Below, one piece after another: positions 1-64,000 of a DNA stretch of 64,000 nucleotides (its first letter is position 1; each line of letters opens with the position of its first letter). Made by a program: the position numbers and the translations under genes. Source of the stretch: Solibacillus merdavium (GTDB taxonomy: Bacteria > Bacillota > Bacilli > Bacillales_A > Planococcaceae); the NCBI RefSeq assembly GCF_014836935.1, contig NZ_JACSPW010000006.1, forward strand, positions 62,001 to 126,000, given 5' to 3'. Below the pieces are notes generated by a model, which had not been told where the DNA came from, did not search any database, and saw only the letters and a list, made by a program, of their open reading frames with translations.

Positions 1-4
1 ACCA

Positions 5-1237
5 TTAAGTCGTCACTTTAAATACTGTTTTCATTTTTTCAATAATACCACCCGAAGAATATGTTAAAACACTTCGTTTGTAGAATGATAGGCTCAGGAA
101 ATATAACGCTAATACAGTACCCAACAACAAGCCGAAGCTAATAATTGGTTCGATCGCACTTATATCTGTTGCACCTAAACGCATCGGCATAACCATTCCC
201 GAAGTAAATGGAATGTACGAGAATACTTTAATTAGCATCGTATCTGGATTGCCCATACCTGTAAGCATTACATAGAACCCTACAAGAGTCAGCATCATTG
301 CCGGCATCATCACTTGACCTGCTTCCTCTACCTTTGAAACAAGTGAACCGAATAGTGCCCCGATGATTAAATACATAAAGATTGTTAAGAATAAGAATCC
401 CATAACATACAGGAAATAGCCGATTGACATCGAATCAAGCAAGTTCGTTACGATGGACCATTTATTACCCCCGTCCGAGAAGCGGAGCAGTAACAGCAAG
501 CCACCAAATAGGATGATAAACTGTGTAAGTGCTACTAAAAATACACCAACGATTTTCGAACGGAAGTGGATTTCAGGCTTTACACTTACAAGTAACATTT
601 CTAGTGCACGTGACCCTTTTTCTGAAGCCACGTCTGTCGTAATAATTGATAAATAGGTTGCGACAAAAATATAAATAATAATACCGATTGCATATGAAAT
701 CCATACACCAGCCATTTTTTCATCAGCGGACTTCCCATCTGCTGCTGCTTCATTAATCGAATTTAATGTAATAATTGGTTCAGATGATAATAAAAGTTGC
801 TGTTGCTCCGGTGATAAATCTAATTGACTCATCGCATAAATTTGACCTGCTTGGCTTAGCATACCTTGAAAGCTTTGCTGATCATTTAACGGTAACGGGT
901 CATAGGATTCAATTTTTGCTGCCAGTTTTCCGTCTGCATCCGTTAATGTAAAGGCCGCATAATAGTCCCCGTCTTTTAATTTCTCGGCGACTTCACCTGC
1001 TGTTACATATTCGTATTCGTAATCATCTGTATTTTGCAGTACTTCCGATACATCAAAATTTGTTTCATTTACAACTGCAATCGTGTCAGCATCGCCAGAG
1101 AAAATCAAGTCTCTTATTTCAGACCAGTACATAATCCCCGCAAGGACGACTAAATAAAGTAATGTAGTTAATATAAATGATTTAGCTGATACTTTTTGTT
1201 TATACAGTTGTTTGACAAGTACCATAAATTTAGACAA
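5..1237 (-). CDS. ABC transporter permease, NatB/YhaP type
   Basis: Membrane subunit of an ABC-2 type exporter. A transmembrane helix near residues 20-45 is followed by a large extracytoplasmic domain (about 45-175) and then five or six hydrophobic segments from about residue 180 to 395, the usual NatB/YhaP layout. It follows the ATPase gene and overlaps its end by a few bases, so the two are translationally coupled. The frame is open to a GTG at 1246, but I prefer the TTG at 1237 because it follows an AGGTG-like site and gives the family-like start MSKFMVLVKQL. Relatives export sodium or unknown compounds; the substrate cannot be read from sequence. Last gene of the padR-led operon. Confidence 0.85.
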   Translation of the reverse strand: MSKFMVLVKQLYKQKVSAKSFILTTLLYLVVLAGIMYWSEIRDLIFSGDADTIAVVNETNFDVSEVLQNTDDYEYEYVTAGEVAEKLKDGDYYAAFTLTDADGKLAAKIESYDPLPLNDQQSFQGMLSQAGQIYAMSQLDLSPEQQQLLLSSEPIITLNSINEAAADGKSADEKMAGVWISYAIGIIIYIFVATYLSIITTDVASEKGSRALEMLLVSVKPEIHFRSKIVGVFLVALTQFIILFGGLLLLLRFSDGGNKWSIVTNLLDSMSIGYFLYVMGFLFLTIFMYLIIGALFGSLVSKVEEAGQVMMPAMMLTLVGFYVMLTGMGNPDTMLIKVFSYIPFTSGMVMPMRLGATDISAIEPIISFGLLLGTVLALYFLSLSFYKRSVLTYSSGGIIEKMKTVFKVTT

Positions 1238-2132
1238 GACCAGCACCTACTTTCTCTTTGAAAATCTCATGCAATGATAAATAATCCAAACTGAACTTTT
1301 CCATATAGCCTCCATTGGAAAGTAAATCGAAAATAGCAGGTGCATAAGATTCGTCTTCCAAAGTCAGTACTGCCTGTGAGTCACGCTCCATTTTCACATG
1401 AACTACACCAGGGAACTTGCTTAACTCTTCAAACGATTTGTCTGTTCGCACTGTTAATTTCGTTTTGCCGTATTGCTTTTTCAAATCGAGCAATGAGCCG
1501 GAGAACAATGATTCACCACGTTTTAATAAACATAGATGATCACACAGCTCCTCGACATTATCCATTTGGTGACTTGAAAATAAAATCGTCATTCCTTGAT
1601 CACGTAAATAAAGAATCGCATCTTTCAGCAACTCCATATTAACTGGGTCCAGCCCACTAAACGGCTCATCCAAAATTAAAAACTTCGGTTTATGGATAAA
1701 GCTTGCAATAAGCTGTACCTTTTGTTTATTACCTTTTGAAAGTGTTTCTGCTTTTACATTGCGCTTTTCTTCCAGATCAAAGCGTTGAATCCAGAAATCG
1801 ATATCCTTTTTAATTACCGCTTTATCCATACCGTGAAGCTCACCGAAGAAGTACAATTGCTCTTCAACTTTCATTTGTGGGAAAATGCCGCGCTCTTCCG
1901 GTAAATAGCCTAAAATATCACGATCGACGGATTTAATCGGTTGCCCGTCCCACGTAATTAAGCCTTCCGTCGTATCCTGCAAATCCAAAATCATACGGAA
2001 TGTCGTCGTTTTTCCAGCTCCATTTTGACCGATTAACCCGAAAATTTCACCTTTTTCAATTGTAAAATTAAGCCGGTCGACTGCCACAAAATCTCTGTAT
2101 CTCTTTGTAACATCTTTTAGTTGTAACACCAT
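1230..2132 (-). CDS. ABC transporter ATP-binding protein, NatA/YhaQ type
   Basis: Cytoplasmic ATPase that drives the adjacent permease. Visible motifs are Walker A GQNGAGKTT near residue 38, the signature LSKGNKQKV near 130, Walker B FLILDEPFSGLDP near 150 and the switch region SSHQM. About 80 C-terminal residues form the accessory domain usual in NatA/YhaQ proteins of about 300 residues. An ATG at 2138 is also possible, but the AGGAGG site lies only three bases before it and nine before 2132, so I chose 2132. The gene starts about 14 bases after the DUF2812 gene, in the same operon. Confidence 0.88.
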   Translation of the reverse strand: MVLQLKDVTKRYRDFVAVDRLNFTIEKGEIFGLIGQNGAGKTTTFRMILDLQDTTEGLITWDGQPIKSVDRDILGYLPEERGIFPQMKVEEQLYFFGELHGMDKAVIKKDIDFWIQRFDLEEKRNVKAETLSKGNKQKVQLIASFIHKPKFLILDEPFSGLDPVNMELLKDAILYLRDQGMTILFSSHQMDNVEELCDHLCLLKRGESLFSGSLLDLKKQYGKTKLTVRTDKSFEELSKFPGVVHVKMERDSQAVLTLEDESYAPAIFDLLSNGGYMEKFSLDYLSLHEIFKEKVGAGLV

Positions 2133-2146
2133 TCTCATTTCCCTCC

Positions 2147-2683
2147 TTAATTTTCAAACATAGCCATTTCTTTTTTTAAAATACGTTTTCGCTTTATAAC
2201 ATTGATTGTCGGAACGATTAGTAAGAGCACAGCGAGTAAATTCATAACACTGATGAAGAAATTTAAATCATACGTAAGTTCCACCAACGCAAACGCACCA
2301 TTAGTACAGACCGCCAGGAAATTAATAAATATTAATAGATAATATATCGACAGCATTCGATTGAAATACGTTAACTTGGAAGACGCATCACTATATAATT
2401 CAAATGGTCCTTTACTTTTATGCCGGCGAAAATATAGCCAGTTTAAACGTTTCTGAACAAGCTCGATTCCAGCGCTTTCCGTAAAGTCCAAGTATTCTTT
2501 CACATCTTTTCCTTTAAGAAAGTGATCAAGTACTTCTAGACGGTACTCGTATTCACCTTCCTCTCCCTGCTCAAAATAATAAAATGAAAATCGTATTTTT
2601 TTAAGATGCCAGCCCTTACTTGCCATGTCATTAATCCATTGCTCTTCTTTCGAATCATCAAAGAAAAACTTAAATATACGCAT
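2147..2683 (-). CDS. DUF2812 membrane protein, second copy
   Basis: A 178-residue protein of the DUF2812 family, closely similar to its neighbour at 2845-3381. Both begin with F(K/F)DD(A/S)KEEQWINDMAS, share the block RRHKSKGPFELYSD near residue 105 and end with two transmembrane helices. Members usually sit beside PadR regulators and ABC exporters; their biochemical role is unknown. The frame stays open upstream to 2749, but that extension is the decayed end of a duplicated padR gene. The ATG at 2683 follows AAGGGGAT and matches the start of the paralogue. Part of the padR-led operon. Confidence 0.85.
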   Translation of the reverse strand: MRIFKFFFDDSKEEQWINDMASKGWHLKKIRFSFYYFEQGEEGEYEYRLEVLDHFLKGKDVKEYLDFTESAGIELVQKRLNWLYFRRHKSKGPFELYSDASSKLTYFNRMLSIYYLLIFINFLAVCTNGAFALVELTYDLNFFISVMNLLAVLLLIVPTINVIKRKRILKKEMAMFEN

Positions 2684-2825
2684 CACATATCCCCTTTGCT
2701 TATATCGTTTCATAAAGCACTTTAATGCGGGAAGTTTCCAATTCGCCAAGATGTGATGACATACTCCTTTTTACGTGCTTCCCTCGTTAAAGTTTCAATA
2801 TTTTGTAAAAATTTTCTCCCGGATC
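2684..2825 (-). pseudogene. Relic of a duplicated padR gene (3' half)
   Basis: Read on the minus strand, this stretch aligns with the 3' half of the intact padR gene at 3381-3695. Both carry the coding sense IETL-x-x-E-(A/G)-RKKEYVIT, then CCCGCATTAAAG, then a GGGGAT ribosome site before the DUF2812 start codon. The relic lacks the N-terminal half and is frameshifted. It shows that a padR-DUF2812 pair was duplicated in tandem and only the DUF2812 half of the downstream copy survived. This is seen by eye alignment within the window. Confidence 0.75.
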
Positions 2826-2844
2826 AGGTAAAGTAGCGACCCTA

Positions 2845-3381
2845 TTATTTTTCATACATTGCTATTTCTCTTTTTAAATTTTGTTTACGGTAAACTGTTT
2901 TTGCTAGCGGGTATAAAAGTGCAATGAAAACCCCTGTGTTTAGGCCGGCTATAAAGCTATTAAAGCGTAGGCTTTCATCAAGCAGCAAAACTGATCCATT
3001 TATGATAGCGGCAATTAAATTTAATACCGCCAAAGTGCTATATATAGTAAAAATGCGATTTATATATGACAGCTTCGAGCTTTGATCGCTATACAGCTCA
3101 AAATTCCCTTTACTTTTATGCTGACGGAAATACACCCAGTTAAATCTTTTTTGCACAACCTCTATCCCTGTACTTTGAACAAAGTCTAAATACTCATTTG
3201 CCGCTTTACCGTAGCCAAATCCTTCAAGCATTTCTGTACGATACTCATATTCTGCTGGTTCACCCTTGTCAAAGGAATAAAGCGGAAAGTTGAAACTTTT
3301 GAAATGCCAACCCTGACTTGCCATGTCATTAATCCACTGCTCTTCTTTTGCATCATCCATAAAAATCTTAAACTTGCGCAT
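2845..3381 (-). CDS. DUF2812 membrane protein, first copy
   Basis: A 178-residue DUF2812 protein: a cytoplasmic domain of about 120 residues, then two hydrophobic segments at about 120-140 and 148-168. The ATG at 3381 overlaps the padR stop codon by one base (TGATG), so regulator and membrane protein are translationally coupled. In this family the protein is typically co-transcribed with a PadR repressor, which suggests a role in sensing or in the response controlled by PadR, but no activity is established. Its paralogue lies just downstream. Confidence 0.87.
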   Translation of the reverse strand: MRKFKIFMDDAKEEQWINDMASQGWHFKSFNFPLYSFDKGEPAEYEYRTEMLEGFGYGKAANEYLDFVQSTGIEVVQKRFNWVYFRQHKSKGNFELYSDQSSKLSYINRIFTIYSTLAVLNLIAAIINGSVLLLDESLRFNSFIAGLNTGVFIALLYPLAKTVYRKQNLKREIAMYEK

Positions 3382-3695
3382 CACAAATCCCCTTCCGCTT
3401 TTATAATTTTTCTCCCATTGTTATAGAGCTCTTTAATGCGGGTAACTTCAGCTTCAACAATCTGTTTGCCAAGCGATGTAATGACATACTCTTTTTTCCG
3501 TCCTTCCCCCGCTAAAGTTTCAATAAATTTCTTTTCCTGTAAATTTTTCAGTGCACCGTACGTTGTTCCCGCGCCTAACTTTACACGCCCATCGCTCCAT
3601 TCCTCAACGATCTGCATAATACCGTAGCCGTGGCGTGGTTCATATAGTGCCAACAAAATATAATAAACCCCCTCTGTTAAAGGTTGTTGCAACAA
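3381..3695 (-). CDS. PadR-family transcriptional regulator
   Basis: A 104-residue winged-helix repressor. The diagnostic PadR block YILLALYEPRHGYGI starts near residue 12, followed by the wing region and GAGTTYGALKNL near 41-52. A basic C-terminal helix completes this short, subfamily-2-like protein. The start is a TTG at 3695 preceded by a GGGGGG run. It leads the operon with two DUF2812 genes and an ABC exporter, and probably represses its own promoter through the ATAT-rich repeats immediately upstream. PadR proteins usually respond to small molecules; the ligand here is unknown. Confidence 0.9.
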   Translation of the reverse strand: MLQQPLTEGVYYILLALYEPRHGYGIMQIVEEWSDGRVKLGAGTTYGALKNLQEKKFIETLAGEGRKKEYVITSLGKQIVEAEVTRIKELYNNGRKIIKAEGDL

Positions 3696-3716
3696 AATCC
3701 CCCCGTTCTATCGACA

Positions 3717-3771
3717 TCTGATATATCGGCTCTTGATATATAATATATCGGACGCTGATATAGTGTGTCAA
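3717..3771 (-). promoter_or_regulatory. padR operon promoter with ATATATCGG operator repeats
   Basis: On the minus strand a TTGACA (-35, 3766-3771) and TATATT (-10, 3742-3747) are separated by 18 bases, a good sigma-A promoter. The core is overlapped by repeated GATATA(T) blocks, namely CGATATAT, GATATATTATATATC and CTATATCAG. Such ATAT-rich inverted repeats are typical PadR operators, so autorepression is likely. Confidence 0.7.
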
Positions 3772-3986
3772 CAAAATTTTGGAAATAAAGATAAAAACTG
3801 ATATACCAGCAGAAAGTTACTTGCGGAAACATCCAGTGGGGACATGTATCGTTGAGGGAAGCACCAGCTGCCCCTTTATTTCCCGATAAATCCATTTTTT
3901 TCATATACGTTTTCCAGGTTCAATACTTGGTTCATTTGACAGCGTGATCGTTAGAATCGGTAGCGAACAATAGCATCGCATCACGC

Positions 3987-4718
3987 AAAATAAGCGGAGA
4001 TTTTACCGCTATTTGATGACTTGGGCTCTTTTATGCGGAAAATAAGGGAAGGTTTTTCCGTTATTTCAGTTTTAAGCGTTCATTATTGCGTATTTTGAAT
4101 GAATAAGGGAAATTTCTTCCGTTATTTGGGCACATTTTTCAGTTTTTTTCTGAATAAGCGGAATTTCTCCCCTTATTTTTTAGATTGGGTGCTTAATGTG
4201 ATTTCCCAATCGTTAAGAATGAACTGTTTTAAAAAATAAGCGGAGATTTTACCGCTATTTGCTGACTTGGACCGTTTTATGCGGAAAATAAGGGAAGGTT
4301 TTTCCGTTATTTTAGTTTTAAGCGTTCATTTTTGCGTTTTTTGAATGAATAAGGGAAATTTCTTCCGTTATTTGGGCACATTTTTAAGTTTTTTACTGAA
4401 TAAGCGGAATTTCTCCCCTTATTTTTTAGATTGGGTGCTTAATGTGATTTCCCAACCTTTAAGAATGAACTGTTTAAAAAATATGCGGAGTTTCTACCGC
4501 TATTTGCTGACTTGAACCGTTTTATGCGGTAAATAAGGGAAGGTTTTTCCGTTATTTTAGTTTTAAGCGTTCATTTTTGCGATTTTTGAATGAATAAGGG
4601 AAATTTCTTCCGTTATTTGGACACATTTTTAAGTTTTTTACTGAATAAGCGGAATTTCTCCCTTTATTTTTTAGATTGGGTGCTTAATGTGATTTCCCAA
4701 TCGGTATGAACGGACTCT
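3987..4718. repeat. Tandem array of about 245 bp units built of short palindromes
   Basis: Three units begin at about 3987, 4233 and 4478 (periods 246 and 245). Each holds four imperfect palindromes of about 25-27 bp with the pattern AATAA(G/C)GG...CC(G/C)TTATT, so about a dozen in 0.7 kb. The shared end of each unit (around 4182, 4427 and 4671) is a copy of the last 35-45 bases of the neighbouring endonuclease-like gene including its stop codon, so the repeat unit was created by copying through the gene's 3' end. No gene is visible from 3700 to 4670; the 75-codon frame at 3677-3904 lacks any support. Confidence 0.9.
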
Positions 4719-5333
4719 CTTCGTGCCAGATGCGGGGATAAGCATTTTCTTCGCGACTAGTTGAGATAAAACTTTTCTTGCGGTTTTGTCACTTAGCTTC
4801 AAACATGCGAAGACTTCTTTCGGGAAAATGGCTTCCCCTTTTCGAACTGCCAGCCGAAGAACTTCCTTTTCGTAATAGGTCAATTCTGTCCGGTCCAGTT
4901 CATCACCCAGCCATTGTCCAATTACTTGCTGCACAATCTGTTGACATCGCCGAGGCTTCTCTTTCACTTGGTCATAAGAAAAACGAATTACCTTCCATCC
5001 GTCAATTACTAATTGATTTTGGCGTTCGAGATTGTCTGCAAATTGCCATCTACTTATATTCTTTAAGTGGGGACCATACCCGTCAATTTCAAAGCATATC
5101 CGGATACCGGGACGGATATAGGCAAAATCTAAATACCTTTTGCCGTCTTTAAAATCATCCACTTCATATTCAGGATGAAGGTAATTAAAATGGTAATAAA
5201 TCGGCCACCACACTTGTTTTAAAAACAGCATTTCCGCCTGATTGTGACCTTCTTTTAATCGGCGCAGCCTTTCTCCCGTTCTCGACTGTATGTGTGTATT
5301 CAAAAAAACTTGATATTCTTCTTCAAAACTCAT
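4671..5333 (-). CDS. DUF559-like endonuclease-fold protein with C-terminal winged helix
   Basis: A 220-residue protein. Residues about 60-145 look like a PD-(D/E)XK/Vsr/DUF559 nuclease fold: an acidic residue in DFAYIRPG, then ICFEIDGYGPH, and GWKVIRFSYDQV, the usual strand after the active site. The C-terminal 70 residues (about 150-215) resemble a winged helix, with KTARKVLSQLVAKKML as recognition helix. The ATG at 5333 follows GGAGGG. The last 11 codons lie inside the tandem palindromic repeat. The natural target is unknown; a DNA repair or processing role is inference only. Confidence 0.65.
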   Translation of the reverse strand: MSFEEEYQVFLNTHIQSRTGERLRRLKEGHNQAEMLFLKQVWWPIYYHFNYLHPEYEVDDFKDGKRYLDFAYIRPGIRICFEIDGYGPHLKNISRWQFADNLERQNQLVIDGWKVIRFSYDQVKEKPRRCQQIVQQVIGQWLGDELDRTELTYYEKEVLRLAVRKGEAIFPKEVFACLKLSDKTARKVLSQLVAKKMLIPASGTKRVRSYRLGNHIKHPI

Positions 5334-5477
5334 AGAAATTTCCCTCCAGTATAAATTTTAATGTAGATAAAAAGTAAAGGATGAATGTGGAAGCTGTTTG
5401 AGGCTCGTTCCAGGGGTAATACGGAGATAACTATTTTCAGTTTAATAATCCCCATAAATTTGTCAATCTTTATAACC

Positions 5478-5515
5478 AAAAAAACCGATTCCCTGTTAAG
5501 GAAACCGGTTTTTCA
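5478..5515 (-). terminator. Intrinsic terminator after the SLH amidase gene
   Basis: A stem of AAAACCG-TTCC against GGAA-CCGGTTTT with a short loop, with A and T tracts on both sides. It ends the minus-strand amidase transcript and could work in both directions. Confidence 0.75.
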
Positions 5516-5523
5516 CTATACTG

Positions 5524-7407
5524 CTATTTTTTATAGTAATCGACAATCCCGTTATAAATGGATTGTGCATAGATTTCTACATACTTATCATCTACTAATT
5601 TTTTGCGGTCTTCAGCATTTGAAATGAATCCAAGCTCAACTAATACAGAAGGGATAATCATATTGCGCGTTACATAGTATTGCGCTTCTTTAACGCCGCG
5701 ATTTTTCATATTCGCATTGTTTACAATTTCTGTATTAATATATGTGGCAAGCTTTTTATCTTCTTCATACTGGTCACCCGTTGTAATGCTATAGTACGTT
5801 TCTGTTCCTTTTGCACTTGAAGATGTTGCAGCATTTACATGAAGGCTTACATAAATTTCACCAAACTTGTCCTGCGTATATTTCACACGCTCTTGTAATG
5901 ATGGATACGTATCGCCTGTACGTGTCATGTGTACTTTCGCACCGTCTGCTTCAAGCTTCTGTTTTACAAGATTAGAAACTTTTAATACAATCGCTTTTTC
6001 CGTATGACCTGAGTTAACGGCACCTGGATCCTTACCGCCGTGACCTGGATCCAGAATGATAATACGGTCTTTTACAGCACTGCCTTTTTCATTCATCAAT
6101 TTGATATATGATTTATGAACATAGCCTGTATCTTTACCTGCTGTTACCTTTGCCCAATAACCGTTAATCGAATGAACCGCAATAACTGAGCCTTTTGATA
6201 ATTTTTTTATTGTCTTGGATGAGCCTGATGCTGTTTGACGCATATTTAAGCCCACAACTGTCACTTTACCAATTGTATTTGTTGTCGCGATTGGATGATC
6301 ATCTACATCCGTTTTTGGAGGTTCTACAACAGATCCCCCTACAACCGTCGTACTTTCTTTTACAATATAGCCAGGTACTCCGTCGACAGTCGTTAAATAA
6401 TAGCCGCCGATTTCTTTATAAACAGACAATGCTGTTCCAGCTGAAATTTGCGTAATTTTTTTTGAAGAAGAAGTTGGTTTGTAATACAGGTTCAATGTTG
6501 CATTTGCTGTGACAGCCTTAATTGATGGACCTATTGAATTACCATCTTGTTCAAGGAATTTGGCATATGATTTACTAATATAGCCGTAATAGCCTTGATA
6601 AGATACTTTCAACCAGTTTCCTTCTACTGCATAAACAGATAATTTACCGCCCGTATTAACTCTTCCAATAACTGTACTTGACGTATTCGGACCTGTACGG
6701 ACATTTAAGCCATCAGTCGTTACAGATACTAGACCGATTACTTGTGTTACATCGACTGCATCCAGTTGTTCCGGTAATGCAAGACGGTATTTATCACTTT
6801 TTGCCCGCGCGACAAATGACGCAAACTGTGCTCGAGTAACTGAGCTTTTTGGCATATATTTGCCATCATTTCCTTTTGTAATCCCGTTATAATAAATTGC
6901 TTTTATATACGAAGCATATGTATTCGATGTCGTTACATCTGGGAAAACAATCGCTAAGTCCTTGTAGTCATTGACATTTAAATTGAAAGCCACTGCTAAT
7001 ACATGGCTCATTTCTTCACGTGACAGGGGTGCATTAGGAGAAAATTTTCCAGACTTTGCAGAAAACAATCCAAGCTGTTTAGCTCGTTCAATATAAGTGG
7101 ATTGCTCTGTACCGACCTTAACATCCGAGTAAGAAGATTTACTTACTTTCAGTGGACTCTTACCTGCAGCAATCACTGCCATTTTCGCAGCTTGTGCACG
7201 AGTCACACTCATGTTTGGTTTGTAGTATGTTTTGCCCTTTTCCTGATATCCTTTAATTGCGCCTAAGCTAATTAAGTATTGGATCTCTTCGTAAGTGGCA
7301 TCGGTTGTCGCAACATCTGCAAATACTACTTTAGCTGATGTCGGTGTAACAGCTAGTGTACAAACGAGGAAGATTGCAACAACCAATGTAATCAATTTTT
7401 GATTCAT
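5524..7407 (-). CDS. SLH-anchored N-acetylmuramoyl-L-alanine amidase with SH3 repeats
   Basis: A secreted peptidoglycan hydrolase of 627 residues. It has a signal peptide (1-25), three SLH domains (about 28-205) that bind secondary wall polymer, three bacterial SH3 domains (about 225-285, 295-352 and 375-435) and a zinc-dependent Amidase_3 domain (about 448-627). Catalytic features are DPGHGG (zinc His), the Glu in HTEKAIV, SLHVNA (zinc His) and VELGFISN (catalytic Glu). It cleaves the bond between MurNAc and L-alanine. The ATG at 7407 follows GGATAGGG. The gene is monocistronic, with a terminator just downstream. All key residues are present, so it should be active. Confidence 0.93.
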   Translation of the reverse strand: MNQKLITLVVAIFLVCTLAVTPTSAKVVFADVATTDATYEEIQYLISLGAIKGYQEKGKTYYKPNMSVTRAQAAKMAVIAAGKSPLKVSKSSYSDVKVGTEQSTYIERAKQLGLFSAKSGKFSPNAPLSREEMSHVLAVAFNLNVNDYKDLAIVFPDVTTSNTYASYIKAIYYNGITKGNDGKYMPKSSVTRAQFASFVARAKSDKYRLALPEQLDAVDVTQVIGLVSVTTDGLNVRTGPNTSSTVIGRVNTGGKLSVYAVEGNWLKVSYQGYYGYISKSYAKFLEQDGNSIGPSIKAVTANATLNLYYKPTSSSKKITQISAGTALSVYKEIGGYYLTTVDGVPGYIVKESTTVVGGSVVEPPKTDVDDHPIATTNTIGKVTVVGLNMRQTASGSSKTIKKLSKGSVIAVHSINGYWAKVTAGKDTGYVHKSYIKLMNEKGSAVKDRIIILDPGHGGKDPGAVNSGHTEKAIVLKVSNLVKQKLEADGAKVHMTRTGDTYPSLQERVKYTQDKFGEIYVSLHVNAATSSSAKGTETYYSITTGDQYEEDKKLATYINTEIVNNANMKNRGVKEAQYYVTRNMIIPSVLVELGFISNAEDRKKLVDDKYVEIYAQSIYNGIVDYYKK

Positions 7408-7757
7408 TGTTTCCCTATCCTTTCATAAGCTGTCTCCATCATTGTATAGTAGAAATAAGGAAATAAATAGAGGTAAAACCATATTTAATATCAAAATCTT
7501 GTTACAGTATAGTTACAAAATGATTACATCCTATAAAATTTATGTTTATAAAGGAAAATAAACGGGTAAAAAGTACATTTCGCATCCTCTAAAATTAGGT
7601 ATTTCCGCCGTTTTTTAGCTATTTTAGAAAGTCAATCCTAGGATTCCAATTTTCCTACGATTGTTTCTGCAATCTAAAAATAAACCCAAAAATATCATTG
7701 TGATAGTATAGACGAAAAAGAATTTTTTCATCATTGTTACTAGAAAGGAAGATTCGA
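7408..7757. other. Intergenic region between divergent genes
   Basis: AT-rich spacer holding the promoters of the minus-strand amidase and the plus-strand DUF3885 gene. I see no further gene or clear repeat. A minus-strand frame at 7624-7914 has no ribosome site and overlaps the DUF3885 gene. Confidence 0.5.
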
Positions 7758-8345
7758 TTGGAGAATTCGTTATTTTTAGAGCGTTATTTTTCAAATTTGA
7801 AGCTAATGCCCGGGTTATTATATTCATGGGAACCTGCAATTCGCTTTGAGCTGGGAGATCCAAATGAACACGATAACAAGAAATACATAGCAGGAAGTAA
7901 TGAACGTGCCGCAACGTTATATAACAATTTGCATAGACCCGATGACGAATGCATCATAGTCATGGATGTATTAGAAGTAGATTTGAAACGAAAAAATTTA
8001 ACCCCTTTTTTAAATAGAAGCCAACACTTTCGTATCGATATGACTACATATGAAATGGAAGAGATTTTAATTTACCGCTTTGAAATAGCATGCAAAGCTG
8101 ATGAGATTGCAGTTTTAAAATTATTGCGGGCGGTTGTTAATTCAGATTTAGGCGTGAAACCGAATATCCCTCACCGTGTATACATACTGAATAAACGCAC
8201 CCAGACCATTTTCCATGTATATGATGACCGGGGTTGTGATGTTTTAGGTAGTAATGTTGAAACGCTCAGACCATTGTATGAGCAGTACAATGATTGGATT
8301 TTGGATTATGATAGAGAAGCCATCACTCGTATGTTTAAAGGATAG
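7758..8345 (+). CDS. DUF3885 domain-containing protein
   Basis: A cytoplasmic protein of about 195 residues without signal peptide or membrane segment. The block HVYDDRGCDVLG near residue 160 is the hallmark of DUF3885, a family common in Bacilli and sometimes found near polymorphic toxins; its function is not established. The frame is open from a TTG at 7734, but the TTG at 7758 sits eight bases after AAAGGA and gives the start MENSLFLERYF, so I prefer it. A strong terminator follows at once, so the gene is transcribed alone. Confidence 0.75.
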   Translation: MENSLFLERYFSNLKLMPGLLYSWEPAIRFELGDPNEHDNKKYIAGSNERAATLYNNLHRPDDECIIVMDVLEVDLKRKNLTPFLNRSQHFRIDMTTYEMEEILIYRFEIACKADEIAVLKLLRAVVNSDLGVKPNIPHRVYILNKRTQTIFHVYDDRGCDVLGSNVETLRPLYEQYNDWILDYDREAITRMFKG

Positions 8346-8349
8346 ATAG

Positions 8350-8386
8350 AAGCTGAAAGTATGGGCACATCCACCTTTCAGCTTTT
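8350..8386 (+). terminator. Intrinsic terminator after the DUF3885 gene
   Basis: AGCTGAAAG and CTTTCAGCT form a nine-base stem, followed by TTTT. It probably also serves the convergent lipoprotein gene. Confidence 0.8.
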
Positions 8387-8388
8387 CC

Positions 8389-8834
8389 TTATTGAACGAT
8401 AAACTCAGCTGCCAAATGATAGATTTCATCCGTCTCTTTGGAATTACGAAAATCCTTTAAAATACGATATTCACGTTATCTAGAACACCGTAATATCCTT
8501 CCCAATCCACTACCCATTCTACTGATTGTAACGGTGCTACATTGTGTCCTAAATCAATAAAACTGTAAGCGTCCTCAAGTATTGGAACCTCATACCAATT
8601 GTCCCCGATTTTCTTTTCAACTGAAAAATATTGCCCATACAGAAATCGCTCACTTGAACGATTCTCAATTATTACTGTTAATCCAGTAGGTGTAACAGTT
8701 CCGGATATTGTACTCATCGTTACACCATCCAGACTATTAACAGTCACAAAAGGTGTAGGCTCACTATTCGGTTTTTGTGAGCAAGCTGTTAGTAGACAAA
8801 TCACTATAGTTAATCCTATAACTATTTTTTTCAC
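8389..8834 (-). pseudogene. Frameshifted Ig-like lipoprotein
   Basis: It starts as a lipoprotein (signal peptide with lipobox LLTAC, Cys18) followed by a bacterial Ig-like domain with the typical WYEVP and a Trp-rich strand near VEWVVDWEGYYGVL. The open frame stops at 8457 after 125 residues, inside the domain. In the next frame the DNA continues as EYRILKDFRNSKETDEIY, then HLAAEFIVQ and a stop at 8389, which is the normal end of this family. One base lost near 8472 in the codons after YGVLDN explains this. The gene is therefore a recent frameshift pseudogene, or the read holds an error at that point. Confidence 0.75.
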
Positions 8835-8920
8835 ATACCTCGCCCACCTTTATATAGAAAGAACTTTTTATTGAATTTGACCATTTATCAGAATATTATT
8901 AACAGTAAGGAGGCTGTTCA

Positions 8921-9154
8921 ATGAAAACCTTTGCTACTTGCTCACTGCTATTAGGAATCATTTTTACGTTTATAGGCGTATTACCGTTCATTTTTTCCTA
9001 TCCCTTCAACAATGGTCCTCATTCAGGTCCATCAAATGTTTGGGAATTAATTCTTATGATTTCACACGACGGCAAGGGATGGTATTTGATAATTGGAGTT
9101 ACCCTATTTTTATTTCCAAACTTCTTGGTATTTAAAAGAAAGAACCTAAACTAA
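8921..9154 (+). CDS. Small membrane protein, 77 residues
   Basis: Two hydrophobic segments (about 7-28 and 52-70) separated by a Gly/Pro/Ser-rich loop, with a basic C-terminus FKRKNLN. It is preceded by AAGGAGG with normal spacing and followed by a terminator, so it is very likely expressed as a single gene. I do not recognise the family. Confidence 0.65.
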   Translation: MKTFATCSLLLGIIFTFIGVLPFIFSYPFNNGPHSGPSNVWELILMISHDGKGWYLIIGVTLFLFPNFLVFKRKNLN

Positions 9155-9162
9155 AATCACCA

Positions 9163-9190
9163 AATTCCTCTTTTAGTAGAGGATTTTTTT
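9163..9190 (+). terminator. Intrinsic terminator after the small membrane protein gene
   Basis: ATTCCTC and GAGGATT form a stem followed by a run of seven T. Confidence 0.7.
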
Positions 9191-9210
9191 ATGTACTTTT
9201 CTAAGAAAAA

Positions 9211-9244
9211 GGCTGAAATCCACCTTATTAGTGAATTTCAGCCT
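9211..9244 (-). terminator. Intrinsic terminator after the stalk-domain gene
   Basis: GGCTGAAATcCAC pairs with GTGaATTTCAGCC around a short loop; on the minus strand it follows the stop codon of the stalk-domain gene and is followed by T-rich sequence. Confidence 0.7.
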
Positions 9245-9255
9245 GAATCATTATT

Positions 9256-10158
9256 CTATTGAAGTAAATCCTGTGCAAAGCTAAGTTCTACATAGGTTTT
9301 ATTTTCTTCCAGTAATACTGGTGCTACTTCAAAATAATGCAGCGCACGATTGTGGCCATATGCTTTTTCACCGCGCGTTACTGTGTAAGATAATGCGCCT
9401 TTTGAAAGAATTGCCCCTTTTCCTGTAGAAGTAACTTTAAAGCCAAGTTCTTCTGCCACAAGACGTAAAGGTACCATGATTTTTCCATCGACTTCCTTAT
9501 AATCCCCTCCAATAATAGCCTGGATTTCCGGTGCGATTTCAGGTGTTTCTACTTCCTCAGCATCATCAAGCTTTGGAAATACGACAATTTTTTCAGGTGA
9601 AGTTTGTGCAGGAATACTTCTCGTTGTCGGTCCGTAAAAGACAGCGGCACTATATTTTTTTAAATCTTTCGCATCTACTTTTTCACCTTTTGTATTTACG
9701 ATGACAGATTTTTCGTTTAAGTTCAGCTTTAAATCGCCATCATCACTTAACCCATTGTCATCAAATTGCGCAACCTTTACTGAGCCAGCTGCATCTTCTT
9801 TTTCCACAATCACCACTGCCGGTGAGTATTGAGGAGGATAAATTAAAATCATTGGCTGGTCGGCATAGATATAAATTGAAGTTGTATCCCCGACCTTTAA
9901 CTCCGCCTCATTACCTTGTTGATCAAAAACGAGTGTTTTGTCAGTAACATGGAAATAGAACATATTTCCATCTACTTCAACTGTATAAAGCTTTGATGTT
10001 TCTAGTTGTTTAACTTCCGTAATTTCTCCTGAAAACTTAGCAAATGCCGCTTCCTTCACGACCTGCTCAGCCCCTTCTTTGTTCAGTGGCTGCTCTGCTC
10101 CGGCAGTCATCGTTCCTAATAAAAATGCAGATAATGCTAACGGTACTATTTTTTTCAT
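9256..10158 (-). CDS. Secreted protein with copper-amine-oxidase N-terminal (stalk) domain
   Basis: A 300-residue exported protein with signal peptide (cleavage after AGA near residue 22). The last about 90 residues hold the stalk domain often labelled copper amine oxidase N-terminal-like, with IMVPLRLVAEELGF as its signature; the name does not imply oxidase activity. The middle (about 35-190) is an unassigned beta-rich region. The frame opens at 10185, but the ATG at 10158 follows AAAGGGTGG and begins the signal peptide MKKIVPLALSAFLLG. It lies downstream of, and in the same direction as, a cytoplasmic amidase gene. Probably a cell-envelope protein; the exact role is unknown. Confidence 0.8.
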   Translation of the reverse strand: MKKIVPLALSAFLLGTMTAGAEQPLNKEGAEQVVKEAAFAKFSGEITEVKQLETSKLYTVEVDGNMFYFHVTDKTLVFDQQGNEAELKVGDTTSIYIYADQPMILIYPPQYSPAVVIVEKEDAAGSVKVAQFDDNGLSDDGDLKLNLNEKSVIVNTKGEKVDAKDLKKYSAAVFYGPTTRSIPAQTSPEKIVVFPKLDDAEEVETPEIAPEIQAIIGGDYKEVDGKIMVPLRLVAEELGFKVTSTGKGAILSKGALSYTVTRGEKAYGHNRALHYFEVAPVLLEENKTYVELSFAQDLLQ

Positions 10159-10213
10159 ACTATTCCACCCTTTCGGTAAGTTCATTACATTAGTCGATTC
10201 ATTTCCATAAAGG

Positions 10214-10972
10214 TTACAAAGAAATTTTATTTTTTTGAAATTGCAGTGCGGTGAGGGCTAAATATTCGTATATTGTTAATTTACCCTGTTCAAAATTATC
10301 CAACCATATCCTTTGATAAACACCTGTCTGAATACCATGTTCCAGCTGTTGGCGAACCGCTTGTTTATCTTTAAATAAAACTTCCACCGCTTGCTGCAAT
10401 GCAGGACTGGAAATTATCGTCATTTGCTTTTGTACCGGTGCAGTTACTGACACGAAGCTTTTTAAAGTTTCGGCAATGGCTTCAATAATCTGTTCTTTAT
10501 TTGCTTGGTATAATCGTACATCCTCCTCGGAGCTGACAAAGCATATTTCAATAAGGATAGCTTTTTTTACTGTTCCTTTTAAAAAGGCTAGATCTGTACG
10601 TAACTTGGCTCCCCTATTTTTAAACTTCCCCGCTTTGGCAATTTGTCCACTTAATTTTTGTGCAAACGGCAAAATTGCCTGGTTTATATACAATACTTCC
10701 GTGCCGATTCCTGCTTTTTGTTTATTTTTAGTTGCATTAAAATGAATACTCACATCCAAATGCCGTTGTGTGGCGTTATGCTTTCGGATTAAATACGTTA
10801 AATTTTGCTGTTGGTTTTTCGATTGGTTATCAAGGATTGTATGGACCAAAATGCCTTTTTCATTCAATTTCCTCTCGAGCTGCTTTACAACTTCGAACGT
10901 TTCCTCCCCTTCATCAAGAAAACCCACTGCCCCCGTACCTTTTCCATAATGACCTGCACTAATTGTTAACAT
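10214..10972 (-). CDS. N-acetylmuramoyl-L-alanine amidase without signal peptide
   Basis: A 252-residue Amidase_3 protein. Zinc and catalytic residues are in ISAGHYG (His8), GEETFEVV (Glu), SIHFNA (His) and ILIEICFVS (Glu). There is no signal peptide, which is the pattern of phage endolysins and some sporulation lysins. The C-terminal 75 residues look helical and may form a binding or linker module; I do not recognise it. The ATG at 10972 follows AGAGGTG. It is followed by the stalk-domain gene on the same strand, but no other phage gene is near, so it may be a domesticated lysin. Confidence 0.85.
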   Translation of the reverse strand: MLTISAGHYGKGTGAVGFLDEGEETFEVVKQLERKLNEKGILVHTILDNQSKNQQQNLTYLIRKHNATQRHLDVSIHFNATKNKQKAGIGTEVLYINQAILPFAQKLSGQIAKAGKFKNRGAKLRTDLAFLKGTVKKAILIEICFVSSEEDVRLYQANKEQIIEAIAETLKSFVSVTAPVQKQMTIISSPALQQAVEVLFKDKQAVRQQLEHGIQTGVYQRIWLDNFEQGKLTIYEYLALTALQFQKNKISL

Positions 10973-11157
10973 GATATTTCACCTCTTTTTTCATATATAT
11001 GTCCTAATAATTTGAGAAAAGGGACAGCGATTTCATTAATTATATTAAAATAGTTATATACATATGATGTTGTTACACGGCTATGTTAAAACGATCATAG
11101 AGTTTTGTATAAAAGTTCGTTACAATGAAGTAATTATATATACTGTGAGGGTTAGGC

Positions 11158-12075
11158 ATGAAAAACAAAAGAATGATTGGGTTTTTATTAGTTGTAAGTG
11201 GCTGTTTTTTCTGGGGTATTGGCGGAACGATGTCACAACTACTGTTTTCTCAAGGAATTGAAGTGAGCTGGCTTGTATCAACACGACTAGTTATTGCAGG
11301 TATATTACTTTTAATTACCCAGGCAATATTTAAAGATCGCCGTCAAATACTTGATATTTGGCGTCAAAAATACACAGCATTCCGATTAATTATATTTGCA
11401 ATTGTTGGTATGCTCGCTGTGCAATACACTTATATGGCATCGATTAAAGAAGGAAATGCAGCGGTCGCCACATTACTGCAGTATTTGGCACCTGTCATGA
11501 TTATTGTATGGGTTACACTTCGCGGTCATTCAGTATTCACAAGAAAAGATGCGGTAACCATTGTGCTGGCCCTGAGCGGGAGCTTCCTTTTACTAACAAA
11601 CGGCTCGCTATCAGCATTTGCCGTACCTCTTCCAGCTATTATCTGGGGATTGCTGTCAGGTTTGTCGCTTGCTTTTTATACACTTTATGCTATCCCTCTG
11701 CTGCAGCGGTTTGATTCACTTGTTGTGGTTGGTTGGGGTATGCTGCTTGCCGGAGTTACGATGAGTTTTGTGCAGCCACCTTGGGATGTTGATATTTCGA
11801 ATTGGACTGGATCGACAGTCTTTTATTTAATTATCGTCATTATTTTCGGCACAATGCTCGCATTCTGGTTTTATATCGAAAGCCTGCAAACCCTTACTGC
11901 TAAAGAAACAAGCTTGCTTGGCAATATTGAACCATTGACTGCCGTGTTGGCAACTGTATTATGGCTAAAGGAACCGTTTGGCAGCTTCCAATGGTTTGGT
12001 ACTTCGCTCATTTTGGCTATGATGATTTATATTGCGTTAAGAGCGGATCAGACACGGGATACCATCTCGGAATGA
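11158..12075 (+). CDS. DMT-superfamily EamA transporter
   Basis: A 305-residue inner-membrane protein with about ten hydrophobic segments arranged as two EamA repeats of five. The signature SCFFWGIGGTMSQL sits in the first helix. Members export amino acids, metabolites or drugs; the substrate cannot be inferred. The ATG follows GTGAGGG. It is transcribed alone, and the 21-bp repeat array starts 19 bases after its stop codon. Confidence 0.88.
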   Translation: MKNKRMIGFLLVVSGCFFWGIGGTMSQLLFSQGIEVSWLVSTRLVIAGILLLITQAIFKDRRQILDIWRQKYTAFRLIIFAIVGMLAVQYTYMASIKEGNAAVATLLQYLAPVMIIVWVTLRGHSVFTRKDAVTIVLALSGSFLLLTNGSLSAFAVPLPAIIWGLLSGLSLAFYTLYAIPLLQRFDSLVVVGWGMLLAGVTMSFVQPPWDVDISNWTGSTVFYLIIVIIFGTMLAFWFYIESLQTLTAKETSLLGNIEPLTAVLATVLWLKEPFGSFQWFGTSLILAMMIYIALRADQTRDTISE

Positions 12076-12093
12076 AGTCGCTAGAGAAATTTT

Positions 12094-12460
12094 ATTAGAA
12101 CAATATGATCCGATATTAGAAACTTTGGACTGGATATTAGAAGATTTACGGGTGATATTTGAAGATTTCAGCAGTTTATTAGCAAATGCGACCTATATAT
12201 TAGAAAACCGCGAATTTATTAGAACTTTTAAACATATATTAGAAGGTTGAACTAAGTTATTAGCATTTTTTCTTTACCGAGATTATTTTAGAACTTTTAT
12301 CATTATATTAGAAACTTTAACCACGATATCAGAAAATTTCCGGGTGATATTTGATCATTTCGATACCTTATTAGCACATGAAAACGATATATTAGAAAAT
12401 CTTAACTTTTCATTATTCATTAGAAGATTCAACCCAGATATTAGAAAGATAAAAACCAAC
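12094..12460. repeat. Array of 17 ATTAGAA-led units phased at 21 bp
   Basis: Units begin at 12094, 12115, 12136, 12157, 12178, 12199, 12218, 12238, 12259, 12287, 12307, 12328, 12349, 12370, 12391, 12419 and 12440. Eleven of sixteen spacings are exactly 21 bp; the rest are 19, 20 (twice) and 28 (twice). The unit is ATATTAGAA plus about 12 variable bases. A second-order repeat of 192 bp is visible, since units 2-6 match units 11-15. It fills almost the whole gap between the DMT gene and the terminator of the next gene. The frame through it is largely open but has no start codon or ribosome site. Confidence 0.9.
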
Positions 12461-12488
12461 TAGACAAAATAAAGCTAGTTGGTTTTTT
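12451..12488 (-). terminator. Intrinsic terminator, both directions possible
   Basis: AAACCAACTAG and CTAGTTGGTTT form an 11-base stem flanked by A and T runs. It ends the minus-strand hydrolase gene and may also stop transcription coming through the repeat array. Confidence 0.82.
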
Positions 12489-12491
12489 CTT

Positions 12492-13511
12492 TTATAAATT
12501 TTCAATTGCCTTAAAGACGTCAAAAGCCCCTTCACTTTTGTTCGAACAAACTACTGTCATTTCATTGCTTTCCGGATAATAGGCAGAATGGAAGCTTACC
12601 CCCGGATCATAGCCCATTACGTGGTATTTTGTAATGATTGAGTCGTGTATGTCAATCCAAACGCCATAGCCGTAAAATCTGTCATAATCTTCATCTGTGT
12701 GGATATATGGTTTAAGCAACTGCTTTGTAACCTGCTCGCTCAATAACTCAAAGTCAAAAAGCGATTTCCAAAAATGGGCCATATCTTTAACTGTTATAAA
12801 TGCCCCACCGTCTGCCCCGCCTTTAGCAGGCACGGAATAGATATTTGATCTCGATGATCCATCTTCATTGTCAATATAACCTAGTGCAGTATTTTCCGGT
12901 AAGGCATCCATTGCAAAATATCCTGATTGTCCCATACCGGCCTTGTTAAAAATTGATTCTACTATATACTCCTCAAAACGCATACTGCTAATTTTCTCAA
13001 CGACCAGCCCAAGCAGTATATAGCCGGCGTTATTATAATGGAATCGCTCGCCGACACCTAGCTTCATTGGTTCGTGCTGAAATAACGGTAAAAAATCATG
13101 CCCGTTACGCATTAAATACATCGGGTAATTCACCCATAATTGTTCAAAATCATCCATCACTTCTTCGTCAAAATAATCCGGTATACCTGCTGTATGTGTG
13201 AGTAAATGATGAATCGTAATGTCTGGGTCAAAATGAGGAAATGCAGTATCCAGTACATCCGATAACTTCGATTCAAAAGACAGCTGACCTTTTTCAACAA
13301 GCTGACAAATAGCAACGGCTGTAAAGATTTTGCAGCCAGAAGCAATCCCAAAGCGCGTATACTCCTTATTCAATACTGCGTATGATCGATTGGCATAGCC
13401 ATTACTGAACTGCTGTATTACTTCATCATTTCTTTTTACTAAAACTGTACCCGAAAAATCAATTTCTTCTATAACTGCTTGCACTTTTTCATTAACCTTA
13501 TTCATTTTCAT
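12492..13511 (-). CDS. Beta-lactamase-fold serine hydrolase (class C-like)
   Basis: About 339 residues. It has the SxxK motif as SGCK (near residue 58) and the YxN motif as YNN (near residue 160) in a penicillin-binding-protein/class C beta-lactamase fold, with a Gly-rich GGADGGAF segment near 235. There is no signal peptide, so it is more likely a cytoplasmic esterase or peptidase-like member than a secreted beta-lactamase. An upstream start at 13526 exists; I prefer the ATG at 13511, six bases after AGGGG. Single gene with its own terminator. Confidence 0.85.
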   Translation of the reverse strand: MKMNKVNEKVQAVIEEIDFSGTVLVKRNDEVIQQFSNGYANRSYAVLNKEYTRFGIASGCKIFTAVAICQLVEKGQLSFESKLSDVLDTAFPHFDPDITIHHLLTHTAGIPDYFDEEVMDDFEQLWVNYPMYLMRNGHDFLPLFQHEPMKLGVGERFHYNNAGYILLGLVVEKISSMRFEEYIVESIFNKAGMGQSGYFAMDALPENTALGYIDNEDGSSRSNIYSVPAKGGADGGAFITVKDMAHFWKSLFDFELLSEQVTKQLLKPYIHTDEDYDRFYGYGVWIDIHDSIITKYHVMGYDPGVSFHSAYYPESNEMTVVCSNKSEGAFDVFKAIENL

Positions 13512-14035
13512 CTTATTCCCCTTCATATTGAATGATGTAAGATAAAAACTGGTTTACATAGATTTTCTGAATGATATTTTCAGAATAACAAAACTTGGCA
13601 AATTAATTTTAACATATTAAACTGAAAATTTAGAAACTATATTTTTATAAATTTTAAATTTGGGAACTTATATGTTTCATCGCCGAAATTTTTATTATAA
13701 AAAACGGCAAGTAAAACGAAAAATTAAATCAATGCTAATTGCAGCACAAAAAAGTCGTAATCATCATAAATATTTACATTAATAATTGACTAACTGCTTC
13801 ACCTTTACTTCAAGGCCAAAACGACGTCATATTACTTTATTATCTTTCAATTTTCAGTTCTCATTCGTTTTTATGTTTTCTATCGATCATTCAATTTCGT
13901 TTTTATTTCTTCTAACAATTTATTTTGCTCAACTTGCTTCTCTACAATTTTATCTGTTGATTTTTGTATTGTTGTTGTTATTGACCATAAAAATATCCAT
14001 AAAGCCACAATAATTGCAAACGTTTCTATAATGAA
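13512..14035. other. Gap of about 0.5 kb, at most one tiny gene
   Basis: Very AT-rich. The only hint of coding is a 36-codon frame at 13672-13782 (listed separately). The 75-codon frame at 13786-14013 is a low-complexity hydrophobic read-through with no ribosome site. Promoter sequences of the minus-strand hydrolase must lie near 13530-13600. Confidence 0.45.
13672..13782 (+). CDS. Possible very basic 36-residue peptide
   Basis: ATG to TAA giving a peptide with 16 Lys, Arg or His residues before a short end (starts MFHRRNFYYKKRQ). A GGGAAC sits about six bases before the ATG, a weak ribosome site. The composition is unusual for random AT-rich DNA, but there is no family I recognise and no conserved neighbour. 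Confidence 0.22.
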   Translation: MFHRRNFYYKKRQVKRKIKSMLIAAQKSRNHHKYLH

Positions 14036-14668
14036 TCACCCCTTTACTGTTTCTTTCAAAAATATCGTAAGTAAGGACGCCAATTTTTCGGGAGCATCCG
14101 TATTTACTTCATGACCAGCACCTTTAACTATGCTTATATCTGCATTCGGTAGTTGTGCCGCCAACTGCTCCGCTGCCCTTTTATTCGCTTTATCCTTTTC
14201 CCCACATACAACTAACGTATTGCATCCAATCCTCTTCAAACCTTGACTGAAATCCAAGTCTGTCATAGATTCAGTCAATCGAATGAAATCGCTCTTGCTG
14301 GAGCCAAGTTTCTGAAAAGACGATTTTGGTATAAACCGAAAAACAATATTTTGTACTTTCAATAATAATTTCGGCATTTTATATTGTGGGGCTATTAAAA
14401 CAAGAGATTGCACTTTTTCCGGATGATCTATCGTATAATTCAATGCCAAAATTGCTCCAAGCGAAAGGCCAACAAGATTGACGGGTTCTAGTAATTTCTC
14501 AATATATTCCGAGAAAGCAGCGTATAGATTTTTATAAGTTAATTCTTGACCCTTCACAAGATCAAACAAATCCGGATGATACATTTGATTTGATTCCCCC
14601 ATGAATGTAATCGTTTCCTCCCAGCTTGAGGAATTTTGCCCTAAACCATGAACGAAGATGGATGTCAT
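14036..14668 (-). CDS. Alpha/beta-fold hydrolase
   Basis: A 210-residue alpha/beta hydrolase. Oxyanion region FVHGLGQN near residue 5, nucleophile elbow GLSLG (Ser near 69), an acidic residue after VVCGEKDK and the catalytic His in GAGHEVN near 185. The full triad is visible, so it is probably active as an esterase or lipase-like enzyme of unknown substrate. It starts 44 bases after the oxidoreductase gene on the same strand and is probably in one operon with it. Confidence 0.82.
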   Translation of the reverse strand: MTSIFVHGLGQNSSSWEETITFMGESNQMYHPDLFDLVKGQELTYKNLYAAFSEYIEKLLEPVNLVGLSLGAILALNYTIDHPEKVQSLVLIAPQYKMPKLLLKVQNIVFRFIPKSSFQKLGSSKSDFIRLTESMTDLDFSQGLKRIGCNTLVVCGEKDKANKRAAEQLAAQLPNADISIVKGAGHEVNTDAPEKLASLLTIFLKETVKG

Positions 14669-14712
14669 TGAATGGTCCCCCCTTTACCGTTTGTGAGGTA
14701 TTAATCGTTCCT

Positions 14713-15678
14713 TCAAACTTTCAGCAATACTTTTCCTTCATAATTCCGGCTTTCAATTAATTGATGTGCTGCTGCAGCATCTTCTAAATTAAAAACTTGT
14801 GCGATTGGAAGTGAAAGCTGTTTCGTATTAAAAAGTTCAATTACTTTTTCTGCAACAGGTGCCAGTCGTAATGGATCATGCACTCTTGTAGTGCCTAAGC
14901 TAAACCCTTTAATGTTTCTGCAACTGCTGTGGACATCACTTGTTTTCAATTGGCCAATTTTTCCACTGCTGTTTCCAAATTGTACAAGGGTGCCATATAA
15001 TGCTAAGCAATCTAAACTCTTGCTTGTTATATCACCTGCAACCGAATCGAATATAATGTTTGCCCCTTGATTATTTGTTACGTTCAAAACTTCCTCTGTA
15101 AATGTTTCATATGTACAAACCATGTTAGCCCCAAGTTTTTTTACATAACTTGCTTTGCCGATGTTACCAACCGTTCCAATGATGCGTTCAACACCTGCTA
15201 TTTTTGCTAACTGTATAAGCATCGAACCTACGCCACCCGCAGCACTATGTATTACAATTGTATCAGTCATTTTTACTTGTCCAATTTCATGTAAAAGCAT
15301 ATACGATAAGATGGAAACAGTCGGCATGGCAGCAGCTTGTTCAAATGAAAGCGTGTCAGGAATTTTAAACACTAATTTTTCATTAGCACGAACATATTCT
15401 GCATAGGCTCCCCCTATAGGAAAAGCAATGACTCGGTCCCCAATTGAAAATTTTGAATCGGGAGCAGTTTCTACAATGGTCCCGGCAGTATCTAAGCCTA
15501 ATGTTAAAGGAAACTTCCCCTGACCTTTATTGCCGATTCGCTGTTTTATATCTGCATAATTGACACTTGTATAGGAAACTTTAATTACACATTCTCCATC
15601 TCCTATTTTCGGTTGTTTAATCTCCGTGTAAGTAAGAACATTTGCATCCCCAAATTCATTTTGAATAATCGCTTTCAT
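14713..15678 (-). CDS. Quinone oxidoreductase-type medium-chain dehydrogenase
   Basis: A 321-residue NADPH-dependent MDR protein. N-terminal GroES-like domain with GDGECVIKVSYTSVNYADIK, then the nucleotide-binding domain with the AAGGVGSMLIQLAK glycine motif near residue 150. The zinc ligands of alcohol dehydrogenases are absent, which places it with quinone or enone reductases. The ATG at 15678 follows AAGGGGG. Likely co-transcribed with the downstream alpha/beta hydrolase gene; together they could handle a reactive carbonyl or ester, which is inference. Confidence 0.87.
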   Translation of the reverse strand: MKAIIQNEFGDANVLTYTEIKQPKIGDGECVIKVSYTSVNYADIKQRIGNKGQGKFPLTLGLDTAGTIVETAPDSKFSIGDRVIAFPIGGAYAEYVRANEKLVFKIPDTLSFEQAAAMPTVSILSYMLLHEIGQVKMTDTIVIHSAAGGVGSMLIQLAKIAGVERIIGTVGNIGKASYVKKLGANMVCTYETFTEEVLNVTNNQGANIIFDSVAGDITSKSLDCLALYGTLVQFGNSSGKIGQLKTSDVHSSCRNIKGFSLGTTRVHDPLRLAPVAEKVIELFNTKQLSLPIAQVFNLEDAAAAHQLIESRNYEGKVLLKV

Positions 15679-15758
15679 CGATAGACCCCCTTACATAATA
15701 ACCATATTTTAGCATAATAGGTCGAACCGTATTGGAATTCATTTGGAGCACAGCAAAA

Positions 15759-15792
15759 AACACCATTTTTCTCTTAAGGAAAAATAGTGTTT
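15759..15792 (-). terminator. Terminator of the cydABS operon
   Basis: AACACCATTTTT and AAAAATAGTGTT form a stem; on the minus strand it follows cydS and is followed by T residues. Confidence 0.75.
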
Positions 15793-15834
15793 GTTTTTTA
15801 ATTTAATATCATGCGCTACATAAAGATACTGCAA

Positions 15835-15930
15835 TCAATGTGTCTCCGTCTTTACCGCTACTACAAATGCTGCAAGTACAGAGAGGAACACGACAATAAA
15901 CGGTGCGTAGAAAATTAAAAAATCCATCAT
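15835..15930 (-). CDS. cydS: Cytochrome bd oxidase small subunit CydS
   Basis: A 31-residue single-helix protein, MMDFLIFYAPFIVVFLSVLA and on to a charged tail ending TETH. The N-terminal FLIFYAPFIVV block is typical of CydS from Bacillus and Geobacillus bd oxidases, where the peptide packs against CydA in the membrane. It starts 12 bases after cydB, is preceded by GGGAGTGG and is followed by the operon terminator. It is easily missed because it is so short. Confidence 0.85.
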   Translation of the reverse strand: MMDFLIFYAPFIVVFLSVLAAFVVAVKTETH

Positions 15931-15942
15931 AAAATCCACTCC

Positions 15943-16971
15943 CTATACATGTGTTTCGTCTTCTCCAGAAATATAGCCTTTATGAAAAATAAATAATTTA
16001 AATACTAAATACATTGATGGAATGAGTAAAAATAGTCCAGCAATAAAGGCTAATACAAGTGCGATGGCCATCGATTCATTTGTAAAACTATCGTGAATCG
16101 TTAAATAAGGATAAAGCAAATAAGGGTAATGAGAAATGCCGTAAGCAAAGAAAGCTGTGGCAAATTGTAAAATCATCACAACTACCGATAGACCATAGCT
16201 TTTCTTTCTCCAAATGAGCCAAATCGTTATTATAAATAAAATGCCGGATACGATAAATAGCCATGTAAGATCTAGAATATTTTGATAGTGCCAGCTATTT
16301 GTATTACGCATTTCTAAAATAATCCCCATGGCACTGACGATTAAAGGAATAGCCCAAATCAGTGCATATTTACGCATCAAATCACTTGCCTTTAAATCGC
16401 CTGCTTTATTGGCATACCAATTTAAAAAGACTGCGGAAATATAGAGAACAGCGGTAAGACTCAATACGACAATTGACCATGCTAGAGTACTTGTGAATAA
16501 CGCGCTATAGTCAAGTTTCGGACCATTTTCATGCATTGTGACAAAGCCACCCTCTGAAATCGCCAGTACGACTGATAATGACGCCGGGATCAATAAACCT
16601 GCTATGCCGTATGCCGTCGCATATCCTTTATGTCCTCTTAACCCACTGTAGGATTCAAACGCATAGTAGCTCCCTCGGATTGCCAGCAAGATTAAAGCAA
16701 TCGATACCGGAACTAACAAAATTGTGCCATAATAATATGCCGTCTGCGGAAAGAAGCCAACGATGCCAACAAAGAAAAATACTAAAAACACATTGGTAAT
16801 TTCCCACACCGGTGATAAATAGCGTTTAATTATTTTTGATAAAATATTATTTTTCCCCGTTAAAAGACTATACGCATTGAAAAACCCTGCCCCAAAATCA
16901 ATCGAGGCGACAATAACGTAGCCAAACAAGAAAATCCATAAAACAAAAATCCCGACGATTTCTAACGACAT
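15943..16971 (-). CDS. cydB: Cytochrome bd ubiquinol oxidase subunit II
   Basis: A 342-residue membrane protein with eight or nine hydrophobic segments and the CydB N-terminus, including FLFGYVIVASIDFGAGFF. It pairs with CydA to reduce oxygen to water with quinol electrons, without pumping protons. Its ATG overlaps the cydA stop codon by one base (TAATG), so the subunits are translationally coupled. Bacillus-type bd oxidases are usually expressed under low oxygen. Confidence 0.95.
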   Translation of the reverse strand: MSLEIVGIFVLWIFLFGYVIVASIDFGAGFFNAYSLLTGKNNILSKIIKRYLSPVWEITNVFLVFFFVGIVGFFPQTAYYYGTILLVPVSIALILLAIRGSYYAFESYSGLRGHKGYATAYGIAGLLIPASLSVVLAISEGGFVTMHENGPKLDYSALFTSTLAWSIVVLSLTAVLYISAVFLNWYANKAGDLKASDLMRKYALIWAIPLIVSAMGIILEMRNTNSWHYQNILDLTWLFIVSGILFIITIWLIWRKKSYGLSVVVMILQFATAFFAYGISHYPYLLYPYLTIHDSFTNESMAIALVLAFIAGLFLLIPSMYLVFKLFIFHKGYISGEDETHV

Positions 16972-18302
16972 TATTGTTCACCGCCTTTACGAAGCGCTAA
17001 TTCTTTGGAAACGGGATTATTTTTAAACATTCTTCGTAATACGACAACGCTTCCGATCCCTAATATTAAATAAACAACAGCAAATGCGATAAACAGCCAT
17101 TCGACACCGGTTGCTGTTGTTGCGCCTTGCTCTGTGCGCATAATCCCGTATAAAATCCATGGCTGCCGTCCCTGTTCTGCTAACCACCAGCCTGTTTCAA
17201 TTGCTATAAATGATAAAGGTCCGCCTAATACGATAAGCCACCTGAACCACCGGGAAGTAATCCACTGCCAACCTCTCCATTTTCCGACTACATAGCCCAT
17301 TGCTAAGAAAATCATTAAACTGCCGATTGCCACCATAATATTAAAATAATAATGGGTAATAAGCGGTGGCCTTTCATCTTCAGGGAAATCATTTAACCCT
17401 GTTACTTCTGCATTGAAATTATTACTTATTAAGAAACTCAATACTTTCGGCATACGAATTTCATACTTTACTTCATCCCCGTCGAGTATCCCGAAAAATA
17501 TTAAATCTGCCCCGGCTTCTGTTTCAAAATGCCACTCGGCTGCTGCTAGTTTTTCAGGTTGATATTCCGCTAAATACTTGGCAGAAAAGTCCCCTACCAC
17601 TGCTGTCGCAATCGAGAAAATGAGTCCTAACTTCATCATCAGGTTCAGCGATTTTTTATGATAAATGTGGTCCTCACCTTTCAGCAGTTTATAAGCTGCA
17701 ATCGCCGCTAGTGTAAATGCTACGGTCATAAAACTCGAGGTTAACACATGTCCGACTTTAGTTGGCATAGCAGGTGTAAACATCGCTAAAATCGGTTGAA
17801 TATTAACGATTTCTCCGCCAATGAGATCAAAGCCCCTCGGTGCATTCATAAACGCATTGACAATCGTAATGAAAATTGCCGACATGAAAGCGCCGATTGC
17901 TACCGGAATGAGAAGCAACATATGATATTTCGGATTTTTAAATCGATCCCAAGTATACAAATAAATTCCTAAAAAGATTGCTTCAAAGAAAAAGGCGAAC
18001 GTCTCCATAAATAACGGCAGAGCAATCGTTTGTCCTGCTAACTCCATAAACTGAGGCCATAAAAGGGATAGCTGCAAGCCAATAATGGTTCCAGTCACAA
18101 CCCCTACCGCTACTGTAATCGTAAAGCCCCGCGCTACTCTCCGTGCCAGCAATGTATAATGTTCATCGTTTTTCTTATAGCCTACATATTGAGCAATTAA
18201 AATGATGAGCGGCACCCCGACACCGAGCGTCGCAAATATAATGTGAAAAGTTAATGTAAGCTCTGTTAGCGCCCTGCTCCAAAACACCGCCGAGTTGTCC
18301 AT
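16971..18302 (-). CDS. cydA: Cytochrome bd ubiquinol oxidase subunit I
   Basis: The 443-residue quinol-oxidising subunit that carries the hemes. His20 in LTFHIIFATLG is the expected high-spin heme b ligand, and the proline-rich short Q-loop (DEVKYEIRMP to NDFPEDERPP) is that of the short-loop Bacillus type. The frame opens at 18344, but the ATG at 18302 follows GGAGGT by six bases and matches the family start, so the upstream 14 codons are not used. The gene is divergent from cydDC, with a 0.2 kb shared control region. Confidence 0.95.
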   Translation of the reverse strand: MDNSAVFWSRALTELTLTFHIIFATLGVGVPLIILIAQYVGYKKNDEHYTLLARRVARGFTITVAVGVVTGTIIGLQLSLLWPQFMELAGQTIALPLFMETFAFFFEAIFLGIYLYTWDRFKNPKYHMLLLIPVAIGAFMSAIFITIVNAFMNAPRGFDLIGGEIVNIQPILAMFTPAMPTKVGHVLTSSFMTVAFTLAAIAAYKLLKGEDHIYHKKSLNLMMKLGLIFSIATAVVGDFSAKYLAEYQPEKLAAAEWHFETEAGADLIFFGILDGDEVKYEIRMPKVLSFLISNNFNAEVTGLNDFPEDERPPLITHYYFNIMVAIGSLMIFLAMGYVVGKWRGWQWITSRWFRWLIVLGGPLSFIAIETGWWLAEQGRQPWILYGIMRTEQGATTATGVEWLFIAFAVVYLILGIGSVVVLRRMFKNNPVSKELALRKGGEQ

Positions 18303-18496
18303 TGTTTTACCTCCAACATCTAAGAATCTGTAAACCATGTGCAAGTTCTACTAAATATCCTCACATCAGTATTCACATCCAGTTTATTAATATTCACCGC
18401 TCGCAAAGATTCTCTGCTCCTCAGAAGTAAAAAATGCGTAGTGGATGGTTGCTTTTAACAAAATTTGACTAGTATAGCTAATGAGGAGTTGATATT
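18303..18496. promoter_or_regulatory. Divergent control region of cydAB(S) and cydDC
   Basis: Holds both start regions. A GAGGAG ribosome site at about 18482 serves cydD. On the minus strand three short GTGA boxes occur (GTGAATA at 18391-18397 and 18370-18376, GATGTGA at 18361-18367), two of them 21 bp apart. They resemble half-sites of redox regulators, but I cannot form a full Rex palindrome (TTGTGA-N6-TCACAA), so the regulator is open. Confidence 0.4.
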
Positions 18497-20197
18497 ATGC
18501 CATTTCTGCAGCATTTCATGCGCGCTAACCGATCCAAAATTGTTATTTTAATTTTCATCTCATTATTTTTGGGAGGAAGTATTATTTTGCAAAGCTACAG
18601 CATTGTAGAAACGGTCAACCTTGTTTTTATGGAAAAGAAGCCTTTTTCGTATACGTATGTATTCTTTTCACTCTTACTATTAGCCATTGTTGTTAGACTG
18701 GCTTCTCAATATTCTTTAGGGCGGATCGGCGGAAAGCTGGCGGAAGATGTAAAGGTGACAGTTCGGGAAAAGTTAATGCAGCATTGGTCTTCAACGACAA
18801 TGGAAAAACACGTCTCTTACCAAACCGGCGAGAAGGTCACACTACTGGTAGACACTGTGGACCAACTGGAAAGTTATTATAGAGAATATACACCTCAGCT
18901 TATTAAGACTGTCGTAGTCCCTATTATGATTTTGACTGCTGTGTTTCTCATTCATCCAAATAGTGGTTGGATCATGCTCATTACTGCACCATTTGTACCC
19001 ATTACTTATATCATCATCGGAATGCAAACGAAGAAAAAATCCGAGGAGCAATTGGATGCACTGAATCGATTTTCTGGTAAATTTCTAGACTTGCTTCAAG
19101 GGCTGCAAACGATTCGCTTGTTCGGGCAAAGCAAACAGCAGGAGCAGATTTTAGCCAAGAGCAATGAAGCATTTATGAGCCGGACACTTGGCGTATTAAA
19201 AATTGCATTCGCCTCAACACTTTTTATTGAGCTCATTACAACACTTGGCATTGGTTTAATCGCACTGGAAATCGGCTTTCAAATGATTGTTTTTAAAACA
19301 TTAACCTTCGCGCCGGCATTTTTTATTTTGACATTGGCTCCTGAATACTATAATTCGTTGAAAGAATTAGGCACGGCATTTCATACAGGCAGAGGAAGTT
19401 TAGGTGCTGCCGCATTACTGGAAGAACAGCTGAAGGAAGATGAAAAACCTGTACAGTGGGGAAATCAAAAATTAGCAAACGGACCGGTGCTATCTGTTGA
19501 AAGTGTGACATTTCGCTATAACAGCGGCTTTACTATCGGCCCCCTGTCATTCACAATCCAGCCTGGACAAACCGCCGCATTTATCGGGAAAACAGGTCAT
19601 GGAAAAACGACGATATTAAATCTTTTATCAAGTTTAACCGAACTGGATTCAGGGGCCATCTATTTAAACGGTGAACCGCGCAAATCGTACCGTGCAAATG
19701 ACTGGTATGCACAAACAAGCTATATTTCACAGCATCCGTACATTTTTGCAGGAACACTTCGCGACAATATATGTATGGGCATTCAAGTTTCAGATACGCA
19801 AATTTATACCGCATTAAAACAAGCACAATTAACAGAATGGGTTGCCTCGTTACCTGATGGACTTGCTGCCGTGATCGGTGAAGGTGGTATCGGACTATCA
19901 GGAGGCGAGAAACAGCGTGTGGCCATTGCACGAGCTTTCTTGAAAGAACCCTCTATTGTTTTCTTTGATGAGCCAACAGCTGGATTAGATGTCGCAACAG
20001 AACATTTGCTCAGTACATCCATTGAAAAGCTAAGTGAACAGGCAACCGTTATTATTGCTGCTCATAAGTATAAAAGCATCCGTTTTGCAGATGTCATTTT
20101 TATCGTTGAAGACGGGCAAATCGTCAAAGCCGGCACACCCGATACACTGAAAGATCACCCGTATTATAAGGAAATGGTCGAAAGGAGGGTTACGTAA
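18497..20197 (+). CDS. cydD: Thiol reductant ABC exporter subunit CydD
   Basis: A 566-residue half-transporter: six transmembrane helices (about 1-310), then an ATPase domain with Walker A GKTGHGKTT, signature LSGGEKQR and Walker B FFDEPTAGLD. With CydC it exports cysteine or glutathione-type reductants needed to assemble cytochrome bd. Its last base is the first of cydC (TAATG), so the two are translationally coupled. Location opposite cydAB supports this assignment over other ABC half-transporters. Confidence 0.92.
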   Translation: MPFLQHFMRANRSKIVILIFISLFLGGSIILQSYSIVETVNLVFMEKKPFSYTYVFFSLLLLAIVVRLASQYSLGRIGGKLAEDVKVTVREKLMQHWSSTTMEKHVSYQTGEKVTLLVDTVDQLESYYREYTPQLIKTVVVPIMILTAVFLIHPNSGWIMLITAPFVPITYIIIGMQTKKKSEEQLDALNRFSGKFLDLLQGLQTIRLFGQSKQQEQILAKSNEAFMSRTLGVLKIAFASTLFIELITTLGIGLIALEIGFQMIVFKTLTFAPAFFILTLAPEYYNSLKELGTAFHTGRGSLGAAALLEEQLKEDEKPVQWGNQKLANGPVLSVESVTFRYNSGFTIGPLSFTIQPGQTAAFIGKTGHGKTTILNLLSSLTELDSGAIYLNGEPRKSYRANDWYAQTSYISQHPYIFAGTLRDNICMGIQVSDTQIYTALKQAQLTEWVASLPDGLAAVIGEGGIGLSGGEKQRVAIARAFLKEPSIVFFDEPTAGLDVATEHLLSTSIEKLSEQATVIIAAHKYKSIRFADVIFIVEDGQIVKAGTPDTLKDHPYYKEMVERRVT

Positions 20198-21861
20198 TGC
20201 AGGAACTGGTCGCAATGATTTGGCAGGATAAAAAAGATGTGCTTCTTGCTTTACTAGCTGGCACAATAAGCGGATTAACAGCGGTGGCTTTATTTGCACA
20301 AAGCGGTCTGCTCATTTCAAAAGCTGCCCTCATGCCGCCTTTTTACATCATATTAATTTTAACTGCCTTTCTTAAATTATTCGGTGTAACAAAGTCCGCG
20401 AGTAAATATGCCGAACGCTATATTTCACACCGCGTTACCTTTAAGTTTATTAGCATTGTGCGGATGAATTTTTTCAAAAAACTATTGCCTCAAGCACATG
20501 TCCTTAACAATTATAAAAGCGGTGATCTGCTAACCCGTATAACAGGCGATGTGGAGCAGTTGCAAAACTTCTTTTTACGCGTACTGTACCCACCATTTAT
20601 CGCCTTTTTTGTATTTATCGTTGTCATATTATTTTCACTGTTTTTTTCTCCATGGATTTCACTGCTTTTGCTCATTGGCATTGTTCTGACAAGCATTGTC
20701 GTTCCATATATATTATTTCGCCGCCGTCCATATTCTACAAGTACATTAGAAAAAAAGGAACTCACGATTTTGGCTACAGAATACTTTTACGGCTACAGGG
20801 ATTTAATACTGCATCATCAAAATGAATCAAAAGCCGAGGAGTTATCAGCCTTATACAAAGCATACGGGAATTCCCGCAGAAAAGAGCTTGATCAGGAGCA
20901 GACTTCTTATTTATGGAATCAGCTCATCGCTTTGTTTACAAGTTTTTCGGTAGTATTTGTCGGAGCTTATTTAACTGCAGTCGGACAGCTGGATGGCCTG
21001 TATCTTGCGTTAATTGTGCTAATCTCGCTTACGGTTTTTGAATCGGCTGTCCCGCTCGCCCTCGTTCCTATTTTTGCAAGACACACGAAAAATGCCGTTG
21101 ACCGGCTTGAGGAAATTACATCTAAAAATGAATCAGATGGAACACTCCATTTAAAGGGTGTTATCCAAAATATTCAATTGCACGACGTCTCCTATTGGTA
21201 TCCTTCTGCTGCCCGCCCTGCTCTTGAACAGCTCTCGTTAAACATTCAGGCTGGTGAGAAAATAGCCATTATTGGTCCAAGTGGCTGCGGAAAAACTACG
21301 CTGTTGCAACTTTTAATGAAGGAAATAAAAAGAACGTCCGGTGAAATTTACGTCAATACTACTGATATTAATGCCATCAGTTCACAGTCGATGTATGCGC
21401 ATATGAGTACGATGCTGCAGCACAACCATTTCTTTTCGGGAACAATCAAAAGCAATCTGCTAATGGCAAACGATGAAGCATCAGACGAAGCGATACAGAA
21501 AGTACTCCAAAAAGCTCAGTTAAACAAAAACCTGGAAGATCCTGTTTTTGAAAAAGGTGGGAATTTGTCAGGCGGAGAAAAACAGCGGTTAGCTTTTGCC
21601 CGACTTTTATTAAAAGACAGTGACTTATGGATTGTGGATGAACCATTTACGAGCCTGGATGTTCAAACAGAAAAAATATTGTTCAACACCTTACACGAGG
21701 AAGCCGCTAACAAAACCGTTGTTATGGTCACCCATTCCCTAGCAGATTTGGACCGGTTTGATCGCATCTGCGTTATGCTCCGGGGACAAATTGTCGAATG
21801 TGGTTCACATCAGCAGTTGTTAGCTAAAAAAGGACTTTATTGTGAGATGCTTAATCAGTAA
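20197..21861 (+). CDS. cydC: Thiol reductant ABC exporter subunit CydC
   Basis: A 554-residue half-transporter partner of CydD. N-terminal six-helix domain, then Walker A GPSGCGKTT, signature LSGGEKQR, Walker B LWIVDEPFTSLD and the His switch in VTHSLADLD. Together with CydD it should form a heterodimeric exporter supporting bd oxidase assembly in the membrane. The gene ends just before a stem-loop. Confidence 0.92.
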   Translation: MQELVAMIWQDKKDVLLALLAGTISGLTAVALFAQSGLLISKAALMPPFYIILILTAFLKLFGVTKSASKYAERYISHRVTFKFISIVRMNFFKKLLPQAHVLNNYKSGDLLTRITGDVEQLQNFFLRVLYPPFIAFFVFIVVILFSLFFSPWISLLLLIGIVLTSIVVPYILFRRRPYSTSTLEKKELTILATEYFYGYRDLILHHQNESKAEELSALYKAYGNSRRKELDQEQTSYLWNQLIALFTSFSVVFVGAYLTAVGQLDGLYLALIVLISLTVFESAVPLALVPIFARHTKNAVDRLEEITSKNESDGTLHLKGVIQNIQLHDVSYWYPSAARPALEQLSLNIQAGEKIAIIGPSGCGKTTLLQLLMKEIKRTSGEIYVNTTDINAISSQSMYAHMSTMLQHNHFFSGTIKSNLLMANDEASDEAIQKVLQKAQLNKNLEDPVFEKGGNLSGGEKQRLAFARLLLKDSDLWIVDEPFTSLDVQTEKILFNTLHEEAANKTVVMVTHSLADLDRFDRICVMLRGQIVECGSHQQLLAKKGLYCEMLNQ

Positions 21862-21865
21862 TGAA

Positions 21866-21900
21866 AAGGGCGTTGATTCTAATTACTGAATCACGCCCTC
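21866..21900 (+). terminator. Stem-loop between convergent genes
   Basis: AGGGCG-TGATTC and GAATCA-CGCCCT form a long stem between cydC and the convergent lipoprotein gene. The T-tracts are weak on both sides, so termination efficiency is uncertain. Confidence 0.6.
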
Positions 21901-21902
21901 TG

Positions 21903-22529
21903 TTAATAATTAATAATTCTTTCTTCAACCTTTATCTTAAGTAGTAGTACCTCATCATCCTGTTGAATGATTTGATTAATGGAATCCTCATCTTGGAAAT
22001 CGAACGTACGTATTGAGCCGCCTTCCGTTTCTCTATAGATTCCTAAAATTTTTGTTTGACCTAATTCCAATTCTACTTTGTCATTACCAATGGCATATTC
22101 CGATCCTCTAAAAACACCCGACTTAGCTTCTTTTTCAATTCTTTCTGGATGGGTTCTAACACTAGGTCCATAAAGGAAAACAAGTGTGTCTTCTTCTGAG
22201 CTCGTATTAATCATACCAAAACCCAAATGCCCTTCTTGAACTTTATTAGGACTGTTCCCGTAGGACAATTGCGTTAATGGTTCTGACTCTAACTCACCGT
22301 CAATATATCGCTCCACCCATAGATTCACCCAGCTTTTATCAGCATTCGGTAATTTAATATTAAAATCAAACAGGACGCCTAAATTTAAATCATCGAATGT
22401 ATCCACATATTCTGATTCCGAATTAACCTCGATTGTTATTTTCTCCTCACCTGAAATAGTAGCGCATCCAGAGCTTACTATTAAAATTAAAAGTAAGGCG
22501 GAAAACAAAGTAACAGATTTATTTCTCAA
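21903..22529 (-). CDS. Hypothetical lipoprotein, 208 residues
   Basis: Signal peptide with lipobox SSGC (Cys22), then an acidic mixed alpha/beta domain without a motif I recognise. It contains a WVNLWVERYIDGE block near residue 67. The start is a TTG after GGGGTGAG. Expected at the outer face of the membrane. Neighbours give no functional hint. Confidence 0.65.
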   Translation of the reverse strand: MRNKSVTLFSALLLILIVSSGCATISGEEKITIEVNSESEYVDTFDDLNLGVLFDFNIKLPNADKSWVNLWVERYIDGELESEPLTQLSYGNSPNKVQEGHLGFGMINTSSEEDTLVFLYGPSVRTHPERIEKEAKSGVFRGSEYAIGNDKVELELGQTKILGIYRETEGGSIRTFDFQDEDSINQIIQQDDEVLLLKIKVEERIINY

Positions 22530-22659
22530 AAATTCTCACCCCAGTCTTATGCCAGCATAGTCATTTTTAAAATTTGACACAATGTCATTAAAAATTTCAG
22601 TTTTCGTATACAAATGATCACTCCGTTATGATATGTATTTTGTTATTTGAGTAAAGAAA

Positions 22660-22860
22660 TTTTAAAATAGCGGTAATAATTTCCCTTATTTCAAAAATAA
22701 TCAGAAAATCCTTAAAAATAACGGAAGAATTTTCCCTTATCATGTCTAAAATCATAAAAAAACGTGCTTTTTAATGAAATAACGGTAATTTCTCCCCTTA
22801 TTTCCGCTCAAATCCCGCCAGTTTTGCATTTAAGGGTAAAAACTTCCGTTATTTATTTCA
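22660..22860. repeat. Second cluster of the AATAA(G/C)GG palindromes
   Basis: Four imperfect palindromes of the same family as at 3987-4718 are packed in 0.2 kb (for example AATAACGGAAGAATTTTCCC at about 22717). This explains most of the gap between the lipoprotein and DUF3139 genes. It corresponds to about one unit of the larger array but lacks copied gene ends. Confidence 0.8.
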
Positions 22861-22875
22861 CATAAAAGATTGGCG

Positions 22876-23223
22876 TTAGAATCTCGGTTCATAATTTTTC
22901 AATTCATCCTGAGATAAATTCTTGTACTGAGAATCAATAATCTGATACTCGTACTGTGATACGCGGCCATGTGCAAAATAAAGATATTCAACGTACGGTT
23001 CATTTTTAAAGACCACAGCTACATAAAATTCAGGCATTTTGAATCCATAAACCCCTTCAACTTTGGCTATTTCACTTTCATCGTATCCCATTTCCGTAAT
23101 CAAATAATCCGATACCCTATTTTTATAAATACTTTTATTCACTTCAATATAAAGAAACCGTGCTAGTATTAATCCTAAAACTAAAATAGCGATAAATATA
23201 ACTACTTTAGAACGTTTGGTCAT
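22876..23223 (-). CDS. DUF3139-like membrane protein
   Basis: A 115-residue protein with one N-terminal transmembrane helix (about 8-28) and an extracytoplasmic domain. The blocks YLITEMGYDESEI and FKNEPYVEYLYF match the usual DUF3139 layout (a GY-(D/K)E repeat followed by EP-x-V-x-Y). The function of the family is unknown. First gene of a possible small operon on this strand, though the next gene is read upstream of it. Confidence 0.65.
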   Translation of the reverse strand: MTKRSKVVIFIAILVLGLILARFLYIEVNKSIYKNRVSDYLITEMGYDESEIAKVEGVYGFKMPEFYVAVVFKNEPYVEYLYFAHGRVSQYEYQIIDSQYKNLSQDELKNYEPRF

Positions 23224-23248
23224 ATTCCCCTCCCTGTTTATACTCCCT

Positions 23249-23443
23249 TTAATTGAAAAATGCTAAATAGATAACAACAGCAATTACTATTATAAGAAAG
23301 AGTATTCCTGTCCCTTTCCAACCCAAATCCCCAATCAAATCCTGAATACCTCCACCATGCATACTAGCAGCTGGATTTCGCTTTAATTCTTCCTGTCTCA
23401 ATCGCTCTCTTCGTGCTTCGGGAGTTTCATTATTTTTATCCAC
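23249..23443 (-). CDS. DUF6366-like small membrane protein
   Basis: 64 residues: a charged N-terminus with RRERLRQEELKRNPA, a glycine-rich linker GGGIQDL, then one transmembrane helix preceded by WKGTG. This is the DUF6366 pattern of Bacilli. The role is unknown. Same strand as the kinase-like gene upstream and the DUF3139-like gene downstream. Confidence 0.65.
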   Translation of the reverse strand: MDKNNETPEARRERLRQEELKRNPAASMHGGGIQDLIGDLGWKGTGILFLIIVIAVVIYLAFFN

Positions 23444-23475
23444 TCAGTACACCTCCATCAAAAATCTACTTTTTA

Positions 23476-24075
23476 TTAATGATCTTTACCACAAGCTACA
23501 CAACGCAGATCGGTGTCATTTTCTCCATACATTCGAAGTTCCTTTTCGATATTACACACCTGACATTTTTCAAATCGAATTTGAGGAAGTGTACCCGCTT
23601 CAGCTAATGGAACCCACTGTTCTTCATATAATGTTTTAGTCATGCCGTAGTCAATTAAAACTAGATGACCTTCCTCATTCAATCCGTAATTTCCGCTATC
23701 TTTAAAATCAAAGCCATCCAGTTCTTTATCAATTACATCGAGGGCAGCTTTTAAATCTTCCGTCATTCTTGAATCCGATTCTAAATCAATATCGTATGAG
23801 CAGTAATTGTTTAAAGGGAGTTGCTCATAAAAAGGCTGAACGACATATTTTTCGTTCATAAAAAGAATGGGGGCGATATGCTTTTCTAATCGCTGCATTT
23901 CTAATGATTGATACATTTCATATTCATTTTTACTTTGAGCGTATCCAATAGGATGTAAAAATGTTTTAATGACAAGGTTTTCATTACGATAAACTTTTCT
24001 TGTTGAGCCGATACCAATCATTTTCGCATTTTTTATAATATCATCAATACTTTCTACCACCTTGGAAATATCCAT
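23476..24075 (-). CDS. Protein-kinase-like protein with C-terminal zinc ribbon
   Basis: A 199-residue small kinase-like fold. N-terminal GIGSTRKVYRNENLVIK resembles a glycine-rich loop with the VIK lysine; HLVLIDYGMTK near residue 135 resembles the metal-binding D-x-G of the kinase family (DYG in place of DFG). The catalytic-loop HxD is not evident. The last 30 residues hold two CxxC pairs (CQVC and CVAC), a likely zinc ribbon. It may be a degenerate kinase or a nucleotide-binding adaptor; activity is doubtful. Confidence 0.6.
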   Translation of the reverse strand: MDISKVVESIDDIIKNAKMIGIGSTRKVYRNENLVIKTFLHPIGYAQSKNEYEMYQSLEMQRLEKHIAPILFMNEKYVVQPFYEQLPLNNYCSYDIDLESDSRMTEDLKAALDVIDKELDGFDFKDSGNYGLNEEGHLVLIDYGMTKTLYEEQWVPLAEAGTLPQIRFEKCQVCNIEKELRMYGENDTDLRCVACGKDH

Positions 24076-24104
24076 TTCATCATCACCAAATCATTATGTA
24101 TTTT

Positions 24105-24647
24105 CTACGTTCCTTGATACCAACTTTCATCAAATTCGAGGTTTAATGCCTTTCCTAAACATATGCCGAATTTAATAAATCCACATCCTCTTGCTGTAAT
24201 CATATTGCCATCTTGTACGACTAAATCAGGACAGTAATTTTCCTTCTCAAAAACGCCTAATTTTTCAATCGCTTCCATCGGTAACCCCACCGTATATTTC
24301 TTCCCTGTCAGCAAACCCGCATTTGCCAAAAAATACGGAGAACTTGATATACTGGCAACGATTGTTTCTGTTGAAAAGACCTGCTTTAAAAACTCAACTA
24401 AGTCCTCTTCATCTAGAAGCGGTTCAATATCCAAACAACCCGGTAACACGATACTATCAATCTCTTCAATGTTAATTTCACTAATCGTGGTGTCAGCTAC
24501 ACAAGTTAATCCAGACTCTCCCCTAATAGGTTGGTTATCCAGCCCCACGGTAACAATGGGCTTGTTTCCTTGCATTAAAATAGATAACGTTACACTTAAC
24601 TCATATTCGCTAAATTGTGGATACAATATGATGGCTGTTTTTTTCAC
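24105..24647 (-). CDS. DJ-1/PfpI-family protein
   Basis: A 180-residue class I glutamine-amidotransferase-like protein. It has the core strands of DJ-1/PfpI (AIILYPQFSEYELSVTLSIL at the start, DSIVLPG near 75 and VASISSSPYFLANAGLL near 97). At the nucleophile elbow where many members have Cys, the sequence reads SISSSP, so the classic active-site cysteine is missing. A GTG start follows AAGGAG. It may be a non-catalytic or divergent member. Confidence 0.7.
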   Translation of the reverse strand: MKKTAIILYPQFSEYELSVTLSILMQGNKPIVTVGLDNQPIRGESGLTCVADTTISEINIEEIDSIVLPGCLDIEPLLDEEDLVEFLKQVFSTETIVASISSSPYFLANAGLLTGKKYTVGLPMEAIEKLGVFEKENYCPDLVVQDGNMITARGCGFIKFGICLGKALNLEFDESWYQGT

Positions 24648-24817
24648 TATGGTTGTCTCCTTTTCCCCAAGGATCGTTTAAAATTTTTCTCTAACTTTCA
24701 CGCTAAATTAATGATTATTTTCTAATAAGTATTTCATCATTAAAGCATTCACATTTTTGCATTGTTCAAATGACATAGAAGTCCCTCAAATTCAAAATAA
24801 TTTTCTAACAAAGCTGT

Positions 24818-25771
24818 TTAAAATAAACCCTCTATATCCAACAAATTGTAGTTATTTTCAATTCGAATCCTAAAATGGTTCATGATTCGAATCTGTTCTT
24901 CCGTTAACTTCTCTTTGTTCCAGTACATATGCATTAAACTATATTCAAATACTTCTTTAAGCTTTATAAATAAAGGGATTTTTTCTAGCATTTCGTTCGC
25001 GATATCATTTTCCTCTTTGTAGCCCTCGATGATTGCTTTTGTTATACTCCTTCCATATTCCAGGATGTTGCCACCACCGACAAATGAATACTCGATCGCA
25101 CTATAAATAGGAACAGCTAAATCAAAAGCATAAAAATGCTTCTCACAATCTTGAAAATCAACCATTGTCAGTTTTAAATCACGATCTACTACTACATTCT
25201 CCAACCATAAATCACCGTGTAACAACCCATAATTGGCTTTGTCTTTCGGAAGGTTTTTAATCTTTGTTAAAACCTCGTGTGCAACCTCTCTAATCGCAGT
25301 TTCTTCCTCAGGTATATACTTTAGGAAAGCGTACTCCTCATTTTGATGCCAATCATTGATATAGCGTGTCGGATAAGTCTCTTCAAACTTTCTGGAAAAA
25401 CGATGTAATTTGCCGATTTGCCGGCCTAACGCTTTTAATACATCGGCATTCCATTCTTTTCTTGATAAGTGCTTACCAGGAGCCGCTTCATAAAGAACTG
25501 TTAGCACTTCCTTATTATTAATAATGATCTTTTCTACCTCTTGACCATTTATTGAAAGGATTGTTGGGGATACACCTAGTCCTGCTTTATGTAGGTAGTT
25601 AGTATAGGCAACCTCTTCTACTTGTTCATCATACCCTTTGTAGTTTGTAACCCTTGCAAAATATTCGCCTTGTACTCCGGTACACCGATACATTTCATTT
25701 GTAACGGCTTCCACTTTTATCAAATCCACTCGATAAATCCCGTTGAGCAATTCTAGTATTTTTTGTTCCAT
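24818..25771 (-). CDS. Aminoglycoside-phosphotransferase-fold kinase
   Basis: A 317-residue APH/choline-kinase-like protein. The catalytic block LLHGDLWLENVVV (HGD-x-x-x-x-N) near residue 185 and the metal-binding VDFQDCEKHFYAFDLA near 205 are both intact. Such proteins phosphorylate small alcohols or amino sugars; there is no sign that this one gives antibiotic resistance. The ATG follows GGGGGA. Single gene. Confidence 0.82.
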   Translation of the reverse strand: MEQKILELLNGIYRVDLIKVEAVTNEMYRCTGVQGEYFARVTNYKGYDEQVEEVAYTNYLHKAGLGVSPTILSINGQEVEKIIINNKEVLTVLYEAAPGKHLSRKEWNADVLKALGRQIGKLHRFSRKFEETYPTRYINDWHQNEEYAFLKYIPEEETAIREVAHEVLTKIKNLPKDKANYGLLHGDLWLENVVVDRDLKLTMVDFQDCEKHFYAFDLAVPIYSAIEYSFVGGGNILEYGRSITKAIIEGYKEENDIANEMLEKIPLFIKLKEVFEYSLMHMYWNKEKLTEEQIRIMNHFRIRIENNYNLLDIEGLF

Positions 25772-25909
25772 AAGAGCTATCCCCCGCAGTAATTTTTATT
25801 CTATTCCAATTATTAGGACTAATATGTAAATAATAACATAACCATTTTATGATTATTGGTTTTGTTCAATAAAATGAATCCTTCGCACCGATTCCTCAGA
25901 AAAATAAAA

Positions 25910-25950
25910 AATGCCTCAAACCCTTGATTTACAAGGATTTGAAGCGCCTA
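25910..25950 (-). terminator. Terminator after the M48 protease gene
   Basis: CAAACCCTTG and CAAGGATTTG form an imperfect stem; on the minus strand it lies just downstream of the stop codon and is followed by T-rich sequence. Confidence 0.55.
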
Positions 25951-25964
25951 ACTTATTCTACTTT

Positions 25965-27227
25965 CTATTCTTCGTCAGCCTGTTCGGCTACTTTATTGAT
26001 TCTTTCTAACATCGGCGGATGGGAGTAGCGGAACCATTTGACCAGTGTGGACGGATTTACTTCGCCAAGTCCAGCTTTCGTCAACTGTTGAAACGTCGAA
26101 ATCGCTGCTTCGGGATTTCCCACGAGCTCCATTGCATATTCATCGGCCCGAACCTCCTGATACCGGGAAACCGCATTTGACAATGGATTTGAGAAGAATA
26201 ACAGGAAAGATGAAATCATTAAAAACAGTGGCAGCGAACTAATATTACTTAATTTCTTAACTTTTAAAATCGATCCATAGCGATTAATCATCCGAGGCAT
26301 TATTTTTGCAATTAACCAAAGCCCAATAAGCGTCATGAACAAATAGACAGCGATGTTAATATAAATATCTTTTAACAAGTAATGCCCCATCTCATGCGCC
26401 ATTATAAAGAGAATCTCATCATGCGTTAACCGGTCTAATGTCGTATCCCACAGCACAATTCTAGAATTTTCGCCGATCCCTGTCACATAAGCATTTAAAG
26501 CATTCGTCTTTTCCGACATATTCACTTCATAAACATGGTCTGAAGGAATGTCCGCCTGCTCTGCAAGTGAAAGAATCTTCGTCTCCAATTCCTTATCCTT
26601 TAACGGATAAAAATCATTATAGATAGGGTCAATCACAACGGGTTGGATGAACATAAGGAAAATTGAAAATGGAACAGTTAACGCCCAAGTATAAAACCAC
26701 CATCTCTTCGGACTTTTTTTAATAAGCCAATAGAGAACCGACACCGTAATTACCGACATCCCAAAATCAAGCCAAAAATCAATGACATTATCCCGCATCC
26801 AGGAGGAAAAAAGCTGAGTACTAATGCCATAGCTTTTACTCACCGTATACTGATAAAAGTCCAGTGGGAATCGTAGGATGAACAATACTAACGAGAGCAA
26901 AAATACATACATGCCTGTTCTAAATAGGGACCATTTAAAATGTACAGAACTCCATTTTTCAAACACCCGTGACATTCCAGTAATCAAAATAGCAAAATAA
27001 AGCAGCCATTCCAACGGCCCTGCTACAAAGAACAGGAAATTTCTTATCTTTGATAAATCTTCACTTAATAACAACTCCTGCGTTGTAAGAAAAGTACTTG
27101 GATCCGCTGCCGATCCTTGAAGAGCATCTGGTATTCCGCTATTTGGACCATGAAAAATATAAAAATACATCGCGACCGCATACAGACCAAATGCAGCAAC
27201 AGCCATTAAACCCCATTTTTTCGTCAT
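25965..27227 (-). CDS. M48 (Ste24-type) membrane metallopeptidase
   Basis: About 420 residues. The N-terminal region has several transmembrane helices (Peptidase_M48_N), followed by the zinc motif HEMGH near residue 280 and the third ligand Glu in RADEYAMEL near 365. Members are CAAX-protease-like or quality-control enzymes in the membrane. The frame opens at 27242, but the ATG at 27227 follows GAGGTG. All catalytic residues are present. Confidence 0.9.
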   Translation of the reverse strand: MTKKWGLMAVAAFGLYAVAMYFYIFHGPNSGIPDALQGSAADPSTFLTTQELLLSEDLSKIRNFLFFVAGPLEWLLYFAILITGMSRVFEKWSSVHFKWSLFRTGMYVFLLSLVLFILRFPLDFYQYTVSKSYGISTQLFSSWMRDNVIDFWLDFGMSVITVSVLYWLIKKSPKRWWFYTWALTVPFSIFLMFIQPVVIDPIYNDFYPLKDKELETKILSLAEQADIPSDHVYEVNMSEKTNALNAYVTGIGENSRIVLWDTTLDRLTHDEILFIMAHEMGHYLLKDIYINIAVYLFMTLIGLWLIAKIMPRMINRYGSILKVKKLSNISSLPLFLMISSFLLFFSNPLSNAVSRYQEVRADEYAMELVGNPEAAISTFQQLTKAGLGEVNPSTLVKWFRYSHPPMLERINKVAEQADEE

Positions 27228-27397
27228 TTCTTCACACCTCAATTCATTCGTTACACTATCTTATTATTGAAGTGGAGAAATCATTTCTAAATAGTTTGTC
27301 TATCTCCTTTTTAGTCAGTTCTATACGCTTCGAAATCATCATAAATTGAAAAAAATTCACTCAAACTTATAGTTGAGTTTACAAGGAGCCCATAATC

Positions 27398-27619
27398 ATG
27401 CAATTTGCTATTCATTATTTAGAAAACAACACACCTGTACTAAGTCAATGTTTAGAGCGTATCCCCGAGGTTGATGAAAATCTCAAGATCAAAGGTCGTA
27501 AAGGAAAAGTAGTCAACGTTGTTCAACTCGAAGACAATAAATATCAAGTCCATGTAGCCCTGGAAAAGATAGATAAAACACCGCTAATGCTAAAAGACGA
27601 TAAGAAGAAAAAACGTTAA
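27398..27619 (+). CDS. Small conserved-looking basic protein, 73 residues
   Basis: A soluble protein with a short beta-rich middle (KGRKGKVVNVVQLEDNKYQV) and a lysine-rich tail DDKKKKR. AAGGAG lies about 10 bases before the ATG. The middle resembles a KOW/SH3-like barrel strand pair, but I do not recognise a family. Monocistronic, divergent from the M48 gene. Confidence 0.6.
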   Translation: MQFAIHYLENNTPVLSQCLERIPEVDENLKIKGRKGKVVNVVQLEDNKYQVHVALEKIDKTPLMLKDDKKKKR

Positions 27620-27743
27620 TATGTAGGAAATAGCGCGGATAAATACCTGCATGCTATTACGATAAAGATGGCTGGGCTTGCGAAAGGTAAGCATCAGTAA
27701 TAGAAGCATTATATAAAATAGAAGAAACTCTATAATCTTAAAT

Positions 27744-27801
27744 CGCTCAGACGAATCGAGATGAGATTAACCGCCATCTCGTTAAAAAAATCGTCTGAGC
27801 G
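27744..27801. other. Nested long hairpin
   Basis: CGCTCAGACGA pairs with TCGTCTGAGCG (11 bp), and inside it CGAGATG pairs with CATCTCG. It could be the terminator of the upstream small gene or a structured RNA leader. Confidence 0.5.
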
Positions 27802-27879
27802 TATTTATTATGTACACTTTAATTCTTATCACTATATACAATCATCTTTAGGTCATTCTAAAAAATAGCAGAAAAAAGA

Positions 27880-28014
27880 TAACGGGTTCGGTCGATGAGG
27901 AGAAAACCCCAAAAACAATGTAAATAACAAAACAATAAACATACTTTTTAATAGTAAATAGGCAATATAGAAGGCAAGCATAAACGCTCAATAGTTTATT
28001 CTGAGCGTTTTTTG
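27880..28014 (+). ncRNA. Candidate small RNA, copy 1
   Basis: Begins with TAACGGGTTCGGTCGATGAG and continues GAGAAAA; 26 of these 27 bases recur at 48445. About 100 bases later comes the stem AAACGCTCA...TGAGCGTTTTTT, a good intrinsic terminator, as in the other copy. There is no coding frame of note: the AGGAG is followed by an ATG that meets TAA at once. The rest of 27620-28224 holds no gene. Confidence 0.5.
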
Positions 28015-28224
28015 TAATTTACTGTGCTTGTTTTACTAACGCCTCCGTCGGGTTCATGTAGTTTATACATCCTGAGTCATTACTCCCAACACTAAATATT
28101 ATTTTAAATGATTGTGCGCCCATACATCGTAGTCAACAAATTGTAGCTTTACTATTTCATGAATATGAATTATATCTTCTTTATGCAATTCAACATATTC
28201 CCCCGTATATCCAATCAGAATATC

Positions 28225-29355
28225 TCAAAGCGCTCCATATAAAATATTTAGCATTTTTGGTTCTATTAAATGTTTAGGGCTACGAAGACAATGTTGGGCA
28301 ACAAAATAAGAAATTTTGTTTGTAGGATCTATAAAAACATGAACTCCTCCTAACCCACCCCAAGAAAAAGAATTGTCAGGTACTAAACGAAATGCCTTGG
28401 CCGCATCCATTACTACTGATACACCTAGACCATAACCAACTCCTTCAGCTGGTATCATTTTTTTGTAGTCTAAATAACTTTTGCCTTCTAATTGATTTGT
28501 TCTCATTAAATTAATGGAATTTTCACTAATAATGCGTTCCCCATATTTGCCAATTCCCCCACAGGCCAATGCATCTGCAAATAAAATGTAATCTTCAAGA
28601 GTAGTAATTAGCCCACCGCCTCCACTCTCATGCCTCAAACCAATTACGCCTACACAATCGCTGCTAATCCGTCTTAACTTTTCAGTTATTGGATTATACT
28701 CATATTGTGGAGCAATATTAATTTTCTTTTCTTCTGCAACAGAAAAACCAGTCGTCTTCATCCCTAATGGCTTAAAAATCTTTTCTTCTAAATACGCTCC
28801 GAAGCTTTTACCTGTTACAACTTCAATAACCGCAGCTAAAACATCATGACAAAAACTATAATTCCAACCTTCGCCTGGTTCAAATAACAGAGGTTCTTTT
28901 GCAAGTGTCTCTACAAACTCTCTAGTATTAAAATCCAACCCTTTCTCTTCAAAAAGTTTTCGAATTTGCGGCGTATCCCTTTCATAACTTAAGCCCGCTG
29001 TCATCGTTAATAAATCAACTATTCTTATATGCTTTGTTGCAGGTGTAATAATAAATGTTCCACTTTTAACATACATCTCTTTAAATTCAGGTAGATACAT
29101 ATACAAGGGATCAGTCAATAATATTTTCCCGTCTTCAACTAATTGTAATGTCGCAATACATGTGACTATTTTAGTTGCCGAATAGATGTTATACAATGCA
29201 TTGGGTTGCATAGGAACTTGATTCTCAATATCCGAATAACCAGCATCATATCGAAAAATCTCCTCATGTTCACGATAAATGATGCAATCAATACCAGAAA
29301 GCCCTAGTTGCGGTACAGTATCCATAAAATCTTTTAATTTCTGAAAAGTATCCAT
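28225..29355 (-). CDS. Beta-lactamase-fold serine hydrolase (EstB-like)
   Basis: A 376-residue class C beta-lactamase-fold protein. SxxK appears as SATK near residue 60; the second motif is Y-S-x-C-H-D (YSFCHDVLAAVIE) instead of YxN, which is usual in EstB-type esterases; a Gly-rich GGGG block follows near 240. No signal peptide. Likely an intracellular esterase rather than a drug-inactivating enzyme. It is the last protein-coding gene before the tRNA. Confidence 0.85.
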   Translation of the reverse strand: MDTFQKLKDFMDTVPQLGLSGIDCIIYREHEEIFRYDAGYSDIENQVPMQPNALYNIYSATKIVTCIATLQLVEDGKILLTDPLYMYLPEFKEMYVKSGTFIITPATKHIRIVDLLTMTAGLSYERDTPQIRKLFEEKGLDFNTREFVETLAKEPLLFEPGEGWNYSFCHDVLAAVIEVVTGKSFGAYLEEKIFKPLGMKTTGFSVAEEKKINIAPQYEYNPITEKLRRISSDCVGVIGLRHESGGGGLITTLEDYILFADALACGGIGKYGERIISENSINLMRTNQLEGKSYLDYKKMIPAEGVGYGLGVSVVMDAAKAFRLVPDNSFSWGGLGGVHVFIDPTNKISYFVAQHCLRSPKHLIEPKMLNILYGAL

Positions 29356-29820
29356 ATTTCAATCACCCTTCATCTCATTTTTTAATCTCTTTCCATTAGC
29401 TACAAAACTGAAATTTCTAATGTCGACTATTCAATATATGATTTATTATCAAAAAGTAGACAAGCCTTCATATTATGCTCAGAAATAAATTTCAGTCCTG
29501 GATTCACTTTACTAAATTGTTCCATTGCTATTGGACATCTCGTATGACATTGTCATTGATTTAACATTCGTTCGTGTCGGAAAAAATGGCACTATGTATT
29601 CAGAATAAACTGATTTCAATGGCGGTTGAGACGTTTGGAATTTAGCGATCATTGAGCATGAAGGGATACGATTATGTAACAGTTGGTATGTACTTTTATC
29701 ACCTAACTCTTCAGATAGTAATAAAAAATCACAAAATAAGCCTCCTTTTAATACCTCCAACAGAATTTTATGGTATAATTTACAAGTACATCGATATAAT
29801 TGTTTTTTGTATCTTATTAA
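29356..29820. other. Gap before the tRNA gene
   Basis: No gene is supported. The minus-strand frame at 29512-29850 overlaps the tRNA and has no ribosome site. The sequence should contain the promoters of the hydrolase (minus) and of the tRNA (plus; TATAAT-like TATAATT near 29774). Confidence 0.4.
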
Positions 29821-29893
29821 GGTCTTGTAGCTCAGCTGGGAGAGCACCACCTCGACAAGGTGGGGGTCGCTGGTTCGAGACCAGTCGGGACCA
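29821..29893 (+). tRNA. tRNA-Val (anticodon GAC)
   Basis: All four stems close: acceptor GGTCTTG/CGGGACC, D stem GCTC/GAGC, anticodon stem CCACC/GGTGG and T stem GCTGG/CCAGT, with TTCGA in the T loop. The anticodon loop is TCGACAA, so the anticodon is GAC (Val) and position 33 is C where U is nearly universal. CCA is not encoded. The 3' half is the attachment core of the downstream elements. Confidence 0.88.
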
Positions 29894-29894
29894 T
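29852..29894 (+). repeat. Attachment core (attL), 3' part of tRNA-Val
   Basis: These 43 bases, from the anticodon loop to one base past the tRNA, recur without a mismatch at 46625-46667. Exact 3'-tRNA repeats beside a tyrosine integrase are the classic mark of site-specific integration. Confidence 0.85.
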
Positions 29895-29900
29895 AACGTC

Positions 29901-29993
29901 GAAAGCCTTTATTTATAAGGGTTTTCGGCTTTTTTTATTCCATAAACAACACTTAAAATAGAAGTCTTTTTATAGTTGCGTGACGGATGTGTG
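29901..29993 (+). repeat. tRNA-flank repeat: terminator plus ACGGAT arm sites, copy 1
   Basis: A tRNA terminator (AAAGCC...GGGTTTTCGGCTTTTTTT) and, 74 bases after its start, GTTGCGTGACGGATGTGTG. The same two blocks with the same 74-base spacing occur at 39658-39750. The repeated ACGGAT boxes (another follows at about 29995) look like integrase arm-type binding sites. Confidence 0.7.
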
Positions 29994-30081
29994 ACGGATA
30001 TCAAAAAAACTGTTTTTGTCAGTGTAATTACTATGGAGTTACTGTAAAATATAACCATAACTTTAAGGAGGATTTACTGCA

Positions 30082-30591
30082 ATGAAAAAAGCAATATTTA
30101 GTGCAGCGCTTTTATCAGCCTTGTTTTTAGCTGCTTGTAGTGATGAAGAAGCAACTCCAGAAAAATCAGAACCAATTGAAGCAGTAGATGAAAAAGAAGG
30201 GGTAGAGGCTGTTGAAGAAACTAAAACATGGAATGAATCATTAGAAGAAATCATCAGTAGTTCAGATGCTCCGGCAGATAAATTTTATGCTTTAGAAAAA
30301 GTAATGATGGATGCTGAAGTAACTGAAGCCGATGTTGATTCGTTTAAACAAGACATTTTACCAGGATATAAAGATAAAACTTATTTGGCAGATCCAACAA
30401 ATGATTCTGTAATGTTAAACTTTATTTTTAAATCATATATCGTGGAACAAAATGAGACTGACGCTTGGAAAGATTTCGCCTTTGATTTTCATCAAAATGT
30501 GAAATATGTATATCGTGGAGTAGATGGCCCTGAAAGTGTGGCTGTAAAAGCTAATGAGGTTCAAATTGATAAAGTGATTAATAATTTATAA
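30082..30591 (+). CDS. Acidic hypothetical lipoprotein, 169 residues
   Basis: Signal peptide with lipobox LAAC (Cys19), a glutamate-rich linker (about 22-50), then a helical domain. AAGGAGG precedes the ATG and a terminator follows. I recognise no family. It is the first gene of the element next to the tRNA. Confidence 0.7.
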   Translation: MKKAIFSAALLSALFLAACSDEEATPEKSEPIEAVDEKEGVEAVEETKTWNESLEEIISSSDAPADKFYALEKVMMDAEVTEADVDSFKQDILPGYKDKTYLADPTNDSVMLNFIFKSYIVEQNETDAWKDFAFDFHQNVKYVYRGVDGPESVAVKANEVQIDKVINNL

Positions 30592-30596
30592 AAATG

Positions 30597-30626
30597 AGCC
30601 TTCCAGAATTATAGTGGAAGGCTTTA
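30597..30626 (+). terminator. Terminator after the lipoprotein gene
   Basis: AGCCTTCCA and TGGAAGGCTT form a strong stem, followed by a short T-rich stretch. Confidence 0.7.
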
Positions 30627-30630
30627 TTCT

Positions 30631-30837
30631 TTAACGCATTACGTATGGTCTAACTCGATGCTTAATTCCATTAATTTTTACATCCTTTACTGTGTTTAAA
30701 TTAATAGCATACTCTGAATCTGAGAAATAGATAAACGTTCCATATTCAAAAATATACATTTTAGCTAGAGAAATATGAATAGCACTTTCAAATTCCACAA
30801 CTTATTTATTTTTTAATTTTAACTGGTATTTATACAT
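30631..30837 (-). pseudogene. Small gene interrupted by an in-frame stop
   Basis: AGGAGGAGAGTAAT precedes an ATG that codes MYKYQLKLKNK, then TAA. In the same frame the DNA continues VVEFESAIHISLAKMYIFEY and on to SEYAINLNTVKDVKINGIK and a stop at 30631. Read through, this is a coherent 68-residue protein with strand-like repeats, so a single nonsense change at codon 12 appears to have killed it. No ribosome site precedes the later GTG or ATG codons. The family is not recognised. Confidence 0.5.
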
Positions 30838-30864
30838 ATTACTCTCCTCCTATTATCAATCAAT

Positions 30865-31314
30865 CTACAATAAGAACTTGATAAAAGGAAGCCTAATGTC
30901 CGAAACTTTCTTTTTAGGGTATTTTCGCAAAATTCGACAAGCATTATTTCTGTCTGCTGGTGTAAGATACTTTATCTCTAATACACGTTTCATCTCTTCA
31001 CTCACCCAGTTTCTCAGGGCAATATTACTGTAACTTCTTGTTTCATCGTATCCCCTAAACAATATAAAATAATAGGTCATCATTTCATCCGATTTTTGCT
31101 TTTCAATTTTACATACCTTCTTATATAAAAAGTCCCTTAACTTTTTAAATTCCTGAAAGGTCTCATTAATTTTGGATTCGTACCATGCGTAAAATATGTC
31201 TTTCATTTTTAATTGGGATATGTGATCTCTGTCGCGTTCAAGTGTTTTCAAGAATAATTCCAGAATGATGTACCGGTGAATATCATTGCTTTGCTCCATA
31301 AATTCTTTATGCAT
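30865..31314 (-). CDS. Hypothetical helical protein, 149 residues
   Basis: A soluble, lysine- and glutamate-rich, mostly helical protein without known motifs. Its ATG overlaps the end of the upstream WYL-like gene by eight bases, so the two are one transcript and probably act together. A DNA- or protein-binding partner of the WYL-like protein is possible, but this is only inferred from the overlap. Confidence 0.55.
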   Translation of the reverse strand: MHKEFMEQSNDIHRYIILELFLKTLERDRDHISQLKMKDIFYAWYESKINETFQEFKKLRDFLYKKVCKIEKQKSDEMMTYYFILFRGYDETRSYSNIALRNWVSEEMKRVLEIKYLTPADRNNACRILRKYPKKKVSDIRLPFIKFLL

Positions 31315-31531
31315 TTAGCCCACTCGCTTTACTGATTACGGGATATACCGCTAAAACATTGTCTATGGTAAATGTTCGTTTGGCATGTAGTGTAAAACAG
31401 TAAGCTTGCACTGTATTGCCTGAAATTTTAATTAATTTAATACGACGCTTAGTAATTGCATCGTCTTTTGCTATGTACATAATATCTATAATTTGGTTGT
31501 GCTGCATTGCTATAATGAGTTTCTCCCTCAT
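31307..31531 (-). CDS. Small WYL-like regulatory protein, 74 residues
   Basis: The central block ITKRRIKLIKISGNTVQAYC followed by KRTFTIDNVLAVYPV is the C-terminal strand pattern of WYL domains, here without a helix-turn-helix. Such stand-alone short versions occur in Bacillus prophage-like regions beside YolD-type proteins. The function is unproven. It is co-transcribed with the overlapping downstream gene. Confidence 0.6.
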   Translation of the reverse strand: MREKLIIAMQHNQIIDIMYIAKDDAITKRRIKLIKISGNTVQAYCFTLHAKRTFTIDNVLAVYPVISKASGLNA

Positions 31532-31678
31532 TTTATTTAACTCCCATCATTTTTCTTAATTTTAGTAATTGATTAATATTATATCTTAACTTTATTCTAT
31601 ACACGAACACTTGTTTGTATATATAATAAAATGAATGTTTGCATTTTGGCAATGTATAATTTTTGGAAATAAAAAAAT

Positions 31679-31705
31679 ACCCTCCACAATATTGTGTGGA
31701 AGGCA
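31679..31705 (-). terminator. Terminator after the DUF5071 gene
   Basis: CCTTCCACA...TGTGGAGGG on the minus strand, followed by TATTTTTTTA. Confidence 0.75.
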
Positions 31706-31770
31706 ATAGCAAGATTATTAGTATTTTACAATCTTAGGGTCTTTTTCTTATTAATAATATATATACTCAA

Positions 31771-32232
31771 TTAAGCTTCTTCATAAGCTTTTTTCATTTG
31801 ATTATATAAATCTTTATTATTAAAATCTTGCTTATTAATATGAAGTTGCTCACTTACTTCGTGTAAAAAATACAACCACTCCAAATCATTTTCTTCAATA
31901 GCCTCTGAACAAGCTTTCTCCAAATATAAACAGTTAACGGAGCGTTCTAATCCCTTAAGATACTCCAAGGCTTTTAATGCTCCCGGCCAATTTAAATCCT
32001 TAAATAACTCATATAATTTTGGTAATGCTAATTCGTTTTCTGGATATCCCACTGATACTACAACATCTACAGCGTTTTCCCAGCATTCTTTCGCATAAGT
32101 TTGAAATAATAATGGCAATTGTTCCTTCGAAACTTGAGAAAGAAATTCCTTAGCATCATTTTGAATCTCTTCAGGTAAATGCCAATTTAATTTATATGAA
32201 TAATAGACAACTACATCATCTTTTACTTCCAT
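31771..32232 (-). CDS. DUF5071 protein, likely immunity partner
   Basis: A 153-residue acidic helical protein. The block NELALPKLYELFKDLNWPGA near residue 65 and NDLEWLYFLHEV near 115 are DUF5071 hallmarks. The family is often found beside polymorphic toxins as a candidate immunity protein. Here it starts 18 bases after a SAR2788-type toxin gene on the same strand, which supports that role. It is cytoplasmic, with no signal or membrane segment. Confidence 0.7.
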   Translation of the reverse strand: MEVKDDVVVYYSYKLNWHLPEEIQNDAKEFLSQVSKEQLPLLFQTYAKECWENAVDVVVSVGYPENELALPKLYELFKDLNWPGALKALEYLKGLERSVNCLYLEKACSEAIEENDLEWLYFLHEVSEQLHINKQDFNNKDLYNQMKKAYEEA

Positions 32233-32250
32233 AAAAACACCCTTTTTAAA

Positions 32251-33063
32251 TTATTTCACTTTTACAGAAATACCTTGCATCATTTTAGTATATTTATGTG
32301 GCTTATTAAGTGCATTTTCTCGAGTAGCAGCCCAGCTTTTTAATTCTGATTTGTTAGTTGGGTAAACAGCAACATGACCAGGCTTATCTTTAATAGCTTT
32401 TAAAACTTTTGTTTTATTTACCGCTTCCATAGTCGTCGCTGTAAATGACTTACTAGGCATAGTTAAAGTATAAGATAGTCCATCAAGATCAGTAACTCTT
32501 GGAGTCATATTAGTTCCATTTCCACTACCAGTACGATAAATAAATGTTGGATTTTTATCCTTAAATCTTGAAATAAGTTCAGACTTTACTTCATCTTTTG
32601 CTACGACAACTATTGAAATTAATGACGCTGCAATAATCATAGCAATTAAATGTTCAAACGCCCAAGTTGCAATTGGAACTAATGGTAAAGCAATCATAAG
32701 TGAAATTTCTGATGAATTACTATTACCACTAACAACTTCCCCATTTTGTATTTGTTGTTCTTTTAATTGTTCAATATTTAATTCTTCGCCACTATCTAAA
32801 TCGCTAGCTTTTGGTAAAAATGTTTCTGTTTCAGTATTATACGATACTTCATATACTACTCCATTTAAAGTTAACTTATATGTTTCTAAATTACCAGAAA
32901 TGTTGTATTCCACATTATTTTCAACATAGCCATCTAAAAATTGTGTATCTAAATGAATATCATTTTCTACTAAACTTTCTGCTTTTACTACTGCATTATT
33001 GAATTGGAAAAAATTAAAAAATGCCATTGTAAAAACTAATGTTAGTATTAACCCTTTTTTCAT
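32251..33063 (-). CDS. SAR2788-family putative secreted toxin
   Basis: 270 residues: a signal peptide (1-28), a polar N-terminal domain, a hydrophobic segment (about 125-155) that may insert in a membrane, and a C-terminal domain ending DKPGHVAVYPTN, then TRENALNKPHKYTKMM. That C-terminal pattern is characteristic of SAR2788-type putative toxins of Staphylococcus and Bacillus. The family activity is not experimentally clear to me. The directly downstream DUF5071 gene would protect the producer. No ESX or LXG secretion domain is present, so export is by the general pathway. Confidence 0.65.
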   Translation of the reverse strand: MKKGLILTLVFTMAFFNFFQFNNAVVKAESLVENDIHLDTQFLDGYVENNVEYNISGNLETYKLTLNGVVYEVSYNTETETFLPKASDLDSGEELNIEQLKEQQIQNGEVVSGNSNSSEISLMIALPLVPIATWAFEHLIAMIIAASLISIVVVAKDEVKSELISRFKDKNPTFIYRTGSGNGTNMTPRVTDLDGLSYTLTMPSKSFTATTMEAVNKTKVLKAIKDKPGHVAVYPTNKSELKSWAATRENALNKPHKYTKMMQGISVKVK

Positions 33064-33284
33064 TATATTCCCTCCTAATTTTTTTACAATAGCAATAATA
33101 ACAGCTAAAACCGGAAAAGTAAACTTTTTACTAAAATTAGTATATTTTTACTATATTATATATAAATTAAAATTTAAATTAAACCAAGCACTCAACTTAG
33201 GGACTTTTATGAATCTAATAATTAAAGAGAATATTTTAACATGAATGTATTGAACGAAGTAAAAAAATTGATTAATAAAAGTGA

Positions 33285-33324
33285 AAAAGCCCGTTACTAC
33301 TGGGTTTCCAGTTGTAACGGGCTT
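33285..33324. terminator. Strong stem-loop downstream of the amidase relic
   Basis: AAGCCCGTTAC and GTAACGGGCTT form an 11-base stem around CCAGT/ACTGG, flanked by A and T tracts on both sides. Confidence 0.75.
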
Positions 33325-33330
33325 ATCTTT

Positions 33331-33707
33331 TTAATTAAAAATATTATTTACAATCGCTGCCTGATAGCTTAGTAATTGCTTATCCGTATACTGAGCGATT
33401 TTAGCATCTGTATGAGCTGTTTTACTGATAATGCCTTTGTAAGCTCACGAATTGCATTACGTCCTGTTTCAGTTAACATATCTTTTTCACTCTCCTCTAT
33501 ATTTGGTGCTGGGTTGACAGGCTTGATCGTTACACCAAGATAGCTGTTAATCCCCTCAAATCTCAGCTGTGCTTGCTTTTCAATCTCAAAAGCAATGACT
33601 TTTTCGTCATTCAAATTACTTAATAAAGCCGTACTCAATTAAGACGGCAGGAATGCTTGTCTCTCGTAATACCGCAAAGTTAGCACGCTTCAGTCCACGA
33701 TCACACA
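33331..33707 (-). pseudogene. Amidase_3 relic, N-terminally truncated with two frameshifts
   Basis: In three frames the DNA spells the C-terminal end of an N-acetylmuramoyl-L-alanine amidase: first VCDRGLKRANFAVLRETSIP and AVLIEYGF, then (after a shift near 33635) SNLNDEKVIAFEIEKQAQLR and GINSYLGV, then (after a shift near 33425) KGIISKTAHTDAKIAQYTDK ending NNIFN. The 5' part is missing at about 33707, where sequence of the recombinase begins. The gene is dead. Confidence 0.8.
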
Positions 33708-34762
33708 CCTCTTTTTCTCTTGATGAAATTAGTAAGCAACTTGGAGTCTCAATAAACCATTTAAGAAGTTTCCTGCACCAGACTCCTATTCATTCTAATC
33801 AGGCACAACAATATACTGCCCTATTTGTCATAAAAGAGTATCACGAAAATTTAAGAGCATTAGTAGAAATGGGTAAAAGATCTAATGAAACATGGAAAAC
33901 TTATAATAACTTTTTAATAAGAATAAAAAATTATATAACCTCAAATTGCCCTGACTTACAAATAACAGACTTCAATGAAATAATATTTTCTCATCAAAAA
34001 TCCGAAGTCAAAAAGTATTCGCCTAAAACTTTAAATAAATACACCGCTATTGCCAAAAGTATTATGACGTTTGCCTATGATATGAATTACACTCCAAAAA
34101 ACTTAAGTAACAAATTCAACATTGTTGAAGAAATTTTAATCCCTAGACATATAGCAGATAATTATATCCCCAAAATTATCAAGGTTGCAGAATCGTTACC
34201 AAAGGCATATAGGTGTAGATCTATAGTAATATTTCTTTTAAGAACAGGCTGTCGAGTTAGCGAAGTCTCAAAAATTAGAGTTAGGGATTTTGATATTCAA
34301 AATGAAGTTATATATATAATGAACTCCAAAGGAAAAAAAGATCGAGTAATACCAATGTTTAAAGAAGTAAGAGAAGAAATATTGAATTATTTGAACAAAA
34401 GTGGGATGGTAAATTGGGATCCTAATTGCAATGGATATTTATTTGCAAGAGATGAAGGCATAGTAAGGTCAAGGAAATTTCCTGTTAGAACAATTGAACA
34501 ATTAGTAGAACGTATAAGATATAAGCTACCAGAAATTAATTATTTAACACCTCATATTTTTAGACATACTTTTGCAGTAAAATGTCTTAAATTAGGTATT
34601 AGCCTACATCAACTAACTCTTATATTAGGCCATTCAAATCCTAAAACGACTATGATTTATACTCAACTATACGACAAAGATTTAAAAGAATTAATTACAG
34701 AAAAATTTCCATTCCCATTTGAAAATTTGCTTAGTGAAATTATCACAAAAGAAAATACATGA
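33653..34762 (+). CDS. Tyrosine recombinase (XerC/D-like)
   Basis: 369 residues as an open frame. A SAM-like core-binding domain (about 65-165) and catalytic domain hold the first Arg in RTGCRVSE near 200, the HxxR box HIFRHTFAV near 300, LGHSNPKTTM and the nucleophile Tyr in IYTQLY near 340. The first about 18 codons run antisense through the amidase relic and are junction sequence, so the native N-terminus is replaced or starts later. Different clade from the integrase at 46774. Probably moved part of this island. Confidence 0.8.
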   Translation: MLVSRNTAKLARFSPRSHTSFSLDEISKQLGVSINHLRSFLHQTPIHSNQAQQYTALFVIKEYHENLRALVEMGKRSNETWKTYNNFLIRIKNYITSNCPDLQITDFNEIIFSHQKSEVKKYSPKTLNKYTAIAKSIMTFAYDMNYTPKNLSNKFNIVEEILIPRHIADNYIPKIIKVAESLPKAYRCRSIVIFLLRTGCRVSEVSKIRVRDFDIQNEVIYIMNSKGKKDRVIPMFKEVREEILNYLNKSGMVNWDPNCNGYLFARDEGIVRSRKFPVRTIEQLVERIRYKLPEINYLTPHIFRHTFAVKCLKLGISLHQLTLILGHSNPKTTMIYTQLYDKDLKELITEKFPFPFENLLSEIITKENT

Positions 34763-34824
34763 AACCATTAATTAAAGAAATAGAAACTTTCAAATCGAAT
34801 GTTCGTTTAGCTGACTGCCAGTAT

Positions 34825-34956
34825 CCACCGGTAGACATCGAAGTCAGTAGACGGCTGAAGGACGCCGGTAACTATATCGGCATCGAGGTGCTTGATTCCA
34901 TCATCGTTAGTTATGACAACGAAGGTCTTTCATTAAAGGAAAAAGGGTTGATGTAA
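34825..34956 (+). pseudogene. RadC-family 3' fragment
   Basis: The frame at 34759-34956 ends with PPVDIEVSRRLKDAGNYIGI, EVLDSIIV and LSLKEKGLM. This is the C-terminal end of the RadC JAB domain (consensus DIEVTRRL...GIELLDHIII...SLKEKGL). The JAB zinc motif H-x-H-x(10)-D upstream is missing, so only a fragment is left. The first 22 codons of the frame belong to the recombinase overlap. Confidence 0.7.
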
Positions 34957-35201
34957 CAACACTGACTTAAACCCCGAACGGGGTCACTTTTTATAAAGTG
35001 TCCACCATTTGGGGTCCAGGTCATAATTCAACTAGGATGATTGTTTTTCATTGTTATTTTATTGAATAAATATTTTCAAGAAATTAAATAACACATATAA
35101 TGTTGAGTAAGAATTAAACTAACGCACCCGATAGTTAATGGGTTTTAATTTTAGATTTATTAATATAAAGCATATGAGCAGAACAAAGGGTATTTGATTA
35201 T
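34957..35201. other. Gap with IS-like end
   Basis: CCCCGAACGGGG, then GTCACTTTTTATAAAGTG and TTTGGGGTCCAGG around 34975-35020 resemble the termini of IS3/IS1182-like elements. A related GGGGTCACT...AGTGACCCC stem lies at 37301-37328 on the far side of the SLH gene. Whether they once belonged to one IS cannot be decided here. Confidence 0.35.
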
Positions 35202-37043
35202 CTATTTCTTATCATATGCTAAGAAAACTCCCCCATTTTCGTAATTGTAATATAAAGAAAATTTAACTTTATCATTCGGATTACTTGTTATTACATTAGC
35301 AGATGTAAAAGCTTTGTTGTAAAGTTCTATAACCTCTTCTCTTGATTTCTTAAGTGCCTCAGCATGTCTCTTTATTCCTTTTTCAGTGTTTCCCAAGAAT
35401 TTAATAGTATACACTGGAACATCATTATAAAGATTGTTATCATATGCGATTTTATAATGATTGATAGTTAAATTTCTTGTTAATTCAGTTACATTCTCTT
35501 GACCCTTAGGTAACATGATTTCATTAACCGAATTATACTGTGTCGGTAATAGGGTTTTTAATGAATCAGGAACCACTGACGTCATTGCTTCTCCTTTATA
35601 CGCATACTTTAATTCTCCAGTTAAAAAGTCAAAATATAATGCATACTGAACAGGGTCACCCCCCTTACTCTCTAGTAATATTCCAGTTTGGTATGCTAAA
35701 TTAATTAAAGTAATAACTTCTTCTCCTGATTTTTCAATTTTATCTGAAATACCCATAACTAAGTCAAAAAGTTCTCCTCGGTTATTAACAATTTTAGCTA
35801 CTCCTTCGATATTCAGTTCATTACTTTTAACTGCTTTTTCATATTGTGTTTTTAAAGATTGGGTTAAACCGGTTGCACCTAGTTTCTTGTTGGGTACTTT
35901 AATTTCACTTAAATCCTTTAGGTTATTAGTTTTTATGTATGCTCCAACATACCATGGAGAAAGCTTTTCCCCATACATGCTATCAGAGTACTGCATTTGA
36001 GTTACTGTCTTATAGTCGAACATTATTACAAATGCTCTTTTTTCACCTTGAACATCAAGAGAAGATATTGGTTTACCCTCTAAGAATGATTCATTAATAA
36101 TGTCTATAGTTTGTTTCATGGGCAAACCAAAGGTACTATCTGCTAACTGAGCAATTCTTTTTTTCAAATCAAACTGATAAATTTGTTTCATTTCCCTAGA
36201 CATTCTTGTTCCGGTATATATAGAGTTACGAACTAACACTGCAATCTTGTTAAATTCCGGCTTCATTTTTTCACTAAATTCTTCTGCATTTGCATAACCC
36301 TGTGGGACGTATTCACCATCACTATATTTGAAGGGTTCAAGATATTTCAGCAACTGTTCCCCATCCATTGCTCTAACCTCTTCCTCAGTAACTAATTCCC
36401 AATCCTTAGCTTCTGAAGTTTTCAATGCTCTATGCATGAATACTGCAAAATGTGCACGTGAAAGGGATTCATTTTCTCGAAAAGTTCTATCTTCAAAACC
36501 AGTTGTTATCCCATTATTAATTAATGATTTTACATAAAACTCTAATTCTTTAGATACATCATTTAAAGACTTCGTATCTTCATTAGGATACAAGCCAAAA
36601 GAAAGGGATAATATTTTTGCCATTTCCCCACGTGTTAGAGGTTTATCAGGGTGTATAAGACCCTTATCATCTGACTCTAAAACTCCTGCTTGCATTAATT
36701 TTTTAATATCATCATAATATGGGTTTTCTATTCTAAGGTCATTAGGTCTACTGAATACCTTTACCGCCGATAAATCCACTACACGATTAATTAATGCAGA
36801 TGCGTGTTTACGTGAGATTTGCTGTGTCGGTTTAAATGTACCGTCTTCATACCCACTGATAATTCCTTGTTTAGTCATTTCTTTTATGATTCCATGGTAA
36901 GGATTGCTCTTTGGTACGTCCTTAAATTCTCCTTTTTCTACATTTGCTTGGGCATTTAAAGGAATTGAAGTAACGATTATGGGGGTTGCTATAGCCATAC
37001 TCATGGCCATTAATAATATTTTTCGTTTGCTATTGCTTTTCAT
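35202..37043 (-). CDS. SLH-domain wall protein, 613 residues
   Basis: Signal peptide (1-34, ending NAQA), three SLH domains (about 38-85, 100-150 and 155-205, with GTFKPTQQISRKHA and PLTRGEMAKILSLSFG) and a 400-residue C-terminal region without a family I recognise. Two related blocks occur in that region (LKTQYEKAVKSNELNIEGVA and ALKKSREEVIELYNKAF), so it may hold two copies of a propeptide-like fold. It would be anchored to the secondary wall polymer. Good start at 37043. It looks intact although surrounded by broken genes. Confidence 0.75.
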   Translation of the reverse strand: MKSNSKRKILLMAMSMAIATPIIVTSIPLNAQANVEKGEFKDVPKSNPYHGIIKEMTKQGIISGYEDGTFKPTQQISRKHASALINRVVDLSAVKVFSRPNDLRIENPYYDDIKKLMQAGVLESDDKGLIHPDKPLTRGEMAKILSLSFGLYPNEDTKSLNDVSKELEFYVKSLINNGITTGFEDRTFRENESLSRAHFAVFMHRALKTSEAKDWELVTEEEVRAMDGEQLLKYLEPFKYSDGEYVPQGYANAEEFSEKMKPEFNKIAVLVRNSIYTGTRMSREMKQIYQFDLKKRIAQLADSTFGLPMKQTIDIINESFLEGKPISSLDVQGEKRAFVIMFDYKTVTQMQYSDSMYGEKLSPWYVGAYIKTNNLKDLSEIKVPNKKLGATGLTQSLKTQYEKAVKSNELNIEGVAKIVNNRGELFDLVMGISDKIEKSGEEVITLINLAYQTGILLESKGGDPVQYALYFDFLTGELKYAYKGEAMTSVVPDSLKTLLPTQYNSVNEIMLPKGQENVTELTRNLTINHYKIAYDNNLYNDVPVYTIKFLGNTEKGIKRHAEALKKSREEVIELYNKAFTSANVITSNPNDKVKFSLYYNYENGGVFLAYDKK

Positions 37044-37542
37044 CTGTTTATTCCCCTTAACTCTTTGTGTATATTTTTGTTTTATTCTAGGTTTGAATTA
37101 TAAACTAGAAAATCATTGGATCGGATGCGTAACGTGGATAAACTACAGTATTATTTAACTGATTGGTATAATACGAAAATAAAGAAGGGCCGCCAGCAAA
37201 ACCCCTGACTGCTCTTCCATTAAAACGGAATATTAGGTAGTTTTTCTAATATTAAGTATCGCTTCATATCTGGCAAAGCCATGCTGTATTTAGCATCGGG
37301 GTCACTCATTCTTGAAGTGACCCCTAAAAGCTAGACACGGTTATTTCAACTAGGCAGCTTGGCTAAACTGAGTTCGGTACTGTACCGTACTCAATTTTAA
37401 ATTTGCCTTGATTCTTTATTGTGGTATTAATTCATTAAATTGCTCGATAATTTTGAATTCCTTAAAAGGAATTCAGATTTAGCGGCACCATCCCACCCTT
37501 TTACGATATAGACGAAAGATATACTGTTTATTTCTATCTTAA
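37044..37542. other. Gap with several palindromes and a possible IS end
   Basis: No gene seen. It holds GGGGTCACT...AGTGACCCC (37301-37328), an almost symmetrical GAGTTCGGTACTGTACCG (TACTC) at about 37369-37391 and a perfect GAATTCCTTAAAAGGAATTC at 37452-37471. The stretch AGACACGGTTATTTCAACTA with following AGGCAGC (37333-37360) looks like the terminal region of an IS3-family element. Confidence 0.4.
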
Positions 37543-39309
37543 CTACCAATCAGGAAACGTATAGACCGGTTCATTTAACGATGCAAACTCCGGTATGTAC
37601 TGACCAATATAGTTTAAACATGTAAAATGGAACGAACCGTCTGCTTGCTTTCCTTTCACACGCGACATGGCGATAAATAATGCATGCTGTACCGTTTTTA
37701 GAGACGGCGTATCACGCTGTTCAATCAGTCCATCTTCGCGATACGTTGTAGACGGAGCATCTAATACTAATACAACATTCGGTGTTTCCCATCCTTTATA
37801 GCTATGATAAGAGCATACTTTTAGGCGCCCTGTTCCACCTTGAAAGCGCCATTTTTCAGCACGGCGCGCATCGACTGATTTTTTCTTCTGTAAATCATAG
37901 ACGTGTGATACACGCGCACCACGGTGTTGAAAGAAACGAACAATTTCAGCGCCTGTCTCTTCGTTCGTTGTTAAAATCGTAATATCCTCTATTGGATTCG
38001 TTTGAAGCAGCGTTAATACGACTTGTTCAATTTGCTGTAATTTTTCATTGCGCCAAATTGCTTGATGATTTAAAAATTCAATTTCATCAAAAAAGCTGCC
38101 TTGCTCATTAATTTGTGCAACCTCAATTTCTTCCCCCTGTATATGGAACATTGCCTTTGCTGTTTCAATTTTTTCAATAATTTTTTTCGGCAGACGGTAT
38201 GATTGCTTAAGCTCAATTGGCTTTTTCTTAAAGCCAAGCGACTTTCGTTCTTCAGATTGCTCTAGCCATTGCCCGTGCCCGTATAAATTTTGTGCTGGAT
38301 CATAAAAAACAGCAAATTCGCCCTCTTGTGTATAGAGCTTTTGTAAAAAGTCAAGCCAGCCAGCTTGAAAGTCCTGCCCCTCATCAATTAGTATCGTATC
38401 GTATAAAAAATCAACATCATGCTGAGGCAGTATATATTGTTTAATCTGGGAAATCCAGCCTGCAGTAAAATCTTGCTCTTCCTCCTCTTCATCAGCATTA
38501 CGTTCAATATCTGCACTTGCTAACAAGTTTTTTAATAAATCATGAAAATGTAAAATCGTTAAATGCGGCTTTGCCTTTTTATAGTTCGTTTCATCGCTTT
38601 GTTGGCTGCACATATCACGTATATAATGGCGCAGCGTAATGTTATACGTTAAAATAAGGACATTTTCACCCCTGGTAGCAGCCTGCAATGCCTTTTCCGT
38701 TAGCATTAACGTTTTGCCTGCACCGGCAACTCCCTTATAAAGCAGCTGCTTAGCTGGCTGAAGCTCAGAATATTTCGCCTGTTGATTTGATAACTGCACT
38801 TTATTTGCACGTTCTAAATCATAATCGGAATAGCTAAGGACGCGATGGAGGTCATCTGTTAATCGCTGCAATTGATTGCCTTCCGCAAAATTCGAACGAT
38901 CGCATGAAAACGCAAATGTATGAGTCTTTGCGGATAAGCGATTTGTTGGCTCAGCTATATACGCGACATCTTTACGTGTCCAAATTTTGGTATAGGTTGG
39001 GTTACCGCAAAATGTGCGCGCTTGTTGGTTTGTCGCATTATGAAAATACACAACCGTTTCAATACAACCAAAATAGGCATCATTCGCTTGAAATGCTTCA
39101 GAAAATTCAATGCTCGCGCGTAGCTCATTTTTTAATAGCGACTCGCGGTAATGAACCACTTGCTGCACCGGGTTTTTCTTGATTCGCTGTCCGTTTGTCC
39201 CCCTTACATAACCGTTCGGCAAATACGTAGACGAATTCAAGTCGTAATCCTTCACCTCAATAATAACAATCCCCTTTTTCGGATGGAACGCGATAAAATC
39301 CGGCTTCAT
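37543..39309 (-). CDS. NERD-nuclease/superfamily I helicase, truncated at its start
   Basis: At least 588 residues. A NERD nuclease-like domain is partly visible (KPDFIAFHPKKGIVIIEVKD), followed by a UvrD-like helicase with Walker A GVAGAGKT near 195, DEAD-box-like ILIDEGQDFQ near 310, ELKQSYRLP near 365 and a final SRVKG motif. The reading frame continues upstream of 39309 as FESRRFDGWTVYEEPKINS to about 39378, where it is fused to the end of a SUKH gene fragment. The native N-terminus, about 30-40 residues, is thus lost. It may be inactive or start at the internal ATG. Confidence 0.75.
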   Translation of the reverse strand: MKPDFIAFHPKKGIVIIEVKDYDLNSSTYLPNGYVRGTNGQRIKKNPVQQVVHYRESLLKNELRASIEFSEAFQANDAYFGCIETVVYFHNATNQQARTFCGNPTYTKIWTRKDVAYIAEPTNRLSAKTHTFAFSCDRSNFAEGNQLQRLTDDLHRVLSYSDYDLERANKVQLSNQQAKYSELQPAKQLLYKGVAGAGKTLMLTEKALQAATRGENVLILTYNITLRHYIRDMCSQQSDETNYKKAKPHLTILHFHDLLKNLLASADIERNADEEEEEQDFTAGWISQIKQYILPQHDVDFLYDTILIDEGQDFQAGWLDFLQKLYTQEGEFAVFYDPAQNLYGHGQWLEQSEERKSLGFKKKPIELKQSYRLPKKIIEKIETAKAMFHIQGEEIEVAQINEQGSFFDEIEFLNHQAIWRNEKLQQIEQVVLTLLQTNPIEDITILTTNEETGAEIVRFFQHRGARVSHVYDLQKKKSVDARRAEKWRFQGGTGRLKVCSYHSYKGWETPNVVLVLDAPSTTYREDGLIEQRDTPSLKTVQHALFIAMSRVKGKQADGSFHFTCLNYIGQYIPEFASLNEPVYTFPDW

Positions 39310-39361
39310 CGAATTAATTTTTGGCTCCTCATAGACAGTCCAGCCATCGAAGCGACGGCTC

Positions 39362-39616
39362 TCAAATAAAGCTAATATTGCCGTTTGGTTTTTTTTCTAA
39401 TAATACTTCATCAATTCCATATAGAATAAATCCATTAAACTCTAAACCATTTACCATCTTTAAAACATTACTATATTCAGTTGGTAAATCTTTTTGCAAC
39501 TCCTCCTTAACACTTAATTTAAATTTAGCTAACTCTACTTCACTAGCACCTGAATTTATTTGCTCACCGTATAATTTTTTCTCTTCTATTATTTCTTCTA
39601 ATTTGATTTTCCACAT
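39362..39616 (-). pseudogene. SUKH (SMI1/KNR4) immunity gene fragment
   Basis: An 84-residue N-terminal half of a SMI1/KNR4 (SUKH) immunity protein: ASEVELAKFKLSVKEEL, LPTEYSNVLKMVNGLEFNGF and YGIDEVLLEKKPNG. A perfect AGGAGG precedes the ATG. The domain stops abruptly at the junction with helicase sequence near 39378; the second half of the SUKH fold is absent. No cognate toxin gene is next to it. Confidence 0.7.
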
Positions 39617-39657
39617 TTTTTTAAACCTCCTAATGTTTTTCAGGATACAATTTCCCT

Positions 39658-39750
39658 GAAAGCCTTTATTTATAAGGGTTTTCAGCTTTTTTTATTTTAT
39701 AAATTACTCCTGAAAATGAATCAATTTTATTGTTGCGTGACGGATGTGTG
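39658..39750 (+). repeat. tRNA-flank repeat, copy 2
   Basis: GAAAGCCTTTATTTATAAGG and on to the T-tract at 39658-39696, then GTTGCGTGACGGATGTGTG at 39732-39750, match 29901-29993 block by block with equal spacing. No tRNA sequence precedes it. It marks an internal junction of the island. Confidence 0.75.
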
Positions 39751-39764
39751 TCGAATTTTTTTAA

Positions 39765-39870
39765 ATCAATAGGAAATGATTTTTGGAGCATCCGGCCTCG
39801 ATCATCAATGGCACAAGCGAATATTTGTGCTTCGCAATGTCGATACCGATTACTAGTGTATTTTCAGAAA
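39765..39870 (-). mobile_element. IS110-family transposase relic (N-terminus)
   Basis: On the minus strand the DNA reads NTLVIGIDIAKHKYSL in one frame and ACAIDDRGRMLQKSFPI in the next. Both are parts of the DEDD transposase start of IS110 elements (V-G-I-D-I-A-K...A-D-G-R). A frameshift joins them and the rest of the gene is missing. The gap 39617-40260 holds nothing else I can name. Confidence 0.65.
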
Positions 39871-40260
39871 CTTGATTTATTTAATTTATTAGATAGTCCT
39901 CTCGTAGATGAATGAGTCAATTTAGACGTTGATACTCAAGCATCATATAGGTTGGCTTTTTTGTTTTCAAGTCCCTGAAAATCCTTCTAAATTTAAAGGC
40001 AGGTAGAAGAAAGCGAAGATATGCCTAAGGATAATAGAAATGTTGGTAACTGATGATATTGTGGTTATTTGCTGAAAGTAATAAGCGTTACTTAGGACAT
40101 ACATTTTAAAGTAATTTGTACGCACTCTATAATTTGGGGAAACATCATATAAGGCTTATAAGTATTACCTCTACTCTCTAAATAAAAACCAATTTATTCG
40201 GCACTCCCCCCACTAAAAAAGCCTTAAAAGAAAATAAAACTCTTTTAAGGCTTCTCATTA

Positions 40261-40566
40261 CTAGACGTTATTGATTTTGTCTTTATAAACTTTTAAAATT
40301 GTTGTGTTTAAATCACTGATTTCTGAGAAATGCCATTCAAAGGTAGTTATAATTCTATGAAGTTCAAATAACATTTTTTCTATTTCATCAGCATCATTCA
40401 TATCCAATGAACCAAAATTGTTTAATATAGTATCTAAATCTCTAGTTAACATTCTAAAATCCTCAAGGTTCTCGTATTGTTCATCTAAATCTTCTTTATT
40501 TACAATATTAATACTTGAATTAAGTTTATCTAGTATGTCCAATATTCCTTCTAACTTTTTATCCAT
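40261..40566 (-). CDS. Putative immunity protein for the LXG toxin
   Basis: A 101-residue acidic, helical cytoplasmic protein of no family I recognise. It starts 16 bases after the LXG toxin gene with a perfect GGAGGA ribosome site, the position where the cognate immunity gene is nearly always found. Length and acidity also fit. The next gene beyond it is far away, so it is the end of the operon. Confidence 0.6.
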   Translation of the reverse strand: MDKKLEGILDILDKLNSSINIVNKEDLDEQYENLEDFRMLTRDLDTILNNFGSLDMNDADEIEKMLFELHRIITTFEWHFSEISDLNTTILKVYKDKINNV

Positions 40567-40582
40567 ATAAATTCCTCCACTA

Positions 40583-42127
40583 TTATTTCCACCCCTTAAC
40601 TACTCGTCCAAGTGCTTTTTTAGTCTTATCAGGGTTTAAAGTACCATCTAAATTCAAAACGTATTTCACATTCCCTGTCTTATCTATTACTTCTAAATGG
40701 TCTTTGTGTAATGCGTCAAGATAAACTCCATAACCCTTTTTCAGATATTGGTTATCAGTTTTCTTTTCTATCTTATATATTGATTGTCCATCGTACTTTA
40801 CTTTTGATTTTGATAAGGATTTACTTATTAATTTTCCAAATTCCATATCAAAAAACTCATTCATATTTGAAACAGGTTTAACAATACCCTTAGTAACAGC
40901 TTTCTCTGTTACTCCACTTTCAGCTTTCGCCATTGTAATCAGTTGATCCTTCAACTGCACACCATTTACCACATTATAAGGTATTCCTCCTGGTATAGCC
41001 AACTGAGGACGTGGAGCATATGGCAAGAGATTGGCAAGTGAAGCACTCGCATGATTAGTAGCGGAAATGATTGTTGGAACAGCTGATTTAGCTGTAGTGG
41101 TACCTGTCTTTACGAGGGCGTTGGCACCTTTTGTTCCTACAATAGAAGTTACCACCGTCCCTGAAGCGTAAGCAACCCAATGGGCACGCGAATTGGCATC
41201 CCCATTGACCATATCTTGCTCATAGGATTCCGAGATAGCCGTTTTAATGGTGTTAAAAGTGGCTATTGGATTTGAGACTGCATTCACTATGCCATCGACA
41301 GTTGCTTTTGGATTTGTGATTGTATCCCACAGACCTGTCACGAAATCTTTTCCTGCATCAAAAAGACCTGTTCCAACTCCTTTAACAACTTCTATCCCCG
41401 TGTCTATTATGGTATCGTTACCCTCCATATCCATGGAATTAACTCCGGATATTGTGGAAGTTGCCAAATTGGTCAAAAGTGGGTTGCACGAGGTTAAGGC
41501 TGCCCATTGATTAGATTGAAATTGGATATCAGTTAGCCCGTCTTTAAACAATCCTTCTAAATCAGTAAGCCAGGTTTTCATTGTCTGTATATCTTGTTCA
41601 ACAGGATATAGTGCGTTCGTCTGAGTAGCATCAAATTCGTAAAGCTGCGTGACCGTGTCATCACGTCTCTTTTTCGAATAAATGACTCCCTCTTGCAGTC
41701 CACTATCATCAAGACGTGGTAGCCTAATAATGTCATTCACTTGATCCATAATGCTATTTGTCTCATCTGTTAAATTAGATGTTAATCGGCTAACCAACGT
41801 AAGTCCCTGTTCAAGTTCACCCTCAAGGAACTGTTCCAATATGTAGCCTGCCGAATCAGGTTCGAGTGAGTAAAGAGCAGTCTGCATCTGTTGAAGAACA
41901 TGTTTAAAATGTTCAGAAAACAACTGAAAAAATTGAAGAAATGGTAAGTGACATTCTTCATAAAACGAACGAATGGCATTCCCTCCTCGCCCTTTCAATG
42001 ATTCCTCCAACTGGGTAAGTTCTTTAATTGCTTTTTTTATCCTTTGCATTTCTACTTCAAGACGATGGAGCATCTCCATATTCCTTTTTAACCCTGCATG
42101 TAATTCTTCAGCATCTAATACCTTCAT
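40583..42127 (-). CDS. LXG polymorphic toxin with Ntox21-like C-terminal domain
   Basis: 514 residues without signal peptide. The N-terminal 220 residues are an LXG domain (long helices; starts MKVLDAEELHAGLKRNMEML), which routes toxins to the type VII (ESX) secretion system. A linker with Gly/Thr- and Val-rich helices follows (about 225-370). The last about 90 residues hold KKGYGVYLDALHKDHLEV and KYVLNLDGTLNPDKT, which resemble the Ntox21 RNase-type toxin domain, with the His-Asp cluster LHKDH as probable active site. The T7SS genes are not in this window. The likely role is killing of competing bacteria. Confidence 0.72.
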   Translation of the reverse strand: MKVLDAEELHAGLKRNMEMLHRLEVEMQRIKKAIKELTQLEESLKGRGGNAIRSFYEECHLPFLQFFQLFSEHFKHVLQQMQTALYSLEPDSAGYILEQFLEGELEQGLTLVSRLTSNLTDETNSIMDQVNDIIRLPRLDDSGLQEGVIYSKKRRDDTVTQLYEFDATQTNALYPVEQDIQTMKTWLTDLEGLFKDGLTDIQFQSNQWAALTSCNPLLTNLATSTISGVNSMDMEGNDTIIDTGIEVVKGVGTGLFDAGKDFVTGLWDTITNPKATVDGIVNAVSNPIATFNTIKTAISESYEQDMVNGDANSRAHWVAYASGTVVTSIVGTKGANALVKTGTTTAKSAVPTIISATNHASASLANLLPYAPRPQLAIPGGIPYNVVNGVQLKDQLITMAKAESGVTEKAVTKGIVKPVSNMNEFFDMEFGKLISKSLSKSKVKYDGQSIYKIEKKTDNQYLKKGYGVYLDALHKDHLEVIDKTGNVKYVLNLDGTLNPDKTKKALGRVVKGWK

Positions 42128-42544
42128 ACACTCACCACCTTAATTGACGATTATCAGTAAAACAAATTGTCTTTTTTTTATATCTTGGTGTCACAATAAG
42201 TTTACAAGATTTAATTACGTTCCTACCATATGTAAACATACCCATTAGGCTATAGGACTTTAATCCAACTTTGATGTATAGAAGATAAAGCAAGTTCCTA
42301 AGAAGGCAGCAATAGTATACAGAATAATAGAATTATGGATGGAGAGGTTTGAGACGCTTGGAATTGATAGTAAGGTTAAATTACCACACCCATTAAATCT
42401 AATGTTAAACATTAAAGTAACTTGACTGTAAAGAAGAATTAGATAAAAAAATAACTCACCATACAAGTAAGTCATTTTAAATATAGAGTATTTTTGAAGA
42501 TTTCTGTTTTATGGTTATTAACCGCCAATACTTATGATACGGTT
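42128..42544. other. Gap upstream of the LXG gene
   Basis: AT-rich sequence; no gene supported. The frame at 42260-42475 is hydrophobic but has no ribosome site. The LXG promoter should lie at about 42140-42250. Confidence 0.4.
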
Positions 42545-42701
42545 CCTCACTCTGCTAATCTCATTTTTATTGCCTTCATTTTAACTTCTACTGGATAACT
42601 CACTCTTGTTCCCATAGAAAAAACACCTCCACGTTGTCATATAGGTTTAATACCCGTTTTTCAACGTAAGGTGTTTTTATTTGTCTCACTTTTTTAGGTC
42701 A
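42545..42701 (-). mobile_element. IS3-family relic (left end and start of orfA)
   Basis: On the minus strand a terminal-repeat-like AAAAAAGTGAGACAAATAAA is followed by AACGTGGAGGTG and an ATG coding MGTRVSYPVEVKMKAIKMRL, AE and a stop. That is the usual start of IS150-group OrfA proteins (helix-turn-helix). The rest of the IS is gone. Confidence 0.65.
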
Positions 42702-42745
42702 ATGCAAATGTTTAGGGCTTTTTAGTGAGTGGTCTAAACTATGAA

Positions 42746-43579
42746 TTAAAATGGTTCTGGAATTGTAATGGGCTCACCCCATTGTGTGAATGTATTACTA
42801 GTTGTTTCAGAAATGCCTGCAATATTACCAGTAGAAACGTAGTATGCACCTAAATATTCATCAGTAATCCATAGCTCAACATCTGAAAGTGTCATGCCTT
42901 CTAAGTTGACAGGGCCTTCTGGGACAAGTTGCCAAGCTGTTTTAACAAATGCCTTATTATCAGGTACTTCTCCAAACTCAATCACTTTCCATTGCGATAC
43001 AGCTGCTAAATATTGCGTAATCATGTACGGATGAGAAAAAACTCTTGTCAATTTGATTGTATTTGTTGCAAGTATGACATCCATATCTTCAGATGTATCA
43101 TCCTCTTCAATCCATTGCCCTTCCTGTTTCAACCAACCTGTATTTTCATGAATAATAATACTCATATCTTCATTTTCCACATGCATCGAATATTGTGGAT
43201 CAAATTTAAAATCGACATTTGAGGATTCGGTAGAAGTTTGTGCAAATTGTGATCCGGTTTTTACTGCCAGCATTGTTTCCATCATACAATGGGCGAGCTC
43301 ACCGCCGTTAATAAGAGCATCCTTCTCAAATTTAATCGTGTTGCACTGTTGTGGTGTTTCAAAATTTGTTGATGTTTCATCATTCGTAGGTTTTGTCGAT
43401 TCGGTGTTTTCTGGAGATGTTTCAGTAGTGTTTGGCTCGCTATTTTCTTCAGGTGCTGTTGTGCCGTTTTCTGAGTTACAAGCTGATAATAAAAATAAAG
43501 TCAACATTAGAAAAAGAATGAGTTGAGGCTTGCATTGTACGAGAAGTTTTTCATACAAATTATTGCGAAAGAATTTCAA
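42746..43579 (-). CDS. Hypothetical lipoprotein, about 277 residues
   Basis: Signal peptide with lipobox LLSAC, a Ser/Thr/Glu/Pro-rich linker of about 45 residues, then a beta-rich domain with WLKQEGQWIEEDD and a pair of cysteines (CNTIKFEK and LAHCMM). It resembles the LppX/DUF6612-type fold of surface lipoproteins, but this is not certain. The frame opens at 43600; I prefer the TTG at 43579 because AGGAG precedes it at nine bases. Confidence 0.62.
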   Translation of the reverse strand: MKFFRNNLYEKLLVQCKPQLILFLMLTLFLLSACNSENGTTAPEENSEPNTTETSPENTESTKPTNDETSTNFETPQQCNTIKFEKDALINGGELAHCMMETMLAVKTGSQFAQTSTESSNVDFKFDPQYSMHVENEDMSIIIHENTGWLKQEGQWIEEDDTSEDMDVILATNTIKLTRVFSHPYMITQYLAAVSQWKVIEFGEVPDNKAFVKTAWQLVPEGPVNLEGMTLSDVELWITDEYLGAYYVSTGNIAGISETTSNTFTQWGEPITIPEPF

Positions 43580-43714
43580 TCCATTTAGCTCCTTTTTCAA
43601 CTAGATTTTATTACGTCTTCATATTATAAATTATTTGAAATTAATAAAACATAAGGAAATAGTCAAATACATTGTGGAGAGAATCAATACTATAGTAGGA
43701 AGGACGGAGGTACT

Positions 43715-43790
43715 TGGATTTGTCCGCAGTTTTTTTCAAATTATTTAGTGTTACTTGGGATAGTGTTGTGAAAAAAGTCTGCTAATATAA
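43715..43790 (-). pseudogene. Integrase 3'-end relic
   Basis: On the minus strand the DNA reads LADFFHNTIPSNTK and a stop, then TTTGAAAAAAACTGCGGACA. This aligns with the end of the intact integrase at 46774 (DLADVFEKALEKIS) and with the relic at 52911. The GTCCGCA box after the stop is an arm-type-site-like motif found at each copy. Confidence 0.6.
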
Positions 43791-43792
43791 GG

Positions 43793-43826
43793 AAATGCGA
43801 ACCCTATAAAGAGCTCGCATTTTTTG
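43793..43826 (-). terminator. Stem-loop after the SLH/Ig-like gene
   Basis: AATGCGA...TCGCATT stem around AACCCTATAAAGAGC; the better T-tract is on the plus side. Confidence 0.55.
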
Positions 43827-43830
43827 TTTA

Positions 43831-46068
43831 TTAAAGTGCTTCTACTTTTGCTAGAACTTTCGCTAACACTTTGGCCATTTGACCTTTTGTTACGTTTTCT
43901 TGTGGCTTTAATAAGCCATTATCGCCACTTACTGCACCAATTTCAATCAGAATTGATACATGTGGTTTCGCATAATCAGATACTTTTGAAGCATCCTTGA
44001 AATCACCTGTTAAATCATTAGACGCTTCAATACCTTTTGCTTCTAAAAGGTTACTTAATACCGCAAACATTTGTTGACGTGTGATTTTTCCGCCCGGATT
44101 GAATGCACCACTTTCACCATTCATCAAACCTAAATCAGCTAATGCACCTGCACTTCCCGCATACCAAGTACTTGAATTAACATCAGCAAAGCTTGTAGCT
44201 GTTTCATTTAAACCTAGTGCGCGGACTAATGTTCCTGCAAACTGAGCACGTGTCATGTTTGCAGTTGGATTAAATTTGCCGTTATCTCCTGTGAAGATAC
44301 CGCGTTGTGCTAACATTTCAATGTCTGAACGGAATTGATTGTTGCTAATATCAGTTAAATCTATGTTCGCATCAACGAATACTAATTCACCAGCTTTATG
44401 CAATTGCACAACGATCTTACCGTCTTTAATTGTATAGGCTACAGCTTCTAAACCATTTGCAGTACGGATTTTTAATATCTTATTAGCATTTTCAGTAAGA
44501 ACCGGAATTGTAATTGTAGCTGCTCTCGTATTATTTAATTCTGTACTGGTAATGACTAAATTCCCTGTTTCTTTATTAATTGTTATCGTTACTGAACCTT
44601 CAACTAATCCAACCGGTAAATCTAACTTGACTAATTTTAAAATGTCTTGTTCCACACTTGGCGTTTCAGTAGGTACTTCTAAAGGCGGTGTTGTTTCAGT
44701 GTTATCAGCCGGTGGTGTTACTGTATCTGTTGGTGCTGGAACAGATGGTGTTGGTTGTGTCGGCACTGTTGGTGTCGGATTAACTGGCGCTGGTTGCGTT
44801 GGCTCTACTTCCACGTCACCATTACCCGGTGTTGGATCAACTGGTGTCGGGGCTGGCATAACAGTTAATGTTGCCGCATTCGATGTTGCATTTCCAACTG
44901 CGTTTGTTACTACGACCGCATAAATGCCTGCATCACCCGCTTGCACATTGTTAATTGTCAAGCTCGCCCTTGTTGCCCCTACAATATCTGCTCCATCTTT
45001 TTTCCACTGATAGCTTAAAGATGTATCACTTGTTGCTGTAACAGTAAATGTTGCACTGCCTCCTGCTATTATCATTTGATTACTTGGCTGTGTTGTAATT
45101 TCCAGTGCGACTGGGACTGGCGTAACTGTTAATGTTGCCGTATTCGACGTTACATTTCCTACTGCGTTTGTTACGACTACCGTATAACTGCCTGCATCAC
45201 TTATTTGCACATTGTTAATTGTCAAGCTTGCGCTTGCTCCCCCTGCGATATCCACTCCACCTTTTTTCCATTGATAGTTTAATGGTGCATCGCCAGTTGC
45301 TGTAACAGTAAATATTGCACCGCCTCCCACAGTTATTGTTTTATCACTTGGTTGCGTTGTAATTGTTGGTGCGACTGTCGCGGGCTTGATAGATAATGTT
45401 GCCGCATTCGATGTTACGTTTCCTATTTCGTTTGTCACTACTACCGTATAGTCACCAGCGTCACTTGTCTGTAAATTATTAATTGTTAAACTAGCACTTG
45501 TTGCTCCTACAATATTTATTCCACCTTTTTGCCATTGATAGCTTAATGTTGCATCGCCAGTTGCTGTAACCGTAAAGGTTGCACTGCCTCCTGCTGTTAT
45601 CGTTTGATTACTTGGCTGCGTTATAATTGTTGGTGCTGTTCCTACGGTATAGACTTGTCCCACTGTATAACCTGTTGCAATCGCAAGTCCATCTCCATTA
45701 ACTATCCCTGTTCCAGAAGGTTTTAAATCCAATCGAAGTGTTCCCACACCTGTTATGTCGTTAACCATTACTTGAAAGATTGTTCCGCCTCCAACCACTG
45801 ATGCGATACGACCAGATGCATTCCCTGTTGTTGTTAATATGAAGTCATCGGAATCAACTCCCGTTACACTTTCACTGAATGTTACTAGATAAGTAATACT
45901 TGTTGCATTTGTTTTTTCATCAAGAGGTAAATTTCGATTAATATTGATTACCTTTGGTGGAGTACCACTAGCTGCTTGTACCCAATTCTTATTTGGAATC
46001 ATGGTACCAAACGTTAAGAATAAAACTACTAGTAGCAAAGTTATTTTCTTTAATGCCTTATCGTTCAT
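43831..46068 (-). CDS. Surface protein with three Ig-like repeats and SLH domains
   Basis: 745 residues: signal peptide (1-33), an adhesin-like N-terminal beta domain (about 35-140, ending VGTAPTI), three near-identical immunoglobulin I-set-like repeats of about 90 residues (each with ITTQPSNQTI, SYQWKKGG and SLTINN), a Pro/Thr linker (about 410-465), a short beta region and three SLH domains at the end. The repeats are visible in the DNA as well. It should sit on the cell wall and may bind other cells or the matrix. The frame opens at 46128; AAAGGAGG before 46068 decides the start. Confidence 0.82.
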   Translation of the reverse strand: MNDKALKKITLLLVVLFLTFGTMIPNKNWVQAASGTPPKVININRNLPLDEKTNATSITYLVTFSESVTGVDSDDFILTTTGNASGRIASVVGGGTIFQVMVNDITGVGTLRLDLKPSGTGIVNGDGLAIATGYTVGQVYTVGTAPTIITQPSNQTITAGGSATFTVTATGDATLSYQWQKGGINIVGATSASLTINNLQTSDAGDYTVVVTNEIGNVTSNAATLSIKPATVAPTITTQPSDKTITVGGGAIFTVTATGDAPLNYQWKKGGVDIAGGASASLTINNVQISDAGSYTVVVTNAVGNVTSNTATLTVTPVPVALEITTQPSNQMIIAGGSATFTVTATSDTSLSYQWKKDGADIVGATRASLTINNVQAGDAGIYAVVVTNAVGNATSNAATLTVMPAPTPVDPTPGNGDVEVEPTQPAPVNPTPTVPTQPTPSVPAPTDTVTPPADNTETTPPLEVPTETPSVEQDILKLVKLDLPVGLVEGSVTITINKETGNLVITSTELNNTRAATITIPVLTENANKILKIRTANGLEAVAYTIKDGKIVVQLHKAGELVFVDANIDLTDISNNQFRSDIEMLAQRGIFTGDNGKFNPTANMTRAQFAGTLVRALGLNETATSFADVNSSTWYAGSAGALADLGLMNGESGAFNPGGKITRQQMFAVLSNLLEAKGIEASNDLTGDFKDASKVSDYAKPHVSILIEIGAVSGDNGLLKPQENVTKGQMAKVLAKVLAKVEAL

Positions 46069-46128
46069 TTCTATTCCTCCTTTCCAATATTTCAATAAAA
46101 ACTTACTAATCTTCTGTTCAATTCTCAA

Positions 46129-46624
46129 GTTGCAATTTTACATTTCCATTATAATACATCATCTAACATTAATAGCCAATATTATTACTGTATAATATTA
46201 TTTTTGTTTAGTCCTATTCACGTTAATTTCAATCACTTCGATATCTAGGATTTCAAACAATAAGAATGAGCACTTACCCAATTCGGCATAATTTAAGCAA
46301 CGAAACTAAATTAACTAGGATGTGAATGCCCTAGGACTAACGTAAAACAAATCAGCTTTTTTACATTTATAAATAGTTACTGATGTTAAAAAATCCCTGT
46401 TGGTTTGATATGACAACACAATTTTCTAAAACAGATAATACAGATAAATAAAAAAAGAGTAATACAAACCACTTGTTTACTCATCCGCAATTTGTCCGCA
46501 GAATTATTTTTTTGTGCTTATTTATTTAAATGAATTAATTTATCCTCTCTTAAAAACCTTATTAAATCAGGCTTATTTAACTTAATTGAATTTAATTTAA
46601 CTCGTTTTATTTAGCCGGATAAAT
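46129..46624. other. Gap with arm-type-site-like repeats
   Basis: No gene. At 46483-46502 two direct copies CATCCGCA and TGTCCGCA resemble the integrase arm boxes beside the relics at 43715 and 52911. The sequence just before the attachment core (46540-46620) is similar to 52690-52810. Confidence 0.45.
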
Positions 46625-46667
46625 TCGACAAGGTGGGGGTCGCTGGTTCGAGACCAGTCGGGACCAT
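46625..46667 (+). repeat. Attachment core copy (3' part of tRNA-Val)
   Basis: Exact 43-base copy of 29852-29894, including the unusual C at tRNA position 33. The 5' half of the tRNA is absent, so this is an attachment scar. It is followed by a terminator-like stem and the integrase gene, the usual layout of a tRNA-targeting element. Confidence 0.88.
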
Positions 46668-46677
46668 CAGTTTAGTA

Positions 46678-46720
46678 AGCCAACAAACGTTGTTATAACA
46701 GCGTTTGTTGGCTTTTTCTT
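46678..46720 (+). terminator. Stem-loop next to the attachment site
   Basis: AAGCCAACAAACG and CGTTTGTTGGCTT form a 13-base stem followed by TTTCTTTT. Related stems with the AAGCC...AAACGTTG core occur at 48761 and 52842. Confidence 0.75.
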
Positions 46721-46773
46721 TTGGAACAGTTTCAGTCCAGAACCACGAATTTCAAGCCATGCTCACAAAATGC

Positions 46774-47907
46774 TCACGAGATTTTTTCCAGTGCTTTTTC
46801 AAAAACATCTGCTAAATCATTATCTTCATTTGGAACGAGATGAGCATATGTTTCTAACGTGATTCTAGCATTCGGATGACCTAAGCGTTTTGACACCTTC
46901 ACAACATCAATACTATTAGAAATTAAAATGGATGCGTGTGTATGACGAAAATCATGGAAGCGAATTTGTGTTACGCCAGAAGTGGTAATCAGTCTTTTTA
47001 ATGCTCGTAACACATTTCGTGGATCTTGTTTTGATCCAGTTTCCGTACATATCACAAGATCTTCCTCCTGATATTGTTCACCAAGTTGTTCTTTCCAAAT
47101 TTCTTGTTGTTTGCGATGGTTAACTAAGGCTTTCACAACCATATCTGAAATTGGAATGATTCGATTCGATTTTCGCGTCTTAGTTGACGTTAAAATATAA
47201 CCCTTTTTCGGAATATAAGCTAACGAACGTTGGACATGAATCGTTTTATTAATAAAATCAACATCGCTCCATTTTAATCCTAAAATCTCGCCTCTTCTCA
47301 ATCCAGTATAAATGGCAAGTAAGAAAGTTAAATAATGTCTTTCTCCTTTACAGTGTTCAAGAAACGTATTGATTTCATCATAAGACCAAATTTTCATTTC
47401 TTCTTTTTTCACAGCAGGCGGATCAGCGTCGTTAACTGGATTGTATTTAATTCTCTTCCATTTAACCGCTTGATTGAATGCTTGATTTAAAATTTGATGC
47501 ATCTTATGAATATAACTCGAACTATACTCTTCATTAATTTTAAAATTATAAAAAGCATCAATATCCTCTGTCGTAATTTTCGATAAAGGTTTATTTGCAA
47601 ACGGGTTCTCTCTTATTAAATGTTTATTGATTAAAGATTGAGCATTAGATGCCGTTGTTTCTTTAATCCGTTTTTCAAAGTGAGATTTAAACCAACTTTC
47701 AATAAAAGAAGCGAAAATTTCCTTACTTGGTTCTACATAACCTTGTGCATCAATTTCCTGAAGCACTTTGTTAAGAGCTGCTTGTGCATCTTTTTTGCGT
47801 TTGAAACCACCTTTTGTTTTTTGTTTACGCTTACCAGTAAAAGGATCTCTTCCAATATCAACTACATACTGATCGGTATTTCCTCTCTTTTTCACACTGC
47901 CTTGCAT
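46774..47907 (-). CDS. Tyrosine-type site-specific integrase
   Basis: 377 residues in the phage/ICE integrase layout: an N-terminal arm-binding domain (1-60, with RDPFTGKRKQKTKGGFKRKK), SAM-like core binding (about 65-165), and a catalytic domain with Arg in TGLRRGEILGL near 205, HDFRHTHAS near 315, LGHPNARIT and Tyr in ETYAHLV near 355. All catalytic residues are intact. It sits 107 bases from the tRNA-Val attachment copy, with its 3' end facing it, as expected for the enzyme that uses this site. The excisionase-like gene lies just upstream. Confidence 0.92.
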   Translation of the reverse strand: MQGSVKKRGNTDQYVVDIGRDPFTGKRKQKTKGGFKRKKDAQAALNKVLQEIDAQGYVEPSKEIFASFIESWFKSHFEKRIKETTASNAQSLINKHLIRENPFANKPLSKITTEDIDAFYNFKINEEYSSSYIHKMHQILNQAFNQAVKWKRIKYNPVNDADPPAVKKEEMKIWSYDEINTFLEHCKGERHYLTFLLAIYTGLRRGEILGLKWSDVDFINKTIHVQRSLAYIPKKGYILTSTKTRKSNRIIPISDMVVKALVNHRKQQEIWKEQLGEQYQEEDLVICTETGSKQDPRNVLRALKRLITTSGVTQIRFHDFRHTHASILISNSIDVVKVSKRLGHPNARITLETYAHLVPNEDNDLADVFEKALEKIS

Positions 47908-47992
47908 TATTATTGCTAACCTCCATTTAATCTTGTGTATTAATAAAGGTAAGCAAGTGATCTACTTTCATTTTGACCACTTGCTTCCTGTT

Positions 47993-48190
47993 TTATAAGC
48001 CACACGCCTGTTGCTGTGAAAGCCAATCAAAAAATTTATCCTTTAAAACTCGTTTGCAACGACCAATTCGAATCAATGGAAATGAAGTCTGTTCCATCAA
48101 TTCATAAGCAGTTGGTTTGGAAACCATTAAAATTTCGGCTATATGTTCAGCAGTCAAAATCACTGGATAATCTTCAAGACTTTTATGCAT
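47993..48190 (-). CDS. Excisionase-like helix-turn-helix protein
   Basis: A 65-residue MerR/excisionase-type HTH protein: ILTAEHIAEILMVSKPTAYE, then a wing with RIGRCKRVLKDKFFDWL. Such proteins bind the attachment region and steer integrases towards excision. It precedes the integrase on the same strand by 85 bases. GGAGTGACATGT precedes the ATG. Function by homology and position. Confidence 0.8.
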   Translation of the reverse strand: MHKSLEDYPVILTAEHIAEILMVSKPTAYELMEQTSFPLIRIGRCKRVLKDKFFDWLSQQQACGL

Positions 48191-48228
48191 TGTTTACATG
48201 TCACTCCTTTCGAAAAAGAAAAAACCGC

Positions 48229-48281
48229 AGATGAACATAACCACCAACATAAATGAAGTGGTTATATTCCCTGCGGTTTTC
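48229..48281 (-). terminator. Terminator-like hairpin in the excisionase leader
   Basis: On the minus strand AAAACCGCAG pairs with CTGCGGTTTT, with an inner ATAACCAC/GTGGTTAT stem, and is followed by TTTTTTCTTTTT. It lies only about 40 bases before the excisionase start, so it is either the end of an upstream transcript or an attenuator for int/xis. Confidence 0.6.
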
Positions 48282-48444
48282 GCTTAGTAATGGAATTTAA
48301 TATTTAATTTGAAAAGATTATATCCTAATATTTTTCCTATTCTAAGTACTTTTTTTAATTATTTTTGATAGAGTAAGTTATTCTAAAAATACCTGTAGTC
48401 GTGACCACAAAATTGTTGCCGAATTCTAAAGTAAACATCTCACC

Positions 48445-48580
48445 TAACGGGTTCGGTTGATGAGGAGAAAAATATTAAAAATAATGTAAATGTAACTCTA
48501 ATTTAGCATTATATTTAGACAGTAAATTCTCTATATAAATGGTGATTAAAAATGCTCAGATTATTTCTAAGCGTTTTTTT
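48445..48580 (+). ncRNA. Candidate small RNA, copy 2
   Basis: Starts with TAACGGGTTCGGTTGATGAG and GAGAAAA (one difference from 27880-27906), shares AATGTAAAT a little later, and ends in AATGCTCAG...CTAAGCGTTTTTTT, a stem with T-run at the same distance. No ORF is present. Confidence 0.5.
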
Positions 48581-48877
48581 ATGAAATATTTTACTCTAAA
48601 TGGGGTTACTTCGAAAAATGCGGATTTACAACGATAAGGATATGCATGATTTTATGCAAGAAAACCCATGACGCAGCATTTCCAAAAACACGCTCAAACT
48701 GTTATTGGAACTAGGTTTGTAGAAAAATACATAAAACCGCGTATAAACAATATTACATACAAAAAGCCATAAACGTTGATTTAACAATATCTCTGGCTTT
48801 CTGATGTATTCCCAAACTTTGATTTGGGAACGTTTATTTCATTGAGTCTGAATAGTTATGCGTCTGATTTTTAATTG
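48581..48877. other. Gap without gene
   Basis: I see no gene. At 48761-48805 an AAAGCC...GGCTTT stem with AAACGTTGAT inside resembles the attachment-side terminators at 46678 and 52842, possibly another scar. Confidence 0.35.
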
Positions 48878-49135
48878 TTATTTTTTATTTATAAACTTCA
48901 TAATGAAAAGAATAATAACTAAAATCATCAGAAATATTCCAAGATAAAGCAAACCTGTTCCTAAAGGATAGTTTAATGCAAGTTCTTTTTGAAGTTCTAA
49001 TAGCTCTGGTTTACTTATAGAATCGAAATCTTGTAAAGGTATAAGAATCGTTTGTAATAGAAACCCAATCACTATTAAACAGAATGATAAAAAACCCATA
49101 ATGAAAAGCGTTGTTTTATGGAATAAATACCGCAT
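48878..49135 (-). CDS. Small two-helix membrane protein, 85 residues
   Basis: Hydrophobic segments at about 8-30 and 58-80, with an acidic loop between and a KFINKK end. GAGGTG precedes the ATG. No family recognised. Confidence 0.55.
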   Translation of the reverse strand: MRYLFHKTTLFIMGFLSFCLIVIGFLLQTILIPLQDFDSISKPELLELQKELALNYPLGTGLLYLGIFLMILVIILFIMKFINKK

Positions 49136-49342
49136 AATATCACCTCAACTTATACTATTTCCTACATAGACATTATTTCTTAATAAAAGTTGTTGAATAT
49201 ATAAACGCACCCAAAGCATAGTTTGTGTACTTATTGTTCACAAACAGCCAAAATTTCCCTATTCAATTGAATAAGGGGGATTGGTTCCCTAAGTGACATT
49301 TGGGAACGTTATTATTTATGCTTTATCAATCAAATAAAATAA

Positions 49343-49519
49343 TTAAGTTTTGTTTTTTAATCTTTTTTCGATATATATCCAAGCATAATAAATGAACCAA
49401 GCAATCAGAGGAATTAACATTAGATAAGTAAGCTCATTTGCCGTAAAATAGTATATTAAAAGTAAGCCTATTATTAACACTGGTACGAAGATAATAAAAT
49501 ACTTCTTTTTATGCACCAT
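49343..49519 (-). CDS. Small two-helix membrane protein, 58 residues
   Basis: Two hydrophobic segments (about 6-24 and 29-48) with a basic tail EKRLKNKT. The frame opens at 49609, but the ATG at 49519 follows AAGGGGTTGG and gives the start MVHKKKYFIIF. No family recognised. Confidence 0.5.
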   Translation of the reverse strand: MVHKKKYFIIFVPVLIIGLLLIYYFTANELTYLMLIPLIAWFIYYAWIYIEKRLKNKT

Positions 49520-49585
49520 GACACCAACCCCTTCACATTTCATAAAAATAATTTTAACATATATTACCAATAGAATAACCGAAAA

Positions 49586-49948
49586 ATGGTTGTTTTTGAC
49601 GAAAAACAAGACTTAATATATGAGGGTAATCTGAATAACTTTGAGGTTTGTGGTGAAGGTAAGTACTACATTGATGGAAAGATGTTAAATAAATTCAATA
49701 TCCCGAGTAAATTATTAAATTTATTTAAATCGCACATATTTGATTTTGAAAATTTAGACCTGATATTACACGCTACTTTTATTAGCGAAAACGAAATAGA
49801 TATTAATTGCGAAATAAAGATTACACTAAGAAAAGATGGAATTAAAGTTGTTTCAGGTTACATCATAGGAAATAAACCGTTATTAGTCTACGTTGATAGC
49901 GAACCGATTGAAATCAATATTCTTGGCAATCATAATGCAAAGGCTTAA
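49586..49948 (+). CDS. Hypothetical protein with a MORN-like start
   Basis: 120 residues, mostly beta. The N-terminal LIYEGNLNNFEVCGEGKYYI resembles one MORN repeat (Y-E-G...G-G-Y). There is no good ribosome site at the ATG and the frame overlaps the 5' end of the opposite small gene, so it may be the remaining end of a longer gene. Function unknown. Confidence 0.4.
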   Translation: MVVFDEKQDLIYEGNLNNFEVCGEGKYYIDGKMLNKFNIPSKLLNLFKSHIFDFENLDLILHATFISENEIDINCEIKITLRKDGIKVVSGYIIGNKPLLVYVDSEPIEINILGNHNAKA

Positions 49949-50405
49949 ACCATCTATTTCAGTTGATTTTAGGGTACGGGATTAATATGATTACAAAAAA
50001 TATACTGTATTATAGATAGTAGACTAATCCTATTTCTAAAATAGACTGACTGCTCTTGTGGACAGCTTTTACAATTTTTTTAATTGCGATTTTTTACTAC
50101 GTGTGCAATATAGCTAACTATCCAGAATACTTCCGGATATTTGGCTATTCGTATTACATAATGCAAAAATGCATGAAAATTAACATCCATTTGAGTACAC
50201 TAAACAAAACCCTTTTTTATAGCTCCTTTCGTATGTAGTCGGTTGTCCAGACCTAACTATATTGTACGATTGGAGTTTTTTTATTGTCCATAGCTAAAAG
50301 CTTTCCGGAATCCCCTGTACAGCAGAGGGGTTTCAAACCTACAAAAAAGAACCCTTGAAGGCATATAGCCATTCAAGGTTCTCCTGATACATGTTCTAAA
50401 TATAA
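49949..50405. other. Gap with one terminator
   Basis: The 60-codon frame at 50056-50238 lacks support. At 50349-50381 GAACC-TTGAA and TTCAAGGTTC form the terminator of the immunity-like gene on the minus strand. Confidence 0.45.
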
Positions 50406-50618
50406 TTATTTTTCTTCTTCATACGCTAAGGCAATCTCCACTACTTCTTCTGGTGATAAATCCTCTTCATTCCAAAAAATTAAGTCACTAGGGGCTGGAT
50501 GAGGAACATTGTCTTCTAAAATTTCTATATATCCGCTTACTTCTTCATCAGACAGCTTAGGATTACATATTTTATTTACTAGTCCAACTAATTCATCTTT
50601 AGATAACTTTTTTCTCAT
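50406..50618 (-). CDS. Colicin-DNase-type immunity protein
   Basis: A 70-residue acidic protein. KDELVGLVNKICNPKLSDEE, then VPHPAPSDLIFW and LSPEEVVEIA follow the pattern of Im2/Im7/Im9-like immunity proteins (L-V-x-x-I-C-N, H-P-x-x-S-D-L-I, D-x-S-P-x-x-I-V), which bind and block HNH nuclease colicins. A GTG at 50636 is possible; the ATG at 50618 has GGAG/GGTGG before it. No nuclease toxin gene is adjacent, so it is an orphan or protects against foreign toxins. Confidence 0.75.
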   Translation of the reverse strand: MRKKLSKDELVGLVNKICNPKLSDEEVSGYIEILEDNVPHPAPSDLIFWNEEDLSPEEVVEIALAYEEEK

Positions 50619-50750
50619 TTTTTCCACCTTCTCCACTTCTATTTCTCCCCAAAATGATAAGCAGGGCCTAAAATATTTTGGTGCATTTCTTAAGTCTTTA
50701 CCTATATCCTTAGTAACTATTGATTATCTCTTAAAAACATTCACATTATA

Positions 50751-51089
50751 TTATGAATACCACTCATCGTCAGAAAATTTCTCGCCATCTTCAGTAGGCT
50801 TTATATTGTATATGTCTATGAACCTTTTTATTTCTGACCTTAACAACACTAAATCCTTACTCTCAATTACAAAGCCCCTATGGTTATTCCAACCCATATC
50901 AACTTCTAAATTTATATCCAACTCCCTACACCAATCAATAAAATCATACATAATCATGGTAAAACAAACGTTAAATTTATGAACTGAAACCCAAATACCT
51001 ATTCTTCCATCTTCAAGATCTTGTTGTCGTAATTTTAAATCTCCATCTAAGAACCATTTAGTATGTTGTTTTTGCTTCTCCTCAAGCAT
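50751..51089 (-). CDS. Hypothetical protein, possible immunity protein
   Basis: A 112-residue cytoplasmic protein with a Trp-rich N-terminal half (KWFLDGDLKLRQ, GIWVSVHKF, DFIDWCRELDI) and no family I recognise. AGGAGGAG precedes the ATG at good spacing. A fragment of another gene ends 14 bases before it on the same strand. Its setting among immunity genes makes an immunity role plausible but unproven. Confidence 0.5.
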   Translation of the reverse strand: MLEEKQKQHTKWFLDGDLKLRQQDLEDGRIGIWVSVHKFNVCFTMIMYDFIDWCRELDINLEVDMGWNNHRGFVIESKDLVLLRSEIKRFIDIYNIKPTEDGEKFSDDEWYS

Positions 51090-51103
51090 TAATTCGTCTC
51101 CTC

Positions 51104-51259
51104 CTATTCTTTGTATAAACCTGTAAGCACATTCATTGTTAGCCTTGTTCTTAAGCTACCATAAATCACTTCTTCCCACGACCAATACTTCCCAAAAAAT
51201 TGTAATGATTCACCAAATACTTTAGCTAACTCATTATCAACTGATGTCCCTATTTGTGA
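51104..51259 (-). pseudogene. 3' fragment of an unidentified gene
   Basis: On the minus strand an open frame without start reads VDNELAKVFGESLQFFGKYW, SWEEVIYGSLRTRL and NVLTGLYKE to TAG. The regular amphipathic pattern and its position directly before a gene with a strong ribosome site suggest the end of a real protein, perhaps a toxin whose 5' part is deleted. The family is not recognised. The rest of 51260-51583 holds no gene. Confidence 0.4.
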
Positions 51260-51583
51260 TTAGGCCTTGATTTATATATAGAGTATAAGAGTACCGATTT
51301 ATCCTTAACATTATAAATTTACGCTTGCTAACCAAAATGCTAAATCCCAAGATGTCATTAGATCTTTGCTTTACTTCATCATTATTATACCAGAATAATA
51401 TTGACTACTTTTTTAAATTATATTAATATTATAACAATTTACTAGAGGAAAGGATTTAAACAAAGTAGTTAATCAAGCAAACAGAGCTTATTTCTATTCG
51501 TAAGTAACGTATCCATTCATGGGTTTGTTATTTTCGGAAAATTCATAATATAATTAATGTTATATTTTAGGAGGTATTTGAAA

Positions 51584-52612
51584 ATGAAACAAACGACAAA
51601 ACAATACATTATTGATAGGATGTATAAAGGGTCTCAAGGACTTGCAAACGCTGTTCTTGTCACACTAGGTATTGGCCTACTGATTGAAACGTTCGGAACT
51701 TTTACTGGTTGGGAAGGCTTTACAACTATCGGTAAGGCAGCACAACTTATGCTTGCGCCTGCAATTGGTGCTGGTATAGCTTATCAACTAGGTGGAAATA
51801 CATTAGTTATTTTCAGTGCGATGGCATCTAGTACGATCGGTGCAAATGCCCTTCATATGAATCAGGATGGAGCCTGGATTCTTACTACAGGGCAACCGAT
51901 AAGTGCCGTATTAGCTACCATTATTGCTGTTTGGGTAGGAAAACGTATTGCTGGTAAAACGAAGTTAGATATGCTCGCTATTCCATTTTCAGCTATATTG
52001 ATCGGTGGTGTCGCAGGTGTAGGATTAGCAGCAGTTACTACCCCACTTTTGGAGCAGTTAAGTAGATTTATCGCAAACTCTGTTTCAGGATCTCCTGTGA
52101 TAGGGTCCATAGTTATCGCACTAGTCTGGAGTATTTTCCTTATGTCTCCGGCCTCTTCTGCAGCGATTGCCATTGCCTTACAACTTGACCCAGTTTCGAG
52201 TGCCGCTGCACTGATTGGATGTACGGCTCAGTTTGCCGGATTTACGGCGATGTCTTTTAAACAAAACGATTTTGGTGCCAATATTGCCCAATCATTTTTA
52301 ACACCAAAAGTACAGTTGCCAAATCTCGTTAAAAACCCACTTCTTGTTATAGGGCCATTTCTATCTTCCGTCATTTGTGCGCCAATCGCGATATTTATGT
52401 TTAACTTTGAAGTTCCTTATACATTAGCTGGACTTGGTCTAAACTCATTTATTGCACCTTTAAATATTCTTGCAAACCAAGGTGTGATGGTTCTAATAAT
52501 GTATATTGTACTAGGCATCATTTTACCAGTGGTCATTTCTCTTACTGTTTATCATTTACTAAAAGCTAGAGGACTAGCTAAGACAGGTGATTTACGTTTG
52601 GAAATTCAATAA
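51584..52612 (+). CDS. PTS sugar transporter subunit IIC-like membrane protein
   Basis: A 342-residue membrane protein with about nine hydrophobic segments, of the PTS_EIIC_2 type (N-terminal MYKGSQGLANAVLVTLGIG, later SPASSAAIAIAL). Stand-alone members are common in Bacilli without IIA or IIB genes, and the sugar is unknown. The frame opens at 51557; AGGAGG decides for the ATG at 51584. It is the only ordinary metabolic gene in this part of the island. Confidence 0.78.
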   Translation: MKQTTKQYIIDRMYKGSQGLANAVLVTLGIGLLIETFGTFTGWEGFTTIGKAAQLMLAPAIGAGIAYQLGGNTLVIFSAMASSTIGANALHMNQDGAWILTTGQPISAVLATIIAVWVGKRIAGKTKLDMLAIPFSAILIGGVAGVGLAAVTTPLLEQLSRFIANSVSGSPVIGSIVIALVWSIFLMSPASSAAIAIALQLDPVSSAAALIGCTAQFAGFTAMSFKQNDFGANIAQSFLTPKVQLPNLVKNPLLVIGPFLSSVICAPIAIFMFNFEVPYTLAGLGLNSFIAPLNILANQGVMVLIMYIVLGIILPVVISLTVYHLLKARGLAKTGDLRLEIQ

Positions 52613-52810
52613 TCTTTAAATTTTTGACACGGATCTTTATCATCTTTTTGTGTCTGACAATCTTTTCTTTTTTCTACATTTTAAAATTAAAAGAGTATTA
52701 ATCCTTCTTGAGACGATACCGTCGTTAATTTTAAGATTAATTAAAATCTTATTAAATCAACGTTCCCCATACTGATTTAACTGAGCTAAACTAGCTTAAT
52801 TTGGTCAATT

Positions 52811-52888
52811 CTATCGATAAGATGGGTGGCCAACATCCAATAAGCCCGCAAACGTTGTTATATCAACGTTTACGGGCTTTTCTTTTTT
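52811..52888 (+). repeat. Decayed attachment site and stem-loop
   Basis: TCGATAAGATGGGTGG at about 52814 resembles the attachment core start TCGACAAGGTGGGGGT, with the middle of the tRNA part missing. The following AAGCCCGCAAACGTTG...CAACGTTTACGGGCTT stem (52842-52880) corresponds to the stem at 46678. Flanking bases upstream also match. Confidence 0.5.
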
Positions 52889-52910
52889 AAATCACACCTG
52901 AGTTTTTGGA

Positions 52911-53126
52911 TTTGTCCGCATTTGTTCGCAAGATTTTTTCAATTATTTAGTGTTACCTTGGATAGCTTTGTGAAAAATGTCTGCAATGTGATTTTAGGGT
53001 TGGCGTGATTTAATTGCTTGAAATTTTAACGATGTCTACACCTTGTGAACTAAGGATGGATGCATGTGTGTGCCCTATATCATGAAAACCAATATTAGGT
53101 ACTTTTAGCTGCGCATCTAAAAAAGG
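52911..53126 (-). pseudogene. Decayed tyrosine integrase (3' part)
   Basis: On the minus strand the DNA reads LKVPNIGFHDIGHTHASILS, SQGVDIVKIS, and after a frame change ANPKITLQT, then a short tail and stop. It follows the intact integrase (TQIRFHDFRHTHASIL, DVVKVSKRLGHPNARITLET) but the catalytic Arg of HxxR is Gly (HDIGH), and the stretch with the nucleophile Tyr is deleted. GTCCGCA and GTTCGCA boxes follow the stop. Inactive relic. Confidence 0.75.
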
Positions 53127-53843
53127 TTATATTTGGGTTAATTGTGTGGACACATCGCATGCAATTACTGATTGGATAATGTCTAAAAGCTCATTTTTAT
53201 TATTAAGAAGATAAAAATGATTTCCATTAAACGTATGGAAGCTATTAATCTGATTAATATAGCTTTTCCAACTTTCCATTGACTCTCTTGTAACGGAATC
53301 ATTTAAACCTCTAAAAAGAGTAGCATTCGTCCTTAATTTTAAATCGTTATTCCCCTGATATTCTTCCAATAATTTTAAATCAGCACGGATAATTGGGAAG
53401 AAAACCTCAGTCACTTCTTCTAATTCGAGAAGATTTTTTGATACACCTCCCATTTGAAGCAACATTTCCTTTAGTTGAATTTCAGTAAGTTGACTTTGTT
53501 CTAATCGATATTCTGGTGAGGATTTGCTAGAAATAAACAAGTGATCAGTAACTATTTGATAACGTTCTTCCAAATGTTTTGATACTTCGTAGGCAACAGT
53601 GGCCCCCATACTGTGTCCAAAAAAAGAAAATGAGTGAGTAGATAATAGTTGATATTTATATATAAGCTCTTCTATAAGATAATCTATTAGTTGATCCATA
53701 CTTTCACAAAAAGGCACACAGTACTTACTTCCATGTCCTGGATATTCTATTGGTACGATTTTAATCTTATCGTTTATAATCCAATTTTTAAAAAACGAAG
53801 CACTTCCCCCAGCATGAGGAAAACAGAATAAAACATGAGTCAA
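53127..53843 (-). CDS. Type II thioesterase of the NRPS operon
   Basis: A 238-residue alpha/beta hydrolase of the external thioesterase family: FCFPHAGGSASFF at the start, nucleophile GHSMGA (Ser near 77) and catalytic His in FNGNHFYLL near 212. Such enzymes clear wrongly loaded carrier domains. The TTG start follows GCGGTGA. It lies 23 bases after the reductase-ending NRPS gene and is the last gene of the operon. Confidence 0.88.
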   Translation of the reverse strand: MTHVLFCFPHAGGSASFFKNWIINDKIKIVPIEYPGHGSKYCVPFCESMDQLIDYLIEELIYKYQLLSTHSFSFFGHSMGATVAYEVSKHLEERYQIVTDHLFISSKSSPEYRLEQSQLTEIQLKEMLLQMGGVSKNLLELEEVTEVFFPIIRADLKLLEEYQGNNDLKLRTNATLFRGLNDSVTRESMESWKSYINQINSFHTFNGNHFYLLNNKNELLDIIQSVIACDVSTQLTQI

Positions 53844-53866
53844 TTATTTCACCGCTTTCTGAATTA

Positions 53867-56764
53867 TCAAGATTTAATAGCTGATTTATTTAGGATTAAT
53901 GATAAAAACAGCTCAATATATTGATAATCAATTTCAGGCATTTTTAGTGATATTTCTTCCATTTTTAACAAAGTAAGATCCTGTTTAATCTTTGTATCTT
54001 TTAATTGAGTTGATTCATCAATTAGTTGAGATAGTGCACTAAGTGAATGAATTTCATCTTTTTGAGTTTTAATTTTTAAAGTTTTTAACCATTCTTCAAA
54101 TGACATATTAGTATAAGTTAAATTATTATTTTCCAAAAATTCAATAATAAAATTACTGGAAACTTTATTATCATTATAAATATGGTAAATTTCTCCTTGG
54201 CCTATTTTATTTTCTTTATGATGAATCGATAATTTGTAAATAAAATCACTCACAAAGTCTACAGGCATTAATTCAAAAAATATTTCCTCTTCAAAAGGTA
54301 AAATTCTTTGTTCTATAAATGTTTCAAAAACTTTATATAGCATATCATGATCATTCCAAATTCCATTAGATGCATTGGAAGAAATTCTACCTAAACGGAA
54401 AATATCGACTGTTAAACCAACATCTTTAGCTTGTAAAAGCATTTTTTCAGCTGCCCACTTTGATTGGCTATACCCAATAATTAAGTCATCTGTATATTCT
54501 AATTCTGTTTTCTCATCCCAAGTTTTTTCGCCAGTTAGGACAGACAGTGTTGAAGCATAATAAATATGCTTTTGTTTACTGGAAGACGCAAAACTAATAA
54601 TTTCTTTTATTCCATGGAGATTAGCTTTTTTAGATTTAGAATAAGGTTCAAAGAAATTTGTCTCTGCTCCAATATGATAAATTGTTGAAATATCTTCACT
54701 TAACTTTTTATATGAATAAATATCTAACCCAAAATTCTCTTTACTTAAGTCGCCTTCAATTGTTATAATACGACTTTTAAATTCATCTTTCCAAAGTTGA
54801 TATTTTTTCAATACGGTTTCTATACGACCTTTTGAAGGGAAGCGTACTAGACAATGAACTTTTTCATCTTGACTTTCAGATAGTAATTTATATAAAAGAT
54901 GCGCGCCCAAAAAGCCTGTTGCCCCAGTTAATAAAATATTGCCATCATATATTCGTTGTTGCTTAATTTCTTTAATTTGCTTGATAAGCTGATTGGAGAG
55001 CTGAGCGTCATTTTCCAATACCGTTTGCATGACAAGGTCATTTTGACTTTCCATAGCATCTACAAAAGAGTTCACCGTACTATTCTCTAAGAATATTTGA
55101 AGCGATGCTTCTGGATAAAACCTTTCTTTTAATACATAAACTAATTTTGTTGCGAGTATAGAATGACCACCACATTCAAAAAAATTATCATCCATACTAA
55201 ATTTTTCATTTCCTAAAATTTTTTGCCAAACAGATAGTATTTCTTTTTTCTGTTCATTTTCTTCAGATGCTTCGGATAAAGAATTATGTGATACATCGAT
55301 TTTCAGTAACTCTTTTTTGTCTACTTTTCCATTCTGATTTAGTGGAAACTTTTCAATCTTTACAAAAAAGTGCGGAATCATAAAATGTGGAAGTTCATTT
55401 TTTAAATAAGTTCTTAGCTCTTCTTCAATATTTTCAGGATGAGTGTAATATACAACAATGTACTTTTCATTGTTGATTGTTTTAACTGTAACTACAGCCT
55501 GTTTAATTTGAGAATATTGATCTAATTTTTCTTGTATTTCATGTAATTCTATTCTAAAACCTCGAATTTTTACTTGGTTATCCTTTCTTCCTTTATAAAG
55601 AATAGCATTATTCTTTAAACGGATACCATAGTCGCCCGTTTTATAATACAGATTCCCATTTTCACTATTAACAACGAGCACTTCACTTGTTAAGGTAGGT
55701 TGATTTAGATATCCTCTCATTACACCTGAACCAGCAATATTAATTTCACCGACTTCACCAACGGATGCTTCATCTCCATTTTCCGTAATAATCTTCACTT
55801 CTACATTATCTAATGGAAATCCAATTGGAATGATTTCTTGATTTTTCTCAACGACTTCATAACAAAGTGAAAAGGTAGTACATTCAGTTGGACCGTAAGC
55901 GTGTATTAATGTAATGTCTTCATTATGTTCCTTGAAAATGTTCACATGATAATAAGAAATCGTTTCTCCTCCGATAATCATTTTCTGTAGTCCAGAGAAA
56001 ATGGATGGGTCCTGATCAACGATGGCATTAAAGAGCCCTGTCGTAAAGAAAGCAATATCGACGCGCCCCTCCTTAATAGCTAATTTCCAATCATCAAACG
56101 ATGTATATTCATTGGCCAGTATATATAAGCAAGCGCCATTTAATAATGATCCCCAAATTTCATAGGTTGCTGCATCAAAACATAGATTTGAGAATTGTGC
56201 AACGATATTATCATTGTTTATTTTAATCATTTTAGATGCAAGTGCTATATTTACAACACTTGAATGCTCAATCAAGACTCCTTTTGGGTTACCAGTTGAA
56301 CCAGAAGTATATATAGCGTACGCTAAACTGCTCGGTGAAATATTTGCAAATCTTATTGGATTATCTTCCTTAACATCATCTATTGAAAATGCGATAGGAG
56401 AAATAGGCAAATAAGGAAAAACGCTTTTGTCTGATGAAAAATTTAAGTAATAATTCATTTCAGTATCGTTCACCATGAATTGAAGCCTTTTTTCTGGATA
56501 GTTTTGATCCATCGGTACATAGCTACATCCAGCTTTTAAAATAGCCAAAATTCCGACAACAAATTCGATAGATTTTTTATTTGGAATACCAATCATTTCT
56601 TCTTGTTTAACACCTAGTGCCAAGATTCTATTAGCCAATTGATTCGATAAAGAATCTAGTTCTTGATATGTCATTTTCCTTTCTTTTTCACAAAGGGCTA
56701 CTTTTGTTGGATATTGCTCTGTTATTGTTTGAAAACCTTCTACTATTGTCATTAATTTCGTCAT
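53867..56764 (-). CDS. NRPS termination module: A-PCP-reductase
   Basis: 965 residues. Adenylation domain (about 1-490; AIYTSGSTGNPKG, AYGPTE, YKTGD, final NGKVDKK with Lys480), carrier domain (about 503-575, phosphopantetheine Ser535 in FFECGGHSIL) and a terminal thioester reductase (about 605-965; NAD(P)H loop LLTGATGFLG, catalytic YSQSK). There is no condensation domain; it is supplied by the C-terminal C domain of the preceding protein. Hand alignment with GrsA gives pocket residues D-A-Y-F-I-G-A-T-F-K, similar to Val/Ile-type codes. The chain is expected to leave as an aldehyde (or alcohol), not as an acid. Starts two bases after the large NRPS gene. Confidence 0.92.
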   Translation of the reverse strand: MTKLMTIVEGFQTITEQYPTKVALCEKERKMTYQELDSLSNQLANRILALGVKQEEMIGIPNKKSIEFVVGILAILKAGCSYVPMDQNYPEKRLQFMVNDTEMNYYLNFSSDKSVFPYLPISPIAFSIDDVKEDNPIRFANISPSSLAYAIYTSGSTGNPKGVLIEHSSVVNIALASKMIKINNDNIVAQFSNLCFDAATYEIWGSLLNGACLYILANEYTSFDDWKLAIKEGRVDIAFFTTGLFNAIVDQDPSIFSGLQKMIIGGETISYYHVNIFKEHNEDITLIHAYGPTECTTFSLCYEVVEKNQEIIPIGFPLDNVEVKIITENGDEASVGEVGEINIAGSGVMRGYLNQPTLTSEVLVVNSENGNLYYKTGDYGIRLKNNAILYKGRKDNQVKIRGFRIELHEIQEKLDQYSQIKQAVVTVKTINNEKYIVVYYTHPENIEEELRTYLKNELPHFMIPHFFVKIEKFPLNQNGKVDKKELLKIDVSHNSLSEASEENEQKKEILSVWQKILGNEKFSMDDNFFECGGHSILATKLVYVLKERFYPEASLQIFLENSTVNSFVDAMESQNDLVMQTVLENDAQLSNQLIKQIKEIKQQRIYDGNILLTGATGFLGAHLLYKLLSESQDEKVHCLVRFPSKGRIETVLKKYQLWKDEFKSRIITIEGDLSKENFGLDIYSYKKLSEDISTIYHIGAETNFFEPYSKSKKANLHGIKEIISFASSSKQKHIYYASTLSVLTGEKTWDEKTELEYTDDLIIGYSQSKWAAEKMLLQAKDVGLTVDIFRLGRISSNASNGIWNDHDMLYKVFETFIEQRILPFEEEIFFELMPVDFVSDFIYKLSIHHKENKIGQGEIYHIYNDNKVSSNFIIEFLENNNLTYTNMSFEEWLKTLKIKTQKDEIHSLSALSQLIDESTQLKDTKIKQDLTLLKMEEISLKMPEIDYQYIELFLSLILNKSAIKS

Positions 56765-56766
56765 TA

Positions 56767-59700
56767 TTACACCTCTACTTTAAAATTTTCTATTATAGTT
56801 TTTAAAGAATCGTTATCATCTTGTACAATACTTTGAGTAACTTGACATATTGCTTTTTGGTATTGTAAAATTTCAGTTTCTGACATGAAATGGTCTTTAT
56901 ATATAAATTTACAGTGTAACTTAGAATCAAATAGAGCAGCGGAGAATGTTAAGTCAAAGTTTGTTGATTCAATTCCTATTGAATTTTCAATGACGATTTC
57001 TTTGTCATTCGCCATTTCTCTTGAAGGATAATTTTCATATACATAAATTTGATTAAACAATTCCTGATTCCAAGGGACTTTTGCAAAGCGTTTAATATCT
57101 GCTAATGTAGAATACTCATATTCTCTTAACTCTAGTTGCTTTGTTTGGATCATTTGCAACAGTTCGGATAAATTCATTTCTTCATCTATTTCGATTAAAA
57201 ACGGCAAAGTATTAATAAACAGCCCTACAACCGAATCGATATTTGGTATGCTTACATTCCTTCCAGAGCTTGTTACACCATAACAGATATACTTATTTCC
57301 CGTTAAAGCAGTCTGTGCTAAGCTCCAGATTGCTTGTACTACCGAATTCATTGTATTTCTATATTTTTTGGATAAGTCGATTAGTTGTTTAGTTAATTCT
57401 TCAGATAAAGAAAATTCCAATATATTATCCACTGCAGCGTGTCGTTCGACTTGTTGATTTTTAGAAGGAATAATTAATTGGTTAATATGTTGTAGTTGCT
57501 GAGACCAAAATTCAGATTCATTATTAGGTTTATTTGTTAATAAATGCTGCATAATTTCATGGTAGGCAACTCTTTCTTTTTCATCGTTGTCATTAGTCAT
57601 AGGATTATGATAATTATTCATAAATTGATGCATCACAATTTGAAGGCTCCAGCCATCGAGAATAACATGATGATGCGTCCAAATAAATTGATATTGGCAT
57701 TCAGATAGTTTGACAAGCATAATATTCATTATTGGACCATTTTCTAAATCTATTGAGTTTTCTCTAGCATTATTCGCCAAGTGCTTTAAATTAATCTCTT
57801 GTTCAAGTTTATTAGAAGCGCTTAAATCAATTTGATTAAATTGATAATAAACGTCATTTAGAACAATTTGAAATTGGTCTCCCCATATATTTCGTTTAAA
57901 AACAGATCTTAAAACGCCATATTTTTGGCAGACTTTATTCCAAGCAATTTCAAGCTTTTCAACATCTAAGTTACCTTTCAGATCAAAAACAAGTTGTGAA
58001 ATATACTCTGTTCCTTTATTTTTCTCACTATGGAATAACATACCTTCTTGCAGTAGTGTAACAGGATATATTTCTTCGATATTATGATATTTATTTAAGA
58101 AATAGGTTACCGTTTCTTCATCTACTAATGCCGCTTCATTAAAATCCTCAACCCGAATAGATTTTTCTAATATACTATCATCTATAAATAAATTTTCTAA
58201 ATTCGTATTGATTGCCTCGGCAACCTTTTGAATTTTGCTATTTTTAGCATCTGCAATAAGCATCATGTTCAACTCTCCGTTGATTATGCTTACTGTAAAA
58301 TTCAATTTGTAAGGAAACACATATTGTGGGTCAATATTATTACTAGACGTCTGCATTGAATCGTTTTGTACATTAAATTGGCCTAAATTGTTATAACTAA
58401 TATAACTTTTTATAATTGGCATAGATTGTTCAGATAAATATTTTAGAACCGAATAGTCGAACCCTTTATTTGGAACGGAACGAAGTCTTTGCTTAGTGTT
58501 TCGTAACACATTATCCATTGTTTCACTGCCATTTAAACGTACTGGATACATAGTTGTAAACCAACCTACAGTTCTCATAATATCCACATTATCCATTATG
58601 TCCTCACGCCCGTGTCCTTCAAGATCAATCCAAAGTTCTGAGACATCCCATTGTTTTGAGATAACATGTGCAATGATTGACAATAAAACTTCATCTACAG
58701 TTGTTTTATACTTTTTTGTAATATTCTTTATAAGATGTTCCGTACAAGTTTGATTGTATTTAAATTGATAGATGTCTGTTCCTTGAGTTATCTCGCTTAA
58801 CTTTTGTGAGTATGTCGGGACAGGTTGTTTCAATTCTTTTTCCCAATAGTGCATGATTTCATTTGATATTTCCTTTTCAGCATATTGCTTTAATAATTCT
58901 CCCCATTTTTGATAGGAAGTTGTTTTTGTAGGGAAAGATAGTGGTTCATTTTGTAGTATTTGTTGTTTACCTTTTTCAAAATCCTCAAGAAGAATTCGCC
59001 ATGAAACACCATCAACAAGTAAGTGGTGAATCACCCAGAAAATTCTAACTTGCTTTCCACTTCTAAATACAACAAATTTCATTAACGGACCTGTATAAAT
59101 ATTTAAACTTTGTTGTGCCTTTGCTTCTACTTTATCGATATGTTGCATAGTTTGTTCATTAGTAAAGTCCATGACCACGTGCTCTTCAAATGTACAAGCT
59201 GGATGCGTTGTTTGAACTTCACCAACAATATTATTTTTTATTTGTTTAAATACTGTTTTTAAACCATCATGATGGTCTACAAGTTGATTGATTAACATTT
59301 GGTATTGTGCTAAAGAAAATAAAGGTTCCTCTATTAATACAATTGACTGATTCCAATAATTAATATTGTGATGGTTTTCTTTGAAAAACCACTGTTGAAT
59401 TGGTGTTAAAGAAACTTCCCCTTCCACTGTATTTTGTTCAGTAATGGTTGGGCTCAAATGTTTTACAATTTTAGCAAGCTCGCGAACAGTTTGATATTCG
59501 AATAAATCCTTTGGTGTAAAATAAATATTTTGTTCTTTCGCAGCTGAACATACTTGAATACTAATGATTGAATCTCCACCGAAATCGAAAAAGTTATCAT
59601 CCGGTCCAATAGAAGAATCATTTAAACAATTACGCCAGATTGTTAATACAGCTAATTCAATTTGTGATAAAGGTTCTTCAGTGTGCTCTTTATTTTTGTT

Positions 59701-62700
59701 AGCTTCCATCTTTTCGAAATGCTCTAATAATATTTTTTTATCCACTTTTCCGTTTGTATTTAAAGGAAACTCATCTACTTCTACCAAATAAGATGGAACC
59801 ATAAAATGAGGTAGTAATTCTTTTATTTTAGATCTTAGTTCTAGAGCTGATATTTTTTGATCCAATTTATAAAAAGCTATTATTTGTTTATGCCCTGATT
59901 GATTTTCGATAACACTTACAAAACAGCCTTGAACCTCATTTAACTTCCTAATAGCTCCTTCCACTTCAGAAAGCTCTACTCGATAACCTCTAATTTTAAA
60001 TTGATCATCTTTACGACCAACATATATTAGTTCACCTCTATGATTAAATTTAACCATGTCACCGGTTTTATAAATTTTTTGAGCTACATTGTAAGGGTTT
60101 ATAATAAATTTTTCTGCTGTTAAAGCAGGCATATTTAAGTATCCCCTAGCAATTCCTATGCCACCTACATGTAATTCTCCAGCCACTCCTATTGGTACTA
60201 ACTTATTATTCTCATCCAAAATAAGTACTGAAGTATTGGTAATTGGTTTTCCTATAGGTACAGCAGATTCTTCTAGTAATTCTTCACCTTTTTCAAATGA
60301 TTTATAGCTTGTACATACTGTATACTCAGAAGGACCATATCCATTAAAAAAGACAACGTCCCGATATTTAGATATAAGTTCTACTGGACACTCAGAACCC
60401 GCAGATCCAACTACCTCTAAACTTTTCAGTTCTTGGATAGGTAATTCTTTTAAAACAACTGGTGGTAGGATAATATGTGTTATATTTTCTTCTTTAATTT
60501 GAGCAATTAACTTTTCAAGGTCAAAATGGTTATCTTTATCCGTACTAATATGCAGTGCTGCTCCAAATAATAGGCTGCTAAAAATTTCAATTACAGATGA
60601 ATCAAAATTAAATGTTGCAAATTGGAGTACTCTCGATAAAGAATTAAGTCGCATCATTTTTTTCTGATTAGCAACAAGATTAATTAACCCTCGATGTTCA
60701 AGTAATACGCCTTTTGGCATCCCAGTTGTTCCTGATGTATAAATCACATATGCTAAATTATTTGGTTCAGATCTATATAAATTTGAATCATCCATCGTTA
60801 AAGGCCAATCACTTGTACAAATTAAATTCAAATCTTGAATCCATTCATCTTCTTTAAGTTCAATTTGAGTTAAACAATAAGTAAGGGATGCATCTTGTGC
60901 AATGTAAACTAACCGATTGGTAGGGTAATTCGGATCAAGAGGAACATAGGCTCCTCCAGCCTTTATCACGGCTAGCATACTAATGACCATATCTATAGAG
61001 CGATTCATATAAATACCTACTTTTTCTTCACTCTGAAGCCCTTGGTTAATTAAATAGCGTGCAAGCTGATTACTTTTTTTGTTTAATTCTGAGAAGGTTA
61101 TAAATTGTTCTTTATCTACAACAGCTTTGTTTCCTGGATACTGTTCGGCAATTTTATAGAATGCCTCAGCGATAGTGTCGTTCTCCCCTTCAAAATTTTC
61201 CGATTTCCCTTGCCATTCTTTTAGAAGTTTTTCTTGTTGTTGACTATTCAATATCGGAACCGAACATAGCTCTTGTTGTGGATTTGCAATATTTTTTCTT
61301 ACCCAGTCGATAAAGTTTTCTGCTAAATGGCGTACGGTCTTTTCCTGAAATACACTCGTATTATATTCAAATGCTAAAAGCAATTCTTGTTCATGTTCTT
61401 CAGTTACTAAACTTAAATCAAACTTAGCGATATTTGATAGTAAAATTTCTGGCTTTACTTTCATAAACTGATTTGAAAACAAGGCTTGTTCATTATTTTG
61501 TAGCACAAATACCGTTTCAAATAGAGACGACCCCTTACTATTACGTTCAGGATTAATGGCATCCACAATTTTCTCAAGTGGCATTTGCTGTCGATCATAA
61601 ATGTCAATGACATGTTTCGTATTTTTTTTCAAAATCTCTGTAAACGTTTCTTGTTTGTTAAGAGTTAAACGGAAAGGAAGTGTATTAATAAAATATCCAA
61701 TCATTTGCTCTGTACCAGGAATCATTCGATTGGCTAATGAACTTCCTACAATAATGTCATGCTGCCCAGTATAATTCGCAAGAAAGCTTTGATACATTGT
61801 TAACAAAGAAATAAACAAGGTAGAATGATGATCCATAGCTACTGCTTTTAAACGTTCTAAGTTTTCTTTGTCAAGCTTGACAATAAAACTTCTTCCACCA
61901 TTATTTTTAGTTTGCGGTGTCAATGTATCATATGGTAAGTTCAATTTCGGTAAATCCCCTGACAAATGATCTTTCCAAAATTGAATGTCTTTTTCATACG
62001 ATTCTTCTAACCATTTTTGTTGCTTATATACAAAATCTTTATACTGTGGAACTTTCTCAGGTTTGAAAGACCTTTTCCCCATCATTTCATCTTCATAAAA
62101 CGAAAGCCATTCATTAAAGAATATTTCTGTAGACCATCCATCAAAAATAAGGTGATGAATGTTTAAAAACAAAATATATTGAGTTTCACTGATGATTGCT
62201 AGTTTTACAGTAAGTAACGGGCCACTTTCCAAATCAAATGTTTCTGCCCTCATTTCATTTTCAATCTGTTGAAGCATACTTTTTTGTTCGTCATCTGAAA
62301 GATTGACAAGATCAACGGTCTTTATTGTATGGAGTAAGTTAGGCTGAATAGATTGATAGCCTACTCCTTTTTCTTCTTTAATTACACATTTCAAAATTTC
62401 ATGCCGTTCACTTACTTTATTTAATGCACTTTCCAACTTTTCAATATTTAACTGACCATGTATATTATATTTTTGTGGAATATTATAGTCAGTAGATTTA
62501 CCCGTAAGTTTTTCGTTAAACCATAATGATTCCTGATTACTAGATAATCGATATCGTTGTACTTCTTCCGATTCTATATATGGCATCTGTTGCTCTACCT
62601 TTAAGCTTTCAACATATCTACTTAATAATTCAATAGTTCGATGTTGATAAATCGCCTTTAATTCTATTTTGCCTGAAAATTCCTTATTCAATTTCCCTAA

Positions 62701-64000
62701 TAATTTCATCGCTAATATTGAGTGACCACCTAACTCGAAAAAATCAGCGTCATACTTAATATATTCGAGCCCCAATACATCTTTATAAGCTTTTTCTATA
62801 ATACTGTTTACGTGTGATAAAGAAATATCAGCCTTAGGAAATAAAAGTTCGTTCAACACTTGTAAATTTTTTGACTCAAATAAGTCCTTTAATGTTAATT
62901 CTTTCTCTAGTTTTTTATTAACTGTTGCGACAAATTTCATTGCAGTAATAGAGTGACCACCTAGTTCAAAAAAATTATCACTGCCCTGTGGCTCCCGCCC
63001 AGGGAAAAAATCTTTCCAAATCTCTTTTAAGGGCGAATGAAGTGAACGACTATTCCAGCTTATTTCTTTCAATTCGGCAATGTTTTTTTCGCTTTCTTGT
63101 GTAGGAAGAGTTAAATTATTTACGTTCACGTCAAGCTCATTAATGGAATGAATAGAAGGAATTTGAATAGCAATATTTGTAAACATGTTTTGAACAGATA
63201 CAGCAAGAGACTTATGAATAAAATGTGGATCATAAACTAATTTACATCTTAATTCGCCCTCTATTTCCTGTACTTGTAGAGATATTGGGTAACTATGAGA
63301 TTCAGTACCATTTGTCACATGCCATTCAATAGGTGAATGATTTTTTCCTTTTGCTTCCGGAAAATTCTCAAAAACGAATAATGTTTCAAACAACTTTTCA
63401 TCACTTTGTAATTGCGTCTTTTTCTTTAACTCAACCAAAGGACAATGAGCGTAATCTAAAATCTCATTGAATGTGCTTTGGGTATTTTTTAAAGTATCGG
63501 ATAGTGTATCGCCTTCTTTAAATTGAACTACCATAGGTATCGTATTGATAAGAAGTCCCACAATTTTTTCAGAATTAATTAGCTGGGGGGTTCTTCCCGA
63601 GCTGATTATGCCAAAAACGGATTGGTCTTTACCTGACCAAACTTTTAATAGCAATGCCCACGCTAATTGCAAAACATTATTTAACGTCGTTTGATGTTTT
63701 ACTGCTAGCGATCTTAGTTCTTTGCTTTCATTATGGGAAAACTCCCAATAGAGAACACAATTGTCTTGACTCAGATTTGATTGTTTTTTATTAAATGAGA
63801 GTGTAGGCTGCTCTACATCTTTTAGTAATTTACTCCAAACTTTATTCATTTCTTCATCATTTGTTTTACGAATATAACGAATATAATCGCCAAACTGACA
63901 TGTTGGTTTTTGCCACGAAAGCTCTACCCCCATTTTTATCGCATTATAACCTTCAAATATTTCATTAAGTACATTACTAGAGCTCCAACCATCTAATAAA
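56767..64000 (-). CDS. Large NRPS, C-PCP-PCP-C-A-PCP-E-C (5' end outside window)
   Basis: The frame runs off the window edge: upstream of the first internal ATG (63933) it continues LLDGWSSSNVLNEIFEGYNA, the HHxxxDG region of a condensation domain. Numbered from that ATG, the order is: rest of C (to about 290), PCP (Ser328 in FFELGGHSIT), second PCP (Ser405 in FFELGGHSIL), C (about 455-900, HHLIFDGWS), A (about 930-1440; VIYTSGTTGMPKG, GYGPSE), PCP (FFDFGGDSI near 1480), E (HHLLVDGVSW near 1665), and a C-terminal C (HHHVILDGWS near 2130) that serves the next protein. The first visible module has no A domain and twin carriers. The pocket of the A domain reads by hand D-S-I-I-E-V-G-V-C; no substrate assigned. 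The E domain implies a D-residue. Confidence 0.93.
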   Translation of the reverse strand, partial: LLDGWSSSNVLNEIFEGYNAIKMGVELSWQKPTCQFGDYIRYIRKTNDEEMNKVWSKLLKDVEQPTLSFNKKQSNLSQDNCVLYWEFSHNESKELRSLAVKHQTTLNNVLQLAWALLLKVWSGKDQSVFGIISSGRTPQLINSEKIVGLLINTIPMVVQFKEGDTLSDTLKNTQSTFNEILDYAHCPLVELKKKTQLQSDEKLFETLFVFENFPEAKGKNHSPIEWHVTNGTESHSYPISLQVQEIEGELRCKLVYDPHFIHKSLAVSVQNMFTNIAIQIPSIHSINELDVNVNNLTLPTQESEKNIAELKEISWNSRSLHSPLKEIWKDFFPGREPQGSDNFFELGGHSITAMKFVATVNKKLEKELTLKDLFESKNLQVLNELLFPKADISLSHVNSIIEKAYKDVLGLEYIKYDADFFELGGHSILAMKLLGKLNKEFSGKIELKAIYQHRTIELLSRYVESLKVEQQMPYIESEEVQRYRLSSNQESLWFNEKLTGKSTDYNIPQKYNIHGQLNIEKLESALNKVSERHEILKCVIKEEKGVGYQSIQPNLLHTIKTVDLVNLSDDEQKSMLQQIENEMRAETFDLESGPLLTVKLAIISETQYILFLNIHHLIFDGWSTEIFFNEWLSFYEDEMMGKRSFKPEKVPQYKDFVYKQQKWLEESYEKDIQFWKDHLSGDLPKLNLPYDTLTPQTKNNGGRSFIVKLDKENLERLKAVAMDHHSTLFISLLTMYQSFLANYTGQHDIIVGSSLANRMIPGTEQMIGYFINTLPFRLTLNKQETFTEILKKNTKHVIDIYDRQQMPLEKIVDAINPERNSKGSSLFETVFVLQNNEQALFSNQFMKVKPEILLSNIAKFDLSLVTEEHEQELLLAFEYNTSVFQEKTVRHLAENFIDWVRKNIANPQQELCSVPILNSQQQEKLLKEWQGKSENFEGENDTIAEAFYKIAEQYPGNKAVVDKEQFITFSELNKKSNQLARYLINQGLQSEEKVGIYMNRSIDMVISMLAVIKAGGAYVPLDPNYPTNRLVYIAQDASLTYCLTQIELKEDEWIQDLNLICTSDWPLTMDDSNLYRSEPNNLAYVIYTSGTTGMPKGVLLEHRGLINLVANQKKMMRLNSLSRVLQFATFNFDSSVIEIFSSLLFGAALHISTDKDNHFDLEKLIAQIKEENITHIILPPVVLKELPIQELKSLEVVGSAGSECPVELISKYRDVVFFNGYGPSEYTVCTSYKSFEKGEELLEESAVPIGKPITNTSVLILDENNKLVPIGVAGELHVGGIGIARGYLNMPALTAEKFIINPYNVAQKIYKTGDMVKFNHRGELIYVGRKDDQFKIRGYRVELSEVEGAIRKLNEVQGCFVSVIENQSGHKQIIAFYKLDQKISALELRSKIKELLPHFMVPSYLVEVDEFPLNTNGKVDKKILLEHFEKMEANKNKEHTEEPLSQIELAVLTIWRNCLNDSSIGPDDNFFDFGGDSIISIQVCSAAKEQNIYFTPKDLFEYQTVRELAKIVKHLSPTITEQNTVEGEVSLTPIQQWFFKENHHNINYWNQSIVLIEEPLFSLAQYQMLINQLVDHHDGLKTVFKQIKNNIVGEVQTTHPACTFEEHVVMDFTNEQTMQHIDKVEAKAQQSLNIYTGPLMKFVVFRSGKQVRIFWVIHHLLVDGVSWRILLEDFEKGKQQILQNEPLSFPTKTTSYQKWGELLKQYAEKEISNEIMHYWEKELKQPVPTYSQKLSEITQGTDIYQFKYNQTCTEHLIKNITKKYKTTVDEVLLSIIAHVISKQWDVSELWIDLEGHGREDIMDNVDIMRTVGWFTTMYPVRLNGSETMDNVLRNTKQRLRSVPNKGFDYSVLKYLSEQSMPIIKSYISYNNLGQFNVQNDSMQTSSNNIDPQYVFPYKLNFTVSIINGELNMMLIADAKNSKIQKVAEAINTNLENLFIDDSILEKSIRVEDFNEAALVDEETVTYFLNKYHNIEEIYPVTLLQEGMLFHSEKNKGTEYISQLVFDLKGNLDVEKLEIAWNKVCQKYGVLRSVFKRNIWGDQFQIVLNDVYYQFNQIDLSASNKLEQEINLKHLANNARENSIDLENGPIMNIMLVKLSECQYQFIWTHHHVILDGWSLQIVMHQFMNNYHNPMTNDNDEKERVAYHEIMQHLLTNKPNNESEFWSQQLQHINQLIIPSKNQQVERHAAVDNILEFSLSEELTKQLIDLSKKYRNTMNSVVQAIWSLAQTALTGNKYICYGVTSSGRNVSIPNIDSVVGLFINTLPFLIEIDEEMNLSELLQMIQTKQLELREYEYSTLADIKRFAKVPWNQELFNQIYVYENYPSREMANDKEIVIENSIGIESTNFDLTFSAALFDSKLHCKFIYKDHFMSETEILQYQKAICQVTQSIVQDDNDSLKTIIENFKVEV

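What the first reader, a model, noticed from the sequence alone, without database searches (positions are those of the whole stretch)
12094..12460. A 21-bp-phased ATTAGAA array of 17 units between two genes
Seventeen units start with ATTAGAA or a one- or two-base variant, and eleven of sixteen spacings are exactly 21 bp, two helical turns, so all boxes face one side of the DNA. A 192-bp second-order repeat shows the array grew by block duplication. The flanking genes are ordinary. This is not CRISPR: there are no long conserved repeats or unrelated spacers. It could be a multi-site platform for a DNA-binding protein, a nucleoid anchoring or segregation site, or decayed coding DNA.
Basis: seen in the sequence. 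Interest (0 to 1): 0.72.

Follow-up and report, generated by a model that had tools for sequence, protein, structure and literature searches.

The report
Nine-box DNA arrays between operons
The odd repeat is one copy of a DNA element, present in dozens of copies in half of the Solibacillus species examined, made of nine short near-identical boxes at fixed spacing that are kept while the letters between them drift; it looks like an assembly site for an unknown DNA-binding protein.

Summary
In detail: 17 units, 11 of 16 spacings of 21 bp, a 192-bp block repeat. The array is two tandem copies of a dispersed element. In three genomes, 110 of 118 parsed modules of six or more boxes have exactly nine boxes (WTATTAG[A/C]A-nAW), nearly all at spacing (20|21)-21-21-21-21-19-20-(20|21). 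In two relatives it is often preceded by a four-box module (21-21-21), and distances between modules cluster at 71/72, 81/82 and 91/92 bp, one helical turn apart. The element is in 8 of 16 Solibacillus genomes (18-55 places each); 105 other genomes gave only three single, chance-level hits. Orthologous arrays keep boxes and spacing while spacers drift, so selection acts on the boxes. Arrays are enriched between convergent genes, depleted between divergent ones, and often follow a terminator. They are not coding, show no RNA pairing covariation, and are neither CRISPR nor replication-polar. Best explanation: a fixed-size platform on which an unidentified oligomeric DNA-binding protein assembles or wraps DNA between operons. 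RemA, the closest working analogue, was not found in any of the 16 genomes. The binding protein and the role remain unknown.

The parts
12092..12270 (+). first copy of the nine-box element: boxes at 12093, 12114, 12135, 12156, 12177, 12198, 12217, 12237, 12258; spacing 21-21-21-21-21-19-20-21
   Evidence: fits the consensus of 110 aligned copies
12285..12447 (+). second, tandem copy, damaged: boxes at 12286, 12306, 12327, (12348 weak), 12369, 12390, 12418, 12439; box 7 not recognisable and the last two boxes about 11 bp early; the second copy in G005 still has nine boxes
12451..12488 (.). terminator-like hairpin after the array (11-nt loop, T-rich on both strands) between the two convergent genes
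   Evidence: inverted repeat and sequence; the scan does not list it (its loop limit is 8)
11158..12075 (+). EamA-family transporter gene, upstream neighbour; stop codon 17 bp before box 1
   Evidence: PF00892, 7.5e-38
12492..13526 (-). Beta-lactamase-family (PF00144) gene, convergent downstream neighbour
   Evidence: 5.5e-42

Best explanation
The array belongs to a clade-specific family of chromosomal DNA elements. Each is a fixed-size platform of nine directly repeated boxes, in some relatives preceded by one or more four-box modules at helically quantised distances. SHOWN by the sequence comparisons: fixed count and spacing, box conservation against spacer drift, retention at orthologous loci, intergenic position away from divergent gaps, no coding signal, no RNA pairing signal. 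INFERRED: an oligomeric, sequence-specific protein reads the boxes head-to-tail on double-stranded DNA, one subunit or dimer per two helical turns, and holds about 165 bp (nine boxes), with four-box segments added, in a wrapped or filamentous complex. INFERRED, weaker: because the sites lie between operons, preferentially where two gene ends meet, the complex works on local DNA topology or insulates neighbouring transcription units (road-block, supercoil barrier, nucleoid anchoring) rather than switching one promoter.
For: Nine boxes: with 115 copies picked only by boxes 6-8, boxes 1-5 and 9 were within one mismatch at the predicted place in 643 of 690 cases (shifted controls 0-3 of 690), while a box '0' was found in 0 of 115 and a box '10' in 4 of 115. 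Modules of at least three boxes in G000, G001 and G008: 110 of nine, 42 of four, 22 of other sizes. The 58 gaps between such modules: 71 (7), 72 (4), 81 (24), 82 (12), 83, 91, 92, and 28, 38, 50, 50, 63, 69, 69, 70; none at 73-80 or 84-90. AT-dinucleotides in 51 linkers are periodic near 11 bp, z 10.8 against mononucleotide shuffles. Orthologous pairs: G001-G008 n=35, boxes 0.94, spacers 0.68, flanks 89%; G000 with G001 (n=9) and G008 (n=11): spacers 0.54 and 0.56, flanks 81-83%; unrelated copies spacers 0.385. One site in six species, retrieved with a 1.3-kb query that includes both flanks: boxes 0.933, spacers 0.723, end of the adjoining gene 0.896. Context: convergent gaps enriched (odds ratio 4.1, p 5e-5), divergent depleted (0.24, p 6e-4) against other gaps of at least 100 bp, and in each genome alone. 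Terminator found between upstream gene and array in 53 of 86.
Against: No binding protein was found: RemA gave no match in 16 genomes and LytTR matches are about equally numerous in bearing and non-bearing species. A wedge model (parameters recalled) predicts no intrinsic curvature above shuffles (0.918 against 0.915; a dephased control 0.935). The 19- and 20-bp spacings put boxes 7-9 off the face of boxes 1-6 in free B-DNA. A looser parse that also takes upstream stretches of only two boxes has gaps of 89, 93 and 123 and one of 80 (G008). First and last spacings agree in only 39 of 58 orthologous pairs, and small deletions inside boxes occur (G012 and G008). The own genome nearly lacks the four-box module (2 of 21 copies have upstream boxes). 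In the window no terminator was found between the EamA gene and the array, so this copy may be transcribed. G001 and G008 share most loci and are not independent; copies were found by their boxes, which inflates box identity. Insulation has no direct evidence.
Confidence: 0.55

Rival explanations
1. Selfish dispersed element: a MITE- or REP-like repeat spread by an unidentified transposase or recombinase that reads the boxes; boxes persist because only box-bearing copies move.
For: Many dispersed, clade-restricted copies; local tandem amplification (three nine-box modules in L132, six modules at the EamA locus of G006); some sites have the array in some species and not in others.
Against: No terminal inverted repeats or shared ends beyond the boxes were seen in the aligned copies. 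Spacers of most copies are strongly diverged while boxes stay intact at orthologous sites over about 10-20% flank divergence, which neutral decay after insertion does not give. The window array has no match among phage and plasmid records.
Confidence: 0.17
2. RNA-level element: the boxes (UAUUAGAA) act in 3' UTRs or small RNAs as sites for an RNA-binding protein or as a sponge.
For: In tandem contexts the array is more often co-directional with the genes (++ 47, -- 19); the window copy lies between a stop codon and a terminator-like hairpin.
Against: A crude scan finds a terminator before the array in 53 of 86 and a sense terminator after it in 6 of 110. No pairing covariation in 110 sequences. 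No Rfam match at gathering score over arrays in the four loci searched; in the window one sub-threshold match overlaps the end. Module distances in steps of about 10 bp and periodic linkers are a double-helix signature. The orientation bias reaches p 0.013 in G001 only (G008 0.17, G000 0.15).
Confidence: 0.1
3. Operators of a known kind of direct-repeat regulator (LytTR type, or a BldC-like head-to-tail multimer): ordinary, if long, transcription-factor sites.
For: LytTR regulators read 9-bp direct repeats usually separated by 12 bp, that is 21 bp apart (PMC6193735, passages); BldC forms head-to-tail multimers on direct repeats of varying number (PMC5859096, passages).
Against: The LytTR sites described there lie just upstream of promoters; these arrays are depleted in divergent gaps and enriched in convergent ones. 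The repeats listed there (such as ACCACTTAT) differ from TATTAGAA. LytTR matches per genome do not separate bearing (4,4,4,4,4,5,6,6) from non-bearing (4,4,5,5,5,5,6,6) species (counts include a few weak or broken matches).
Confidence: 0.12
4. Chromosome segregation, replication-termination or FtsK-type orienting site.
For: Multi-box arrays resemble plasmid centromeres (recalled).
Against: Orientation is unrelated to replication: 28 of 52 (G001) and 23 of 43 (G008) co-directional with the terminus taken half-way. Arrays occur all round the chromosome, though unevenly: G001 has 35 on the right arm and 17 on the left, and both relatives have a sparse sector.
Confidence: 0.05
5. Decayed or living coding DNA (21 bp = seven codons).
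For: One frame reads as Leu-Glu heptads; some copies carry ORFs of 70-127 aa across the array.
Against: Over units 2-6, frames are no more often open than with column-shuffled spacers (best two frames 63 against 69 +/- 4 and 74 against 77 +/- 4 of 110), and the conserved 19- and 20-bp spacings break any frame.
Confidence: 0.01

Closest known systems
RemA (Bacillus) operator regions: octameric ring or 16-mer suggested to wrap AT-rich repetitive DNA (PMC8481266; abstract and passages)
   Same: AT-rich direct repeats in helical register, suggested to be wrapped by a ring-shaped protein; about 165 bp is 16 turns of 10.3 bp, the subunit number of the 16-mer (a numerical coincidence only)
   Different: there: modestly conserved 7-bp protections every 10 bp, upstream of promoters; here: strict 8-bp boxes every 21 bp, fixed number, dispersed copies, away from divergent gaps; RemA not found in 16 of 16 Solibacillus genomes
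REP/BIME elements (PMC2817692; search listing and start of abstract)
   Same: dispersed, modular repeats that serve as protein-binding sites; location at gene ends and gyrase binding are recalled
   Different: REPs are palindromes in alternating orientation; these boxes are non-palindromic direct repeats of fixed number with drifting spacers
LytTR-type direct-repeat operators (PMC6193735; passages)
   Same: about 9-bp direct repeats 21 bp apart
   Different: two repeats just upstream of a -35 box; different sequence; promoter context
BldC direct-repeat sites (PMC5859096; passages)
   Different: 9-bp sites of a developmental regulator in Streptomyces; not a dispersed element of fixed count
Plasmid centromeres and iteron arrays (recalled; search listing only)
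   Same: several direct repeats about two helical turns apart
   Different: one site per replicon (recalled); here 18-55 chromosomal places
Neisserial intergenic mosaic elements with dRS3 repeats (recalled; search listing only)
   Same: short conserved repeats with variable sequence between them, dispersed and intergenic
   Different: dRS3 units are inverted repeats with long spacers of variable length and no fixed nine-fold architecture (recalled)

Membership tests
CRISPR array | long identical repeats with unrelated spacers | tested here: not met
   conserved part is 8-12 bp; spacers are about 9-13 nt and drift between orthologues
CRISPR array | cas genes nearby | tested here: not met
   the two adjoining genes in the window are EamA and beta-lactamase family; genes further off were not searched
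RemA operator | cognate RemA (PF04025) encoded in the genome | tested here: not met
   0 of 16 Solibacillus genomes; the control found it in B. subtilis, S. elongatus and T. maritima
RemA operator | AT-rich direct repeats in helical register | tested here: met
LytTR operator | direct repeats about 21 bp apart | tested here: met
   box spacing against PMC6193735 passages
LytTR operator | position just upstream of a promoter | tested here: not met
   divergent gaps depleted, convergent enriched; promoters themselves were not mapped
LytTR operator | cognate LytTR gene tracking the arrays | tested here: inconclusive
   match counts similar in bearing and non-bearing species; individual genes were not compared
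REP/BIME | palindromic unit | tested here: not met
   TATTAGAA is not palindromic; the only inverted repeat listed in 11900-12700 is the terminator-like hairpin
REP/BIME | dispersed between genes, away from promoters | tested here: met
Structured non-coding RNA | covarying base pairs | tested here: not met
   best antiparallel five-column sum 7.4 against 7.8 for the parallel control, 110 sequences
Replication-polar site (KOPS-like) | orientation follows the replichore | tested here: not met
   28 of 52 and 23 of 43 co-directional
MITE | terminal inverted repeats and target-site duplication | tested here: inconclusive
   no inverted ends seen by eye in aligned copies; at the G000/G005 site without array the intergenic sequence is too different to define an insertion point
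Plasmid centromere | cognate partition gene beside the array | not tested
   neighbours were named by Pfam only for the window; in relatives two stretches were listed as ORFs without a family search

The most novel reading that the evidence does not exclude
The arrays define a new class of bacterial chromosome-architecture element with a modular grammar, [four-box]n - (71/81/91 bp) - [nine-box], on which a dedicated protein builds nucleosome-like particles of fixed size between operons, at about 20 to 55 chromosomal places in one clade of Solibacillus.
Probability: 0.3. Interest if true: 0.93.

Novelty: new variant of a known kind. Interest (0 to 1): 0.8.

Why it matters
Strictly counted arrays of a non-palindromic box, kept in near-exact spacing over speciation while the DNA between the boxes drifts, say that something reads these sites as one geometric object. 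If a protein wraps them, each chromosome offers dozens of sequence-defined assembly sites, with sister species that lack them as controls: a clean system for asking how bacteria set boundaries between transcription units and fold their chromosomes.

Tried and rejected
Coding origin: open-frame test and frame-breaking spacing. Structured RNA: covariation; Rfam on the window stretch at E up to 1 (only SpF36 sRNA at 12447-12503, 30.8 bits against a gathering score of 48) and on four loci at gathering score (only a TPP riboswitch outside the arrays). CRISPR: geometry. Replication polarity. RemA as binder. LytTR gene-number difference. Mobile carriers: phage and plasmid records, no match for the window array. 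Exact signature in the named genome collection: 18 stretches, 13 from S. faecavium, 4 from one Bacteroidetes bin and 1 from a sheep-gut Bacilli bin; in viral contigs one stretch; the last six are not arrays: integrase-like coding or junction sequence, coding DNA, and a TTATTAGTA microsatellite (judged by eye; records near the window may be left out of those scans). Literature: searches showed no description of such arrays (listings only; open-licence papers). A region dense in arrays was listed as ORFs in two stretches, L166 and L198, in the hope of a candidate binder; nothing stood out by eye and no family search was run on it. Patterns for the window's other repeat were badly chosen and matched nothing. 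The first footprint count included a spurious box and was replaced. The Rayleigh test on gaps does not separate periods from 9.5 to 11 bp; the argument rests on the empty classes 73-80 and 84-90 in the parse with modules of at least three boxes.

Biases and dropped rows: copies were found by their boxes. Of 121 parsed arrays the 110 with a 19-20 spacing pair were aligned; this set is not the same as the 110 nine-box modules. In one search, ORFs overlapping an array by more than 40 bases were set aside as chance frames, so 'intergenic' is partly by construction. One search used 52 of 55 listed places of G001 and 43 of 52 of G008 (those left out: most have 3 mismatches, three are overlapping or neighbouring entries with 2 or 3). 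Of 72 flank-matched pairs, 58 had both flanks of at least 300 bases. Lists marked 'more matches are not listed' were used only for whole counts or the listed part.

Full report
Observation. The array at 12093-12447 is as described: 17 units, 11 of 16 spacings of 21 bp, and a 192-bp block repeat. It lies between an EamA transporter gene on + and a beta-lactamase-family gene on -, 17 bp after the stop codon of the first, and ends near a terminator-like hairpin. In the window the motif pair is well above shuffles (11 against 3.05).

It is a genome-wide family. A search of the own genome with the array gave 20 places, itself included. A pattern made of boxes 6, 7 and 8 with their 19- and 20-bp spacings gave 26 places at up to 3 mismatches against 3 for the reversed pattern. 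Lining copies up showed that the odd spacings are the rule: nine boxes at (20|21),21,21,21,21,19,20,(20|21). The window holds two tandem copies, the second damaged; G005 has two copies at the same locus, both with nine boxes.

Taxonomic range. At up to 2 mismatches the pattern is in 8 of 16 genomes of the genus (own genome 21 places; the others 53, 51, 18, 55, 49, 44 and 28) and in 0 of the other 8. Of 105 genomes outside the genus, three have one hit each; the reversed control has six single hits among all 121 genomes, five of them outside the genus. In a collection of 84,980 named species, exact matches that are arrays came only from Solibacillus faecavium (13 of 18 stretches; the other five are not arrays), which names the genus; records near the window may be left out there. 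The 8 bearing genomes are those nearest to the own genome by the EamA gene (78-88% identity against 73-75%), so this looks like a clade character.

Architecture. Forty stretches each of two single-contig relatives were taken. 121 arrays were parsed and the 110 with a 19-20 spacing pair aligned, the core without gaps. Consensus per unit: W TATTAG[A/C]A n A W, then about nine free bases. Boxes have individual habits: the fifth base of box 4 is T in 52 and A in 49 of 110; box 5 has C at its seventh base in 21 of 110. Picking 115 copies by boxes 6-8 alone predicted boxes 1-5 and 9 within one mismatch in 643 of 690 cases (shifted controls 0-3 of 690); beyond the ends a box was found in 0 and 4 of 115. 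A module of four boxes (21-21-21) often precedes the nine-box module: 54 of 110 copies have upstream boxes, 30 in G001, 22 in G008, 2 in G000. Counting modules of at least three boxes: 110 nines, 42 fours, 22 others; of the 118 modules of six or more boxes, 110 have nine. The 58 gaps are 71/72 (11), 81/82/83 (37), 91/92 (2) and 28, 38, 50, 50, 63, 69, 69, 70; none at 73-80 or 84-90. A looser parse that also takes two-box stretches adds 89, 93 and 123 and 80. G006 has 4-(71)-4-(72)-4-(81)-9-(39)-4-(81)-9 at the EamA locus. AT dinucleotides in 51 linkers peak near 11 bp. These look like double-helix rules.

Selection. Arrays occur at orthologous places. G001-G008 (n=35): boxes 0.94, spacers 0.68, flanks 89%. 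G000-G001 (n=9) and G000-G008 (n=11): boxes 0.93 and 0.92, spacers 0.54 and 0.56, flanks 81 and 83%. Unrelated copies: boxes 0.90, spacers 0.385. Box identity is inflated by the way copies were found, so the cleanest case is the L145 site, retrieved in six species with a 1.3-kb query that includes both flanks: boxes 0.933, spacers 0.723, end of the adjoining gene 0.896; 59 of 72 box columns and 39 of 100 spacer columns invariant. There G000 and G005 have no array, and G012 and G008 carry small deletions in a box. First and last spacings agree in 39 of 58 pairs. At the EamA locus 8 of 8 bearing genomes have arrays (G012 partly deleted) and 0 of 8 non-bearing ones (two of these show one isolated box pair). 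At the L134 site the arrays differ between species, so gain and loss occur.

Context. Orientation of flanking ORFs for 110 copies: ++ 47, +- 38, -- 19, -+ 5, one at a contig end (ORFs overlapping arrays were set aside as chance frames). Against 150 other gaps of at least 100 bp in the G001 and G008 stretches and the window, convergent gaps are enriched (odds ratio 4.1, p 5e-5) and divergent depleted (0.24, p 6e-4); the same holds in each relative alone (convergent p 0.0009 and 0.013, divergent p 0.012 and 0.022). A crude scan finds a terminator between the upstream gene and the array in 53 of 86 and a sense terminator after it in 6 of 110. The window copy is an exception: no terminator was found before it. 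Around the chromosome (dnaA at 331 in G001 and at 3,708,241 in G008) arrays are unevenly scattered, with one array between about 0.53 and 0.73 of the way round from oriC in each relative, and are not aligned with replication (28 of 52, 23 of 43).

What it is not. Coding: open frames do not exceed column-shuffled controls. RNA structure: no covariation. Known RNA family: none at gathering score over the arrays searched. Curved DNA: not by the wedge model. Phage or plasmid borne: no match for the window array.

What it most likely is. A fixed-size nucleoprotein platform. The inference rests on counted boxes, strict spacing, quantised module distances, and selection on boxes but much less on spacers. 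Ring or multimer proteins that use direct repeats give working analogies: RemA, suggested to wrap DNA around an octamer or 16-mer (PMC8481266, abstract and passages); LytTR regulators with 9-bp repeats usually 12 bp apart (PMC6193735, passages); BldC head-to-tail multimers (PMC5859096, passages). RemA itself is unlikely to be the binder: no match in 16 genomes. LytTR match counts do not track the arrays. The role between operons - insulation, topology or anchoring - is a guess from position. The binder is unknown.

Against this reading: no binder, no predicted curvature, the 19/20-bp dephasing of boxes 7-9, the few off-class gaps in the looser parse, near-absence of the four-box module in the own genome, possible transcription of the window copy, and non-independence of orthologous copies. 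The chief rival is a selfish dispersed repeat, weakened by box conservation at old orthologous sites. Novelty: the wider kind (dispersed intergenic repeats that bind proteins) is known; the counted, direct-repeat, helically quantised grammar was not found described in the searches made.

Noticed in passing
window 3987-4710: Three tandem copies (94% matches) of a 246-bp unit with palindrome-like AATAAG...TTATT segments, a different repeat from the nine-box arrays (sequence).
   Followed up: partly
window 44849-45629: Three tandem copies (80% matches) of a 264-bp unit, perhaps repeated domains of a large protein; not examined.
   Followed up: no
window 3721-3762: Short tandem repeat of ATATATCGGCGCTTGATATATA.
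   Followed up: no
16 Solibacillus genomes: RemA (PF04025), found in the B. subtilis control, gave no match in any of the 16 genomes of the genus.
   Followed up: no
G001:C1:2.69-2.73 Mb and G008:C1:2.76-2.85 Mb (L165, L166, L197-L199): Local cluster of arrays: six listed places within 40 kb in G001 and seven within 79 kb in G008.
   Followed up: partly
G001 and G008, about 0.53-0.73 of the chromosome from oriC clockwise: Sector with only one array in each relative.
   Followed up: no
L198 4037-4126: TPP riboswitch (Rfam RF00059, 77 bits) in an array-rich stretch of G008.
   Followed up: no
G000:C53:771-1101 (L038, L050): A longer, irregular array with a roughly 102-bp higher-order repeat in the own genome.
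   Followed up: no
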